Notes under the pieces: generated by a model
Databases searched by the model: none
What the model saw: only the letters and a program-made list of their open reading frames with translations
Told to the model about the DNA's origin: nothing
Program-made: the position numbers and the translations under genes
Source of the DNA: an uncultured Bacteroidales bacterium
Lineage (GTDB): Bacteria > Bacteroidota > Bacteroidia > Bacteroidales > FEN-979
NCBI GenBank assembly: GCA_903903985.1
Contig: CAIVAT010000022.1
Span: 1 to 64,000 of the forward strand
Reading direction: 5' to 3'
DNA: 64,000 nucleotides
Shown: piece by piece, positions 1-64,000 of the stretch
How the letters are laid out: the number at the start of each line of letters is the position of its first letter
Numbering within the stretch: position 1 is the first letter of the stretch

Positions 1-1074
1 GATGCCCACCTTGGGCGGGGCGGGATGGTTGTTGACCTTGATCCAGAAACAGGAGATCAGCTCTTTGGCTTCATCCCTGGTGAGGGTTCCGGCCGAAATT
101 TCACGCTCATAAAATGGCATGAGGTGCTGGTCAAAATGACCGGGGTTCATGGCATCCCAGCCGTTCAGTTCGGTAATGGTTCCGAGGTGCACGAACCAGT
201 ACATCTGGATGGCTTCCCAAAAGTTTCGTGGTGCATGCGCCGGCACCCACCTGCACACTTCAGCGATCTTCTTCAACTCTGCCACCCGTTTCGGGTCAGG
301 TTCCTGCAAGGCAAGTTCATCGGCAAGAACAGCATGCCGCCCGGCAAAAACGATTACGGCATCACAAGAGATATCCATGGCCTTCCACTGTTCCGATTTA
401 TCTGTGGCACCCGGGTCATTCAGAAAATCCAGTTGAGCAAGGTTCGCGGCAATCTCCTTCTTGAAATCAAGCATGCCCTTCCGGTAGATCTTCCCATCGA
501 GAGCGGTGTGACCGGGAGCGCGTTGCTCCATGAACTCCGTGAACAGCCCTGCCTCATAGGCAGCTTTCCATTCCGGTGGAACATGGTTGAAAATCCGTTC
601 CCGCAGGGTTCTTCCTTTCCAATACGGGATCACCTGCTGTCCATAGAGGTCTATATTGGCCTGACTGACAGCATAACGCTGCATCTCCCTGGTATTCAGC
701 ACGTGAAGATCCTCAATACTGTGACAGGTCAGTTCGGGAAAGGTAGGCACAACTTTGGGAGCAGGTCCGCGTTCCCCGACGATCAGTTCACCTTCACCCA
801 GGTAAATGGTCTTTTTCCGGCAATGGTCCAAAAAATTCAATGCCCGTAATACCGGGACGGAACAGGTTCCGGAGTGCTCCTTGTAAAATGCAGTTTCCTG
901 CAATGCTCGCTCAATCGACAGCGATGGCGGAGTTTCCACACTCAGTTTCCGAAGCTTCTGAATCCGTTCATTCATCCCTGCCCCGATCCTTCCTTCCGGC
1001 AGTGGATAATAGTTGCCTTCTGATGTTGCAGGTCTTTCAGGGGCCTGATTGTGTGTAATTATTTTTTCGAACAT
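1..1074 (-). CDS. hypD: Glycyl radical enzyme, trans-4-hydroxy-L-proline dehydratase-like (HypD), N-terminal part; runs off the left edge
   Basis: Open frame from ATG at 1074 (complement) with no stop to position 1: MFEKIITHNQAPERPATSEG...LGEGELIVGERGPAPKVVPTFPELTCHSIEDLHVLNTREMQ...EFMEQRAPGHTALDGKIYRKGMLDFKKEI...KAMDISCDAVIVFAGRHA...ELNGWDAMNPGHFDQHLMPFYE. Resembles the N-terminal half of PFL-like/HypD glycyl radical enzymes. Absent from the ORF track because it is truncated by the window edge. Confidence 0.8.
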   Translation of the reverse strand, partial: MFEKIITHNQAPERPATSEGNYYPLPEGRIGAGMNERIQKLRKLSVETPPSLSIERALQETAFYKEHSGTCSVPVLRALNFLDHCRKKTIYLGEGELIVGERGPAPKVVPTFPELTCHSIEDLHVLNTREMQRYAVSQANIDLYGQQVIPYWKGRTLRERIFNHVPPEWKAAYEAGLFTEFMEQRAPGHTALDGKIYRKGMLDFKKEIAANLAQLDFLNDPGATDKSEQWKAMDISCDAVIVFAGRHAVLADELALQEPDPKRVAELKKIAEVCRWVPAHAPRNFWEAIQMYWFVHLGTITELNGWDAMNPGHFDQHLMPFYEREISAGTLTRDEAKELISCFWIKVNNHPAPPKVGI

Positions 1075-1436
1075 GAATTCTTCTTTTCAAATGAGACAAT
1101 TTCAATGAAAAACGGATCTTCCCCCGATGCTGTTTCGTTTATATAAAACTCCCAGCCCGTTGGATGAAGAAAATGTGCGGAAAGATTTAATTGTAGAACA
1201 TCAGGCAACTGAACAGGCGCCGGTATGTTTTCACCAGGGAATGAAGATAAACTGTTTTTTCCATGAAGTTCAGATTGGTTGATTAGAAGCAACTACCGGT
1301 TAAACAGGACAAAATATTATTGCGAAATTAGCAATTAAAATTTATATCTTTACCATCCGGAGACGAATTCTTCAGGTTGTTTCCCTGGAGGTATCCTCCG
1401 AAAATTGATCATTCATTGATATCCAAATTGCACACC

Positions 1437-2456
1437 ATGATGTTACAACGCCGATTCCTGCCAAACCTGATCCTTGGGGGCCTGGTCCTGTTAACTTTTG
1501 CAGGGTGCTCAAAAAAGGATGAAGATCCGGCAAAACCGGATCCAACAACGCCTGTTCTGACCACTTCTGCCATCACAAACATTACCCAGACAACTGCGGC
1601 ATGTGGCGGAACGATCACTTCTGATGGCGGGGCCACTGTTTCCTCCCGTGGAATTCAATGGAGCCCGACAGCCGGATTTGAAAAAACCTACATGGCGGCA
1701 GACCCCGGAACCGGAACCGGAACCTTTTCAGTCCAGGCAACTGAACTAACACCTGACAAATTATATTATATCAGGGCCTATGCCACCAACAGCAAAGGAA
1801 CCTCCTATGGAAACGCCATCTCTTTTACCACCCTTAAAATCCCGGTCGATTCCCTGGCTGATATTGATGGCAATATATACCACGTCGTTCCCGTTGGCGA
1901 GCAATCATGGTTGCGCGAAAATCTGCGTGTTAAGCGGTATCGCAATGGCGACGCAATTTCACAGGTTACCCTCGATTCCCAATGGAAGATCTTGACAACC
2001 GGTGCTTACTGCAGTTATGATAACCTCCCTGAAAATGCAACAACCTATGGAAATATTTACAACTGGTATGCATTGAACGACACTCGCGGCCTTTGTCCTT
2101 CAGGCTGGCATGTTCCTTCTGATACAGAGTGGGAAAAACTGGGGAACTTCCTGGGAGGTCTGGATGTTGCCGGGGGGTTGCTGAAATCGACCGGTACCAT
2201 TGAACAAGGGTCAGGACTATGGTACGCTCCCAATACCAATGCGACGAATTCCAGCGAATTCAGCGGGCTTCCGGGAGGTTACCGCATCAATTACGGAACT
2301 TTTTACTCCCTTGGAAATGTTGCATATTTCTGGTCATCATCAGATACCGCCTCCGTCAATGGCTGGAATTATGTACTCGATGCCAACAACGGGGAGTTGC
2401 AGCGAAATTTCAACCTGAAACCCAATGGGTTTTCCGTCAGGTGTTGTAAAAACTGA
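1437..2456 (+). CDS. Lipoprotein with a Fibrobacter succinogenes major paralogous (FISUMP) domain
   Basis: MMLQRRFLPNLILGGLVLLTFAGCSKKDE lipobox; VPVGEQSWLRENLRVKRYRNG...YNWYALNDTRGLCPSGWHVPSDTEWEKL...FWSSS...GFSVRCCK is typical FISUMP. Track start 1377 is probably 60 nt too early. Confidence 0.8.
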   Translation: MMLQRRFLPNLILGGLVLLTFAGCSKKDEDPAKPDPTTPVLTTSAITNITQTTAACGGTITSDGGATVSSRGIQWSPTAGFEKTYMAADPGTGTGTFSVQATELTPDKLYYIRAYATNSKGTSYGNAISFTTLKIPVDSLADIDGNIYHVVPVGEQSWLRENLRVKRYRNGDAISQVTLDSQWKILTTGAYCSYDNLPENATTYGNIYNWYALNDTRGLCPSGWHVPSDTEWEKLGNFLGGLDVAGGLLKSTGTIEQGSGLWYAPNTNATNSSEFSGLPGGYRINYGTFYSLGNVAYFWSSSDTASVNGWNYVLDANNGELQRNFNLKPNGFSVRCCKN

Positions 2457-2525
2457 TTTTTACGTAACGCGCGACACACAACCTGTCACGAGTCACGCAT
2501 CACGTGTCACTTTTTTTTTATATCT

Positions 2526-3467
2526 ATGAAAACCAGCGTCATTTTCCTGGCATTTTCCCTTATGACCATAGCCGGGTGTACCCAGAATCAACCTGTCGTT
2601 AAAACTGAACAGCAAATGAAACTCAATCCATTGACCCCCGAAGAAGAAAACGTGATTATTCACAAAGGAACCGAAGCGCCCCATACGGGTAAATACGACC
2701 AGTTCATGGAAGCCGGCACCTATGGCTGCAAAAGATGCGGCGCACCGCTCTATCGTTCAACTGACAAGTTCGATGCCCATTGCGGGTGGCCTTCCTTTGA
2801 TGATGAAATTCAGGGTGCGGTAAAACGAATTCCCGATGCCGATGGCGTGCGCACCGAAATAGAATGCGCAAAATGCGGAGCCCACCTGGGACACGTGTTC
2901 CTTGGAGAAGGCTTTACGGATAAGGACACCCGCCATTGCGTGAATTCCATCTCCCTTGAATTCATCCCTGCAAAACAGCCTGCCGCGAGCGATACGGCCA
3001 TCTTTGCCGGCGGGTGTTTCTGGGGTGTTGAGTATTATATGAAAAAGATCAAAGGGGTGATATCAACAGAGGTTGGCTATACCGGTGGAAAAACCGACCA
3101 CCCTGGTTACAAGGATGTTTGTGCCGGAAACACCGGGCATTATGAAGCCATTGAAATAGTTTTTGATCCGGGACTGACCTCCTATGAAACCGTGGCCAAA
3201 ATGTTTTTCGAAACCCACGATCCAACCCAGTGGAACCACCAGGGGCCTGATTGGGGCGAACAATACCGGTCGGCGGTCTTCTACAGGAATGAGGAACAGA
3301 AAGCAATTGTCTCAGGCCTGATCAGCCAGTTGAAAGCGAAGGGGTTCAAGGTGGTAACGGAATTGATACCGGCAAAAAAATTCTGGAAAGCGGAGGATTA
3401 TCACCAGGATTATTATGAACACAAGGGGTCGACACCTTACTGCCACGGATATGTGAAGAGGTTCTGA
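2526..3467 (+). CDS. msrBA: Bifunctional peptide methionine sulfoxide reductase, MsrB-MsrA order, lipoprotein signal
   Basis: Lipobox TIAGC; MsrB motifs CKRCGAPL, HCGWPSF, CAKCGAHLGHVF, RHCVNSISLEF; MsrA motif GCFWGVEYYMKKIKGV and DPTQWNHQGPDWGEQYRSAVFY. Confidence 0.93.
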   Translation: MKTSVIFLAFSLMTIAGCTQNQPVVKTEQQMKLNPLTPEEENVIIHKGTEAPHTGKYDQFMEAGTYGCKRCGAPLYRSTDKFDAHCGWPSFDDEIQGAVKRIPDADGVRTEIECAKCGAHLGHVFLGEGFTDKDTRHCVNSISLEFIPAKQPAASDTAIFAGGCFWGVEYYMKKIKGVISTEVGYTGGKTDHPGYKDVCAGNTGHYEAIEIVFDPGLTSYETVAKMFFETHDPTQWNHQGPDWGEQYRSAVFYRNEEQKAIVSGLISQLKAKGFKVVTELIPAKKFWKAEDYHQDYYEHKGSTPYCHGYVKRF

Positions 3468-3503
3468 TGGGTTTCGGCTCTTTCCCGGCCATTCATTTTA
3501 ATA

Positions 3504-3534
3504 TTTGACAATTTAAAAAATTGTATTATTTTTG
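3504..3534 (+). promoter_or_regulatory. Bacteroidetes-type promoter for tRNA-Phe
   Basis: TTTG (3504-3507), 19 nt spacer, TATTTTTG (3527-3534); matches the TTTG/TAnnTTTG consensus just upstream of the tRNA. Confidence 0.7.
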
Positions 3535-3551
3535 CACTCTCATTTGAGGAT

Positions 3552-3624
<73 letters not shown>

Positions 3625-3637
3625 CAGAAAAATCAAC

Positions 3638-3677
3638 AAAAAGCCCTGATTCTTAGCAGTTTCGGGGTTTTTCTTTT
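3638..3677 (+). terminator. Putative terminator downstream of tRNA-Phe
   Basis: AAAAAGCCC...CGGGGTTTTTCTTTTT; imperfect stem followed by a T-rich tract. Confidence 0.45.
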
Positions 3678-3951
3678 TAGAATTGGGCAAGTTTAAATAC
3701 GGAACCACCCGGAACTACTTAAAACACCTCTCGTTTTCAGAAAGTCCGGTTCAGCACTTTTCCATTGAATTAATTCAAACTTTCCTCCTTTTTTGTCTGA
3801 TAACATACTAGGCTGAAAATGAAAAATTTATTTGTCCTTTGGGTTTGATTTCATGCAGGTTTAATAAATTAACAGGAAATCGAAAAAAACCATATATTTA
3901 CATGGTCATAATTTGTCATGTTAGAAAATTCTTTGCTGTATTGACCAATTT

Positions 3952-4188
3952 ATGAAACCATTACCCGCTTCCATTTTTATCATCTTCTTCATCACACTCC
4001 TACCTCCAGGAGGATCTGCCCAACCTGGGCGGAATTTACAGCATCCTTTGCCACCTGGCTATTCACTTCATTCAGCTTTTTTTGCCGATGCCAATACAGG
4101 TTGTGTAGCTGGAGATTTCCCGACTGTCATTAAGGCCATAAAAAAAGGCACTTATACCGGTCTGATTTGGCTATTTCCAATTAACTAA
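3952..4188 (+). pseudogene. N-terminal fragment of a secreted YCF48/BNR-like propeller protein
   Basis: Signal peptide followed by HSAFFADANTGCVAGDFPTVIKAIKKG, resembling the first F-x-D-x-x-T-G-x-x-V-G-x blade motif; it then ends abruptly. Confidence 0.5.
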
Positions 4189-4202
4189 TCAATCAAATAC
4201 TT

Positions 4203-5918
4203 ATGAAAACATTTTATTTGAATACCCGGATGAAAAAATTGGGATTGTCATTTTTAATTATCCCTCTGTTGTTTGCCTTTCCAAACATGGTTTTATCGCA
4301 GGTAGTCGCACATAACCCGGTATGCTATGGCAATCCTATAAAGCTCATGTGTAATTTCAATGATGGTTGCAGTAATCCTGCGGCTACCTTCTCCTGGCAT
4401 AATACCAGTAGCTCCTGGATATCAAACGTACGAGACCCGGTCCTTTTTCCACCGGGTTCATTTCTGATTGGAGACGGCCAGACCATGAATGGTTCCGGTC
4501 ACTGCAATGGTGAAGGTTACGCTACCGACTCGATCTATTTGACACTGTCCTTCGGGCCTCCCCCTGTGAGTGTCCACAGCGGATCTGTGCATGTGATGGT
4601 GAATTCTATGTCCATTAATATCTCCGGAACAGTAAAAGATCTGGGTTTAAATCCTTTGAATGGTGGAACTGCATACATGTTTAACACCAACTACGGGGTA
4701 CTTGACACAGCAGCCTTTGTTCCGGTCAACAGCGGCATATTTGTATTTACCAATACCTGTGGAGCTGATCGTTCCCCAATCCTGATCATTCCTCCTACTG
4801 CGAATCCTCCCATGATACCCACCTATCTGGGGGATACCCCTTCGTGGAGTGATGCAACTCAGATTATTGCCTCATCCAGCATGCCCGTCGGCACAATCCA
4901 TATGATCAGGAAACCTTCCTCGGTGCAGGCGGGTGGCCTGTCCATCATACAAGGAAATGTATACAGGGTTACCCAGGATAAGGCCAACGATCCGATTGAC
5001 AATGTCGGGGTGATCGTAAAACGGACCAGCAACAATGCACTTTGGGGTTATGAAACTTCCAATGGCAACGGGTACTTCAATCTTGGACATATTGAGCAGG
5101 GGAATTACGCTGTTAACACCGATTATCCAGGTATCAAAATGTATACGCAGAACGGTGCAAATATTATTCAGCCATATAATGCTTATGATACAGTTAATCT
5201 GACCATTCGTGTCGTGTCTGACTCGATCATGACCGATTCAAATTTCATACGGGTTTACCCTGCGTATATGGTTTCGCCTTCATGCAGCGTTTTGGATGAC
5301 TTCGTCGCCATTGGCAACACAACATGCTTTGATGCACTGCAGAATCTCACCGTGGCCGGGAAAGAGGGATATTCCGTGGATGTTCACAGCGGAGGCACTG
5401 CTTACTTCGTTTCAGGGCAAAAAATAATTTTCAAACCAGGATTCAATGCCGCGCACGGAAGTTATGTGTGGGGTCATATTACCACAAACGGCCAGTATTG
5501 CAGCCATTTGGTGGGACCAAGCCCTTCGCCTGACGGGATGACGATTACAGAAGGTAAGGACAACTGTGCCCATGCCGCAGTTTTAACCGGAGGAACATCT
5601 TACCATCAACCGGAATCCGTTATTACCGGAAATAAAGAAACAATGACCGAACAAGCACCCTCTTTTGATCAGGATCCTTTTTTCAAAGTGTATCCGAACC
5701 CGACTTCCGGCTCAATTACACTTGAATTATCAGTCGAACCGGTTGAATCAGTGGTCTCTGCCAGGTGTTATGATGATATGGGTTCCCTCATCCTGGAGAA
5801 AGAATATCATTCAGGGAAAAGACATGAATTATCCCTTGCGGGTCATGCACCCGGAATATACCTGCTGAGAGTCAGGATGAATGGGGAGACCGGGTTTAAG
5901 AAAATTATCAAACAATAA
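4203..5918 (+). CDS. Secreted protein with 3-coathanger-like region and T9SS type A C-terminal sorting domain
   Basis: QNLTVAGKEGYSVDVHSGGTAYFVSGQKIIFKPGFNAAHGSYVWGHI; C-term FKVYPNPTSGSITLEL...GIYLLRVRMNGETGFKKIIKQ. Confidence 0.75.
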   Translation: MKTFYLNTRMKKLGLSFLIIPLLFAFPNMVLSQVVAHNPVCYGNPIKLMCNFNDGCSNPAATFSWHNTSSSWISNVRDPVLFPPGSFLIGDGQTMNGSGHCNGEGYATDSIYLTLSFGPPPVSVHSGSVHVMVNSMSINISGTVKDLGLNPLNGGTAYMFNTNYGVLDTAAFVPVNSGIFVFTNTCGADRSPILIIPPTANPPMIPTYLGDTPSWSDATQIIASSSMPVGTIHMIRKPSSVQAGGLSIIQGNVYRVTQDKANDPIDNVGVIVKRTSNNALWGYETSNGNGYFNLGHIEQGNYAVNTDYPGIKMYTQNGANIIQPYNAYDTVNLTIRVVSDSIMTDSNFIRVYPAYMVSPSCSVLDDFVAIGNTTCFDALQNLTVAGKEGYSVDVHSGGTAYFVSGQKIIFKPGFNAAHGSYVWGHITTNGQYCSHLVGPSPSPDGMTITEGKDNCAHAAVLTGGTSYHQPESVITGNKETMTEQAPSFDQDPFFKVYPNPTSGSITLELSVEPVESVVSARCYDDMGSLILEKEYHSGKRHELSLAGHAPGIYLLRVRMNGETGFKKIIKQ

Positions 5919-5967
5919 ATAACCGATGAACTGATCCTGGTATCAGATAAAATACGATTTTGTCTTT

Positions 5968-7272
5968 ATGGAAAATAAATTGGATTCCCTGATTGTTTGT
6001 TGCGGTTTGTTCTCTTACAAGGAAAGTGAAAAGGAAATTCTTTTCCCTGAAACCAACTACAATGACTTTGAAGACCTTTTCGAAAAGGATCCTGGTATAA
6101 AAATACTCAGGCAGATTTTTTACCCGAATTTCACCAATTTGATTGTTTCGAAAAACTGTCATACGAATGCCCATCCGGGTACTTGCTTGTTTCAGCATCT
6201 CCGGTTAACAGATGTCAGCAGGTTTAACAACCTGATTTTAGTAAATGAAAAGGAGGAAAGCCTGAAATTTTCCATTGCCAAAGTCGATATTTTTCTTTTC
6301 CCGGAAACAATTTCCGATTCATTCAAAGAAAAAATGGGGATTTATGCATTTCATATGAACCTTACAGATGAAAATGCAGGTTTTGAAACCATTTCCTCAT
6401 TTATCCACCGGATCCGATCCTTTGAAAGCAATAACCGCATAAGATCAGGTGAAACTGATTTTACGACCATTGGTTTTATTCAGCAAAAAATTCTTTCAAA
6501 CGGAATTTCATTGGATTTGATTTCCAATATTATGGGAAACAAACTGAAAGTTTTTACGGTCATCAATGCTGCCAATGACATTGATGATATCAACAAAAGG
6601 TTGTTTGATATTGGAACAGCCCAACATGTTGCAGCCAGGAGCAAGGAGCATTCGACAAAGGGTTCTGAAGAATTGTATCTTGAACTGATAAAATCGAACA
6701 GTATCTCTATTTATTCGAACTGGAAAGCGCTGGCAATCTTTGATTCCTTTACCGTTATCGGCAATGAGCTGAATAATATTAACACGACATGGGGGACAAC
6801 CTATTTATTAATCTATATTCATTGTCTGAAAATGAAATTTTATTTATTTCATATGAATTCAGAGATGTCAAATATCAGTTTTTTTGAAAAATACGCTGAG
6901 AAACTTCGTGCTAATTTTACCAAATTCATCAATAGCAACAACCTTTTTGCACTATCGTTCAACATTCTGCCGAATAAAATCTATCATACGATAAAAAATT
7001 CACTGGAAATCAATGAGGAAGTTGAAGAGCTTGAAAAAAAGATCATTAAAATAAACAGGATCATCAACGAAAAAAGTGACAAGAACCTGAACAAGTTAAT
7101 ATTCCTCCTCGCCTTACTGGGAATAGTCAGTGTAATCTTTCACTCCTCCGAGTTCATCATGAAGGTGTTTTCAGTCAATGAACATTATTATCCACACATA
7201 GGTTTATCCATAGCCGGCACCGTGTTACTTACCGTATCGGCCTATTTTTTTCTGTTAAGAAAAAGAGGGTAA
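5968..7272 (+). CDS. Uncharacterised protein with two C-terminal transmembrane helices (CorA-like layout)
   Basis: 434 aa; long soluble N-terminus, coiled segment EEVEELEKKIIKINRIINEK, then two hydrophobic helices LIFLLALLGIVSVIF and IGLSIAGTVLLTVSAYFFLL. No GMN motif seen. Confidence 0.6.
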   Translation: MENKLDSLIVCCGLFSYKESEKEILFPETNYNDFEDLFEKDPGIKILRQIFYPNFTNLIVSKNCHTNAHPGTCLFQHLRLTDVSRFNNLILVNEKEESLKFSIAKVDIFLFPETISDSFKEKMGIYAFHMNLTDENAGFETISSFIHRIRSFESNNRIRSGETDFTTIGFIQQKILSNGISLDLISNIMGNKLKVFTVINAANDIDDINKRLFDIGTAQHVAARSKEHSTKGSEELYLELIKSNSISIYSNWKALAIFDSFTVIGNELNNINTTWGTTYLLIYIHCLKMKFYLFHMNSEMSNISFFEKYAEKLRANFTKFINSNNLFALSFNILPNKIYHTIKNSLEINEEVEELEKKIIKINRIINEKSDKNLNKLIFLLALLGIVSVIFHSSEFIMKVFSVNEHYYPHIGLSIAGTVLLTVSAYFFLLRKRG

Positions 7273-7285
7273 ATTAAAGCTGACC

Positions 7286-10200
7286 TTATTTTCCCTGCAT
7301 ATTAAATTCTTTCATTTCCTCTTTCAGATCAGGAATTATCCCAAGCAAATGCTTTTGGTTTACATTGGTCAGGATATCTTCTGTCCGTAAGGGCCATTTT
7401 TTAATCAATATTTTTTCCTGCGTATTGGTGATCACCAGCAAAGCGTGACCATCTTCTGAGAATTGTGCAAAATGCGTATGGCCCTTTGTATCCCCCAGGT
7501 TGATAATATTCAGCAGTTCCCCCTTGCGCGACCAGATCATGATCATATACGGTTTCTTTGAAAGCGTGAAAAAGTAATCACTGTTTGCCGAAAACCCGAT
7601 CTCTTCAATGGCCGTTCTGTGCGTATTTTCCAGTGTTGTAATATGGACCCCATCGGCACTCCAAAGCATCGCCTGCCCATCGGATGAAGCGGTCAAAATG
7701 AATTTGCCATCAGGTGAATACCTGGCCTTGACTATATCCGCCCTGTGCATTTTTAGCTGCTGAACAATTGTTCCATCCAGGTTCCAGATGATCGCAACCT
7801 TGTTGACAGAACCGGTAAGGATCCTTTTCCCATCGGGAGAGAAGGAGGCACAACGCAACGGATCGTTGTCGGCTTTGAATTCTTTAAGCCTGGTTCCCTT
7901 GAAATCCCAGATCCTGGCGATACCATCGCTGCATGCAGTTAATATTGTATGCCCATCGGGAGAAAATTCAGTACTTCTCACTTCAAAAGGATGGAGGCAC
8001 CTTACAATTTCCTTTCCCGAAGTATCCCAGATCCTGGCTGTTTTATCAAAGGAAGAGGTCGAAATGAATTTATTATCCGGTGAAATACTTACAGTCACCC
8101 CGGGACTCTGATAACCAAAATCCACCAACCGGTTTTTTTCAATATTGAAGTAGGAAAGACTGTTTTGCTGATCCATGACGACCAATATTTTCATCTGCTG
8201 CGAAATGTGGGAATTAAGGGTTTGCGATACCTTTTTTTCGATCATGTCACATTCGTTATTTCTCAATACCCAGATTTTTATCATACCATCTGCTGATGCG
8301 GTTATGATCGTATCATTGCCTCCGGCAAACCGTATTTCCCTGATGGCTGCACTGTGTCTTTTCAATTCAAACTGGAGTTCTCCATCAATACTCCGTACCT
8401 GGGAGATGCCATCCTCTGACCCGATGGCAAAATATTTACTGTCTTTTGAAATAGCAAAATGGTCGATGCAACCGATGCCTGCCGGGATTTCTTTGATAAT
8501 GATTGCTTTTTTGCCGGGATCAAAGACAGGACGTACATCCTCAGAATGACCGAAACTGATTTTATCCGGGGGAACAGCATTACCCCAGACTATTGCAGAT
8601 CCATCGTCTGATACGGTTATGATGAAACGCCCGTCCGGGGTAAAGTCACTTCGGGTCACTCCGCCAGTATGTTTGGCCAGTATCTGGAGTTCTTTCCCCG
8701 ACAAATCCCAGACCCTGGCTGTTGCATCATCTGATGAGGTAACAACGCTCAAATTATCCGGCGAAAAACCAATATCACGTAAAAATCCGGTATGTCCTTT
8801 AAGGACCGCAACACAGGCCCCGTTGAAATTCCATATTCTCGCAGTTTTATCATACGAGGTTGTTGCAAAATATTTGTTATCCGACGAAAAGTGAATTGAG
8901 TTTATTCTCGATTCATGCCCGGCCAGACAACAATGCCTGATACATTGAAAGTTCACTTTGTTGAAATCCCATATCGTAACTGATCCTTTTGTTGTTGCAG
9001 TCACAATATGCTTCCCGTCGGGAGAAAAATCAGCAATATAATTCCACTGGTCTTTGTCTTTAACTGTATTCAGTAAGCGGCCGGTTGTATCCCACAGCCG
9101 GATGGTACTGTCGAGTGAACTCGTTACGATAAAAAGGCCGTCGGTTGAAAATTTCGCGAACATCACTTTCTGGTGATGCCCTCTTAAAACAGCAAGTTCT
9201 TTGCCATTCATGTTCCAGATGCGTGCGGTACTGTCAAAAGACGCACTTACAATTTTTCTTCCATGGGGGGAGTAATCCAGGCTATAAACATCATTCGTAT
9301 GGCCAACCAGATTGTTGTGAAAAGGATAATATCCAGCTGTTTCATAACTTAGTGAAAGGGCCTCCATTGCCAGATGGCCACCGTAGGTTTGAAATGCTTT
9401 TTCAGCAAGCCTGAAACTTAATGTGGGATTTTTATCGATGGTTAAAAGACTATAGGACGCCAGTTCATTTGAAGTGGCTATTTTGGCTATTTTCGTGGCC
9501 TTGTTCCGTTCGATCAATGCCCAGATTGTAAACCCGGCCATGATTACCAGGGCAGCTAAAAGAGCGGAACTGATGATGACCCGTACTCTCTTTCTTTTTG
9601 ATTGAAGGGCGTTCTGGCTTTTGGCAATAAAGTCCTTTTTATCCTGGTTCAGAAAAAGCAGATCAAGATATGGATTTATGTAATTATAATCACTTTCACT
9701 GAGAAGGATCCCCCGGTTAAGGTACTGGTCATAGGAATTGTCAATGATCTCTTTGATTTCATTGACTTCTTTTTCTGCAATGGTGATTTTTTCGAAAATT
9801 TTCGAAGCAAGACTGTCGTGCCTTAGCTCATACTTTCCATTTTCATCGTGATCCCTTATGATCCTGAGCGTTATGAATTTATAAATTAATGCCCGGATAC
9901 TGTTCATGTCCAGATCTCCTCCGGGTGTCCTGACGCTGGAGGCAATTTCTTCGTCAGTAATCTGGCGTTTGGTTCCTTTATTGGAAACAAATGATTTTAA
10001 AATCTTTAAGGCTAAAGATTTATCCTGATCATTTAATTGCGATATCTCAAATTCAAGAAAAGTGCCTAAAAGATCTTTTACGCTACCAACCCGTTTCACA
10101 AGTTCTTTCGAAAAAACGATCTCCGGCGACCCGGTCATCTCTTCCAGCGCCAGCCAGTATAATCGATCTAAAAATATCTGAAGGTAAGTGAGGTCAATTT

Positions 10201-10882
10201 CCGTGTTTTCAGGACTTAACTCTTTTAAAATCTCATCCGAACACTCCTTTTCCAAACGGATCCCATGAACTTTACATAAACCATCGATTACTGCCAATGC
10301 GTTTTGACGGGTAATTGAATTTATTCTCAGTCTGTTCGAAAGGAAGTCGGGTATTTTCTTCTCGAATTCAGTCAGGTTGGCAAGGTATTCCTCCCTGACA
10401 GAAAAGATAAATTTACATTGAAGGTTCGACTTTGTTATGCTTTTTACAGTTGCGATCAATTCCGACCTTTCCTTCTCACTGCCAAAAATGAAAATTTCTT
10501 CAAACTGATCGAAAATGAAATAGATGGGCCGGAAATGGTCTAAAAATATACGCTGAACCATTTCCGACAGTGGTTCATTTTGCGAATTTGAATGCGGTTC
10601 ATCCAAACACTTTTGCAGGGTACTTCTGAGGCTCTTATTCATGTCAGATCCTCTCCTGATCTGGATTGGAAACCAATCGCTTTCCTGAATTTTATTTGCC
10701 AGGCCACAATTGATCAGGGAGGACTTTCCAATGCCCGATATGCCGAAAAGAACGAATATTTTGCTCTTGTGAACGCGATAGTATATCTCCTCTATTTCAG
10801 CATCCCTTCCGAAAAACGTATCATTGTCCTCCTTACCATAGCTGTCAAGGAATTTAAAAGGACTTTTTTGTTGATTTCCCAT
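7286..10882 (-). CDS. nSTAND-like NTPase, single TM helix, C-terminal WD40 repeat domain
   Basis: [30 protein letters not shown], Walker A [9 protein letters not shown], Walker B [38 protein letters not shown], then many WD40 units (e.g. [31 protein letters not shown]). Confidence 0.9.
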   Translation of the reverse strand: [1198 protein letters not shown]

Positions 10883-10889
10883 GTGTTAT

Positions 10890-11909
10890 TCAGGATGACA
10901 ATACAGACAAAATTTCATTGAACTCTTCGACCAATGTGCTATAATTATGCAGTGAGCGGAGATCACAGATTTCGGGTGCTTCTGTGCCAACATACATTAA
11001 ATGTCCGTCACTGTATTTTGAATACAAATAAATATCCCCGATAATGCTAAACCGTTCATGATCATCAATGACCTCCGATTTCGTATCAATAACCAGAGGG
11101 GAAAGATTGAGATACTCACCGATTGATTTTGTTTGTTTCATCAACAGCACTGAATTGCTTTCTGTAAACTTTACCCCTTCGATCTTAGACGTACTGAAAT
11201 CAGAATGCGTGTTATGAAGTAAATCCATGCTGTGTTGAAAAAATGCTTCGTGATTTTTTGACTTAACAACTGTAATATCCTTCACAAACACCAGCTTGTA
11301 ATTTACCAGGAATGCAATTTTTGATAATACTTTGGTTAATTTTTCCTCGAAAACGATACAATCCCGTTCAATATCCTGGTTGGTTGGATTGGATTGAAAA
11401 TGCATGAGGATGTTTCTTGGAAGGACTAATGTATTCAGGATTTCATAAAATCCCTTGTTGAAATTCTCAGAAATCTCAGGCATAAACCATTCGAAATTCT
11501 GTTGTTTTAATAAATTCCCGATGGAGGTGATCAGCCAGGTATAATCCCCTAAACTTAAGACTGGAAACCGGTGTCTGAATTCTTTTTTAAAATTTTCCGG
11601 GATTGAAATCCGGTTTTTAACTTTTTCTTCCACAAGTTGGCTGACCATGATAAAACTGATGAACTGCAAGGTTCTTTCAAAGGTTCGGAAAATATGCGTC
11701 AGCAAATCACGGCCAAGAGCTGTCTTTGTAAACAACCTGCGAAGCTCAATCCCGATAGGCCAGGGGAAATTCTCAACCATTTCATTGCCCAATTTCGGGA
11801 AGTTAATGGTGCCATCGTCGTTGTAGCGTATATAATTTGATAAATGGGGCTTCACTTTGACCATCTCATCAAATACTTGCTTGATCAGGTTCTCTGTATT
11901 GTTCAGCAT
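10890..11909 (-). CDS. Uncharacterised helical protein with Rx4H motif (HEPN-like candidate), upstream partner of the STAND gene
   Basis: 339 aa; same strand, 7 bp upstream of the STAND start; contains ELRRLFTKTALGRDLLTHIFRTFERTLQF and LVLPRNILMHF (R165-x4-H170). HEPN assignment is inference. Confidence 0.6.
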   Translation of the reverse strand: MLNNTENLIKQVFDEMVKVKPHLSNYIRYNDDGTINFPKLGNEMVENFPWPIGIELRRLFTKTALGRDLLTHIFRTFERTLQFISFIMVSQLVEEKVKNRISIPENFKKEFRHRFPVLSLGDYTWLITSIGNLLKQQNFEWFMPEISENFNKGFYEILNTLVLPRNILMHFQSNPTNQDIERDCIVFEEKLTKVLSKIAFLVNYKLVFVKDITVVKSKNHEAFFQHSMDLLHNTHSDFSTSKIEGVKFTESNSVLLMKQTKSIGEYLNLSPLVIDTKSEVIDDHERFSIIGDIYLYSKYSDGHLMYVGTEAPEICDLRSLHNYSTLVEEFNEILSVLSS

Positions 11910-12176
11910 TGTTTTTTCTGGATAATCCTTGTTACCGAATTCTTTCCCTGTTGATTATTTTGTGATGATGAAGCACAACAGGAATAGGTAGAACAAATAT
12001 AAACATATCATTCACTCAAACAAAAAGAGATTTCTGACAATATTCTTTTCAGGAATGAAAAAGGGAATAGTGGCCGGAGAACTGAATGCCCGAATGGGTT
12101 ACCATCGGGCAAAAAAATCCTTTGTGGAGCCTTCCGGATCCCACAAAGGATGTGGATGCACTTAATTTCTTACAGT

Positions 12177-12884
12177 TTATGCAGTGGTGCCCTTGAACCC
12201 TAAGATATAGAGGGTGCCAAATCCAAGCAACGCCATGCCCAGGATGATCAGGCCCCATTGGGTAAGGGTCGGAACCGCTGCTGAACACCAGGTCATTGGG
12301 GCTTCCGGTGGTGTAGTGGAAAATCTTGTCATGTAGGGAAAAGGGATCCCGTCACCCAGCCAGATACTGCTCATATAGACAAAATAATATTCGCCGGCAG
12401 GTAAGGGTGAAGAATAAGTATAGACACCTGCCACAGGAAATTCGAGGGAAATAACATGTCCTGTTGCACATGGCCCAACGGCAACATAGGCCACCCCTGC
12501 GAACATCGAATTAACTGACCAATAAATGGTTTTCGGTTCGGTCAGCACCATCCGGTACCAGTCCATTTCGGAATATCCATCGACGCCAGATAAATAAGTA
12601 TTCATATTTGAACAATATACACTTCCGTCTACGACATTGGTAAAAGCCTCTGGACTAAACTCACAACCCCCGTTCGTAACATCAATTCCAAGCGGACCGA
12701 GCACCACCGGTTCATTTTCGGGTGTAGCACAAGGAATGCAGGGACTGCTGCCCAAGGGATGTGCAGGCGGGGGTTGTATTCCATGACGTAGAAGTTTTGA
12801 AGGCCCCCCGTTCAACTGGGCAAACAGGTTACCGAATGCAAGGGCAAAAACAGCAATCATCAAAATCGTTGAAATTTTTTTCAT
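12177..12884 (-). CDS. Secreted protein with IPTL-CTERM-type C-terminal sorting signal
   Basis: Signal peptide MKKISTILMIAVFALAFGNLFAQ; C-term VPTLTQWGLIILGMALLGFGTLYILGFKG. Confidence 0.75.
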   Translation of the reverse strand: MKKISTILMIAVFALAFGNLFAQLNGGPSKLLRHGIQPPPAHPLGSSPCIPCATPENEPVVLGPLGIDVTNGGCEFSPEAFTNVVDGSVYCSNMNTYLSGVDGYSEMDWYRMVLTEPKTIYWSVNSMFAGVAYVAVGPCATGHVISLEFPVAGVYTYSSPLPAGEYYFVYMSSIWLGDGIPFPYMTRFSTTPPEAPMTWCSAAVPTLTQWGLIILGMALLGFGTLYILGFKGTTA

Positions 12885-13268
12885 GGCAGGTTTAAGTTAA
12901 TTGAAACAATAATTGATCACTATCTGGTTAATTAGATATCAAGCATACTCAAGGTTGACTCCTGAAATTTTCAAAGCGTAAATATAATTCAAAAAATACA
13001 AAATGCAACAATCAGGGAAATTTTTTACACAACAATGGCCGGCATACCGGATTTTCCAACCTGATTGATCCCTCACATCCGGCCCCGATCATCTCCACCT
13101 GGACAGGTGTAGATTTGATCCTGTCAAACCGGCCTTGCTCTTCAATACCCGGGCCATCATGAATCACAGGAAAAGAAGGTAATGAAAGCATAAAGGACGA
13201 TGGTCACATCGAACGGTCTTTATCAATAATTCCTGACGACAACATCAGGGTATCCGTTTATGGTGAAA

Positions 13269-13574
13269 TCATCCAGCCATTTCACTTTTCCCGGGAGCTT
13301 TTTGCTCCATTTCAGGTGGCACGAGACTGATCAGGCGATTGAGGAGCCCGGTGGTGATCAGGCTCGCGAGGATCATCAGGGCAGCAGAGGTGCTTTGTAT
13401 AATCACACCAGACCCTACTCCAAACAGCAGCGCCCTTGAACGAGACGATACAAAACGGGTGGCAATTTTACGAAACCGCCAGCTATTCAGTTGTTTAAGT
13501 CCGGTGGAGAGTGATTGTACCCCTGTAAACATTAATCCCAGGCCCAACAGGATTTTACCGATTATTTCTATCAT
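13269..13574 (-). pseudogene. Truncated Na/Pi cotransporter family protein (N-terminal fragment)
   Basis: MIEIIGKILLGLGLMFTGVQSLSTGLKQLNSWRFRK...FGVGSGVIIQSTSAALMILASLITTGLL matches the first QSSSA-like repeat of Na/Pi transporters; full-length members are several hundred aa. Confidence 0.65.
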
Positions 13575-13726
13575 AATTCTTCAGAATCTCAGTATGGTTG
13601 CTAATGTTTAAGTTTTCCCATTTCTCCAACAGATCAAATTAAGATAGTTTTCTTAATCCCTCGGAAGAAATTTCATGTGAAGCAAATCTAACGAAACGGC
13701 GTGGGCAGGATTGGAACAGCCTGAAT

Positions 13727-14173
13727 TTATTTTGGGAAAGTCAATCGTACTGTTGCTCCTTTTGGTTGGTTACTTGTCACCTCCACTTGGCCCTGATGGG
13801 CTTTCATGATCAGTTTGATCAGTTCAAGGTTCAATCCTCTGTTTTGGCCGATGTATGAACCTCCAACCGCAAACAGGCCAAATAGATTTTTGAGTGCAAC
13901 CGGGAAAAAACCCGGTCCGTTATCAATAAAGTCGCAGACTGTAAACTGATCATCCGAATACATCTTTACGAAAACGACCTCGTCAGACGGTGAATATTTA
14001 ACAGCATTATCGATCAGGCAATCAAAACAGATCCGGAGGAATTCCCTGTTACCCATCATTGCACTAAGTGCGGGATCATTTTCAAGGTGAACATTTATTT
14101 TCTTTGCCCGGAACTGAACCTGAAGCGTTATATTCGCCTTGTTAAAAAACTCATAAAAAGGCACCTCTTCCAT
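13727..14173 (-). CDS. Orphan histidine-kinase-like ATPase domain (probable truncated sensor kinase)
   Basis: N-box FDCLIDNAVKYSP, G1-like FIDNGPGFFP, G2-like NRGLNLELIKLIMKAHQGQVEVTSN; no HisKA or sensor upstream. Confidence 0.6.
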   Translation of the reverse strand: MEEVPFYEFFNKANITLQVQFRAKKINVHLENDPALSAMMGNREFLRICFDCLIDNAVKYSPSDEVVFVKMYSDDQFTVCDFIDNGPGFFPVALKNLFGLFAVGGSYIGQNRGLNLELIKLIMKAHQGQVEVTSNQPKGATVRLTFPK

Positions 14174-14326
14174 TTGAATTTGTATCTCCTGAGTGTGTAA
14201 TTAAGTGATCAAATGGCTATGAAACTGAATTGAGACTGTAGTTCAGGAACATCATCAACTAGGAGGTTAATTTCCTTCGGAAAGAAGCGCTCGCTAATCA
14301 ATCCAGTATTGATTCCTGCCCGCCAG

Positions 14327-16576
14327 TTATTTATTAACCAGAAACTTATATGCCAGGCGTTTCCCGTTGCTGCTTAATATGAGTGTATAAAAACCTGACG
14401 GAACAGGCCGCAGGTCAATGGTTAAGATACGGGTACCCTGCACTGAAATATTCCTTATATGGAAGATATTTGATCCAAGTTTGTCAAACACTTCCAGGCT
14501 AAATGCGTTCTCTGATCCACTGGTAACAGAAATGTTGAAATGCCCGTCATTCGGAACAGGATAAATCTCTGCCTGCAGCATTTCCTTCTCGCTAACCCCC
14601 ACACCAACTGGTGTCGTAAAGGTTAACTCCTCTCCTGTTGACAAACCGGCAGCACTTGAGCCTCTTACACGGTAATGGTAGGTTGTGTTGGATGTAAGGC
14701 CGATGAGATTTGCCAGAACGGCAGTGACGGTTGTGCCTGTTACTTCAAACGGTGTGGCATCCGTTGTATTGCCATATGCTGAAGTCAGACCCCATTCAAA
14801 TGAGACATTGGTGCTTACATCATTTGCATTCACAGTACCGTTCAATGTTGCACCGGAGGAGTTGATTGCAGTAGCGGGTAATGTTATTACTGCCGGCGAC
14901 TGTGCATTTTGCCCGCTCATGGTGATCATCAGGGAATCAGTCACGGTATTGTCCTGCTGTGCCGTGGCCTTTGCATAAACCGTGCCGTTTGAAACTGCAG
15001 TCACCAGTCCTGCTGGACTGATCGTGGCCATTCCTGTCCCCGGGATCATACTCCAGGTAACATCCTGATTGGCAGAAGAAGGGAATACACTCGCTACCAT
15101 CTGCAAAGTTCCTCCACTGGTTGTAATTGCTGGAGGAATGCCCCCCTGGGTGGTGACAACCAGCCCGATCAGGCCACCAACCGAAATACCCTGGGCATAT
15201 CCCATGTACCCTGAACCCCGGTCCTCGGTCCATGTACAGGCTAACCTGTCAGGTCCATCCGGTGTAAGCCCGTAACGCATTTTGGGAGTTGATCCTCCTG
15301 CAGTGGTGGAACTCACTTCAATCCTGTTTCCCGGCCATATGAAATTGCCATTGACATCCAGTCTTGTAGCAAAAATTTTCTCAGTCGAATTATAACTCAT
15401 AAACATCGGGTTATCCGAAACAACTGCCAGTTCGCAGCAGCGCTGATCTGCATTGCTGCTGATCGCATAAACGACTTTGGCATGATCAGAAAACTGCCGC
15501 GCCCCGGTGGTTTTCAGGAATTTTTGAACATAAACACCATAGACTGTCTGGTTTGGATTACTGAAATTGCAAACCGACCAAACATAATTTGATCCGGGCG
15601 TCATATTGATGCTGGTCTCGCCCTGGTAATTATCCGTTGCTGCAACAGAAGTGTTGAAATTTGAACCATTCATTCCCCACGGGATGGTCCCGTTCGGATT
15701 AACCCGCTGAAGAAAAGAATTAAACCGCATGCCAACTGCAGCATAATAGCCAAAGTAGGTGGTGTCGCCCTCTGCCAAAATTGAATAATACCTATATCCT
15801 GCCGTCGTCTGGCTGCATATCTGCAAAGGCGCGTACAGGGCAGTTCCTGAGTTGTCAAACATCTGCGCATATAAGGTCGTGTACATGCTGCCTTTCTGGT
15901 ATATCATCGTGAATTTACCGGACAGATTTGCGATGATCTGGCCACGGGTTGTGACAGATGAGCCGACCGTAATGATCACCGGTGATGACCATGCCAGCGT
16001 ACCCCCGGAAGTAATTTTTTGCAGATTCAGCGTGTTTCCTGAATCTCCATTCCAGGCGACAACTACTTCACCATTGCTTAAGGCGGCGGGATAAGGAGCA
16101 AGACCCCCACCCAGTACAACGCCATTTGCTCCCCATAAATGAATACCTGCCTGTGAAATTTTGTATACCACGGCTTTAAGGCTTCCCGTCCTTTCATCCT
16201 GGTATCCGATGATAAAATTATTATCTGCATCCACACAAACATTGAATACATAGGTGGCTGAACCTGATGTCTTGTTGTCAACAAGCATGCCATCCGGCCC
16301 AAGCAGTTTGTAGCCGTTGGCGTCAATTAACTGCGCCCTCATGTCATAGTTGCCCCCGTTCTGATGATAGAAAGCAATCCAGGTTTTTCCGTCGGTCGTT
16401 GGCGCTGACTGGATGTCGGCGGTTGGAAGTTCTGAAATCGTAATGTTAGCAAAAGTATTGGTGTTCCATTGGGCATAAAGCGTAACCGGTACGAAGGCAA
16501 AAAGGCCAGCTATTGCAAACAGAAATAAACTTAAACCGGTTATTGAACTGGTTGACTTACCACGAAAGGTTTTCAT
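14327..16576 (-). CDS. Secreted protein with Big_2-like and FN3-like domains and T9SS sorting domain
   Basis: DVTWSMIPGTGMATISPAGLVTAVSNGTVYAKATA; SSGATLNGTVNANDVSTNVSFEWGLTSAYGNTT...NTTYHYRVRGSS; C-term AEIYPVPNDGHFNISVTSG. Confidence 0.8.
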   Translation of the reverse strand: MKTFRGKSTSSITGLSLFLFAIAGLFAFVPVTLYAQWNTNTFANITISELPTADIQSAPTTDGKTWIAFYHQNGGNYDMRAQLIDANGYKLLGPDGMLVDNKTSGSATYVFNVCVDADNNFIIGYQDERTGSLKAVVYKISQAGIHLWGANGVVLGGGLAPYPAALSNGEVVVAWNGDSGNTLNLQKITSGGTLAWSSPVIITVGSSVTTRGQIIANLSGKFTMIYQKGSMYTTLYAQMFDNSGTALYAPLQICSQTTAGYRYYSILAEGDTTYFGYYAAVGMRFNSFLQRVNPNGTIPWGMNGSNFNTSVAATDNYQGETSINMTPGSNYVWSVCNFSNPNQTVYGVYVQKFLKTTGARQFSDHAKVVYAISSNADQRCCELAVVSDNPMFMSYNSTEKIFATRLDVNGNFIWPGNRIEVSSTTAGGSTPKMRYGLTPDGPDRLACTWTEDRGSGYMGYAQGISVGGLIGLVVTTQGGIPPAITTSGGTLQMVASVFPSSANQDVTWSMIPGTGMATISPAGLVTAVSNGTVYAKATAQQDNTVTDSLMITMSGQNAQSPAVITLPATAINSSGATLNGTVNANDVSTNVSFEWGLTSAYGNTTDATPFEVTGTTVTAVLANLIGLTSNTTYHYRVRGSSAAGLSTGEELTFTTPVGVGVSEKEMLQAEIYPVPNDGHFNISVTSGSENAFSLEVFDKLGSNIFHIRNISVQGTRILTIDLRPVPSGFYTLILSSNGKRLAYKFLVNK

Positions 16577-16638
16577 AATGATTAGTATTATTCATTTGTT
16601 TATATGACCATTTTCCTGATGTATCACAAGGACACGAA

Positions 16639-17877
16639 TTATAATTGCCCTGGATTTCTTTTTTGTCTGACGCCGTTTTTATAATAACGACTTTTCCTGT
16701 ATTTCCCATCTGACCAGAATTCTTTCCATTCTCCTTCTTCCTTCCCATCGGAAAAAGCTCCTTCAGTCCAGCCTCCGTTTTCATTGAATTTCTTCCAGAA
16801 ACCTTCTTCTGAATCATTCTTATACTGACCTTGCATGTATAATTTCCCATTCCTATACCACCAAATACAATTCCCTTCCCTCTTGCCATTGATATAAAAA
16901 AATTCTCCTTTTTCCTCGTAGGTTGAATACCAACAAACCCATTTCCGTTGCGGTTCCCCATTAATGATGCTTCCTTCACACCAGTCGCCATTTTCGTTGT
17001 AATATTTCCAAATGCCTTCCGGTAAGTCATTTTTTAATTCTCCTGCCTCTAAAATATTCCCCGCCGAACCGTAACGGACCCACTGTCCTTCTGCTTTTCC
17101 CTTGAAGAGGTTACCCTCCCACCGGCTTTGAGTTGTTTGATATACCTTCCATTTCCCATCTTCCAATCCATTTACAAAATTGCCTTGTGAAGACAAGGTC
17201 CCTTTTTCAAAATAAGAGGTCCATAATCCTTCTTTTACTCCATTTTCATAGTTCCCCGTAGAAGATTTCTTCCCGGAACGGAAATAATCCGTAAAATAAC
17301 CGCACCCATTTTTCAGGTCACCCGTTTTAAATTGCTTGCCATGTGAATCCCTGGTAAATTCAACACTCCACAAACTATCCTGATGAAATAACCTTTTTGA
17401 AAAGATCTCCCCATTGGAGTGAAAGAAAGTCCACGAACCATCTCTCAACCCATTTTTCATTGAACCGTGCGCATAAACTTTCCCATCTGAAAAGTTTTCA
17501 AGGTATTCCCCATCCCGTTTTTCATTCAAATAATTTACAGAAATTTTAATGTTGCCATTTTCATAGTACCATGAGCATTGTCCATCATCAAATACGGTCG
17601 GGTCGACCGATCTGAGTTTCCCTTCCATCTGGATCTTTCCTGACAAATAGTAGTCCCGAACCATCCCGTCAGGGTTACCATCAAGAAAGGTAATGATCCT
17701 GTAATATTTGACTGAATCACCTTTCTGGGGTTCTTTCCAATCTTCATTGAATAAAATTGTCCATACGCCAACTCTTTCGCCCTTAGCATTGAATTTATTC
17801 GGGGATTGCGGGATCTGGGAGAATCCGACCGATACAACAAGAAAAAGAATAAAGCCGAGGAGCACCTTTATTTTCAT
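16639..17877 (-). CDS. Secreted MORN-variant repeat protein (YwqK-like)
   Basis: Repeated G-x-W-x-x-Y/F-x-x-x-G units: GSWTFFHSNGEIFSKR, GLWTSYFEKGTLSSQGNFVNGLEDGKWKVY, GIWKYYNENGDWCEGSIING, GFWKKFNENGGWTEGAFSDGKEEGEWKEF. Confidence 0.85.
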   Translation of the reverse strand: MKIKVLLGFILFLVVSVGFSQIPQSPNKFNAKGERVGVWTILFNEDWKEPQKGDSVKYYRIITFLDGNPDGMVRDYYLSGKIQMEGKLRSVDPTVFDDGQCSWYYENGNIKISVNYLNEKRDGEYLENFSDGKVYAHGSMKNGLRDGSWTFFHSNGEIFSKRLFHQDSLWSVEFTRDSHGKQFKTGDLKNGCGYFTDYFRSGKKSSTGNYENGVKEGLWTSYFEKGTLSSQGNFVNGLEDGKWKVYQTTQSRWEGNLFKGKAEGQWVRYGSAGNILEAGELKNDLPEGIWKYYNENGDWCEGSIINGEPQRKWVCWYSTYEEKGEFFYINGKREGNCIWWYRNGKLYMQGQYKNDSEEGFWKKFNENGGWTEGAFSDGKEEGEWKEFWSDGKYRKSRYYKNGVRQKRNPGQL

Positions 17878-18044
17878 GTTACTTTAATTTCAGAAAGGCA
17901 GACAATACAGGATGTTGCTATTTTACCGTTCAACATGCTTTTGATAATGGAAGGCAGGTTGTACTGTTCAATGGCAAACGCACGCATATTGGTCAAATCA
18001 CGCCGTGCTTGCTGATAATAATGCCCTGACCCGTAAAACGATAT

Positions 18045-18653
18045 TCATCTCCTTTCGATATCAAGGATATTTCCATCGTCGAACATTTTTTTCAGTTCAG
18101 CTTTTGAAAATCCGTAAATTTCCTGTGTATAGGCATTGTCGCCGTTACGTTGTAATTTGTTAATACCTGATATCTTATCTGTTTCATACAGATTAAAACG
18201 AACATACACAGAATCGCCAAAAACATATTCGATTTTTAAAAGTGTATATTGATTGTTCTTCGTTTTTATTTCGAAAATGTCACCGATTTGAGGTGTTAAT
18301 ATCAGTTTAGCGTTTTTTTCGTCTTTTTTTATATCACTGACAACTCCAATTATTATTAGTAATAACACTATTGCCAAACCAGAAAACATCCATATGGGCG
18401 TCCTGGTTTTTGCTTTTAAAATATGGTAAGGAGCCATCAAAGAAGGCGGCATATCTTCAAGTTTTAAAACCTGGCTGCATTGGTTGCAATGGCTACTTCC
18501 CGTTTTTCTCATAGGGAAAAAAGGTATCCAGAAGAGGTGTGCATATTTTTGAAATACATACATCTGAATACTGTTCTGCTCCCCACAGTTCGGACATGTT
18601 GTGGCGATGATTTCTTGCGCAAGTTTTTCGCCCTTGGTCCCGTAGATAATCAT
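18045..18653 (-). CDS. Zinc-ribbon membrane protein
   Basis: CPNCGEQNSIQMYVFQKYAHLFWIPFFPMRKTGSSHCNQCSQVLKL plus one TM helix MFSGLAIVLLLIIIGVV. Confidence 0.7.
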   Translation of the reverse strand: MIIYGTKGEKLAQEIIATTCPNCGEQNSIQMYVFQKYAHLFWIPFFPMRKTGSSHCNQCSQVLKLEDMPPSLMAPYHILKAKTRTPIWMFSGLAIVLLLIIIGVVSDIKKDEKNAKLILTPQIGDIFEIKTKNNQYTLLKIEYVFGDSVYVRFNLYETDKISGINKLQRNGDNAYTQEIYGFSKAELKKMFDDGNILDIERR

Positions 18654-18710
18654 ATTGGTCTATTGTTTAAACTTGTTTTTCATGAGCGCATTTTTCATGA
18701 CGCCTTTATT

Positions 18711-19109
18711 TTATTTTGGTCTCCTGTCATCATGGACTTTATCCGTGCCAGTCCCGACGATAAATATAGCAACTATTATGAATAATAACAGACCGGAGAA
18801 TTTCAGTGCTATAAAGATCATGAATATTTTCTTGAATTTCATGAAGAATTTTTTAAGGACGCTGAAGTTGAGGTCATTTAATCGACACCATTCCGGGACA
18901 GGGTTTGCAATGCCATTTCGCTGCAGCATCGTCATCCCTGGCGCAAGTATTTCTTTTGGAGTGCTATGAATATCAAGCATTGCCGGACAACATGGCGGAT
19001 TCCCTACAGCGTTGACTGCCACCTGCAACGTGAATAGCCATTTGATTGCCATGATCGTCCCGCTTACTGAAAGAAAGATTTGTAACATACATCCGGAGGC
19101 CATGATCAC
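18711..19109 (-). CDS. Hypothetical protein with a C-terminal hydrophobic segment; may be spurious
   Basis: Open frame with hydrophobic stretch IFMIFIALKFSGLLLFIIVAIFIVG; no recognised family. Confidence 0.25.
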   Translation of the reverse strand: MIMASGCMLQIFLSVSGTIMAIKWLFTLQVAVNAVGNPPCCPAMLDIHSTPKEILAPGMTMLQRNGIANPVPEWCRLNDLNFSVLKKFFMKFKKIFMIFIALKFSGLLLFIIVAIFIVGTGTDKVHDDRRPK

Positions 19110-19184
19110 CCGGAATTCAGTTGCCCAAAAGACGGGTCAATCAAAAATACCCATAACCCGGGCCTCTATGGAAGTTTTTCCGGT

Positions 19185-19571
19185 CTAATTGAATTCACTG
19201 ATCAGGGAAGCGATTTTTTCAAATGCTTTTTCATCTTTGATCACATATTGCTCTGCCCCTTTTTGGATGGTCTGCATGGCAATGCCATACCGTTCCTGGC
19301 TTGAAAGCATAATGACATGGATAGCGGGGTAGTGTTTTTTTATTGTCTGCAAAATCTCCATCCCATTGGCTGCATCTTTCTGAACGGTATTCAGGAAATA
19401 ATCGAGAATGATGACATCCGGTCCTTCCGACAGATGGCCCAGACATTCTTCCCCGGTATGAAAAGAAAAAACCTGGTGGGCAATTTTCCGGGTCAGATAA
19501 TCCTCCAACGCTTCTGTAAGCATGGAATCATCATCCACAATAAATATCTTTTTGGGTTTTGCGTAGTCCAT
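19185..19571 (-). CDS. Stand-alone response regulator receiver domain
   Basis: KIFIVDDDSML..., phospho-acceptor VIILDYFLN, conserved Thr/Ser region VIMLSSQE and Lys QYVIKDE; no output domain. Confidence 0.9.
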   Translation of the reverse strand: MDYAKPKKIFIVDDDSMLTEALEDYLTRKIAHQVFSFHTGEECLGHLSEGPDVIILDYFLNTVQKDAANGMEILQTIKKHYPAIHVIMLSSQERYGIAMQTIQKGAEQYVIKDEKAFEKIASLISEFN

Positions 19572-19612
19572 CGTTGATTATTTTTCAGGTAAATTTAAAA
19601 TAAAATTTGAAA

Positions 19613-22600
19613 TCAAAATGATTTTAGTTCATTTTCCGCCTGCCTGATCAACCGGAACAGCTGATCAATCTGCTCATGAAGAGGGGTTGCTTCCGTTACA
19701 TCCTGACGGCATTCCTGTTCAATTTTCAGTGCAAGCTCCTTTGCTTCCGACATGCCCATCATCATCCATTTTGTTTTATATCCGTGGATCTGATTTGCAA
19801 TTTCTTCCATGTCATTCGCGGCAGAAGCCCTTTTCACTTTATCTATCAAGGCCGGCGCTGTATCCAGAAACATGCGGATATATTTTTGCATACGGCCGGT
19901 ATCTCCGTCACAGAAGTTTTCGAGGTAGGAGAGGTTGGTCACTGCTGAAGAAAATTCCGTTTGCTGTCTTATCCCTGCATGATCCCTTCCTTTATACCGG
20001 ATTTCTCTTCCTGTTGCTTTTGCAATCGCGGCAATGAGTTGTGACACCCTGAACGGTTTCGGCACATAATCATTCATCCCTGCTGAACGGCATTTATCCA
20101 GGTCGGTCCGCACAACGCTTGCAGTCAGGGCAATTACAGGGACCTGATGGTTCCGGACTCCGGATTGAGGATTGCGGATCTGCCGAGTGGCTTCGTAGCC
20201 ATCCATCAGGGGCATTTGCACATCCATCAGGATCAAGTCAAAATCTTGATTTTCTGCATATTCCAAAGCCTCTTTCCCATTCGTGGCCAACGACAGTTCC
20301 ACGGTGGCCTTTGAGATCAGCGTATCGTGCACGACGATTCGGTTGTACTCGTTATCATCAACGATCAGGATCTTTAACCCGTTCAGCGTGCTGCCATCAA
20401 ACTCTTCGGTGGATTGCTGCATGGCCAGTCTTTCGGCTGAACCCTGCCGACAATCTATTTCAAATGAAAAGATGGTGCCTGCACCCTCTTCACTTTCGAT
20501 GGAGATGCTGCCTCCCATTAACTCCACTAACTGCCTGCTGATGGTCAATCCCAATCCCGTTCCGCCGAATTTCCTGGTATCCGAAGAATGAGCCTGTGAG
20601 AAACTTTCAAAAACGGTCTCCAGTTTGTCCTGCGGAATACCAATACCCGTATCGATAATGGAAAACCGAATGCCCTGATCGCGGGACCCTTTTTCGATCT
20701 CAAGTGTCACACTGCCTTTTTCGGTAAACTTCAGGGCATTTCCAGCAAGGTTGATGAGGACCTGGTTAAGCCTGACAGAATCGCCAACAAGCACCTGCGG
20801 AACACGCGCGTCAACAAGGGTGACCAGTTCAATTCCCTTTTCATCCGCCTTGTGCTGCAGCAACTGTTTTACCTGCTCAGCCAGGTCGCGGATAGAAAAA
20901 TCAATCTGCTCCATTTCCATTTTACCCGCTTCCATTTTTGAGAGGTCAAGAATATCGTTGATGATATGGAGGAGTGTATCGGAAGATTTTTTTATTCCAT
21001 CCAGGTACTGTTTCTGGTCGTCGCGAGGATTTTTATCAATCAGTAAATTCGTCATTCCCATCACTGCATTCATCGGTGTGCGGATCTCGTGGCTCATGTT
21101 GGCCAGGAATTGCTGCTTGAATTTTTCACTTTGTTCGGCACGTTCTTTTTGCACCACGACTTCAGCCGTTCGTTTAACCACGGTATCTTCCAGGTTTTTC
21201 TGGCGTTCTTTCAGTACCTTCTCCCGGCTTTTGATGTAATACCAGATTGTTCCTGTGAGCAGGATGATATATAAGCAGTAAGCCCACCATGTTTTCCATA
21301 TTGGGGGCAGAATGATGAAGCTGAAGGAAGTTCCCTTTTCGTTCCAGACACCGTCGGCATTGGCCGCTTTGACAAAAAAGGTGTATCTCCCTGGACCCAG
21401 GTTGGTATAACGCACCTCACGTACCATGCCGGCCTGGGTCCATTCTTTATCGTTTGGTAAGAGCCTGTAGGCAAACCGGCAATCATTTCCCCGGTTGAAC
21501 TGTATTGCCGTATAATGAAATGTAAGGTCATTTCGGTCGTATGTGAAACTGGCATGAACCCCCATTGCAATGTGAAAGGCCATCAGCCCGTCTTTGCCCA
21601 ATGTGGCCGGTTTTCCTGCAATATCCATGTCAGTAAGAACCACCGAAGGTGCAATCCTATCTTTATTGATCTTTTCCGGGTAGAAACTGATCACCCCTGT
21701 TTCTCCTGCAAAGTACATTTCACCGTCGGCACACTTTCCGGATGCACAATAGTTGAACGATAAATCTTTCAGACCATTTTGCCGGTCGTACAACTGCGAT
21801 TGCCCGGAGACAGGATCCAGCCGGCACAAGCCGTTATTCGTACCGATCCACAACAGGCCTTTTGAATCCTGCAGGATACTCCTGATTGAATTGCTGGGTA
21901 ATCCGTTTGAATTATCATACCGTTTGAGAATTTTCCCGTTTTTATCCATGAGTAATAACCCAAGCAGGTAGTCCCCCACCCATAAGTTTCCTGTTCTGTT
22001 GTCTTCAACGATGGAACCCATCACGTCAGCCGGACCGGTTAACGGGTCGCTGAACACGGTGAACCTGCCCGTAACGGGTTCCAGCCTGGTAACGCCACCA
22101 TAAATGGTACCGATCCAGATGTTCTTGTCTTTATCCTCGGTGAGGCCCCTGACAATGTTGTCGCCCAGGCAATTAATATACCGTTTCGCTGATTCTGCAT
22201 CAATGATCCGGGCTTCAGCTGCATCGACGCGCAACACCTGTATTCCATATAGTTCAGGGTGATATGGCGGAACGAGGTTCCAATTCCCATATGAATAGGT
22301 GTCGTCCGTCTTGTACCGCAGGCGGTATTTTCCTGTTTCCAGCCGGATGGTCCCTACGCGTATACTGCCACTTCCGTCACTCCGGGTGTATTCCTTATTC
22401 ATTTCCCAGATTATTTTTCCGCCTCCATCTTCTATCCATCCATAATCTGATTTAGCAACAAACAGATTACCCAGTGCTGTTACCAGGAATTCTCCCGGCT
22501 CACTGATGGAGAAAGAGACCGATTTATCCGCATTGTTCCCGGGGCGAAGGATCTCCGCCACACGCCTGTCGGATGTGGAAAATTTATCAACCAGGTCAAA

Positions 22601-24322
22601 TAATCCAGGGGTGTATGAAGTATCTGTCTTCACATAATGAGTGTATTTTTTTTTATCATATTCAAAACAGTCAAGGCCTGTTTGTGTTCCTATCCACAGT
22701 TTTCCGTCGGAGGCCGCTTTAAGGCAATTGATTCTTTGATATTGCAGGCTGTTGGCGTTGGCCGGGTCATGTGAAAAGGTAACAAACGTGCCTTTTTTCC
22801 GGTCCATCAGGCTTAACCCCCCGACTGTCGATACCCAGAGCCTTCCGGCCTTATCTTCAACAATATCCGTGACCATCCCCTTAACAAGTGAATTTTTTCG
22901 ACGTTCCTCATGTTGGTAGTGTGTCCAGGTGCCTGCTTTTTTATCATATCTGTCCAACCCTGCAACTGTCCCAAACCAGGTAATGCCAGGTTCTGAAGGG
23001 GCCTCATAAATGGTCACTACTGTTGAATCCAATGGGCCGTTTGAATTGCCGGGAATTTTAGTCATGAAAGGAAACTTAACAATCCTGCTTTCCTTGCTGA
23101 CACCTTCCCCGGAAGCAGCCCATAACAGTCCTGTCCGGTCAATCATGATTGCATTTACCGGCGACGGCGCCAGGCCTTCCGGCAGGGCTGTATTTAATGT
23201 GTAACTGATAAACCTGTCTATTTTATGATCATAACAATTGAGCCCATCCCTGGAAATATACCAGATATTACCATCAGGCGTTTCCGCAGGATTCTTGAGA
23301 AACCCGGCACTCATGCCCTGTGTGTCGCCAGGAGAAAAAAAATAATGCCTGAAAGTTCCTGATACAGGTTCGAGCCTGTCCATGCCACGTTTGGTCGGGA
23401 TCCAAACAAATCCTTGTTTATCTGCATAAACAGTAACCATGGTATCGCACATCAGGGTGCTATTGTTGAACGGATCATGCTTGTAATGGATCATCTTGCC
23501 GTTCGCAGGATTTAAACAAAACAGGCCACCGCCGAATGTAGAGATGTATAAGTTCCCTTTACGATCATTTGCAATGCCTCCCAGTTTCTTAAAATCCGCC
23601 GCCATTTCATATGTTAAGGCAGGTTTGTAGCGGATGAACTTATCCTTCTTCGGATCAAACCAGTGCAGGGTGTTTTCTGGTCCTCCCCAATTGGTAGTCC
23701 AGATCTTTCCGCTGGTATCTTCAACAAAGCCATACCTGTCCAACCCGAAACGGTTGCAGAACTCAGCATAAACCAGGTCGCTGGCCAGGCTTTCCGGATC
23801 TTTCGGATCGTGCCGGAAAGAGGTCCAGGTGTTTGTTTTTGGGTTAAACCGGTCAACGGGCCTGGTATCCCCGGAGTTGATAGAAACAGTCCAGATGCAG
23901 CCTTGCTTATCTTCATGAATGAAAGAGATGAACACGGACGGATCTTTTTTCTTAAGATTCGTATTCGGATATTCATAAAACCGCTTTGTAGCCCTTTCAA
24001 ACCTGATCAGTGTCGACGACCCGATCCAGATATCCCCGTTGGCATCTTCATGCAAAGCAACAATGACATTTGCCTTCAGACTGTTGGGATTTGAAGGATT
24101 GTACTGGAATGTTGCAACTGTTGAGCCATCGTAGGAAACCAGCCCGTTCAGGGTCCCCATCCAGATAAAACCCAGATGATCCTGAATCATGGCCAGTACC
24201 TCGTTGTCGGAAAGCCCGTTGGCGACAGTGAGGTGCTCGAACCCTATGCGGTTGAGTGCTTGCTGGGCAATTGCTCCCCAGGTGCAACAAATAAGAATGA
24301 ATAAGGAAAGTGTTTTTTTCAT
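19613..24322 (-). CDS. Two-component propeller hybrid histidine kinase (Reg_prop repeats, Y_Y_Y, TM, HisKA, HATPase, REC, Hpt)
   Basis: Repeats like GFIWMGTLNGLVSYDG, GLLWIGTNNGLCRLD; HisKA FLANMSHEIRTPMNAVMGM; HATPase FSIIDTGIGIP...GGTGLGLTIS; REC LILMDVQMPLMDGYEATRQIR; Hpt IHGYKTKWMMMGM. Confidence 0.93.
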   Translation of the reverse strand: MKKTLSLFILICCTWGAIAQQALNRIGFEHLTVANGLSDNEVLAMIQDHLGFIWMGTLNGLVSYDGSTVATFQYNPSNPNSLKANVIVALHEDANGDIWIGSSTLIRFERATKRFYEYPNTNLKKKDPSVFISFIHEDKQGCIWTVSINSGDTRPVDRFNPKTNTWTSFRHDPKDPESLASDLVYAEFCNRFGLDRYGFVEDTSGKIWTTNWGGPENTLHWFDPKKDKFIRYKPALTYEMAADFKKLGGIANDRKGNLYISTFGGGLFCLNPANGKMIHYKHDPFNNSTLMCDTMVTVYADKQGFVWIPTKRGMDRLEPVSGTFRHYFFSPGDTQGMSAGFLKNPAETPDGNIWYISRDGLNCYDHKIDRFISYTLNTALPEGLAPSPVNAIMIDRTGLLWAASGEGVSKESRIVKFPFMTKIPGNSNGPLDSTVVTIYEAPSEPGITWFGTVAGLDRYDKKAGTWTHYQHEERRKNSLVKGMVTDIVEDKAGRLWVSTVGGLSLMDRKKGTFVTFSHDPANANSLQYQRINCLKAASDGKLWIGTQTGLDCFEYDKKKYTHYVKTDTSYTPGLFDLVDKFSTSDRRVAEILRPGNNADKSVSFSISEPGEFLVTALGNLFVAKSDYGWIEDGGGKIIWEMNKEYTRSDGSGSIRVGTIRLETGKYRLRYKTDDTYSYGNWNLVPPYHPELYGIQVLRVDAAEARIIDAESAKRYINCLGDNIVRGLTEDKDKNIWIGTIYGGVTRLEPVTGRFTVFSDPLTGPADVMGSIVEDNRTGNLWVGDYLLGLLLMDKNGKILKRYDNSNGLPSNSIRSILQDSKGLLWIGTNNGLCRLDPVSGQSQLYDRQNGLKDLSFNYCASGKCADGEMYFAGETGVISFYPEKINKDRIAPSVVLTDMDIAGKPATLGKDGLMAFHIAMGVHASFTYDRNDLTFHYTAIQFNRGNDCRFAYRLLPNDKEWTQAGMVREVRYTNLGPGRYTFFVKAANADGVWNEKGTSFSFIILPPIWKTWWAYCLYIILLTGTIWYYIKSREKVLKERQKNLEDTVVKRTAEVVVQKERAEQSEKFKQQFLANMSHEIRTPMNAVMGMTNLLIDKNPRDDQKQYLDGIKKSSDTLLHIINDILDLSKMEAGKMEMEQIDFSIRDLAEQVKQLLQHKADEKGIELVTLVDARVPQVLVGDSVRLNQVLINLAGNALKFTEKGSVTLEIEKGSRDQGIRFSIIDTGIGIPQDKLETVFESFSQAHSSDTRKFGGTGLGLTISRQLVELMGGSISIESEEGAGTIFSFEIDCRQGSAERLAMQQSTEEFDGSTLNGLKILIVDDNEYNRIVVHDTLISKATVELSLATNGKEALEYAENQDFDLILMDVQMPLMDGYEATRQIRNPQSGVRNHQVPVIALTASVVRTDLDKCRSAGMNDYVPKPFRVSQLIAAIAKATGREIRYKGRDHAGIRQQTEFSSAVTNLSYLENFCDGDTGRMQKYIRMFLDTAPALIDKVKRASAANDMEEIANQIHGYKTKWMMMGMSEAKELALKIEQECRQDVTEATPLHEQIDQLFRLIRQAENELKSF

Positions 24323-24634
24323 TGGGAAAACTGAACATTACATATGAATATTAAACAGGCAGACAGCAATACATGAACGACTGATGTTCATGTTTTCTCG
24401 TGTTCAAGTCAAAAATCAGTATGTAACCGGAGATTCCGCTAGAGTGTGGGAGTGAGCTTTGCTACTTGACTGCAAAGTGAATGGCAAAAATAACAATTCA
24501 TTGAAACATGAGGACATAAAAGATTTGTTAAAGCATCCCATCGAAATTATTGCGGGCTGGAAAATTGTGTTGCCCTGGCTAAATTGTCATAAATTTGAAA
24601 GTGAATAAAGATTGGTATGTATCGATAATTACAA

Positions 24635-25357
24635 ATGGCAACAGGAAAAATGAATACAGAAAAGACGAACAGTTCCAGAACGTCACTGCCAAAAATAATC
24701 CTGACGGTATTTTACCTGCTTCTTTTCCCCGTCATGATCCTGCTCCTGTCGGGAGATTGGTTTTGGCCAGAAGGCTGGATTTTCAGCTCCTGGTTTATGC
24801 TTCTTTGCATCACCTGCATTATTTATCTCTACAGGTATAATCCGGCATTGCTGGCTGAACGGTATAAAACCAAAGCAGATAACCAGGCCGGGTGGGACAG
24901 GTATTTTGTGGTGATCATACAGATTTCATTCCTGGGCTGGATCGTGGTGATGCCTTTGGATGCAAAGAGATATGAATGGACATCCGCATTCCCGGTCTGG
25001 CTGGAGGTTATTGGTATGACCCTGTTGTTGTTTTCCGCATTTTTCTTTTTCAGAAGCTATAAGGACAACTCTTTCTTATCCCCGCTGGTAAGAATACAGA
25101 CGGAACGGCAGCATGAGGTAGTTTCAACGGGTGTTTACGGATTTGTCAGGCATCCGATGTACCTGGCCGGAGTCCTCCTCTTTTTTGGCACTCCGATGCT
25201 GTTGGGTTCATTATACGGTATATTGCTTGGGTTGGTGTTCATGCTGACGATCATGGGCAGAATCATTGGCGAAGAAAAATTGCTAAAAAAGGATTTAGAA
25301 GGATATAATGCCTACACAGGGAAAGTCAAATACAGGTTGATCCCGTTTATATGGTAA
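24635..25357 (+). CDS. Isoprenylcysteine carboxyl methyltransferase (ICMT)/PEMT-like membrane protein
   Basis: GVYGFVRHPMYLAGVLLFFGTPMLLGSLYGIL and GEEKLLKKDLEGYNAYTGKVKYRLIPFIW; multiple TM helices. Confidence 0.8.
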   Translation: MATGKMNTEKTNSSRTSLPKIILTVFYLLLFPVMILLLSGDWFWPEGWIFSSWFMLLCITCIIYLYRYNPALLAERYKTKADNQAGWDRYFVVIIQISFLGWIVVMPLDAKRYEWTSAFPVWLEVIGMTLLLFSAFFFFRSYKDNSFLSPLVRIQTERQHEVVSTGVYGFVRHPMYLAGVLLFFGTPMLLGSLYGILLGLVFMLTIMGRIIGEEKLLKKDLEGYNAYTGKVKYRLIPFIW

Positions 25358-25414
25358 AAAATAATGCCCTGCCACCTGTGAACAATCCATCAAACATTCC
25401 AAAAACAATGAAAC

Positions 25415-25918
25415 ATGAAACATAAAATCCTGAAACCAGTTCTGATAGCATTTGCCGTCATTGCAACTTTCAGCGCCGGTTTTGCTTTCAGTAAAATTTT
25501 ACCGGCTTCATCCGGAAAGCCTGCCATGAAAAAAGTCACAGGCATCGGCGGGATCTTTTTCAAATGCAAAGACCCCCGGAAATTGAAAGAGTGGTATTCC
25601 AAAAACCTGGGATTTCAAACAGATGCTTACGGGACCAAATTTGAATGGCGGCAGGGAACAGACACTACCAATACAGGGGTTACCCAATGGAGCCCTTTCA
25701 AGGAAACGACAAAGTACTTCGAGCCATCCACAAAGGATTTCATGATCAATTACCGGGTGGAAAACCTGCAGGCCCTTGTCGAACAGTTAAAGGCAGACAA
25801 GGTGATCATCCTCGACACCATTGAATCCTATGATTACGGTAAGTTCATTCACATCCTTGACATCGAGGGGAATAAAATCGAACTCTGGGAACCCATCGAT
25901 GTTGCGTTGGCAAAATAG
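25415..25918 (+). CDS. VOC (glyoxalase/bleomycin resistance-like) family protein with N-terminal signal/anchor
   Basis: TGIGGIFFKCKDPRKLKEWYSKNLGFQTDAYGTKFEWR...FIHILDIEGNKIELWEP. Confidence 0.85.
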   Translation: MKHKILKPVLIAFAVIATFSAGFAFSKILPASSGKPAMKKVTGIGGIFFKCKDPRKLKEWYSKNLGFQTDAYGTKFEWRQGTDTTNTGVTQWSPFKETTKYFEPSTKDFMINYRVENLQALVEQLKADKVIILDTIESYDYGKFIHILDIEGNKIELWEPIDVALAK

Positions 25919-26214
25919 CCGGCGGGGTGACCAAATAAAAAGGTCGGTTGTGTTTATGGGGTTATTGGTAACCAATAATTATTTATTACACGAAGGACCA
26001 CAGAGAAATCATGGAGGGCCACAGCGTATGAATTTGGGGGGGGGACTGGCGCATAATCCATATTGGTCATCTTAAAAAGTGTTTTTCTTGCCACTATGTA
26101 ATCCATTGTATTTCAGCTTAAATCATAAAATAAACCCACCCAATTCACGATCCCATTTTTTATGAACTGTTCTTTCTGACAGAAAAACTTAAAAAGCTTC
26201 GGTATACTATCATT

Positions 26215-26253
26215 CTGTTACTCTGTCACCCTGTTACTCTGTCACCCTGTTAC
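26215..26253. repeat. 16-bp tandem repeat, about 2.4 copies
   Basis: CTGTTACTCTGTCACC CTGTTACTCTGTCACC CTGTTAC. Confidence 0.8.
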
Positions 26254-26363
26254 AGTTTTCAATGTCACAGCACCCCGAAGGATTAACACTTATCAAAAGC
26301 ACCCTTTCTGGAATTTTAGCACTTAATTATTATAATAAATTTACATGCATATTAAATATTTTG

Positions 26364-26371
26364 TATTTTTG
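26364..26371 (+). promoter_or_regulatory. Putative -7 box of the cysE-cysK leader transcript
   Basis: TATTTTTG matches TAnnTTTG; TTTA at 26340-26343 is a plausible -33 element; leader ORF 1 starts about 20 nt downstream. Confidence 0.6.
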
Positions 26372-26390
26372 CCGTTCAGGAATTGAACAA

Positions 26391-26462
26391 ATGCAACCAA
26401 TGGCTCTGACAATATTTAATGCCGCAACCAGCAACTTGATCTGTTGTTGCATTCGCATTTAG
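26391..26462 (+). CDS. Cys-rich leader peptide 1 (MQPMALTIFNAATSNLICCCIRI)
   Basis: Short ORF with three consecutive Cys codons (26442-26450) near its end, directly followed by alternative hairpins. Confidence 0.75.
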   Translation: MQPMALTIFNAATSNLICCCIRI

Positions 26463-26465
26463 TTG

Positions 26466-26512
26466 TCGGAGAGTTTTTTACATATATATTTATTAAACAG
26501 CCAGCTCTCCGA
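26466..26512 (+). promoter_or_regulatory. Antiterminator hairpin 1
   Basis: TCGGAGAG (26466-26473) is perfectly complementary to CTCTCCGA (26505-26512); mutually exclusive with terminator 1. Confidence 0.7.
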
Positions 26513-26531
26513 AACCGGGGAGTTTTTTTTT
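26505..26531 (+). terminator. Attenuator terminator 1
   Basis: CTCTCCG AAAC CGGGGAG (one G-U pair) followed by T9. Confidence 0.8.
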
Positions 26532-26543
26532 AATTTTTTTAAA

Positions 26544-26645
26544 ATGTCCATTCACACAGATTTCAACAGTCCTACCCATCACATCAGTGTTTGTTGCTGT
26601 TGCTGTTGCCTTAGGCGGAAGGGTTTTGTATTTCTGGTTTTATAA
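26544..26645 (+). CDS. Cys-rich leader peptide 2 (MSIHTDFNSPTHHISVCCCCCCLRRKGFVFLVL)
   Basis: 33-aa ORF with six consecutive Cys codons (26592-26609); followed by a second pair of alternative hairpins. Confidence 0.8.
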   Translation: MSIHTDFNSPTHHISVCCCCCCLRRKGFVFLVL

Positions 26646-26684
26646 GTTAGAACGACAGAAAACATTATAAAAAGCCCTTTTGCT
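26614..26684 (+). promoter_or_regulatory. Antiterminator hairpin 2
   Basis: GGCGGAAGGGTTTT (26614-26627) pairs with AAAAGCCCTTTTGCT (26670-26684), 14 bp including G-U pairs, with one bulged G; overlaps the 5' arm of terminator 2. Confidence 0.65.
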
Positions 26685-26703
26685 AAAACAAAAGGGCTTT
26701 TTT
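26671..26703 (+). terminator. Attenuator terminator 2
   Basis: AAAGCCCTTTTG CTAAAA CAAAAGGGCTTT, then TTT; perfect 12-bp stem just before cysE. Confidence 0.88.
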
Positions 26704-26724
26704 CATTTTCAAACAGACAAAAAT

Positions 26725-27540
26725 ATGACACATCCGATTTTTGAAAACAATGCTGAATTTTCAGGGATATCCTTTGACAGGGATCATCTGGGCCACTGGG
26801 CCGATGAAATGTTTCAATGGCTTTTTTGCAGCCACCCGAGGTATGCCCGTGAGGAGATATTTCTTCAAAAGGAAGCTGAATTATTAAAGGAATTGTCGCA
26901 CTTCATCGAACAAACACAATCCTTTGCTGAAAATGCCGGTAATGCTGCCAGGGCTTTTTTTTCAAGGCTTCCTGATATTCATCAATTGCTGAAAAGCGAC
27001 CTGGAGACCATGTTCAATTCCGACCCGGCTGCAAAGTCGATCAGGGAAGTCCTGCTGGCATATCCCGGCTTTTATGCCATATCGGTCCACCGGATTGCAC
27101 ATGAATTATGGAATAACAACATCCCGGTCATCCCCCGGTTGTTATCGGAATATGCTCATTGTAAAACCGGTATCGACATTCACCCGGCTGCCTCGATAGG
27201 CGAACGGTTCCTGATCGACCACGGCACTGGGGTAGTGATCGGTGAAACCTGCAACATAGGGAATGATGTAAAAATCTACCAGGGAGTTACCCTGGGAGCC
27301 CTCAGCGTAAGCAGGGACCACGCTGCCATTAAAAGGCATCCGACGATCGGCAACGGGGTTGTCGTTTATGCAAACGCCACAATTTTAGGAGGGAACACCG
27401 TCATTGGCGACGGTTCAGTGATCGGTGGAAATGTTTGGATAACCCAATCGATACCGCAGGATTCACTGGTTTTTCATAAGAGCGAGATCATCATAAAAAA
27501 CAATTCTAATTTTCCTGAACCATTAAATTTCATCATTTAA
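26725..27540 (+). CDS. cysE: Serine O-acetyltransferase (EpsC/CysE type)
   Basis: Left-handed beta-helix signature: GIDIHPAASIGERFLIDHGTGVVIGETCNIGNDVKIYQGVTLGALS...HPTIGNGVVVYANATILGGNTVIGDGSVIGGNVWIT. Track start 26680 lies inside terminator 2; 26725 ATG is preferred. Confidence 0.93.
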   Translation: MTHPIFENNAEFSGISFDRDHLGHWADEMFQWLFCSHPRYAREEIFLQKEAELLKELSHFIEQTQSFAENAGNAARAFFSRLPDIHQLLKSDLETMFNSDPAAKSIREVLLAYPGFYAISVHRIAHELWNNNIPVIPRLLSEYAHCKTGIDIHPAASIGERFLIDHGTGVVIGETCNIGNDVKIYQGVTLGALSVSRDHAAIKRHPTIGNGVVVYANATILGGNTVIGDGSVIGGNVWITQSIPQDSLVFHKSEIIIKNNSNFPEPLNFII

Positions 27541-27555
27541 CTAATACTGTCAATC

Positions 27556-28470
27556 ATGAAAGCAAACAACATTTTGGAAACCATCGGGAACACCCCGCAT
27601 GTAAGGATCAACAAACTTTTCGGCCAATCGCATGAAGTGTGGATCAAACTGGAAAGAAACAATCCGGGCAACAGCATCAAGGACCGGATCGCATTGGCCA
27701 TGATTGAAGATGCCGAGCGAAAAGGATTGCTTACCTCCGGCAGCATCATCATTGAACCAACTTCCGGGAACACGGGCATCGGCCTGGCATTGGTGGCTGC
27801 GGTAAAGGGCTATAAAATTATCCTGGTCATGCCCGATTCGATGAGCATTGAACGACGAAAACTCATGTCGGTCTTCGGTGCAGAATTTGAACTGACCCCC
27901 AGGGAAAAAGGCATGAAAGGCGCCATTGAAAGGGCAACGGAACTGGCCCTGGCGACTCCCGGGTCGTGGATGCCACAGCAGTTCAACAACCAGGCAAACG
28001 TGGAGGTACATCAGCGGACAACGGCACAGGAGATCCTGAATGATTTTCCCGGAGGCCTGGATTATCTCATTACGGGCGTCGGAACCGGGGGGCATATTAC
28101 CGGTGTTGCTGAAATACTGAAATCCAAATTTAAAAACCTGAAAGTGTTTGCAGTGGAACCGCAGCTTTCACCGGTTTTAAGCGGGGGCACCCCCGGGCCG
28201 CACCCGTTGCAGGGTATTGGCGCCGGTTTTGTTCCCCGGATTTATAACGGGGAACTAATTGATGGAATTATTACCGTCGGAAAGGAGGAAGCATTTGAAT
28301 ATGCCCGGCAGATCGCCCTGCAGGAGGGAATTTTCGGAGGAATTTCGACGGGAGCTTCTCTTGCTGCGATAGCAAAAAAGATCCCGGAGATTTCAATGGG
28401 TTCAAAAATACTCACCTTTAATTATGACACAGGAGAAAGGTACTTGTCGGTAGAGGGGCTCTTCGTATAA
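27556..28470 (+). CDS. cysK: Cysteine synthase (O-acetylserine sulfhydrylase)
   Basis: [20 protein letters not shown]-lysine [42 protein letters not shown]. Confidence 0.93.
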
Positions 28471-28483
28471 GTCAATCGCTGTT

Positions 28484-30010
28484 TTATTTTTTAATGAATT
28501 TTGCCTGAAAAACGACATCGGGTGAGCTGACCCTCAGCAGGTACATGCCCAGCATCAGGCTCTGAACGGGCAGGATCGCCATGCCATGCAGGTTGTCAAA
28601 CTCCAATTGCACTTTGCCAGAAAGGTCAAGTATTTGTGCACTGATCACTTGTACCGAAGGATCAGCCAGTGAAAAGGAAATGGATTCTCCGGCAGGGTTA
28701 GGAAAAACAACTAAGTTCCTGTTCTGTGTTGCATTGTCTTTAATTCCTGACGGATATAGCTGATTCAGGATCGACTGTTTCCGTTTTACCAGGAAGGGCT
28801 TCAGCCCGTATGGGGTATGCAAATCAATGGCCTTGATAAAAGCATTGTTAAAATCTGCTACCGTATAGCCGTAATCAAGCGTACGGTAAGTATCCGCAAC
28901 AGCAGCCTGCTGGATCAGCGCTTTATAAGCATCAATGTGGGGAAAGACCGAATCGGGATGAATCACGGTATTGGCAATGGTGTCGAGAAATAATTTGTAC
29001 CTGTTAAAAAAAACAGGAACTGCCAGCAGTTTCTGAGCCAACGGAAGCTGCATGTTTGTGTTCACCCAGTTCCGGCAGTCACGGATGGCCCAGTCGGTAC
29101 CTTCCCAGTCAACGCCAAAAGTGTTGTCGGGATCATAGGTTATAAAATCATAGGTAGAATCAGAAGGGTTATCGTAGAGGTAAAAATTGTTTTTGTTATA
29201 GGCATAATCATCCCAGTTGCCGGTGGCAACATCCAGGGCCAATGCCTTCAGGTAGTGATCAACATTGAGAATTGATGCAATATCCGACGGGAAAGTCCCT
29301 ACCGTCGGATGATCGAGCATGGTGATCAACCCGACCAGGCTGGCATAGTCATCCTGCGATTTGTTGGTTTGAAGCTCATAAACCCTTCCCCCGGTTACGG
29401 TGCCATTCTCAAGGTTTTTATAGGTCTGCTGGTCAGGCCCATGGTAAACCAGATCGGCCGGCCATGCACACTTAAACAGGTTCCCTCCGTTTTCTTTATA
29501 AACCCGGGTGAGCCATTCTTTTTCCATCTCCTCCAGGTTGGTATACAGACCATAATAGGATCCATTGATATACATTTTAACAAAACTGGTCCTGCGTTCC
29601 ACCATTCCTGCTTTTTTCCACAAATCGTAATACAGTTTCTCGCGGATCATCGTGGGATCGTTGTGTTCTCCATTGAGGTTGATTTTTTTTACTCCCTGGT
29701 ATTTACGGCCTGAAACATATTCGTTAAAGCTGATCTTGAACGATTTTTTCTTCGAAGCACGGGATGTATTCCCCCTCAGGCGGAAACCGACATTTTCAAG
29801 GGTATCCCTGGTCGCGTTGTCATCAAAAACAAACCTGGCCATGAAGTAATGGTCGCTCAAAACAGAGTCGTAGATCACCTGAAGGGAATCGGCCGGGATC
29901 GTGATATAGATGGAACACAACCGGGTATCATCAAAAAGAGTGTTGCTCTGCGCCAGGGTAGCCGCCGCGAGGATGACCCCCAGAAAGACAGTTAAAACGG
30001 GTTTCTTCAT
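28484..30010 (-). CDS. CotH kinase family protein with T9SS sorting domain
   Basis: GFRLRGNTSRASKKKSFKISFNEYVSGRKYQGVKKINLNGEHNDPTMIREKLYYDLWKKAG...YDFITYDPDNTFGVDW; C-term VVFPNPAGESISFSL. Confidence 0.88.
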   Translation of the reverse strand: MKKPVLTVFLGVILAAATLAQSNTLFDDTRLCSIYITIPADSLQVIYDSVLSDHYFMARFVFDDNATRDTLENVGFRLRGNTSRASKKKSFKISFNEYVSGRKYQGVKKINLNGEHNDPTMIREKLYYDLWKKAGMVERRTSFVKMYINGSYYGLYTNLEEMEKEWLTRVYKENGGNLFKCAWPADLVYHGPDQQTYKNLENGTVTGGRVYELQTNKSQDDYASLVGLITMLDHPTVGTFPSDIASILNVDHYLKALALDVATGNWDDYAYNKNNFYLYDNPSDSTYDFITYDPDNTFGVDWEGTDWAIRDCRNWVNTNMQLPLAQKLLAVPVFFNRYKLFLDTIANTVIHPDSVFPHIDAYKALIQQAAVADTYRTLDYGYTVADFNNAFIKAIDLHTPYGLKPFLVKRKQSILNQLYPSGIKDNATQNRNLVVFPNPAGESISFSLADPSVQVISAQILDLSGKVQLEFDNLHGMAILPVQSLMLGMYLLRVSSPDVVFQAKFIKK

Positions 30011-30747
30011 TAAAAGGAATCTTTTTTTGTTTTCATGTAAATCTTCCGGTTGAAACTGAAAAACCGGGCCGGTTTGTGAGAAACGTCAACCTGTTTTTCA
30101 TTGATCGGAACAATGAATGGCATGCCGGCAACTTTCTTCCGGAAGTTCCGTTTGTCGAGTTTAATACCGAGAATGACCTCATAAAGCTGCTGTAATTGCC
30201 CCAGTGTAAATTTGGGGGGCAACAACTCATAGGCGATGGGTTTAAGGTTCAAATCCGTACGTAAAACCTGGAGTGCCTGCTGCAAAATGGTCAAATGGTC
30301 AAAAGCCAGTTCGGTAACCTCTGAAACATCGTACCAGCGGGCATTTGATTGCAGGATGAATTTGGCTGCCTTGTCCTGGTCAATATTGATAAGCGAGTAA
30401 TACGATACGGTCACTACAATTTCTTCGGGATGGCCGATGCTGCGGAGCCATTCCATATCCCTTGGCTGCCTTTTCAACCTGCCGGGAGAACCGATTGCCT
30501 GGTACTGTTTAAGATAAATGTTTTCGAGGCCGGTTAGTTCCCTGAGCACCCGTGAGGCTGCAGTATCCAGGTCTTCGTCTTTACGCACCAGGTCGCCCGG
30601 GAGTTTGAGATCCTTGAATTCCTTGCCTTCAAATTGCATGTTGCGTTCAATCAGCAACACATCAAGTTTGCCGAATTCGAAACCGAACACAACACAATCA
30701 ACGGAAACATGCGGATTCAGGTTTTCCAGGACGTTTGACCCTAACAT
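30010..30747 (-). CDS. Nudix-related transcriptional regulator (NrtR/AraR-like) with C-terminal winged helix
   Basis: Degenerate Nudix box GDLVRKDEDLDTAASRVLRELTGLENIYL; C-terminal PPKFTLGQLQQLYEVILGIKLDKRNFRKKVAG. Confidence 0.8.
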   Translation of the reverse strand: MLGSNVLENLNPHVSVDCVVFGFEFGKLDVLLIERNMQFEGKEFKDLKLPGDLVRKDEDLDTAASRVLRELTGLENIYLKQYQAIGSPGRLKRQPRDMEWLRSIGHPEEIVVTVSYYSLINIDQDKAAKFILQSNARWYDVSEVTELAFDHLTILQQALQVLRTDLNLKPIAYELLPPKFTLGQLQQLYEVILGIKLDKRNFRKKVAGMPFIVPINEKQVDVSHKPARFFSFNRKIYMKTKKDSF

Positions 30748-31062
30748 ATTTTATCTATTGTAAAACGAGTGAATGCTTGGAGTTGACAAAGGGGCAAATT
30801 TAGCAGAAAAGAATTGGAATTCGTTTTTTGATTTTTGATTTGCGATGGCCGATGGTCGATTTGGGTTCATCAGAGGTTTGGTTTTTTTACTCATTATCAG
30901 TAAATTAACGATTTGTTAAATTTAATTTCATTTTTTTAAAAAAGTATTTGGAAAATCATTTTAAAACGTTATAACTTAGTGTCCCAATTACACTTTGTGT
31001 TTTTCCCATTTTTAAAATCAAAAAAATGCGAGACGTCATCCCGGAATTTAAATTTTATATTG

Positions 31063-31085
31063 TTGATATATAAGTATATATACAA
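31063..31085. promoter_or_regulatory. Imperfect AT-rich inverted repeat in the divergent intergenic region
   Basis: TTGATATATAAGTATATATACAA; arms TTG-ATATAT / ATATAT-A-CAA with one bulged base. Confidence 0.3.
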
Positions 31086-31317
31086 ATAAAATAATTAATT
31101 CGTGTGAGGTGCAAACTACGTAAACAAATTATTATTCAGAATACTCAGGAGGCATTCAGCGATGAACGGGTAAGATAAGGATTGAGAGTTAAATAAAAAT
31201 ACTGTTGGAAAACAATAAAAATGTCAATATAATCATCATCAAATTTTATTTCAGCCTTCTATTTTATTATATTTGCCATAGCCAATCTAGTTATTAACCA
31301 TTTAAAATCGAACAAAA

Positions 31318-33132
31318 ATGAAAAACGTTTCAAAGTTCAGGTGGGTGATGTACATGTTGTTATTCATCCCGCTTATTATTTCTTGTAAAAAGACGACGAC
31401 GGAACCCGACGTCATCGCCAGCTTTACTTACCAGGTAGATGCTTCTGATTTCAAGAAGGTCACTTTTACCAACGCTTCGCAAAACTATGCCTCACTTGCC
31501 TGGAATTTTGGTGACAATACCGCTTTATCTGCCGAGATAAACCCGGTTCATACCTATGCTGCTACAGGTAGTTACACCGTGAAGCTTACCGCCACTTCAC
31601 CCAAGGGAGTTACGGATGTTTTTTCGGCAACACTCACAATCGCCGACCCCAATGCATTTCTCACCATGCTGGTCGGGGATGTATCCAAGACATGGAAGCT
31701 TCTTCGCGTTACTTCAACAGGACGTTATCCACTTGAAGTTGGACCGATCGATCACTCATCGATTTGGTGGGCAGTAGGATTGAACAATGATGAACTTGCT
31801 ATCCGTCACTGCATGTTAAATGATGAATGGACCTTTGGCCGCGACGGTTCCCTGGTATTTGATGCCAAGGGAGATTATTGGCGCGAAGGCGGGATATTTG
31901 ATCCGGCTAACACCTGCGGAAATACGGCAGATCCGATGCTGGGAATTGCACCGGCTTTTACCACTGACCTGTCTTCCTGGGGCAACGGAACGCATACTTT
32001 TCAGTTGACACCGGGGACAACCCCAACTTTAAAGGCTATCGGCACGGGTGCATTTGTAGGATTCTACAAATTAGGGAATGATGCGGAAACAACGACGACC
32101 GGTCCCCAGGATCATGTTACCTACAATGTCATTAAACTTACCGATGGCGCTGTTGACACACTCGTCATTGAAGGCAATTATCATTCCTCCGATCCTACTT
32201 TCACTGGCGGATACTGGAGGTTTGTCCTCATGCATTACGACAACCCTGCCGATGAGCCACCCTTACCCGGGAACAAACCAAGTGCAGGATTTACCACTTC
32301 CGTTTCAGGCCTTGCAGTTACTTTTACCAATACATCCACGGGTGCTGACACTTATCTCTGGGATTTTGGCGACGGACAAACCTCAACAGCCATGAGCCCG
32401 ATACACTCCTATGCAACCCAGGGCATTTACAATGTATTGCTGACCGCCACCAATACAAACGGAAGCGCCACGGCATCGACCGTGGTATTCCTTGGCGAGG
32501 ATCTTGCAACGTTCACTGCTGCTAAGTTACAGGGTGCGGCATGGAGAGTGCATGTTTCAGATAAATCGGTCTTCGTAGGTGGTGCCCTCGGAAGTTCCGC
32601 CTGGTGGTCCGTAACTGCAGCCATGCTTACTTCCGGCACTGGTGGTGATAACTGGACATGCATGCCGGATGACGAATTTACCTTCACTTCTGGCGGAGCA
32701 TTTACATACAAAACCATGGGCAGCGCCCGTAACGACGGATACCTGGGAACTCCAAATGGCTGTTTCTCTGATGCAGAGATCGCCACAAGTGCCCTTGGCT
32801 CAGGTTTTGGCTCCTCATCGAACACATACACATTTACACCTGCAGCCGGTACCACCGGGCCTCTCATCACTTTGACGAATGGTACGCTTACTGTTGGAGG
32901 AGGTCCGGCTGTAGCATTTATTGGCTTCTACAAAGGATACAATGGCGTGGCAAGCGGTGTCAAAGGCGGTGAAAACAATGGAACCGACCCGGCAAATTTT
33001 GGCTCAGCTACCAACACCTATCAGGTAATGGGTTATGCCAATTCTGGATCCAAAGAGTATTTATTCGTTACAGTTGACATATCAGTCGTACATGACGGAT
33101 CAGCCGCATGGTCGGCCATCCTGGAACGCTAA
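31318..33132 (+). CDS. PKD-domain lipoprotein (candidate surface glycan-binding protein)
   Basis: Lipobox IPLIISCKKT; two PKD units YASLAWNFGDNTALSAEINPVHTYAATGSYTVKLTA and DTYLWDFGDGQTSTAMSPIHSYATQGIYNVLLTA. Confidence 0.8.
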   Translation: MKNVSKFRWVMYMLLFIPLIISCKKTTTEPDVIASFTYQVDASDFKKVTFTNASQNYASLAWNFGDNTALSAEINPVHTYAATGSYTVKLTATSPKGVTDVFSATLTIADPNAFLTMLVGDVSKTWKLLRVTSTGRYPLEVGPIDHSSIWWAVGLNNDELAIRHCMLNDEWTFGRDGSLVFDAKGDYWREGGIFDPANTCGNTADPMLGIAPAFTTDLSSWGNGTHTFQLTPGTTPTLKAIGTGAFVGFYKLGNDAETTTTGPQDHVTYNVIKLTDGAVDTLVIEGNYHSSDPTFTGGYWRFVLMHYDNPADEPPLPGNKPSAGFTTSVSGLAVTFTNTSTGADTYLWDFGDGQTSTAMSPIHSYATQGIYNVLLTATNTNGSATASTVVFLGEDLATFTAAKLQGAAWRVHVSDKSVFVGGALGSSAWWSVTAAMLTSGTGGDNWTCMPDDEFTFTSGGAFTYKTMGSARNDGYLGTPNGCFSDAEIATSALGSGFGSSSNTYTFTPAAGTTGPLITLTNGTLTVGGGPAVAFIGFYKGYNGVASGVKGGENNGTDPANFGSATNTYQVMGYANSGSKEYLFVTVDISVVHDGSAAWSAILER

Positions 33133-33160
33133 TTGTAACAGTTATTTATTAGCTTGATCA

Positions 33161-33202
33161 AAAACAGGAGTGAGCCGTATATTGCCTCACTCCTGTTTTT
33201 TT
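33161..33202 (+). terminator. Intrinsic terminator/stable hairpin between PKD lipoprotein and GH16 gene
   Basis: AAAACAGGAGTGAG ... CTCACTCCTGTTTTTTT, 14-bp stem plus T-tract. Confidence 0.88.
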
Positions 33203-33216
33203 AACGAAGGAAAAAT

Positions 33217-34281
33217 ATGAAAAAAACACTGGTATTGATTGCCCTGATCTGGTTGGCTCAAAATTGTTTTGCCCAGAGCGAAACACTTGTCTGGAGCGAT
33301 GAATTCAGTGGAACCGGGGCCCCGGACCCCACCAACTGGGGATATGATCTTGGCAACAACGGCTGGGGGAACAATGAAATTCAAAATTACACCTACTCGA
33401 CCCAGAATGCCAGGCAGGAAAACGGGTCGCTCATCATCGAAGCAGTGAAACAAGGAAATACCTGGACATCAGCAAGACTCCTCACCAATAACAAACACGA
33501 ATTCAAATACGGCAGAGTGGTGTTCCGTGCCAAACTTCCGTTAGGGATCGGAACCTGGCCCGCATTGTGGTTGCTTGGCGAAAACTTTGCCACGGCCGGA
33601 TGGCCCGGTTGCGGTGAAATCGATGTCATGGAGCATGTCGGCAAGGATCCCGGCGTAATACACAGCTCCATTCATACTCCTTCGAGCCATGGCAATACGG
33701 TCAATACAGGCTCAAAAGTAGTAAGCACATTTCATACGGAGTTTCATACTTATGAGTTGAAATGGACCTATGAAAAGCTGGAATTCAGAATTGACAGTGT
33801 TCTGTTTTATACGTACAAACCAACCGTCAGAAATACTTCGACCTGGCCATTTGACAAACCCTGTTTCATCATCATGAACATCGCCATGGGCGGAAACTGG
33901 GGAAGTGCGCCCCAATATGAAACCGGAGGCCTGAAAAACGGCATCGATCCTTCGCTCTCCTCGGCAAGAATGGAAATAGATTATGTGAGGGTTTATCAAT
34001 ATCCGGCTGCAATTGAAGACTCCCCGGACGGTAAAAAAAAAATGAAAATTGAAGATTCATTCCTCACTCCCAATCCAACGGATGGAAAAGTTAATGTTCA
34101 TATTCCATCCGGGATTTCTGCTACTGGTGTCGTTTACGATTTAAGCGGCAGAAACATTTTACAATTTGTTGCCCGTCCGCCTGAAACGGAAATCGATCTC
34201 TCTTCCTTTTCCAGGGGGCTTTATTGTGTTGCCCTACAATCGGAAGGAACGATTTGCATGAAAAAACTGATTATTAATTAG
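33217..34281 (+). CDS. GH16 family glucanase (laminarinase-like) with T9SS sorting domain
   Basis: Catalytic motif GEIDVMEHVG; WPALWLLGENF; C-term LTPNPTDGKVNVHIPSG. Confidence 0.92.
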   Translation: MKKTLVLIALIWLAQNCFAQSETLVWSDEFSGTGAPDPTNWGYDLGNNGWGNNEIQNYTYSTQNARQENGSLIIEAVKQGNTWTSARLLTNNKHEFKYGRVVFRAKLPLGIGTWPALWLLGENFATAGWPGCGEIDVMEHVGKDPGVIHSSIHTPSSHGNTVNTGSKVVSTFHTEFHTYELKWTYEKLEFRIDSVLFYTYKPTVRNTSTWPFDKPCFIIMNIAMGGNWGSAPQYETGGLKNGIDPSLSSARMEIDYVRVYQYPAAIEDSPDGKKKMKIEDSFLTPNPTDGKVNVHIPSGISATGVVYDLSGRNILQFVARPPETEIDLSSFSRGLYCVALQSEGTICMKKLIIN

Positions 34282-34298
34282 GTTCAAAACAAGTTGCT

Positions 34299-37229
34299 AT
34301 GACCAGATTATTTACTCTGTTTCTTTTTTCTGTATTTTCTTTATCCATTTTTGCCCAGGGCAGAATGCTGACGGGGAAAGTCACTGGTTCCGATGGTCTC
34401 GGAATCCCCGGTGTTACGGTGCAATTGTTAGGCACCACCACCGGCACGGTTACTGACATAAATGGATCTTACCAGATCAAGGTAAATAATGAAGTACTGA
34501 GATTCAGCTGCATAGGATATGTTGCCCAGGAAATTGCAGTAACCGATCAGGCAACGATCAATGTGGTTTTACTGGAAGAGACCAAAACCCTGAATGAGGT
34601 AGTCATCATCGGTTATGGAACCCAGATGAAAAAAGATTTAACTACTGCAGTGTCCACCATCGACCAAAAAGCAATCAGGGACCGGCCCATGGTTTCGGCT
34701 GTTCAGGCTTTGCAGGGAAAAGCGGCAGGTGTTCAGGTCGTGCAGCCTTCGGGGAAGCCCGGTTCGGGCATTTCCGTCAGGGTGCGCGGATCAACATCGG
34801 TACTGGCAGGCAATGACCCGCTGTATGTGGTAGATGGCATCCCTTCAACCGATATCAAAGGGCTGGACCCGTCGGATATTGCCTCCATGAGCGTTTTAAA
34901 AGATGCCTCATCTTCATCAATATATGGTGCCCGGGCAGCAAACGGCGTGGTACTGATCACCACCCAGCGCGGAAAAGACAACACGCCCGTGATAAAGTTT
35001 AACACCTATTTCGGGGTGTCAAAACTTGGCAAGACCATCGAGGTGCTGAACACCAAAAAATACCGCGACCTGATCGATGAAATCATGCCCGGCAGCCTCG
35101 ACCCCACAGCCACAAGTTACACCAACTGGAATGATAAGGTATTTGGTACCGGAACCAATCAGTCGTATCAGCTTTCCTTCTCCGGGGGTTCTCCAAAGTC
35201 ACAATATTTTGTTTCCATCGGATATTTAAGCGACCAGGGTATCGTTGAACCGGCCCGATTCGACCGTTATTCGGTAAGGGTGAACCTCGACAATGAGCTA
35301 AGATCCTGGCTGAAGATCGCAACGAACATCAACATATTGCGTTTACAAACGAAAGACACACCCGATAATGCCAGCTCCGGCAGGGGCGGCGTTATCATGA
35401 GTGCGCTGAATACACCACCCTTTTTGAGTGTTTACAGCAAAACCAATCCTGACCAGTTTGATCCCAACCCGTTCCAGCCCTCATGGGAAAACCCGGTCGC
35501 CTACATGGAAGGGCCCAAACAGGAAGCAATCGATAACCATATCATCGCCAACATGACCGGCGAGGCCACCATTATTAAAGGACTGGCATTTAAATCCAAC
35601 TTTGGCGTTGATTTCAACAGTCACCAGTGGGATTATTACCTTGACCCTGTTCGTACCAATTATGGACGTAAGAATAATGGAATAGGACAATCCGACAAAG
35701 CCAACACATTCACCTGGCTGTGGGAAAACACCCTGAACTACGCCAAAGCTTTCGGAAAACACAATATAAGCGCCCTGGTGGGAAGCAGTATTCAGAAAAG
35801 CAAGACCAACGATTCTTATCTTTCCGGCTATGACTTCCCGGCCAATACTTCAGTTACCACGATCAATGCGGCCAATACCGTTACAGGCAATACCACACAG
35901 CAGGAATGGGCCCTTGCCTCCTTCTTTGGCAGGGCAACCTATGATTTTAACAGTAAATATTACCTTACCGTGAGTTTACGCAGCGACGGATCTTCAAAAC
36001 TCGCAAACCAATGGGGTACCATGCCCTCTTTCTCTGCAGGATGGAGGATATCCTCTGAGAAATTCATGAAGAAACTGACCTTTATCGACGATCTCAAACT
36101 TCGTGGAGGCTGGGGGAAAAACGGCAACCAGGAAGGCATTTCCAATTATGCCCGCTATGGATTGATCACCTACAACCGCCGGAATGCGACAAATCCTTTG
36201 TCAGGCCCCGATGCGGTGCAAACCACGTATGGCAATCCTGACCTCAAATGGGAAACCACTGCCCAAACAAACATCGGTATCGACCTCACCGTGTGGAACA
36301 GCCGCATCACGTTGACGCTGGATGCTTACCTGAAAAAGACCAGCGATGTGTTGCTGAATGTGCAACTTCCCAATACTTTACCCATTACCAGCATTCAAAC
36401 CAACGCCGGGACGATCGAAAATAAAGGGATCGAATTCAACATCAGCTCCGTAAACCTCAACAAGAAACTAAGGTGGGAAACCAGCTTCAACATGTCGTTC
36501 AACCGGAATAAGGTGACCAGCCTCGAATACACCGATGTTTATTATTTCGGCCGGATCTACAGCAACAACCAGGATGTTTCCATCGTAAAAGTCGGCCTCC
36601 CTCTGGGTTCTTTCTTTGGTTATATTTCAGACGGTGTTGACCCGAAAACCGGTGATATCATTTTCCGGGATATCAACAAAAATGGAATTCTCGATCCCGG
36701 CGATCGCACGGTGATCGGGAATGCCCAGCCAAAGTACTTCTTTGGTATTACCAACACTTTTAAATATCAGCGATTTGATCTCACACTCTTCGTCCAGGGA
36801 AGTTATGGCAACGATATTTACAATGCCACGCGGATTGACCTGGAAGGCATGTTTGACAGTAAAAACCAATCCGTTGATGTGCTGAACCGCTGGACTCCCA
36901 CCAACACCATCACCGACATGCCCAGGGCAGTCGGCGGCGGGAATGTCGACAATGTAAGGAATTCAACACGTTTTGTGGAAGATGGATCGTATGTCAGGTT
37001 AAAATCAGTTACCCTGTCATACAAGATCATTGACAACAATCCAAAGATAAAAGCCATTAAAAAGCTTGCCGTCTACATCACCGGGGAGAATCTCCTGACA
37101 TTAACCAATTATCGCGGTTTCGACCCCGAAGTAAATGCCTTTGGCAGCAGCGCAACAGAACTTGGAATTGACTACGGCACCTATCCCCAGTCAAAAACAC
37201 TGATCCTTGGTCTGAATGTTGAATTTTAA
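34299..37229 (+). CDS. SusC/RagA family TonB-linked outer membrane protein
   Basis: GRMLTGKVTGSDGLGIPGVTVQLLGTTTGTVTDINGSY; NEVVIIGYGTQMKKDLTTAVS; DPLYVVDGIPSTDIKGLDPSDIASMSVLKDASSSSIYGARAANGVVLITT. Confidence 0.96.
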   Translation: MTRLFTLFLFSVFSLSIFAQGRMLTGKVTGSDGLGIPGVTVQLLGTTTGTVTDINGSYQIKVNNEVLRFSCIGYVAQEIAVTDQATINVVLLEETKTLNEVVIIGYGTQMKKDLTTAVSTIDQKAIRDRPMVSAVQALQGKAAGVQVVQPSGKPGSGISVRVRGSTSVLAGNDPLYVVDGIPSTDIKGLDPSDIASMSVLKDASSSSIYGARAANGVVLITTQRGKDNTPVIKFNTYFGVSKLGKTIEVLNTKKYRDLIDEIMPGSLDPTATSYTNWNDKVFGTGTNQSYQLSFSGGSPKSQYFVSIGYLSDQGIVEPARFDRYSVRVNLDNELRSWLKIATNINILRLQTKDTPDNASSGRGGVIMSALNTPPFLSVYSKTNPDQFDPNPFQPSWENPVAYMEGPKQEAIDNHIIANMTGEATIIKGLAFKSNFGVDFNSHQWDYYLDPVRTNYGRKNNGIGQSDKANTFTWLWENTLNYAKAFGKHNISALVGSSIQKSKTNDSYLSGYDFPANTSVTTINAANTVTGNTTQQEWALASFFGRATYDFNSKYYLTVSLRSDGSSKLANQWGTMPSFSAGWRISSEKFMKKLTFIDDLKLRGGWGKNGNQEGISNYARYGLITYNRRNATNPLSGPDAVQTTYGNPDLKWETTAQTNIGIDLTVWNSRITLTLDAYLKKTSDVLLNVQLPNTLPITSIQTNAGTIENKGIEFNISSVNLNKKLRWETSFNMSFNRNKVTSLEYTDVYYFGRIYSNNQDVSIVKVGLPLGSFFGYISDGVDPKTGDIIFRDINKNGILDPGDRTVIGNAQPKYFFGITNTFKYQRFDLTLFVQGSYGNDIYNATRIDLEGMFDSKNQSVDVLNRWTPTNTITDMPRAVGGGNVDNVRNSTRFVEDGSYVRLKSVTLSYKIIDNNPKIKAIKKLAVYITGENLLTLTNYRGFDPEVNAFGSSATELGIDYGTYPQSKTLILGLNVEF

Positions 37230-37240
37230 ATAATTGTCAT

Positions 37241-38704
37241 ATGAAAAAGCTGATTTTTCTTTCGATCATATTTTTTATCGCCATCTCCTTCAATTCCTGC
37301 AAGAAGTTCCTTGATGTTCAACCTGTTTCAGAAGGTATTGCAGCGACAAACAGCTCTGATTCCGTCCCTTATAAAACGGCAAATGAAATAGAAGCTGCAC
37401 TTGCAGGCGTTTATGCCGGCTTTAAAAATGAATATTTTGAGCTTGACTATTTTGTCAATGGCGATGCCCAGTCAGACGATGCTTATGCCGGGGCCGACAA
37501 TCCGGCTAATTTCCAGATTGACGATTTTAAAATTGATGCAACCAACTCCAATGTTAGCCGCGACTGGGCCTATTTGTACTCCATCATTGGCAACGCGAAT
37601 TCCGTGATCAACAATGTTGACAATGTTCCCGACCCTGCACTCACGCAGGAACGCAAACTTCAGATTTTAGGCGAAGCTTCCTTCATCAGGGCTTTCATGT
37701 ATTTTCAACTTGTTCAGCAATGGGGTGATGTTCCGCTGCAACTTCAGGAGGTAAAGACCATCAGCGCGGATTTGTTGCCCGTAATCTATCCCCTCCTTTT
37801 CCCGGCACGTTCTCCCCAGGCAGATGTATACAAGCAAATCATCCTTGACCTTGAAACAGCGCTGGCAAATGTAACTCCCACCGCCGTTAACAAAGGTTAT
37901 ATCACTACCGGTGCTGTAAATGCAATGCTTGCAAAAGTGTATGCCACCCAGGAGCCGCATGATTATGCCAAAGTATTGACTTACTGCAACAATGTGATCG
38001 GCGGCGGCTATAGTTTGCTGCCCGATTACCACATGCTTTGGGACAACCAGCATGAAAATTCCGTTGAATCCATTTTCGAGATCAACTATACCGGGGGAAG
38101 CAATGACGGAAATTGGGGCGCTTCGATGTTTCGCGGGCTCGACTGGAAAAAATTCGACATCCCTTCAAACGACCTTGTGAAAGCATTTGATCAGGAACAG
38201 GATACCGTGCGAAAAAAAGCCTCCATCATCTTTCTCGATGTGACGGGAAAATGGTCCGATTCACACTGGCCCCAGAATAATTATCCTTTCCTGAATAAGT
38301 GGCACAATTTTGAAACAGGAAGTAACCAGAACTATATCTTCATCCGGCTGGCGGATATCATTCTGCTGAAAGCGGAAGCGCTGAATGAAACTGGAGATGT
38401 TGCCGGTGCAGCAATCCTGGTCAACCAGATCAGGACCCGGGCCAAACTGGCAAACACCACCGCCGGCACCCAGGATGCCATGCGACTGGCCATTGAAAAG
38501 GAACGCCGGCTCGAACTTGCCTTTGAAGGAATCCGCTGGTTCGATCTGAAGCGCACGGGCCGGGCTATCGATGTGATGAACAGTGCCACCGGCCCGAATG
38601 ATGTTCCCCTTGGGTACCATGTTACGCAGAACAATCTGGTCTTCCCGATACCCCAGGCGGAATTGGATAAAAATATGAAGTTGGTGCAAAACCCGGGGTA
38701 TTGA
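37241..38704 (+). CDS. RagB/SusD family nutrient-binding outer membrane lipoprotein
   Basis: Lipobox FNSCKKFLDVQPVSEG; C-term RLELAFEGIRWFDLKRTGRAIDVM...NNLVFPIPQAELDKNMKLVQNPGY. Confidence 0.95.
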   Translation: MKKLIFLSIIFFIAISFNSCKKFLDVQPVSEGIAATNSSDSVPYKTANEIEAALAGVYAGFKNEYFELDYFVNGDAQSDDAYAGADNPANFQIDDFKIDATNSNVSRDWAYLYSIIGNANSVINNVDNVPDPALTQERKLQILGEASFIRAFMYFQLVQQWGDVPLQLQEVKTISADLLPVIYPLLFPARSPQADVYKQIILDLETALANVTPTAVNKGYITTGAVNAMLAKVYATQEPHDYAKVLTYCNNVIGGGYSLLPDYHMLWDNQHENSVESIFEINYTGGSNDGNWGASMFRGLDWKKFDIPSNDLVKAFDQEQDTVRKKASIIFLDVTGKWSDSHWPQNNYPFLNKWHNFETGSNQNYIFIRLADIILLKAEALNETGDVAGAAILVNQIRTRAKLANTTAGTQDAMRLAIEKERRLELAFEGIRWFDLKRTGRAIDVMNSATGPNDVPLGYHVTQNNLVFPIPQAELDKNMKLVQNPGY

Positions 38705-38728
38705 TTGACCTCATCTTCCTGACCCTTT

Positions 38729-38787
38729 CCCCACCAAGGGAAGAGGGAGAAAGTCCCTCCCTTTTTGGGGAGGGATTTAGGGTGGGG
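38729..38787. repeat. GC-rich palindromic intergenic element (REP-like)
   Basis: Outer arms CCCCACC / GGTGGGG; inner TCCCTCCCtttttGGGGAGGGA. Confidence 0.5.
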
Positions 38788-38857
38788 CCTTCCCCAGACT
38801 GGGATATAGCGTGGGATTCAGATTTTTGAATAAACTTTTAGAATTGTTTTTTAGAAC

Positions 38858-40336
38858 ATGCAACATAATTATTTTTCGAAAAGCAGCGACCTCCTGGGCA
38901 TTTTGTTGACCCTGGTCATCTGTATTTCGTTGTTCAGTTGCAAAGCCAAAGAAAGCGCCGACCCGTCAGGTCCCGCCCCACCCTCCGGGGTTGGAAAAGT
39001 AAATGTCTGGCTTACCAAAGGAGACAAAACAAAACTTCTCAACAGGGAAGGAGACCTGCCAATCAGCAAGACCGCTTCCTCCGCCTGGCCTGTTATCAGG
39101 ATGGATACGGTTACCCGACATCAATCCATCGAAGGATTTGGTGCCGCCCTCACGGGCTCATCAGCCTATTTACTGCATAATAAGCTTAGTGATGGCGCCC
39201 GGCAGACCTTGTTGCGAAATTTATTTGACACGGTGAATGGCATTGGCATTTCCTATTTACGCATGACCATCGGGGCTTCCGATTTCTCGCTCTCCAATTT
39301 CACTTATGATGACCTGCCTTCAGGTGAAACTGATTTTCCCCTGCAACATTTTTCACTGGGAATGGATACAGTGGATGTGATCCCGATGATGAAAACAATT
39401 CTTCAGTTGTCGCCGGCCATTAAATTATTGGGATCCCCCTGGAGCCCACCTCCCTGGATGAAAACCAATGGCAGCATAAAGGGAGGAAAACTGAGAACAG
39501 ATTGCTATGATGTTTATGCCGACTATTTCATCAGGTACGTTCAGGAAATGAAAAACCACGGTATTACCATCGCTGCAATCACCCTCCAAAATGAACCGCT
39601 TTATGCAGCAGCCGGATACCCGTGTATGGAAATGCAACCGGGCGATCAGTCTGAATTTATTAAAAACCATCTTGGACCGAAATTTCAAACAGGCGGTATC
39701 CATACCCAAATTATCATTTACGATCACAATTGGGACAATACAACCTACGCGATATCGATACTCAATGATGCGGCTGCCAAACAGTTTATTACCGGCTCAG
39801 CTTTTCACGGCTACAGTGGCGATGTATCCGCCATGAGTTCGGTTCATGCTGCCCATCCTGATAAAGGTCTCTATTTTACAGAAATATCCGGAGGTACCTG
39901 GGCGACAAATTTCGGGGATAACCTGATGTGGAATATGAAAAATATCTTTATCGGGGCAACACAGAACTGGTCGAAATGCGCGTTGCTCTGGAACCTTGCA
40001 CTGGATCAGCAGGGAGGGCCGCATGAAAACGGTTCCTCTACCTGCCGGGGAGTGGTTACCATCAATTCGTCAAGCGGACTGGTTACTTTCAATGAAGAAT
40101 ACTATTCGATCGGCCATTTTTCAAAATTTGTCAGACCGGGAGCCGTAAGAGTCGCTTTGAGTTTACCTGCTGCCTTGACAGAATTCGGGGCTGTGGCCTT
40201 TGTAAACCCCGATGGATCAAAAGCGATCATCATATGCAATTACAGCGCTACCCAAAAAACAGTCAGCATTCAGCAAGGAGAAAATAATTTTTCATATTCA
40301 ATCCCGGCGCAATCCGTGGCTTCCATGACATGGTGA
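38858..40336 (+). CDS. GH30 family glycosyl hydrolase lipoprotein
   Basis: SIEGFGAALTGSSAYLL, LLGSPWSPPPWMKTNGSIKGG, acid/base ITLQNEPLY, nucleophile LYFTEISGGTW. Confidence 0.92.
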   Translation: MQHNYFSKSSDLLGILLTLVICISLFSCKAKESADPSGPAPPSGVGKVNVWLTKGDKTKLLNREGDLPISKTASSAWPVIRMDTVTRHQSIEGFGAALTGSSAYLLHNKLSDGARQTLLRNLFDTVNGIGISYLRMTIGASDFSLSNFTYDDLPSGETDFPLQHFSLGMDTVDVIPMMKTILQLSPAIKLLGSPWSPPPWMKTNGSIKGGKLRTDCYDVYADYFIRYVQEMKNHGITIAAITLQNEPLYAAAGYPCMEMQPGDQSEFIKNHLGPKFQTGGIHTQIIIYDHNWDNTTYAISILNDAAAKQFITGSAFHGYSGDVSAMSSVHAAHPDKGLYFTEISGGTWATNFGDNLMWNMKNIFIGATQNWSKCALLWNLALDQQGGPHENGSSTCRGVVTINSSSGLVTFNEEYYSIGHFSKFVRPGAVRVALSLPAALTEFGAVAFVNPDGSKAIIICNYSATQKTVSIQQGENNFSYSIPAQSVASMTW

Positions 40337-40415
40337 CGAAACAATCATTGACGAACAATAACCAAGAACACGAATCATTCAATCAATAATAACTATCAAT
40401 CTAAACAACAAAACC

Positions 40416-43400
40416 ATGAAAAAAAAGTACCACGATTATCTTAATCTCAGTACATTTACAAAGAGGCTGGCACTGTTGGCAGGTATTCTTTGGCTTGGCG
40501 TTACATCGCTGTTTGCGCAGAATACGTATCAGTACACCGGCACGGTGAGTGATAAAACAGGTGAAACCTTGCCTGGCGTCAGTGTAGTTATCAAAGGTAC
40601 CACGAATGGTGCAGCCACCGACATACAGGGAGCTTTTAAACTGACCTCTGCGAGGTCGACTGAAATTCTTGTCTTTTCCTTTGTCGGATATATTACACAG
40701 GAAATCGAAGCTCCGGCAGGTATTCCGCTTAAAGTTACATTGGCGAGCAGTACCGTAGGATTGTCTGAACTGGTGGTTATCGGTTACGGTACACAGAAAA
40801 AAAGCGTAGTAACCGGGGCTATTTCCAAAGTAAAAAGCGCCGACCTGGAGTACATGCCCATTGTTCGTATTGAACAGGCGTTGCAGGGCAGGACTACGGG
40901 TGTGAGTGTTGCTTCCAGTTCCGGTCAGCCTGGCGCTTCATCCACCGTCAGGGTGCGTGGAACCACTACGATCAATAACAGCAATCCGCTTTATGTTATT
41001 GATGGTGTTCCCATTGACAACGGAGGAATTGATTATCTGAATTCAGATGACATTGAATCCATCGAGGTATTGAAAGATGCTGCCTCGGCTGCCATTTACG
41101 GAACGCGTGCTGCCAGCGGGGTCATCATCGTTACTACAAAGAAAGGCAAAGGAGGTGCATTGAAGGTAGGTTCAGGCAGCATGCAGGTTAATTTTAATGC
41201 CTATTTCGGCACCCAATCACCTGCAAAAAAGCTGGACCTGCTGAATGCTACGGATTATGCGACCTTACGGAATGAAGCATCTGTCAATGGAGGCGGCCCG
41301 GTAATATTTGCTGATCCTCAATCCTATGGAACAGGGACAGACTGGCAAAGTACCATTTTCAATAATTCTGCCAGGATTCAGAATTACGAACTGAGCATCA
41401 GTGGGGGTAATGACAAATCAACTTATTATACTTCCATGGGATACTATTCCCAGGAAGGTGTGGTTGCCACTGACATTTCAAATTATAAAAGACTCAATCT
41501 GCGTTTCAACTCAACACATAAAGTTAAAGACTGGCTCAGGTTTGGCGATAACATCGGTTATACCCACATCAAAAGCCAGGGTTCTCTCAACACAAACAGC
41601 GAATATGGAGGCCCGCTCTCATCTGCCATCAACCTCGATCCCATCACGCCGATCATCATCACCGATCCGGCCGTTGCCAATGCCTCTCCATATAATAATC
41701 ATCCCGTCGTACGAGATGCAAATGGAAACCCTTATGGAATTTCACAATACGTTGGCCAGGAAATGACAAATCCGCTGGCTTATATTCAAACCCACCTTGG
41801 AAATTTCGGATGGTCCGACAACCTCGTCGGTAACATTTATGCTGAAATTGAGCCAATCAAGGGGTTCAAGGTTAAATCGGATGTTGGTGCCAAACTGGCC
41901 TTTTACGGGGATGAAAGTTTTGCCCCGGTATGCTATCTGAATGCTTCCACCTCTACCTCCGTAAACTCCTATTACCGTGCCAATAACAGGGGATTGATCT
42001 GGAACTGGGAAAATACCGCTTCTTATACCAGGAGTTTCGGCAAGCATAACGGTACCATCCTCATTGGAACAAGCGCCTATGTTGAAAATTACATCGGGGT
42101 CAATGCAACGTTCAGAAACCTGCCGGTCAACACCTTCGATGAAGCCTCCATGAATTACAATGTTGTAGCAACCGACAGGATTGGTGGCGGATGGGAAACG
42201 CCTGACCATAAAGTCAGTTCCCTCTTTGCCCGTTTGATATACAATTATAATGAAAAGTACCTGTTTACCGGCATTATCCGCCGTGACGGTTCTTCCAGGT
42301 TTGGAAGCAACAATAAATATGGTATTTTCCCATCAGCCTCCGTGGGCTGGGTGGCCTCACGCGAATCGTTCTGGCCGGAAAACAAAGTTGTCACTTTTGT
42401 GAAGATCCGTGGCTCCTATGGGGTGAATGGAAATGATAATATTGGTGATTTTCAATATGTTTCAACCGTGGGAGGAGGACGAAACTATACTTTTGGAAAT
42501 GACGGTTATGTCATCGGCTATAGTCCGAATGCACCAGCGAATCCCGATCTGAAATGGGAACAAACCAGTCAGCTGGATCTCGGTTTCGAAACTACTTTTT
42601 TTGAGAATCTTACCCTCGTATTTGACTGGTTTAATAAAAGCACCACCGGCATGCTTCAACCGGTCATATTGCCGGGTTATGTTGGAGCAGCAGGAGCCCC
42701 AACCGGAAACGTGGGTTCGATGACCAACAAAGGCGTTGAACTTGAATTGGGCTACCATAAAAAATTCGGGGAATTCGACCTGAAGTTCAGTGGAAATGGC
42801 TCTTACCTGAAAAATGAGATAACCGACCTGGGAACAGTGGATTACATTTCGGGCGCCACGTTCCAGTCGAGTGCTTACGAGATAAGCCGTTTGGCGGTCG
42901 GACACCCCATCGGCGCTTTCTACGGTTTTCAAGTACTCGACATTTTCCAGTCCATGTCAAAAGTCCAGGCTTATGTTGATAAAAACGGTAACATGATCCA
43001 GCCCAATGCCAAGCCGGGCGATTTTCGTTTTGCAGATCTGGATGGCAACGGGAAGATTGATGCAAACGACCGTACTTTTATTGGTGATCCTACACCGACA
43101 TGGTCATATGGGTTTACTCTGAATCTTGCTTTCAAGGGCATTGACCTACTGGTATTCGGGCAAGGTGTTGCAGGCAATGATGTTTTCAATGGTTTACGTC
43201 GTCTGGACATTCCTACTGCCAACTGGACATCCGATGCAATGGGCCGCTGGCACGGGACCGGCACTTCAACGGATTACCCCAGACTGGTGGTTGGAGACCC
43301 GAACGGAAATTTCAGCAAACCATCCACTTTCTTTTTAACCAATGGCTCCTATTTCAGGTTTAAAACCATTCAGCTGGGTTACACCCTCCCGAAAAAGGTC

Positions 43401-43574
43401 ATGGACAAAATAGGATTGCAACTGATCCGTGTATATGTGAGCGCCAACAACCTTGTTACCTTCACGAAATACCAGGGATATGACCCGGAAATCGGCGGAA
43501 GCAGTTATGGCATCGACCGCGGCGTTTATCCGCAGGCCCGTTCGTTTATGATCGGATTAACTGTAACTATTTAG
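40416..43574 (+). CDS. SusC/RagA family TonB-linked outer membrane protein
   Basis: YTGTVSDKTGETLPGVSVVIKGTTNGAATDIQGAF; SELVVIGYGTQKKSVVTGAIS; NPLYVIDGVPIDNGGIDYLNSDDIESIEVLKDAASAAIYGTRAASGVIIVTTKKGK. Confidence 0.96.
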   Translation: MKKKYHDYLNLSTFTKRLALLAGILWLGVTSLFAQNTYQYTGTVSDKTGETLPGVSVVIKGTTNGAATDIQGAFKLTSARSTEILVFSFVGYITQEIEAPAGIPLKVTLASSTVGLSELVVIGYGTQKKSVVTGAISKVKSADLEYMPIVRIEQALQGRTTGVSVASSSGQPGASSTVRVRGTTTINNSNPLYVIDGVPIDNGGIDYLNSDDIESIEVLKDAASAAIYGTRAASGVIIVTTKKGKGGALKVGSGSMQVNFNAYFGTQSPAKKLDLLNATDYATLRNEASVNGGGPVIFADPQSYGTGTDWQSTIFNNSARIQNYELSISGGNDKSTYYTSMGYYSQEGVVATDISNYKRLNLRFNSTHKVKDWLRFGDNIGYTHIKSQGSLNTNSEYGGPLSSAINLDPITPIIITDPAVANASPYNNHPVVRDANGNPYGISQYVGQEMTNPLAYIQTHLGNFGWSDNLVGNIYAEIEPIKGFKVKSDVGAKLAFYGDESFAPVCYLNASTSTSVNSYYRANNRGLIWNWENTASYTRSFGKHNGTILIGTSAYVENYIGVNATFRNLPVNTFDEASMNYNVVATDRIGGGWETPDHKVSSLFARLIYNYNEKYLFTGIIRRDGSSRFGSNNKYGIFPSASVGWVASRESFWPENKVVTFVKIRGSYGVNGNDNIGDFQYVSTVGGGRNYTFGNDGYVIGYSPNAPANPDLKWEQTSQLDLGFETTFFENLTLVFDWFNKSTTGMLQPVILPGYVGAAGAPTGNVGSMTNKGVELELGYHKKFGEFDLKFSGNGSYLKNEITDLGTVDYISGATFQSSAYEISRLAVGHPIGAFYGFQVLDIFQSMSKVQAYVDKNGNMIQPNAKPGDFRFADLDGNGKIDANDRTFIGDPTPTWSYGFTLNLAFKGIDLLVFGQGVAGNDVFNGLRRLDIPTANWTSDAMGRWHGTGTSTDYPRLVVGDPNGNFSKPSTFFLTNGSYFRFKTIQLGYTLPKKVMDKIGLQLIRVYVSANNLVTFTKYQGYDPEIGGSSYGIDRGVYPQARSFMIGLTVTI

Positions 43575-43586
43575 TCACTTTTTAAA

Positions 43587-45083
43587 ATGAAGACAATGAA
43601 AAATTATAAAATATACCTCGGAATTTTGATCCTGGGAGTTTTCATCCTGAACTCCTGCTCAAAAAGTTTCCTGGAAGTAGAGCCAAAAGGCACCACACTG
43701 GAAACCAATTATTATAAAAACGCAGATGAAGCATACAAGGGCCTGGTTTCATGCTATGATCCTTTGGGAACCGAATGCGGGGTCACTTACTCGAATAAAA
43801 TAGGACCGCTCAATTCCGCCTCCGATGATTGTTACGCAGGTGGCGGCAGTTCCTCGGATGTACCTGCCTGGCAGGTTTGGAATAACTACACCATCGATGC
43901 CGCAACCGGAATACAGGCTGATTTCTGGAGCAGAAATTTCACCGGGGTTTACAGGTCGAACACCCTCCTGTCAAAACTTCCCGCAGTGCCTATGGATGAA
44001 ACCCTGAAAGCAAGATACATTGCAGAATGTAAATTTTTACGTGCCTATTTCTATTTTGACCTGGTGCGCCTGTTTAAAAATGTACCCTTGTTCACCAGCC
44101 CGCTTCCGCCCAGTGAATATTTTAATGTCGTTCAGGCCACCCCGGAAGCAGTTTATGCACAGGTGGAGAAAGACCTGACCGAGGCAATAATTGACCTGCC
44201 GGATGCAGTCACTCCCGACGAAAATGGCCGCGCCACCTCAATGGCTGCACGGGCCTTACTCGGGAAAGTGATCCTGTATCAGAATAATGAAAGCCGCATG
44301 CAGATTGCTGCAGACCTTTTTGAGATCGTAAATTCGTCCCCGAATTATCATTTGCAGGCAGATTATGGCCAGATTTTCCGTCCCGATAATAAATTCAACA
44401 GCGAGTCCATTTTCGAAATTGTTCATACAGCCCAGGCCCTGTCAGGCTGGGGATCATGGCCAAATTTCGAAGGCAATGTCTATACACAGATGGTTGGTCC
44501 GCGCGCTTATACCGGCCCGACTTTTAAGGCCGGGTATGGATTTAACCCGATCACTCCCGAACTGGTCAATTTCATGAAAAACGATCCAAGGTATAAATAT
44601 ACCATCGTAAACATCGACAGCATGAAAACTGCCGGGCTGTGTACTTATGAAAAAAGTTATCAGAACACGGGGTACTTTACGTTAAAATTTGCCCCATTGG
44701 CTGAATTTTATTCCACCATCGGAGGAGACCCTGTTCTAAACTATCCCAACGATGTCATGGAAATCCGCCTGGCCGACACCTACCTGATGGAAGCAGAAGC
44801 ATTGGTGCGCGGGAACGGAAATTTAGCAAAGGCCCAGGATTATCTTGACCGCGTGCGTGCCCGTGTCGGACTTTCCCCTGTACCTGTCACGCTTGATAAC
44901 ATTAAAAAAGAACGTCGACTGGAACTCGCTACGGAAGGCCATCGCTGGTTTGACCTGGTCCGTTGGGGAGATGCAGCAACCGCTTTGGCATCCAAGGGCT
45001 TTACTCAGAATAAAAATGAGATATTGCCCATTCCGCTTGCTGAACTTACGAATACAAAACTGAAGCAAAATCCCGGGTATTGA
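43587..45083 (+). CDS. RagB/SusD family nutrient-binding outer membrane lipoprotein
   Basis: Lipobox LNSCSKSFLEVEPKGT; RRLELATEGHRWFDLVRWGDA...ILPIPLAELTNTKLKQNPGY. Confidence 0.95.
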   Translation: MKTMKNYKIYLGILILGVFILNSCSKSFLEVEPKGTTLETNYYKNADEAYKGLVSCYDPLGTECGVTYSNKIGPLNSASDDCYAGGGSSSDVPAWQVWNNYTIDAATGIQADFWSRNFTGVYRSNTLLSKLPAVPMDETLKARYIAECKFLRAYFYFDLVRLFKNVPLFTSPLPPSEYFNVVQATPEAVYAQVEKDLTEAIIDLPDAVTPDENGRATSMAARALLGKVILYQNNESRMQIAADLFEIVNSSPNYHLQADYGQIFRPDNKFNSESIFEIVHTAQALSGWGSWPNFEGNVYTQMVGPRAYTGPTFKAGYGFNPITPELVNFMKNDPRYKYTIVNIDSMKTAGLCTYEKSYQNTGYFTLKFAPLAEFYSTIGGDPVLNYPNDVMEIRLADTYLMEAEALVRGNGNLAKAQDYLDRVRARVGLSPVPVTLDNIKKERRLELATEGHRWFDLVRWGDAATALASKGFTQNKNEILPIPLAELTNTKLKQNPGY

Positions 45084-45093
45084 TTTGTAAAAA

Positions 45094-45224
45094 TTTCACG
45101 CGGATTTCCGCAGATTATTTCACGCAGATTTTCGCAGATTACTGCGCAGATTTTCGCAGAGAAAATTTCTTACAACAAATTTCTGCGACTGTCTGCACCA
45201 AAAAATCCGCGAAATCTGCGTGAA
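45094..45224. repeat. Intergenic CGCAGATT-type repeat cluster with terminal inverted copy
   Basis: TTTCACGCGGATTTCCGCAGATTATTTCACGCAGATTTTCGCAGATTACTGCGCAGATTTTCGCAGAG ... CCGCGAAATCTGCGTGAA. Confidence 0.8.
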
Positions 45225-45284
45225 CTATTTTAATGATTACCAGGGAAATACTGGCAAAGATGTCATAGGATCGAAAGAAAACAC

Positions 45285-48017
45285 ATGAAGAAATCACTTT
45301 TGCTGTTATTGGCTATTTCGCTGAATATTACGCTGCTGGCCCAGGGATTGAAACGGAGCGGGACAAAAATTGTTGATCAAAACAACCATGAAGTCATCTT
45401 GCGTGGCATGGGACTGGGCGGCTGGATGCTTCAGGAGCCATACATGATGGAAATGAGTGGTTTCGCCAGCGCCCAGTGGGAGATAAAATCAAAAATCCAG
45501 GATCTCATCGGACCAGCCAATACGGAAGCATTTTATAATGCCTGGCATGCCAATCACTGCACTAAAAAAGATATCGATTCCCTGGCCGCCTGGGGATTCA
45601 ATTCTGTGCGGCTCCCGATGCATTATAATTTGTTTACCTTGCCTGTGGAAGAGGAACCTGTGCCCGGAACCCAAACCTGGCTTAACAAAGGATTTGCCCT
45701 GACGGATAGTTTGATCAAATGGTGCTCGGCCAGGCATATGTATGTCATACTCGATTTGCATGCAGCACCGGGGGGCCAGGGGAAGGACTATGCCATATGC
45801 GATGGCAATCCCGCGAAACCATCCCTTTGGGAGAGCGATGCCAACAGGCAAAAAGCCATCGCCCTGTGGAAAAAAATTGCCATGCGTTATGTGAATGAGC
45901 CCTGGGTCGGAGCCTACGACCTGATCAATGAACCCAACTGGAGCTTTACAACCGGTGGAAATCAGAATGGATGCTCTGAAACTTCGAATGCCCCCCTTCG
46001 GCAGTTATATATTGACATTACGAATGCCATCCGGCAGGTTGATCCGGTTCACATGATCATCATTGAAGGCAATTGCTGGGGAAACAACTATGCAGGAATG
46101 TTCCCTTTGTGGGATGCAAACATGGCTTTGAGTTTTCATAAATACTGGTCGTACAATGATCAGAATTCCATCCAGGGGATCATGAACCTCAGAAGCCAGT
46201 ATAATGTTCCGATATGGATGGGAGAATCGGGAGAAAACTCAAATGTCTGGTTTAAAGATGCCATCCAGCTTGTTGAGAAAAATAAAATCGGCTGGGCATG
46301 GTGGCCGCTGAAGAAGATCAATTCCGTAGTCAACCCGATGACCATTGTGAAAACACCTCAATACCAAACTTTACTGGACTATTGGAACAATGGCGGAACA
46401 GCACCCTCATCAGGGTTTGCAACCTACACTTTGATGCAAATGGCAACCAATGCTAAAATCGAAAATTGCATTTTTCGCAAGGATGTCATTGATGCCATGT
46501 TCCGGCAGGTTACTGATTCAACTACCCGGCCTTTTGCCAACCATACCGTTCCTGGAATTGTCCATTCATCCGATTACGACCTGGGAACCAATGGCAAAGC
46601 TTATTCTGATACTGATGTTGCCACCTACCAGGTATCCACTGGTACCTATACCGACTGGAATAGCGGCTATGCGTACAGAAACGATGGCGTGGATATTGAA
46701 ACATCGATGGACCCAATGCTCCTTTCGAACGGGTATGATGTAGGCTGGACCGCTGACAATGAATGGTTGCAATATACCGCCAAGGTTGATTCAACGGCAG
46801 CTTATAATGTACAGGTCCGTTATGCAGGACTGGCCGGTCCTGTTGTCAAACTGGAGGCCAATGATGTGGATATAACAGGTTCACTGGCCGTTCCAACCAC
46901 CGGTGGAAATCAGATCTGGAGCAACAGTTTATTTAATGACGTGATTCTCTATAAAGGCACAAAAAAATTGAAAGTTGTGTTCGAAAAAGGTGGAATGAAC
47001 CTCGGGTTTCTTGGGTTTTCGATCAGTAAAAAACTTTCTGACGTTCCTTTTAAACCGGTTTCTGCCGGCACATCCGAAGTGGGGAACCCGATCACCATCA
47101 GTTTTAACAAAATGGTTGTGGATACTTCTGTTTCTTCGGCTGGTTTCAGTTGCACCCTGAATGGCAATCCAGTAACTGTTTCGGGCCTGGGGATGGGCAA
47201 TAACTCCTTCCAGGTTGTTTTCAACATTGAGCAGCAAATAGTGGATGGGGATACCATCAAGCTCAGCTATTCCGGTGGCCGCGTTATGGCTACCGACGGA
47301 ACCATGCTTGAAAAATTCTCAAACCTGGTGGTAAAAAACAACCTGCCTTTAAACCTTCGGGTACCTGGTAAAATTGAAGCGGAGGCATTCAGCTTAAACC
47401 AGGGACTAAGCCTCGAAGCTTGCACCGATATTGGTGGCGGAGAGGATGTCGGGTTTACCGATCCCGGTGATTACCTCGACTATCAGATCAAAGTGGCGAA
47501 GACGGCCAAATACAACATGGAAATACGGGTCGCCAGCCTGAATACTACCGGGATCATCCAGGCGCAACAGTTAAATGACCAGGGCATGGTGCTCAACTTC
47601 AGCACCATCTACCTGCCGGTTACGGGAGGATGGCAAACTTGGAAAAGCATCGTCGCCGAAATGTCTCTGACCGAAGGCATCGGCAGGTTGCGGATTAAAA
47701 TACTGAAGAAAGAGTTCAATCTGAATTGGTACAAATTCTCAGAAAAAGGGGTAGGTACCATCGAACTGAAACCTGGTGAATTAGTAGTTTATCCAAACCC
47801 GGTGAATGATGAGCTGACCATTGAAATTCCAAACTCCATCGGACAGGATAAAACATTGATATTCCGCAATCTGAACGGTGTTGTGGTGAAGACAATGGAA
47901 TTTACCGGTTCAGACGGACCCCGGCAGGTCTATGTCGGCGACATCCCGAAAGGATTCTATTTTTTGGAGGTGGATATTTCGGGAATCATCCACCGGACTA
48001 AATTAATTGTGCAATAG
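45285..48017 (+). CDS. GH5 family glucanase with two CBM6-like modules and T9SS sorting domain
   Basis: GMGLGGWMLQEPYMM; acid/base YDLINEPNWS; nucleophile IWMGESGENS; CBM6-like GYDVGWTADNEWLQYTAKV and GFTDPGDYLDYQIKV; C-term VVYPNPVNDELTIEI. Confidence 0.9.
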   Translation: MKKSLLLLLAISLNITLLAQGLKRSGTKIVDQNNHEVILRGMGLGGWMLQEPYMMEMSGFASAQWEIKSKIQDLIGPANTEAFYNAWHANHCTKKDIDSLAAWGFNSVRLPMHYNLFTLPVEEEPVPGTQTWLNKGFALTDSLIKWCSARHMYVILDLHAAPGGQGKDYAICDGNPAKPSLWESDANRQKAIALWKKIAMRYVNEPWVGAYDLINEPNWSFTTGGNQNGCSETSNAPLRQLYIDITNAIRQVDPVHMIIIEGNCWGNNYAGMFPLWDANMALSFHKYWSYNDQNSIQGIMNLRSQYNVPIWMGESGENSNVWFKDAIQLVEKNKIGWAWWPLKKINSVVNPMTIVKTPQYQTLLDYWNNGGTAPSSGFATYTLMQMATNAKIENCIFRKDVIDAMFRQVTDSTTRPFANHTVPGIVHSSDYDLGTNGKAYSDTDVATYQVSTGTYTDWNSGYAYRNDGVDIETSMDPMLLSNGYDVGWTADNEWLQYTAKVDSTAAYNVQVRYAGLAGPVVKLEANDVDITGSLAVPTTGGNQIWSNSLFNDVILYKGTKKLKVVFEKGGMNLGFLGFSISKKLSDVPFKPVSAGTSEVGNPITISFNKMVVDTSVSSAGFSCTLNGNPVTVSGLGMGNNSFQVVFNIEQQIVDGDTIKLSYSGGRVMATDGTMLEKFSNLVVKNNLPLNLRVPGKIEAEAFSLNQGLSLEACTDIGGGEDVGFTDPGDYLDYQIKVAKTAKYNMEIRVASLNTTGIIQAQQLNDQGMVLNFSTIYLPVTGGWQTWKSIVAEMSLTEGIGRLRIKILKKEFNLNWYKFSEKGVGTIELKPGELVVYPNPVNDELTIEIPNSIGQDKTLIFRNLNGVVVKTMEFTGSDGPRQVYVGDIPKGFYFLEVDISGIIHRTKLIVQ

Positions 48018-48056
48018 AATGCCCACCCATGCCCTCTCCATGCCAGCAGGGAGGGG

Positions 48057-49553
48057 TTGAGGAAAGGCACATTATCTCAAATACCCTGTTCCATGAGAAA
48101 AAATCAGCGTTTCACAATCCTTTTATTCACCTGTGCAATGAATATCCTGTTATCAGGGAACCTCCCGGCAGCACCTGCCGCCCGTGCCGGTAAAAAGGTT
48201 ACCGTTTATACCACGGCGGAAAATACCAGTTATCGGATATCCATAACCGATACCCTGCACCTGGCAGATTTCGGCCAGCCTTTTGAAACCCAGCCATGTG
48301 TTTTTGTGGATCCATCAAAAACATTCCAGACATTCATCGGCATCGGCGCAGCCTTAACGGATGCTGCTGCTGAAACCTTTGCAAAAATGCCAAAGGGGAA
48401 GCAACACGAGATCCTGCAGCAATATTTTGACGAGAAAAAGGGAATTGGCTATACCCTTGCACGAACCAACATCCATAGTTGCGATTTTTCCAGCGGCAGT
48501 TATACCTATGTAGATGAAAATGATGCCGCATTAAAATCATTCAGCGTCGCGCACGACAGGGAATTCCGTATCCCATTCATCAAACAGGCCATTGTGGCTG
48601 CAGGCGGAACACTTACACTCTTTGCAAGTCCATGGAGCCCGCCGGGCTGGATGAAAGACAACAACGACATGTTGCATGGCGGAAAACTGAAACCTGAATT
48701 TTATCAGAGCTGGGCCGATTATTTTGTTAAGTTTATCAATGCATACCAGGCCGAAGGAATCCCCGTCTGGGGAATCAGTGTTCAGAATGAACCAATGGCA
48801 AAGCAAATATGGGAATCATGTCTTTTTTCAGCTGAAGAAGAAAGAGACTTTATTAAGAATTTCCTGGGTCCGACTTTAAGGAAATCAAATATGCAAGAGA
48901 AAAAACTCATTGCCTGGGACCATAACCGCGATCTGATTTATCAGCGTGCGAGCACCATCCTGTCAGATCCCGAAGCAGCCAAATATGTCTGGGGAATCGG
49001 ATTTCACTGGTATGAGAACTGGACCGGCGGCGGAAATATCTATGACAACGTCAAACGTGTTTCAGAGGCATTTCCAGACAAACACCTGATATTTACCGAA
49101 GGCTGTGCCGAGTCTTTTACTTTCAGCAAAATGAATGATTGGAAATGGGGAGAAATGTACGGGCGTTCCATGATCAATGATTTCAACAACGGGACGGTCG
49201 GCTGGACCGACTGGAACATCCTGCTGGATGAAACGGGTGGCCCCAACCATGTCAACAATCTTTGTTTTGCACCGCTTCATGCCAACACGAAAACAGGTGA
49301 ATTATATTATCTGAATTCATTTTATTATATCGGACATTTCTCCAAGTTCATCCGCCCTGGTGCGAAAAGAATCATCAGCGCGACAAGCCGCGGGCAATTT
49401 CTCACAACGGCGTTCCGGAACAATGATGGAAGAATTGTCGTCATCGTGATGAACCAGAGCAACGATCATATTCCATACCGGTTATGGATTGCAGGGCAGG
49501 CTGCAGAGATCATAAGTTTGCCGCATTCCATACAAACTTTGGTGGTGGAGTAA
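48057..49553 (+). CDS. GH30 family glycosyl hydrolase
   Basis: TFIGIGAALTDAAAETFAKM, FASPWSPPGWMKDN, acid/base ISVQNEPMAKQIWESC, nucleophile LIFTEGCAES. Start may be ATG 48093 (MRKNQRF). Confidence 0.92.
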   Translation: MRKGTLSQIPCSMRKNQRFTILLFTCAMNILLSGNLPAAPAARAGKKVTVYTTAENTSYRISITDTLHLADFGQPFETQPCVFVDPSKTFQTFIGIGAALTDAAAETFAKMPKGKQHEILQQYFDEKKGIGYTLARTNIHSCDFSSGSYTYVDENDAALKSFSVAHDREFRIPFIKQAIVAAGGTLTLFASPWSPPGWMKDNNDMLHGGKLKPEFYQSWADYFVKFINAYQAEGIPVWGISVQNEPMAKQIWESCLFSAEEERDFIKNFLGPTLRKSNMQEKKLIAWDHNRDLIYQRASTILSDPEAAKYVWGIGFHWYENWTGGGNIYDNVKRVSEAFPDKHLIFTEGCAESFTFSKMNDWKWGEMYGRSMINDFNNGTVGWTDWNILLDETGGPNHVNNLCFAPLHANTKTGELYYLNSFYYIGHFSKFIRPGAKRIISATSRGQFLTTAFRNNDGRIVVIVMNQSNDHIPYRLWIAGQAAEIISLPHSIQTLVVE

Positions 49554-49787
49554 AATACCTCATCCCCTGGCTCCTTCTCCTCAACGAGAAGGGGAATTCC
49601 CGTTCCTTTCCCTGCTGCGACATCACAGCCCGGCAATGGGCTGCAGACACCGGAAATTTTGAAGTCCTGGCTGGAAGCTCCTCCGCCGATATCAGAATTA
49701 AAACCAATCTCCTTGTAAAATAACTGCCGAAAATCATTAATTTTGTTCAACCGGGTTTATTTCAGGATTTCACCGGGCTGCCTATCC

Positions 49788-52646
49788 ATGAACATAAATC
49801 GTATTCTCTTTCCGTTTTTCATTTGTTTATCGTTAGCCATGACCGTCCCGGCTTGGTCGCAATCAGGATACCTGGTCAAGCATTATTCAAAACAGGATTA
49901 CCATGCCGGCAGTCAGAATTGGTCGATCGAGGCCGATGGTCATGGTTTCGTGTATGTTGCGAATAACGACGGGCTGATCATCTTCGATGGTACAGGTTGG
50001 AAAACATACCGCAATGCAGACCAGTCGATTTTACGTTCCGTTCATGTTGCCACCGGGGGCAACATTTATACCGGCTCCTATGAGGAGTTTGGGTTCTGGA
50101 AAGAAAATGCGGATCACGAATTGTTTTATACCAGCCTGAAACCTCTTTCCGGGGATAGCGCATTTCATAACAGTGAAGTCTGGAAAATTGTAGAACACCA
50201 TGGCAAGATCTACTTTCAGAGTTTTTCCTCCTTGTTTGTCTATGACCATCACACGGTGAAACCCGTGAAATTGCCCGGGAGTATCATCTTTCTACTCAAG
50301 GCCAGGGAAAGACTGTTCGTCCAGGTGATCAATGGCAGCCTGTATGAGATGGTAAACGAACAGCTTAAAATCATTGACACAGGGAATGCACTGATCGGGA
50401 CCGAGGTTAAAACCATCCTGCCATTCAGGGAAAATAGTTTTCTTATCGGAACAACCTCCCATGGATTATTTGTATTTGATGGTAAAACAATCACTCCCTG
50501 GAAAATCCCGGCCAATGAAAAATTCAAAGAATTCCAGATTAATAATGGCCTGGCACTGGGGAACCGGCTTATTTTCGGAACGATCGTCAAAGGATTGATC
50601 ATCCTTGACATGGAGGGAAACATTATTCACCACATGCATGATGAAAATGTCCTGCAAAACAACACCGTGCTCTCGCTTTGCAGCGACGCAAACGGTACCG
50701 TATGGGTTGGGCTTGACAACGGAATTGATCATATTTTTTTCGATAACCTGATCGATATCTACCAGGAAAGGGGTGCGCAGCTTGGCGCTGTTTATACGGC
50801 CGCATTTTTACATAACACGCTCTATTTGGGGACCAACCGTGGAATTTTCACCTATCGCCTGGATTCAGCTTCCGGGGTATTCTCTTACGGTGGGTTTCTG
50901 AATAATTCCCAGGGACAGGTCTGGGAATTAAAGGTGATCGATGGACAGCTCTTTTGCGGACATACATCAGGAACTTTTATCGTGGAAGGAAATAACCTGA
51001 GGGAAATTTCTGACGTCAGCGGAGGGTTTTGCATACAAAAGGTCCTTTCAAACCAGGGTGAATTTCTGATCCAAAGCACCTATTCCCCGCTGGTGATCTT
51101 TAACAAAGCGGAAAAAAACTGGAGATTTTCCCGACAGGTAAAGGGATACCTTGAACCCTCACGGTTTTTGGAGATGGATCATCTTGGAAATGCATGGGTG
51201 GGTCACACGGTAAAGGGGTTATACAAACTTCAGCTTTCAAAAACGCTTGACAGTGTCACCTCTAAGGTTGCTTTTGGCAAGAAGGACGGATTGCCATCTG
51301 ATTTCGGGATCAGGGTTTTTAATATTGGCAACCGTGTCGTTTTTACCACAGGATCAAAACTGTTTACCTGGGATGACCTGAAAAATAAAATGATCCAGTA
51401 CGATGAACTGAACAAACAGTTGCAGGGATTTGAATCATGTTCAAGAATTATCAGGAAAGACAATGACAGCTACTGGTTTATCAGGAAAAACGACATTGGC
51501 CTCTTTAAAATCAAAGACAATAAAGCCACCATGCTCCTGCATCTTTTTTTACCCCTGTATGCGATACAGATGGTGGATAACTATGAGAACCTGGCGCCAC
51601 TTGATGAAAACAGGCAGTTGATCTGCCTTGATAATGGTTTTGCCATCATCAACATGGAACTCCTGAATAAAGGATTAAAAGATAATTCAAAATTGCTGTT
51701 CAGAAATGTTTACTGCCTGGATTCAAAAGGCAGCAAACAACGGCTCGACCCGGCTGATAATAATGCCGCCATCCCGTATGCCTTGAATACCCTCTCTTTT
51801 ACGTTTGTTTCAATCAACAACCGTCATCTCTCCCAGCTTTATCAATACAGGCTGAGCGGAATCGATAATGACTGGAGTGAATGGACTCCTGTTACGGAAG
51901 TCACCTATACCCGTCTTCCCAAAGGAAATTATACGTTCCTTGTAAGAAGTCTGACAAGTACGGGAAAAGTTACTGACCCCATCAAAATGCATTTCAGGGT
52001 GAAACCTGCCTGGTATGCCAGTACGCTGGCATGGATCTTTTACTTCCTTTTTACTGCAGGAGTATTTATAGTCAGCCGGTATTACTTCAGGCGCAGAGTG
52101 ATCCGGCATCACGCACAGTTGCGGCGTGAAGATGAAGCAAGGTCACTGCTCGAAAAACAGCAAGCCGAAAAGGAGATCATCAAATTGCAGAATGAAAAGC
52201 TTCAGTCGGAAATTTCTCATAAGAACATTCAACTGGCCGACTCCACAATGGCCATCATTAAAAAGAATGAGCTCCTGATCGGGATCAAGGATGAACTTGA
52301 CCGGCAGCGCGAAAAACTGGGTCTGGATTATCCCAAACGGTATTTTGAGCATCTCCTTACCCTTATCAATAAAAATATCTCCAATGACAACGACTGGGAA
52401 ATCTTTGAATCCCTTTTCGACCAGGCTCATGAGAATTTCTTCAAGCGGCTGAAAGAGGCTTACCCCGATCTGACCCAAAGCGATCTGAAACTTTGTGCCT
52501 ATCTGAAGCTAAACCTTTCATCCAAGGAAATTGCACCCTTGCTCAACATCAGCTTCAGGGGTGTTGAAACCAGGAGGTACCGGTTGCGCCGGAGGTTAAC
52601 GCTGGCCTCTGATGACAACCTTGTGGAATTTATCATGCAATTTTAG
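49788..52646 (+). CDS. Triple-Y/propeller sensor with C-terminal LuxR-type HTH (SusR-like PUL regulator)
   Basis: Signal peptide MNINRILFPFFICLSLAMTVPAWS; YQYRLSGIDNDWSEWTPVTEVTYTRLPKGNYTFLVRS; TM; C-term LTQSDLKLCAYLKLNLSSKEIAPLLNISFRGVETRRYRLRRRL. Confidence 0.85.
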   Translation: MNINRILFPFFICLSLAMTVPAWSQSGYLVKHYSKQDYHAGSQNWSIEADGHGFVYVANNDGLIIFDGTGWKTYRNADQSILRSVHVATGGNIYTGSYEEFGFWKENADHELFYTSLKPLSGDSAFHNSEVWKIVEHHGKIYFQSFSSLFVYDHHTVKPVKLPGSIIFLLKARERLFVQVINGSLYEMVNEQLKIIDTGNALIGTEVKTILPFRENSFLIGTTSHGLFVFDGKTITPWKIPANEKFKEFQINNGLALGNRLIFGTIVKGLIILDMEGNIIHHMHDENVLQNNTVLSLCSDANGTVWVGLDNGIDHIFFDNLIDIYQERGAQLGAVYTAAFLHNTLYLGTNRGIFTYRLDSASGVFSYGGFLNNSQGQVWELKVIDGQLFCGHTSGTFIVEGNNLREISDVSGGFCIQKVLSNQGEFLIQSTYSPLVIFNKAEKNWRFSRQVKGYLEPSRFLEMDHLGNAWVGHTVKGLYKLQLSKTLDSVTSKVAFGKKDGLPSDFGIRVFNIGNRVVFTTGSKLFTWDDLKNKMIQYDELNKQLQGFESCSRIIRKDNDSYWFIRKNDIGLFKIKDNKATMLLHLFLPLYAIQMVDNYENLAPLDENRQLICLDNGFAIINMELLNKGLKDNSKLLFRNVYCLDSKGSKQRLDPADNNAAIPYALNTLSFTFVSINNRHLSQLYQYRLSGIDNDWSEWTPVTEVTYTRLPKGNYTFLVRSLTSTGKVTDPIKMHFRVKPAWYASTLAWIFYFLFTAGVFIVSRYYFRRRVIRHHAQLRREDEARSLLEKQQAEKEIIKLQNEKLQSEISHKNIQLADSTMAIIKKNELLIGIKDELDRQREKLGLDYPKRYFEHLLTLINKNISNDNDWEIFESLFDQAHENFFKRLKEAYPDLTQSDLKLCAYLKLNLSSKEIAPLLNISFRGVETRRYRLRRRLTLASDDNLVEFIMQF

Positions 52647-52858
52647 ATTTGCACCCTTCGGCGAAAATGCCCGGAAATTTCGTATCTTTATGCACCCCCG
52701 ATGGGCAACCAACCGTTTGAAGTAGTATTGACGTATGCCCTCAACACCCCCTCAAACCGGTGGTGTAACCGTGTACGGGCTAATTTTGAAGAAGGATTAA
52801 TTTTGAGTCTTTTTTTTTTGTTATTTGGCTCTTCCAAGTAACCGTAAATTACATCATT

Positions 52859-55800
52859 ATGCAGAAAATCTACCAACCTCCAAAGTCAATCCGGATTAAA
52901 ACGACTGGACTTCTGATCCTGTTTTTAACCGGTTTTTTAGCAATTTCACAGGCCCAGGTCCGCACGATCACCGGTGTTGTCACTGCCGCTGACACCAGGG
53001 AAACACTTCCGGGAGCTACCCTTCTCATCAAAGGTACAACCACCGGGGCCGTAACCGACCTTGACGGGAAGTATTCCATTTCCGTTAATACGGAAAAAGC
53101 AACACTGGTATTTTCCTATGTGGGATACAATACCAAAGAAGTTGAACTGGGCAGTCAGCGGGTAATCGATGTGCAGCTCGAACCGAAAAAGACGACACTT
53201 GATGAAGTGGTTGTCATCGGTTATGGATCAGTTAGAAAAAGCGATTTGTCCGGTTCTGTCGGAAGCGTTAAGGCTGAAGACATTACAAAAATAACATCTT
53301 TGAATCCTGTGCAAAGCCTCCAGGGGAACGTAACCGGTGTTCAGGTTACCAGCACCTCCGGAACTCCAGGTGAGAGTCCGGCGGTACGGATCAGGGGGGT
53401 AGGCACCTTTGGCAACTCCAACCCGATCTATGTGGTCGATGGCGTGATCGTCGACGACATCTCCTTTTTGAACAGCAATGACATCACATCCATGGAGGTT
53501 TTAAAAGACGCCTCCGCTTCAGCTATTTACGGTTCAAGAGGCGCCAACGGGGTGATCATGGTGACCACCAAAATGGGGAAAACCACCGAGGGAAAAACCG
53601 TTTTCAGCTTTTCAGGGGAGCTGGGAATGCAGAAACTGGCTAAAAAAATTGATCTGCTGAGCGGGCGCGATTTCGCAACCATTTCAAACGAGATCAAACC
53701 CGGAAGTTTCAACAATGTGGATGCCGTGCCAAACACCGACTGGCAGGGCCTTGTCTTTCATAACGCACCGGTATATGATTTCCAGCTTTCAGCCTCAGGC
53801 TCCTCCAAAACCATTCAATATTATATCAGCGGAGGTTATTTTAAACAGGGCGGAATTATTGACAAATCCAGTTTTGAACGCATCACCTTGAAAATAAACA
53901 ATATTTATAATTTATCACCCTATGTAAAGTTAGGGAACAACATCACCTTCGCACCATACAGCCAGCAGGTTGCACCGGATGTGACCTATGCCGTTTACAG
54001 GGCGAATCCAACACTGGTTCCATACTACCCGGATGGAAGTTATGCAGTGGTTTACAATGTCGGAAACCCCCTTGCCAGCCTGGCATATTCCAATAATTTC
54101 AACAAAGGGGTCAGGGGAGTCGGAAATATTTTCGCAGAGGTCAATTTCCTGAAAGCATTCACTTTCAAAACCAGTTACGGCATCGATGCAGGGTACAACC
54201 ACTCAGAGAGTTTCACACCCGCTTATACGGTTTACAACCCGGATGGGACCATTTCCCAGCAGCAGAATGTGATGAGCCGGTTAGGAAAGAACGACAATTA
54301 CAATCTGACCTGGTTGTGGGAAAACACGCTGAACTTTAAAAAAGAATTCGGTAAACATTCCATTGATGCCATCGCAGGATATACCATGCAAAATACTACT
54401 TCCGATGGATTTAACCTCTCCGGGGCCAATCTCATCCGCGACGGGTCAAATTTCTGGTACATTCAACCCTCCTATATCTATGATCCTGCCAATAACGTCA
54501 ATACGATCAGCAGCATTAACGAGTCGGTCGACATGGATCAATATTATTCCATGATCTCCTACCTGTTCCGTGTCAACTATGTGTTCAATAAAAAATATAT
54601 CGTTACGGCTACTTTCAGGAGCGACGGATCATCCAAGTTTGCCCAAAACAACCGATATGCAAGCTTTCCTTCCTTTGCATTGGGGTGGAACGTTTCACAG
54701 GAAAGTTTCATGCAAAACATCAAGTGGCTGAATAAATTAAAACTAAGAGCAAGCTGGGGAAAACTCGGAAATGATAAAATTCCTTACTGGGACCGCTATG
54801 CACGGGTCGAATCAAACATCCTGGCAATTTTTGGTGTCAACAATGATCCAAATACCGGTGCGACTTTCGGAATCAACGGGAATCCGGATCTGAAGTGGGA
54901 GGTTACTACCCAAACAGACCTCGGGCTTGAATTCGGGATGTTCGACAGTCGTTTAACCGCTGAATTTGATTATTACAACAAAAAAACCGATGACATCCTG
55001 GTGTTGCTTTCTACTCCCGGTTATCTCGGAAACGGGGTGGGTGCTAAGGTAAGGTTTAATGCCGCTTCCGTTGTAAACAGTGGATTTGAGTTCAACCTGG
55101 GATGGCGCGACCAGATCGGAAAAGTAAAATATAACATCGGGATCCTTGGAACCACCATTCACAATGAAGTTTTAAGCATTGGCGGCAACAGCGGCGTGGA
55201 CTCCGTGTTGATCGGGGGCTACCTTGGCAACGGGATCCCGGTTACACAAAGCAGCGTGGGGTTGCCCATCGGGTCATTTTACGGATATAAAACCGATGGG
55301 ATCTTTCAAACCAAGGATGAGTTGAATGCATATCCTCATGATGCCCAGGCTGGCGTAGGTGATTTAAGGTTCGTGGATGTGAATGGTGATGGGAAAATTG
55401 ATGGCAGGGACAGAACGAACATTGGTTCCCCGATACCCAAATTTATTTTCGGTTTCAATTTTGGAGTTGAAGTATATGGCATTGATCTGTCAGCGAACAT
55501 ACAGGGGCAGACGGGAAATAAAATCTTCAACGCCAAGGAGGTGGTCAGGCCCGACCCGTACAATTTTGAAAGCCATGTGCTCAATCGCTGGACCGGTCCC
55601 GGTTCAAGCAATACTGAGCCGCGCCCGTCATTCGGAGGATACAATTATACACCTTCGGATCACTTTATCCAGGATGGCTCATTCCTCAGAATCCGCAATG
55701 TGGTATTGGGGTATACGATGCCGGCAAACTGGAGCAATAAAATCTATATGCAAAAAATAAGGCTGTATGTAAAGGCCGATAACCTTTACACACTGACAAA

Positions 55801-55915
55801 GTTTACAGGCTATACCCCTGAAATTGGCAGTGGTGATGTATTATCCGCGGGTATTGATTATGGCATTTACCCAATAACTGCAGTTTACTCAATAGGCATC
55901 AATTTAAACTTCTAA
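52859..55915 (+). CDS. SusC/RagA family TonB-linked outer membrane protein
   Basis: RTITGVVTAADTRETLPGATLLIKGTTTGAVTDLDGKY; DEVVVIGYGSVRKSDLSGSVGSV; NPIYVVDGVIVDDISFLNSNDITSMEVLKDASASAIYGSRGANGVIMVTT. Confidence 0.96.
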   Translation: MQKIYQPPKSIRIKTTGLLILFLTGFLAISQAQVRTITGVVTAADTRETLPGATLLIKGTTTGAVTDLDGKYSISVNTEKATLVFSYVGYNTKEVELGSQRVIDVQLEPKKTTLDEVVVIGYGSVRKSDLSGSVGSVKAEDITKITSLNPVQSLQGNVTGVQVTSTSGTPGESPAVRIRGVGTFGNSNPIYVVDGVIVDDISFLNSNDITSMEVLKDASASAIYGSRGANGVIMVTTKMGKTTEGKTVFSFSGELGMQKLAKKIDLLSGRDFATISNEIKPGSFNNVDAVPNTDWQGLVFHNAPVYDFQLSASGSSKTIQYYISGGYFKQGGIIDKSSFERITLKINNIYNLSPYVKLGNNITFAPYSQQVAPDVTYAVYRANPTLVPYYPDGSYAVVYNVGNPLASLAYSNNFNKGVRGVGNIFAEVNFLKAFTFKTSYGIDAGYNHSESFTPAYTVYNPDGTISQQQNVMSRLGKNDNYNLTWLWENTLNFKKEFGKHSIDAIAGYTMQNTTSDGFNLSGANLIRDGSNFWYIQPSYIYDPANNVNTISSINESVDMDQYYSMISYLFRVNYVFNKKYIVTATFRSDGSSKFAQNNRYASFPSFALGWNVSQESFMQNIKWLNKLKLRASWGKLGNDKIPYWDRYARVESNILAIFGVNNDPNTGATFGINGNPDLKWEVTTQTDLGLEFGMFDSRLTAEFDYYNKKTDDILVLLSTPGYLGNGVGAKVRFNAASVVNSGFEFNLGWRDQIGKVKYNIGILGTTIHNEVLSIGGNSGVDSVLIGGYLGNGIPVTQSSVGLPIGSFYGYKTDGIFQTKDELNAYPHDAQAGVGDLRFVDVNGDGKIDGRDRTNIGSPIPKFIFGFNFGVEVYGIDLSANIQGQTGNKIFNAKEVVRPDPYNFESHVLNRWTGPGSSNTEPRPSFGGYNYTPSDHFIQDGSFLRIRNVVLGYTMPANWSNKIYMQKIRLYVKADNLYTLTKFTGYTPEIGSGDVLSAGIDYGIYPITAVYSIGINLNF

Positions 55916-57414
55916 TGGTTATGAAAACGCAGACAAAAATATATTTTGCAATCCTGATCCTTTTAACAGCGGTTTCCTTTGTAGGATGTAAGAAATTCCT
56001 GGATAAGGATCTTCAGGGCACACTGACGCAACAATCCTTCCCTCAGTCTCCTGCAGACGCATTGCTGGCAACCAATGCCACCTATGAATCTTTACGGGAA
56101 TGGTTTTACAATGCGGGTGGCTACCCGATCTTCGATATCATGTCGGATGACGCCAGGAAAGGAAGCAATCCGAATGACCAGGCGACCACACTGGGACTTT
56201 ACGATGTGTTTAAACACACCCCTACCCAGGATGGATTAGACCGCTATTGGAATGCACTCTACGTGGGTGTGAAAAGAGCAAACGTGGTGATTGAAAAGAT
56301 CCCCGCCATCACCATGGATGAAGGCTTAAAAACCAGGTATATTGCAGAGGCCAGGTTCATCCGCGGATTGATCTATTTCGACTTTGTGAGGGCATGGGGA
56401 GGCGTTCCCCTGGTAACCACAACAGAACCTCCGCTGAAACTGCCCCGCGCTTCTGCCGAAGAGATCTATACCGTCATTATCGGGGATCTTGAGTTTGCAG
56501 TAGCCAATTTACCGCTTAAGTCCGGTTACCAGGGCGCCGACCTCGGCAGGGCAACAAAAGGAGCCGCACAGGCTATGCTTGCCCGGGTTTATCTTTTCCG
56601 GCACGATTTTGCCAATGCCGAAAAGTATGCCATGGATGTGATCCATTCAAATCAGTATGGCCTGGAACCTGTTTTTACCGATGCCAATGGTGTGAATGGG
56701 AACAATGGAATTGAATCGGTATTTGAAGTCGGGGCCATTCAATCGGAAGGAACCGAAAGTGGTGGGAACCAATATGCCAATACGCAGGGCGTAAGGGGAA
56801 CTCCTAACCGGGGTTGGGGATTTAGCCGGCCTACCATCGATCTGCGTAACTCATTTGTTACCGGCGACCCCCGGTATAAGGGCACCGTCATCAACCTGAA
56901 AGATACGATCGACGATGTCATCATTCTGGGAGACGGAAGCACTCCGGATATTACGTACGACGACCAGGGAAATATCGTAGAAATAGAATGCTACAACAGG
57001 AAAGTTTGGGTTCCCGGTAATAATACCATCACACAATGGGGGCATCACCGACGGCTGATCCGTTACGCCGATGTCTTATTAATGGCCTCAGAGGCCCTTA
57101 ATGAAAATAATAAACCAGCCGATGCGTTGATCTATCTTAACCAGGTCCGGCAACGGGCACGCCAGGGGAACAACAGCATCCTACCAAATATTACGACAAC
57201 CAATACATCGGAGTTGAGAGACATTATATTCAACGAACGGCGCCAGGAACTGGCCATGGAGGGATGGCGATTCTGGGACCTTGTGCGGACCGGAAGAGCC
57301 GCCCAGGTTCTGGGGCCACTGGGTTTTGTAACCGGGAAACATGAACTTCTCCCGATACCCCAAAGTGAAATCGACCTTTCACAGGGATCTCTTGTCCAAA
57401 ATCCTAACTGGTAA
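55915..57414 (+). CDS. RagB/SusD family nutrient-binding outer membrane lipoprotein
   Basis: Lipobox VSFVGCKKFLDKDLQGT; RRQELAMEGWRFWDLVRTGRAAQVL...LLPIPQSEIDLSQGSLVQNPNW. Confidence 0.95.
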   Translation: MVMKTQTKIYFAILILLTAVSFVGCKKFLDKDLQGTLTQQSFPQSPADALLATNATYESLREWFYNAGGYPIFDIMSDDARKGSNPNDQATTLGLYDVFKHTPTQDGLDRYWNALYVGVKRANVVIEKIPAITMDEGLKTRYIAEARFIRGLIYFDFVRAWGGVPLVTTTEPPLKLPRASAEEIYTVIIGDLEFAVANLPLKSGYQGADLGRATKGAAQAMLARVYLFRHDFANAEKYAMDVIHSNQYGLEPVFTDANGVNGNNGIESVFEVGAIQSEGTESGGNQYANTQGVRGTPNRGWGFSRPTIDLRNSFVTGDPRYKGTVINLKDTIDDVIILGDGSTPDITYDDQGNIVEIECYNRKVWVPGNNTITQWGHHRRLIRYADVLLMASEALNENNKPADALIYLNQVRQRARQGNNSILPNITTTNTSELRDIIFNERRQELAMEGWRFWDLVRTGRAAQVLGPLGFVTGKHELLPIPQSEIDLSQGSLVQNPNW

Positions 57415-57469
57415 ATTCACCCTGAATATTTTCAATGGATATTTTGTTTAACCTTTAATAACTTTAACT

Positions 57470-58747
57470 ATGAAAAAACCATTTGTATTTTTAAATGCGA
57501 TGCTGATTGTCATTGGATTGATGGTCGGCGGTGTAAGTTGTAAAAAAGATGATAACAAGACTACTTTTAGTATGTCTTCACTTAAAGCCATCGTGGAAGG
57601 AGGGTACCTTGACATGAACACCCAGACTGTCCCCACCAATATTCCGACAAATCCTACCATTGAGGCTGGTTTTACAGTTGATGTTTCGGCATCAAGCGTT
57701 ACGGCGAGTACCATTACCCTGATAAACACCCTTGATCAATCGAACATTCCATTGACACTAACAACTTCAGGATCAAAAATTACCATTGTTCCTACCGCTT
57801 CCCTCGGTACAGGGACCCCTTTCCTGCTTAAATTCAATGGAATTAAATCGACCGACAATCAATCCATCACCAACCTTACCCGGAATTTCACAACAATCGG
57901 GCCTTATGCTCCAAGTGGTGCAATTGCATACTGGAGCTTTGATGGAAATGCCAATGACCAGATCGGGACATTCAATCCCAAGACAAACGGTGTGTATGGT
58001 GTCACCTTCGAAAGTTCATTCAATACGGCTGCAGGGCAGTGTGCGAAATTTAACGGAACATCGAGTATTATTGAAATTCCAAACGGTGACCAGCTTTCAA
58101 ACACCCAGGACTTTACCATTTCTTTCTGGATAAAAACAAATTCCGAAGGGCATGTTGATGCCAGTGGAAATCCCAAGGGCCATTTTGTCATCGGATTGGG
58201 CGCTTATTATGGCTTCCAGTTTGAAATCTCCCCTGATTACAGCAACTGCAAAATGGCTGTACAATACGATAATGGTAATGGTGGTTCGTTCGGTGATGAT
58301 CTCGCTTTCAACGGAGACGGAAAAACCGGGGCAAACGGAGGATGGCAGGGATGGACCTTCTGCCAGGACCTGACGGGTTCAGGCGGTGTGGCGGCGCTGC
58401 TGAAAGACAAATGGGCCTTTGTAGTCTATTCTTTTGATCATGCCACTAAAATTGCCACCATTTATATCAATGGTGCAAAAATGAAATCAATGGATTTCAA
58501 CCTATGGCCGGCCGGCGATCCTAAATTAGGAGCCGCAGGTCTCAAATATGCAGGTGTAGAACCTGATGTTATCAACGAATTGGCCTTTGGTTTCATTCAA
58601 TCACGGGGCGGCACCATGTGGGCTACCGAAACATGGGGTGGATACCAGTTCCCCACTTCAAACCATTTCGGTGGCTTGCTGGATGAGGTTCGCATTTATC
58701 ACCGTACCCTTTCCGAAACCGAAATCGCAGCAATGTACAAACCGTAA
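57470..58747 (+). CDS. Lipoprotein with Ig-like and LamG/concanavalin-like domains
   Basis: Lipobox MVGGVSCKKDD; IAYWSFDGNANDQIG...CAKFNGTSSIIEIPNGDQLSNTQDFTISFWIKTN...FGGLLDEVRIYHRTLSETEIAAMYK. Confidence 0.85.
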   Translation: MKKPFVFLNAMLIVIGLMVGGVSCKKDDNKTTFSMSSLKAIVEGGYLDMNTQTVPTNIPTNPTIEAGFTVDVSASSVTASTITLINTLDQSNIPLTLTTSGSKITIVPTASLGTGTPFLLKFNGIKSTDNQSITNLTRNFTTIGPYAPSGAIAYWSFDGNANDQIGTFNPKTNGVYGVTFESSFNTAAGQCAKFNGTSSIIEIPNGDQLSNTQDFTISFWIKTNSEGHVDASGNPKGHFVIGLGAYYGFQFEISPDYSNCKMAVQYDNGNGGSFGDDLAFNGDGKTGANGGWQGWTFCQDLTGSGGVAALLKDKWAFVVYSFDHATKIATIYINGAKMKSMDFNLWPAGDPKLGAAGLKYAGVEPDVINELAFGFIQSRGGTMWATETWGGYQFPTSNHFGGLLDEVRIYHRTLSETEIAAMYKP

Positions 58748-58768
58748 TTTATTATGTATTGGATCCGG

Positions 58769-58804
58769 GAGAGGGTTATGGAACACCTTAACCCTCTCTT
58801 TTTT
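58769..58804 (+). terminator. Intrinsic terminator after LamG lipoprotein
   Basis: GAGAGGGTTA ... TAACCCTCTC TTTTTT. Confidence 0.88.
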
Positions 58805-58854
58805 AGTTTTTCCGAACCAATATCCTCTGAATGAATGAGTAAAGTCAAATATAT

Positions 58855-60816
58855 ATGAATCTTTCACCGCTGACGACCGTTTTTCTTGGGATCACAATAC
58901 TCTTCGGCACTTCCTGTAAAAAGAAAGAACCTGCGTCCCTGCATCTTGATAATATCATGGCCGGAACCATCTCCCTGAACCTTGGCTCATCTACCAGGGA
59001 TATCCCGGTGAACAGTGTTTTCACCATTGACTTTGACACTGAAATTGATCCGTTGCTGGGAAGCCAGGGAATTTCATTGCAAAAAGCAGACAACACAACC
59101 GTTCCATGCAACTTTACTTTTTTAAACAGCAATAAAAGCGTCAAATTAGCACCCCAGAGCGTGCTTGACAATTATACACAGTATAAAATCAAACTCACCC
59201 AGGCTATTAAAGGCTCCAATGGCGAATCGTTTGCAGGAGCGGAGGTGACCTTTATGACCATCGTAGGCCAGCTGGCCATAAAAACCATTACGGTCAACCA
59301 GCAGGACTTTCAAGTCCCGAAAAGACCAAAAAATATTGATTATCAAAATGTTCATATTACAATTACTTTTTCCGATTCGCTTGATCCTTCCACCTACCAG
59401 AACTATTTTTCCATCTGGCCTCTGAAGCCTGTTTCAATCTCACTGACGGGTGATCAGAAAACGGTAAACATTGTAAATAACGCACCGCTTCAAGATTTTT
59501 CAAAAACCTATCTGAATATTTCAAAAGAGTTAAAGGCTAAAAATGGTGCGTCATTTGGCGGTTTCACCAACTATTTTTTCACGGTGCTTGATTCAACGCC
59601 AAAATTTCCGATAATTACCGATGATCAGCTTCTTACACTGATCCAGGAAAAAACATTCCGCTATTTTTATGATTATGCCCATCCTTCCTGCGGCCTTGCA
59701 AGGGAACGATATAATTCCGGAGATATCGTGACAACAGGAGGTTCAGGTTTTGGGGTGATGGCGCTGATCGTTGGCATGGAACGCGGATTTATCACACGGG
59801 AACAGGGAATGACCCGGTTAAATAAAATCCTTACTTTTCTTGAAACCTGCGACCGCTATCATGGTGCATGGGCACACTGGATCAACGGAACAACCGGAAA
59901 AACAATTCCGTTTTCTACCAATGATGACGGCGCCGACCTGGTCGAAACCTCCTATATGGTCGAAGGGCTCATGACCATGCGGCAATACCTTGATCCGGGC
60001 GTCCCTGCCGAACAAACACGGATACAAAGGATCGATGCATTGACCGATGCCGTTGAATATGATTGGTTCACCCGGGGACAAAATGTGCTGTACTGGCACT
60101 GGTCTCCCAATTCAGGCTGGATCATGAACATGCAAATCAGGGGGCACAATGAATGCCTGATCACCTATATTGCTGCATCAACATCAACAACCCATCCTGT
60201 TTCGGCAGCGGTTTATACCCAGGGTTATGCCAGCAACGGCGGAATTATAAATGGTAACAGTTATTACGGGATCAGGCTTCCTCTTGGTGAGGCTTACGGC
60301 GGCCCATTGTTTTACACCCATTATACTTTTCTCGGGCTGGACCCGCGGACCCTTCAGGATCAATATGCTCATTATTGGGAGCAAAACGTCAACCATTCTT
60401 TGATTAACCAGACCTACTGTCTTACAAATCCCAGGGGATGGGTTGGATATAGTTCAGATTGCTGGGGACTAACCGCCAGTGACAATCCATGGGGTTATGA
60501 TGCACATTCGCCAACCAATGACCTTGGGGTCATTACTCCTTCTGCCGCAGTATCGGCGATTGCATACACTCCTCAACAATCCATGGCTGCCATCAGATTT
60601 TTCTATTACACCATCGGCGACAGGCTCTGGGGACAATATGGCTTCTTCGATGCTTTTGATCCAACGGAAAACTGGTGGGCATCCTCCTATCTTGCAATCG
60701 ATCAGGGGCCGATCATTTGCATGATCGAAAATCACAGAACCGGTCTTTTATGGGATTTGTTCATGTCGCACCCGAAAGTAAATGCCGGCCTCACCAAATT
60801 TGGCTTTACCCATTAA
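58855..60816 (+). CDS. Ig-like plus glucoamylase-fold (PF10091/GH144-like) lipoprotein
   Basis: Lipobox LFGTSCKKKE; LLTLIQEKTFRYFYDYAHPSCGLARERYNSGDIVTTGGSGFGVMALIVGMERGFITREQG...EGLMTMRQYL...AYGGPLFYTHYTFLGLDPRTLQD...LWGQYGFFDAFDPTENWWASSYLAIDQGPIICMIENHRTGLLW. Confidence 0.85.
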   Translation: MNLSPLTTVFLGITILFGTSCKKKEPASLHLDNIMAGTISLNLGSSTRDIPVNSVFTIDFDTEIDPLLGSQGISLQKADNTTVPCNFTFLNSNKSVKLAPQSVLDNYTQYKIKLTQAIKGSNGESFAGAEVTFMTIVGQLAIKTITVNQQDFQVPKRPKNIDYQNVHITITFSDSLDPSTYQNYFSIWPLKPVSISLTGDQKTVNIVNNAPLQDFSKTYLNISKELKAKNGASFGGFTNYFFTVLDSTPKFPIITDDQLLTLIQEKTFRYFYDYAHPSCGLARERYNSGDIVTTGGSGFGVMALIVGMERGFITREQGMTRLNKILTFLETCDRYHGAWAHWINGTTGKTIPFSTNDDGADLVETSYMVEGLMTMRQYLDPGVPAEQTRIQRIDALTDAVEYDWFTRGQNVLYWHWSPNSGWIMNMQIRGHNECLITYIAASTSTTHPVSAAVYTQGYASNGGIINGNSYYGIRLPLGEAYGGPLFYTHYTFLGLDPRTLQDQYAHYWEQNVNHSLINQTYCLTNPRGWVGYSSDCWGLTASDNPWGYDAHSPTNDLGVITPSAAVSAIAYTPQQSMAAIRFFYYTIGDRLWGQYGFFDAFDPTENWWASSYLAIDQGPIICMIENHRTGLLWDLFMSHPKVNAGLTKFGFTH

Positions 60817-60844
60817 AAGTTATTAACCTTAATCGAACCACTTC

Positions 60845-63088
60845 ATGAAAAAAGCATTTATCCTCAACGATGTGGCGTTGTTGTTCGTACTCCTGCTCCT
60901 GGGCGGCACCCTGCAGGCACAGGTTGCCGTACAGCATAAGCTTAGCCCGGTTGACAAAGCAAAAATTGATTCCCTGATGAACCAGATGACCCTTGAGGAG
61001 AAACTCGGCCAGATGACCCTGTTCGCCTCAGGATGGGATGTCACCGGACCGGTAGTGGGCACCAATGATAAAAAGTTGATCATGGAGGGGAAAGTCGGGG
61101 CCATTTTAAATGCTTATACCGTTGATTATGTGCGTGATCTGCAGCGAATGGCCGTTGAGGATTCACGCTTAAAAATCCCGCTGCTTTTTGGTTATGATGT
61201 TATCCACGGTCATCGTACCATTTTCCCGATTCCATTGGGCCAGTCGTGTTCCTGGAATTTAAAAATGATTGAGGATGCCGAACGGGTCGCTGCCATTGAA
61301 GCAACCGCAGAGGGGATCAACTGGACCTTTGCCCCGATGGTTGACATAGCACGTGATCCGCGCTGGGGAAGGGTTATGGAAGGATCGGGGGAAGACACCT
61401 GGCTGGGATGTAAAATTGCAGCAGCAAGGGTCAAAGGGTTCCAGGGAAACGATTTAAAAGCGAACAATACGCTTCTGGCGTGTGCAAAACATTTTGCAGC
61501 ATACGGAGCACCCCAGGGTGGGCGGGATTATTTTACAGTCGATATTTCCCAGCTGACACTTTATGAATCATACCTTCCTCCATACAAAGCTTGTTCGGAT
61601 GCGGGAGCAGGTTCCATTATGACATCTTTTAACGAAATTGCAGGAGTGCCTTCGACCTGCAATAAATGGCTCCTGACCGATCTTCTTAAAAAAGAGTGGG
61701 GATTTAAAGGCTTTGTGGTGACCGACTGGACTTCCATCAATGAACTGGTCAATCACGGGGTCGCTGAAAACAACAAGGATGCTGCCCGGATATCCCTGAA
61801 TGCAGGCGTTGATATGGATATGTGCGGTAAGACCTTCCTGGATTACGGCACAGAATTATTGAAAGAAAAAAAGATCGGTATGGACAGGATTGATGAAGCT
61901 GTCCGGTCAATCCTGGAGGCAAAAGCAATGCTGGGCCTTTTTGATGATCCATATCGTTACTGCGATAAATCGCGCCAGGAAAAAGAGGTAATGACCCCCG
62001 ATCATCTCTCCCTGGCAAGGAAAATGGTTTCGGAGAGTTGTGTTTTGTTAAAAAATCCCGGGCACATGCTTCCTATCCCGGAAAAGGCAAAAACAATCGC
62101 AATCATAGGTCCGTTGGGCGACTCCAGGAAAGACATGCTTGGAAGCTGGTCGGCCGCAGGGAAATGGGAACAATCCGTCACCTTGCTTGAAGGCATTAAA
62201 AACAGAACCGGTGACAAAACGGAGATCATCTATGAGAAGGGCTGCAATACCAACGACAACGACAGGAGTGGATTTGAAGCTGCAGTGAAAGCGGCTGTTA
62301 AGGCAGATTATGTGATCCTGGCACTGGGCGAAAACAGCTGGATGAGCGGCGAAGCTGCAAGCCGGACCAGCATCGATGTTCCAGGTGTACAGAATGAACT
62401 TGCCGAAGTCATTGTTAACACCGGAAAACCGGTTGTGGTTGTTCTGTTCAATGGTCGCCCACTGGCCATCACAAAACTTGCAAGGCAGCCGGTGGCCATC
62501 CTGGAGACATGGTTTGGCGGAACCCAGGCCGGAAATGGCATTGCCGATGTACTTTTCGGTGATGTAAATCCTTCGGGAAAACTCACCATGACCTTTCCGA
62601 GAAATGAAGGACAGATACCCATATTCTATAATGTGAAAAATTCCGGAAGGCCATATAACCCGGCTGACAGCGGAGCCAAATATGTTTCAAGGTACCTCGA
62701 TGGCCCCAACGACCCGCTCTTTCCGTTTGGATTTGGACGCAGCTACACCAGTTTCATATACTCCAACCTTGCAGCCAGTGTTGATGGCCATAAAATCAAT
62801 ATTACAGTTCAGGTTGCCAATGAAGGAGAATTCGACGGCGAGGAGATCGTGCAGTTATATATCCGGGACAAAGTCGGCTCTATTACGCGGCCACTGAAAG
62901 AATTAAAGGGATACCAGAAAGTGCTGATCAAAAAAGGCGAAACGAAAACAATCGCATTTAGCCTCACCACCGATGACCTGGCATTTTATCACCCGGATCT
63001 GAAAAAATACTGGGAACCCGGCGAATTTATGGTCTTTGTTGGTACGAACTCGGCGGAGACATTATCCACATCCATTACAGTTGAGTGA
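60845..63088 (+). CDS. bglX: GH3 beta-glucosidase (BglX-like)
   Basis: MNQMTLEEKLGQMTLF, RDPRWGRVMEGSGEDTWLG, nucleophile GFKGFVVTDWTSINELVNHG, FPFGFGRSYTSF, C-term FN3-like domain. Confidence 0.95.
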   Translation: MKKAFILNDVALLFVLLLLGGTLQAQVAVQHKLSPVDKAKIDSLMNQMTLEEKLGQMTLFASGWDVTGPVVGTNDKKLIMEGKVGAILNAYTVDYVRDLQRMAVEDSRLKIPLLFGYDVIHGHRTIFPIPLGQSCSWNLKMIEDAERVAAIEATAEGINWTFAPMVDIARDPRWGRVMEGSGEDTWLGCKIAAARVKGFQGNDLKANNTLLACAKHFAAYGAPQGGRDYFTVDISQLTLYESYLPPYKACSDAGAGSIMTSFNEIAGVPSTCNKWLLTDLLKKEWGFKGFVVTDWTSINELVNHGVAENNKDAARISLNAGVDMDMCGKTFLDYGTELLKEKKIGMDRIDEAVRSILEAKAMLGLFDDPYRYCDKSRQEKEVMTPDHLSLARKMVSESCVLLKNPGHMLPIPEKAKTIAIIGPLGDSRKDMLGSWSAAGKWEQSVTLLEGIKNRTGDKTEIIYEKGCNTNDNDRSGFEAAVKAAVKADYVILALGENSWMSGEAASRTSIDVPGVQNELAEVIVNTGKPVVVVLFNGRPLAITKLARQPVAILETWFGGTQAGNGIADVLFGDVNPSGKLTMTFPRNEGQIPIFYNVKNSGRPYNPADSGAKYVSRYLDGPNDPLFPFGFGRSYTSFIYSNLAASVDGHKINITVQVANEGEFDGEEIVQLYIRDKVGSITRPLKELKGYQKVLIKKGETKTIAFSLTTDDLAFYHPDLKKYWEPGEFMVFVGTNSAETLSTSITVE

Positions 63089-63102
63089 AATTTAGAAACT
63101 TT

Positions 63103-64000
63103 ATGAAGATCAGGAACTTATTGGTATTACTGGCATTCTTTTTTGCCATGGGTACCGCACAGTCGCAACAGGTTGTTTTCAAGTCAAACGGGAAGGTTAA
63201 TTATCCTTTGGCTCCTCACGAAATGACGATGCTCGATTCCATTCAGCATAAAACGTTCCTTTTCTTTTTAAAGGAACATCATCCTGAAAACGGGATTGTA
63301 AAAGACCGGAGTACGGGAAGTTCTCCCTGTAGTATCGCCGCAACAGGTTTTGGAATCCCATCCCTGGCGATCGGTGCTGAAAGAAACTGGATCAGCCGTG
63401 AAAAGGCTGCCGAAATCACCCTTGGCATCCTGAAATTCTTTTTCAATTCTGTGCAAAGTACGTCTAAAAATGTCACCGGTTATAAAGGATTTTATTATCA
63501 TTTTCTGAAAATGGATTCCGGTAATCGCGAATGGAACTGTGAACTCTCTTCGGTCGATACCGGATTGCTGATGATGGGTGTCATTTTTGCACGAAACTAT
63601 TACAATTCCGACAATAAGGTTGAAAACCAGATCCGGTCCCTGGCGGCAAAATTACTTGAACGCGTTGACTGGAACTTTATGGTACTGCCTGCTTCGAGTA
63701 AATATGCCCATACCATTTCCATGGCCTGGACACCCGAAGCGGGATTGCAGGATTATGGCTGGTGCGGTTATAACGAGGCGCTGTTCCTGTATATCCTGGC
63801 CGCAGGCAGCGGAATGGACAATGCTGCGCAAAGTTACAGTTCATGGTTAAAAACCTACAAATGGACCACCCCATATAAAGGACTTTCCCATGTTGCTTTT
63901 CCTCCTTTGTTCGGCCATCAGTTTTCCCAGGCATTCATCGATTTCAGGGGGATCGCTGATTCGTACATGAAGGAAAAGGGAATCGACTATTTTGAGAATT
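63103..64000 (+). CDS. Second glucoamylase-fold (PF10091/GH144-like) protein, truncated by the window end
   Basis: Open frame from ATG 63103 with no stop to 64000: MKIRNLLVLLAFFFAMGTAQSQQVVFKSNGKVNYPLAPHEMTMLDSIQHKTFLFFLKEHHPENGIVKDRSTGSSPCSIAATGFGIPSLAIGAERNWISREKAAEITL...YNEALFLYILAAGS. Not in the ORF track. Confidence 0.75.
   Translation, partial: MKIRNLLVLLAFFFAMGTAQSQQVVFKSNGKVNYPLAPHEMTMLDSIQHKTFLFFLKEHHPENGIVKDRSTGSSPCSIAATGFGIPSLAIGAERNWISREKAAEITLGILKFFFNSVQSTSKNVTGYKGFYYHFLKMDSGNREWNCELSSVDTGLLMMGVIFARNYYNSDNKVENQIRSLAAKLLERVDWNFMVLPASSKYAHTISMAWTPEAGLQDYGWCGYNEALFLYILAAGSGMDNAAQSYSSWLKTYKWTTPYKGLSHVAFPPLFGHQFSQAFIDFRGIADSYMKEKGIDYFEN

Follow-up and report, generated by a model that had tools for sequence, protein, structure and literature searches.

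The cysE-cysK operon described here lies behind an upstream region with two short open reading frames, each holding a run of cysteine codons and each followed by a predicted intrinsic terminator, and this raises the question of whether these elements act as cysteine switches and why there should be two of them in series. We analyzed the 64-kb stretch of DNA, from an uncultured Bacteroidota bacterium, that contains the operon (the window) and, from the sequence, consider it very probable that the region holds two ribosome-mediated transcription attenuators in tandem, which sense the charging of Cys-tRNA and control cysE-cysK. The initial annotation had placed two leader-peptide modules, with three and then six Cys codons, between a promoter box and cysE, and every element was found where it had been put, with coordinates and codon counts correct (Table 1). 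Its argument that the codon runs correspond to the pathway encoded downstream is borne out by NCBIfam profiles, which identify both genes: the cysE product matches NF041874 (EpsC) above cut-off (E 9e-47) and TIGR01172 at E 1.7e-54, below that model's curated cut-off. A cysK homologue lies immediately 3' of cysE in nearly all of the loci L003-L045 (L numbers denote individual loci). The leader peptides end in LICCCIRI (leader 1) and SVCCCCCCLRRKGFVFLVL (leader 2), and the 5' arm of each terminator (26504-26511 in terminator 1) is common to the antiterminator of the same module.

Table 1. Elements of the cysE-cysK leader region and the genes that follow it, in window coordinates
Feature	Position	Strand	Sequence	Basis and remarks
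TAnnTTTG (-7 type) box, putative promoter	26364..26371	+	TATTTTTG	Read in sequence
Leader ORF 1	26391..26462	+	MQPMALTIFNAATSNLICCCIRI, then stop	ORF reading; three Cys codons, 26442-26450
Antiterminator 1, 5' arm	26467..26474	+	CGGAGAGU	Folding; begins 5 nt after the leader 1 stop codon
Terminator 1 hairpin	26503..26524	+	AGCTCTCCG-AAAC-CGGGGAGTT	Folding; T-tract then runs to about 26531
Leader ORF 2	26544..26645	+	MSIHTDFNSPTHHISVCCCCCCLRRKGFVFLVL, then stop	ORF reading; six Cys codons, 26592-26609
Antiterminator 2, 5' arm	26614..26629	+	GGCGGAAGGGUUUUGU	Folding; within leader ORF 2
Terminator 2 hairpin	26669..26702	+	AAAAAGCCCTTTTG-CTAAAA-CAAAAGGGCTTTTT	Folding, -18.3 kcal/mol
cysE, serine O-acetyltransferase	26725..27540	+		NCBIfam profiles; ATG at 26725
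cysK, cysteine synthase A	27556..28470	+		NCBIfam TIGR01139, E 4e-120, above cut-off

That Cys runs and terminators are combined at this site is more than a chance occurrence. These two modules are the only ones on the + strand of the window, the - strand holds one weak match, and 23 other loci of the same family gave none in 148 kb. A pattern of four Cys codons occurs at 88 places in the genome from which the window comes, and among the 30 of these taken as loci the module was present only here. A riboswitch that binds tRNA or a metabolite (T-box or SAM), with the short ORFs incidental to it, would have a precedent in Firmicutes, where T-box and SAM elements regulate cysteine and methionine genes (PMC1262725), but it leaves the long Cys-codon runs unaccounted for, and we give this reading almost no credence. 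A search of Rfam with positions 25900-27600 returned no family at gathering score, T-box and SAM included, the best matches being terminator-like chance ones. Known attenuator families likewise gave no match above threshold, which speaks against an attenuator, although unrelated leaders of such a kind are not expected to match. Separately, we note that hisG was not found in the window's own assembly (about 87% complete), which possibly reflects histidine auxotrophy or a gap, and which makes histidine attenuation in the same genome uninformative as a line of support.

Folding recovered both of the alternative structures in each module, in agreement with the mutually exclusive terminator and antiterminator that had been proposed. 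When the 3' terminator arm is left out, each 5' arm pairs with the segment directly after the Cys codons, and the local minimum free energies are -14.0 kcal/mol for antiterminator 1 versus -12.9 kcal/mol for terminator 1, and -25.0 versus -18.3 kcal/mol for the corresponding structures of module 2 (folding z = -5.3 for antiterminator 2). In a further set of foldings a ribosome footprint was moved along the RNA codon by codon, with the shared arm already made and the terminator 3' arm still absent. The predicted probability of antiterminator 1 was 0.96-1.0 with the ribosome on the Cys codons and 0.0 with the ribosome on the stop codon; that of antiterminator 2 was 0.73-0.76 with the ribosome on any of the first five Cys codons, fell to 0.52 on the sixth and to 0.0 on the arm, and rose again to 0.67 once the stop codon was reached. 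The geometry of an attenuator, in which stalling frees the arm and reading on covers it, is thus reproduced fully by module 1 and by module 2 just for as long as the ribosome occupies the arm, and, given that the arm of module 2 is exposed again at the stop codon, its off-state would depend on timing. In both modules the arm starts 22-23 nt after the first Cys codon, and as modeled the two are differently built, the stop codon preceding the arm in module 1 and the arm lying inside the ORF, where it would be masked in passing, in module 2. Once the whole terminator has been transcribed, equilibrium folding prefers it in every ribosome state, so that the decision of the switch would have to be kinetic.

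We propose that transcription would start just upstream of leader 1 and that, when charged Cys-tRNA is scarce, a ribosome would stall on the Cys codons and leave the segment after them free to pair with the terminator 5' arm, forming the antiterminator and allowing RNA polymerase to continue. With plentiful cysteine the ribosome would cover this segment, by reaching the adjacent stop codon in module 1 and by translating through the arm in module 2, and the terminator would then form and end transcription. Polymerases that pass terminator 1 would then encounter another Cys leader, translated independently of the first, and its terminator. The anatomy, its conservation, the alternative pairings and the geometry are read directly from the DNA, and we infer leader translation, termination in vivo and the response to cysteine. 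The amino-acid attenuation layout recognized in the initial annotation is upheld by the leader peptides, the Cys runs, the exclusive hairpins and the conserved geometry alike.

Leaders homologous to those of the window precede cysE-cysK in L003, L004, L005 and L006, all four of which align over module 1. In the window and these four loci the distance from box to leader ATG is 26-27 nt, the homologues of leader 1 end in MMCCSWCI (L003), MMCCNCCI (L004), MLCCSCCI (L005) and MCCTVYV (L006), and conservation extends to the Cys run, the stop codon and three complementary arms. Paired cells amount to 95% in antiterminator 1 and 100% in terminator 1 over the five homologues, against 32-68% in a control in which the partners were slid. 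Equivalents of leader 2 are found in L004 (MWMCCCCCCML), L006 (CMCCCLCL), L007 (AVCCCPF) and L114 (AWCCCIS), and terminator 2 aligns in the same four loci. Both modules are present in L004 and L006, a module-2-like element is all that L007 and L114 carry, and L008 has no module. L003 and L005 have module 1 and a second terminator without leader 2, and no antiterminator for that second terminator was found in either locus. The comparison with related leaders that the initial annotation had suggested gave a positive result, in that Cys runs, arms and spacing are conserved and arms prefer their own leaders, but compensatory change in the tandem clade is thin: two-sided changes affect one pair in terminator 1 and none in antiterminator 1, covariation within this clade being a weak test because there is too little variation.

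These loci bear on whether module 2 could be the only working part, with module 1 a remnant or the terminator of a small RNA or of an independent short gene, and the tandem functionally meaningless. L007 and L114 are what such a reading would predict, and so are the Flavobacterium relatives, most of which have one module near cysE whose arm, like that of module 2, lies within the leader ORF. Against this, five species share module 1 down to its box spacing, Cys run, stop codon and arms, its cognate pairing is strong (z -3.2 to -4.5), and L003 and L005, where leader 2 has been lost and module 1 retained, are the opposite of what is predicted; we consider it unlikely that module 1 is idle. As a side observation, the second terminator of L003 and L005 is a strong one and lies directly behind terminator 1, between module 1 and cysE. 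A relay in these two loci, with the freed 3' arm of terminator 1 blocking terminator 2, was rejected because 111/200 and 44/200 shuffles paired equally well.

In the CysE tree the window, L003-L008 and L114 form one clade of eight members (100/99), with tandem carriers on both sides of its deepest split, itself weakly supported. By parsimony on this tree the tandem was probably ancestral in the clade and was lost later in some members. A search for further tandem relatives through the family of L114 returned just the two loci already known. This type of cysE is patchily distributed (5/19 genomes of the window's genus and 2/19 of L114's family), which, together with the grouping of the clade with Flavobacterium CysE, suggests that operon and leader were acquired by horizontal transfer.

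Our survey set comprised 229 different cysE upstream regions, taken partly from named genomes and partly by drawing at the level of order, genus and phylum. A module was scored where three or more of seven neighboring residues encoded by a short ORF were Cys and an intrinsic terminator followed. Such modules occurred in 46/229 regions in the sense direction, a count that is no estimate of prevalence in the phylum since sampling was by CysE similarity, compared with 0 in antisense and about 0.7 in dinucleotide shuffles. When no terminator was required, Cys-rich short ORFs numbered 72 in sense, 6 in antisense and 12 in shuffled regions. Cysteine was also the commonest repeated residue in a tighter window (42 sense versus 0 antisense), followed by leucine (27 versus 10). 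A relaxed detector found modules in 51 loci and called five of them tandem, the controls giving 2 modules and 0 tandems in antisense and 3 and 0 in shuffles. Among the five automatic calls L114 was a false positive, while L037 had been missed and was added by eye, and the tandem form is accordingly found in the window, L004, L006, Flavobacterium endophyticum (L033) and F. akiainvivens (L037). The TAnnTTTG box stands 5' of an in-frame leader ATG in 26 of the 51 module-bearing loci.

A TAGACTA-like element lies ~20-30 nt upstream of the TAnnTTTG box in the Flavobacterium cysE promoters L012, L016, L017, L021 and L022 and is possibly a regulator site. In module-bearing loci methionine makes up 11.4% of residues within three positions of the Cys run and 3.9% elsewhere in the leaders, about a threefold enrichment (Fisher p 2e-5), as in the CNMCCMMW of Flavobacterium, and joint sensing of the sulfur amino acids is one possible explanation. 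Tryptophan is distributed similarly (3.6% near the run, 0.6% elsewhere).

A further question is whether antiterminator pairing has been under selection. In 56 modules the segment after the Cys codons pairs with the terminator 5' arm with a mean z of -2.68 against shuffled segments, 79% of the modules falling below -1.64, and the window's own duplexes score -4.54 (antiterminator 1) and -3.65 (antiterminator 2). In most modules 18-37 nt separate the first Cys codon from the start of the arm, a spacing at which a ribosome stalled where the run begins would not cover the arm. Between clades the terminator sequences diverge strongly, and the segment after the Cys codons changes along with them. When leaders were swapped, pairing with the own leader averaged -14.3 kcal/mol versus -10.1 kcal/mol with other leaders, a gap of about 11 permutation standard deviations that 0/20,000 permutations equaled, although the resulting p <= 5e-5 is optimistic because related sequences are not independent. 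For the arm of module 2 in the window, its own leader segment was the best of 53 leaders. This preference of arms for their own leaders strengthens the case for alternative hairpins made in the initial annotation, and the strong comparative evidence is that of the wider phylum rather than that of the small tandem clade.

The same comparison bears on the notion that the short Cys-rich peptides themselves act, for instance as metal- or redox-binding microproteins, with the hairpins serving as normal terminators of their genes. Clusters of Cys are able to bind metals, but outside the cluster the leader peptides are mostly dissimilar between clades, and what is conserved, the distance from codon to arm and the RNA pairing, is not predicted by a peptide function; this explanation strikes us as highly improbable.

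A second class of leaders occurs in other Bacteroidota families, with the Cys run at or near the C terminus of the peptide and no intrinsic terminator before cysE (L216, L221, L222, L224, L230, L234-L236, L239, L246 and L248). In L234 and L235 the Cys codons are able to pair with bases adjoining the cysE start codon, which suggests translational control in this class. Control of translation or by Rho, with stalled ribosomes protecting or exposing the start region of cysE as proposed for mycobacterial polycysteine leaders, could be extended to the window itself, and it draws support from these terminator-less leaders, from the pairing in L234 and L235 and from the mycobacterial cys leaders, which lack conserved terminators (PMC1262725). 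In the window, by contrast, each module has an intrinsic terminator with a U-tract and an antiterminator to match it, and we regard such control there as very unlikely.

Attenuation of transcription by Cys codons is our preferred reading. On sequence grounds its single-module form is both better founded and more widespread, and the tandem is real in the sequence and conserved. The purpose of the tandem would be tighter, steeper control: with both terminators requiring read-through, basal read-through would be the product of two probabilities and the response steeper than that of one. A graded or AND-type output had been envisaged at the outset; a series of two terminators does demand passage of both, but the output itself is something we infer, and both modules read Cys codons. 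A leaky and a sharp module in series is plausible, because the two differ in features that have been modeled for the basal level and sensitivity of attenuators. We also entertain a broader picture in which Cys-codon attenuators for cysE would be a phylum-wide and repeatedly remodeled family (single, tandem, and terminator-less forms that are perhaps translational), the tandem would multiply a trp-like and a his-like decision to give low leakage and a sharp response, and the enrichment of methionine may let leaders sense the sulfur amino acids jointly; as a whole this picture is possible, though we lean slightly against it.

With one or two such switches in relatives across the phylum, the system appears to be a widespread means of adjusting cysteine synthesis to supply, and one that has apparently not been described before. 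We found no description of Cys attenuation of cysE in Bacteroidota, nor of a pair of attenuators in series that serve a single amino acid, in the open-access literature searched. Bacteroidota rank among the dominant phyla in gut, soil and water, and the survey points to a common cysteine switch among them that is undescribed in the literature searched, and names easily cultured Flavobacterium species that carry one. The tandem is in effect a natural experiment on placing two attenuators for one amino acid in series, for which the theory of attenuator sensitivity can give numerical predictions.

Like the trp and his attenuators of Enterobacteria, each module has a terminator and an antiterminator that share one arm, and ribosome position would decide between them; the window differs in its amino acid (cysteine), its genes (cysE-cysK), its host phylum (Bacteroidota) and its two complete modules in series. 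Module 1, with three Cys codons and a stop codon beside the arm, resembles trp, and module 2, with six Cys codons, is nearer to his in codon number. The model of Elf and Ehrenberg describes how trp- and his-type designs differ in basal level and sensitivity (PMC1183508). Within the phylum, leader-peptide attenuation has been suggested for Flavobacterium psychrophilum, with structured 5' regions before amino-acid biosynthesis operons, in a study that does not name cysE, cysteine or a tandem arrangement in its main text (PMC9723704), and short ORFs have been suggested in long 5' regions of B. thetaiotaomicron (PMC7366714); the main text of a broad survey of terminators does not mention Bacteroidetes (PMC2965389).

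The actinobacterial polycysteine leaders are similar in having a short ORF with a Cys-codon run before cysteine genes, and differ in lacking conserved terminator hairpins, in having leaderless ORFs and in placing the Cys run near the stop codon, which brings them closer to the terminator-less Bacteroidota class than to the window. Going by the title of a 2020 study by Canestrari et al., as cited in PMC13236596, those of mycobacteria are reportedly cysteine-responsive attenuators. Such leaders precede cys operons in Mycobacterium and Propionibacterium and cbs in Bifidobacterium (PMC1262725). The uORFC-8-2 element before cysS in Rhodobacterales, which combines a Cys-codon uORF with an intrinsic terminator, is predicted to act by ribosome-mediated attenuation (PMC8632094) and is set apart by its description, which is of a Cys-tRNA synthetase gene in another phylum with two Cys codons and a single module. 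Two short ORFs also act in series as attenuators in Salmonella mgtCBR, where the signals are ATP and proline and the effects additive and independent (PMC3641672), whereas both modules of the window read Cys codons and each has an intrinsic terminator of its own.
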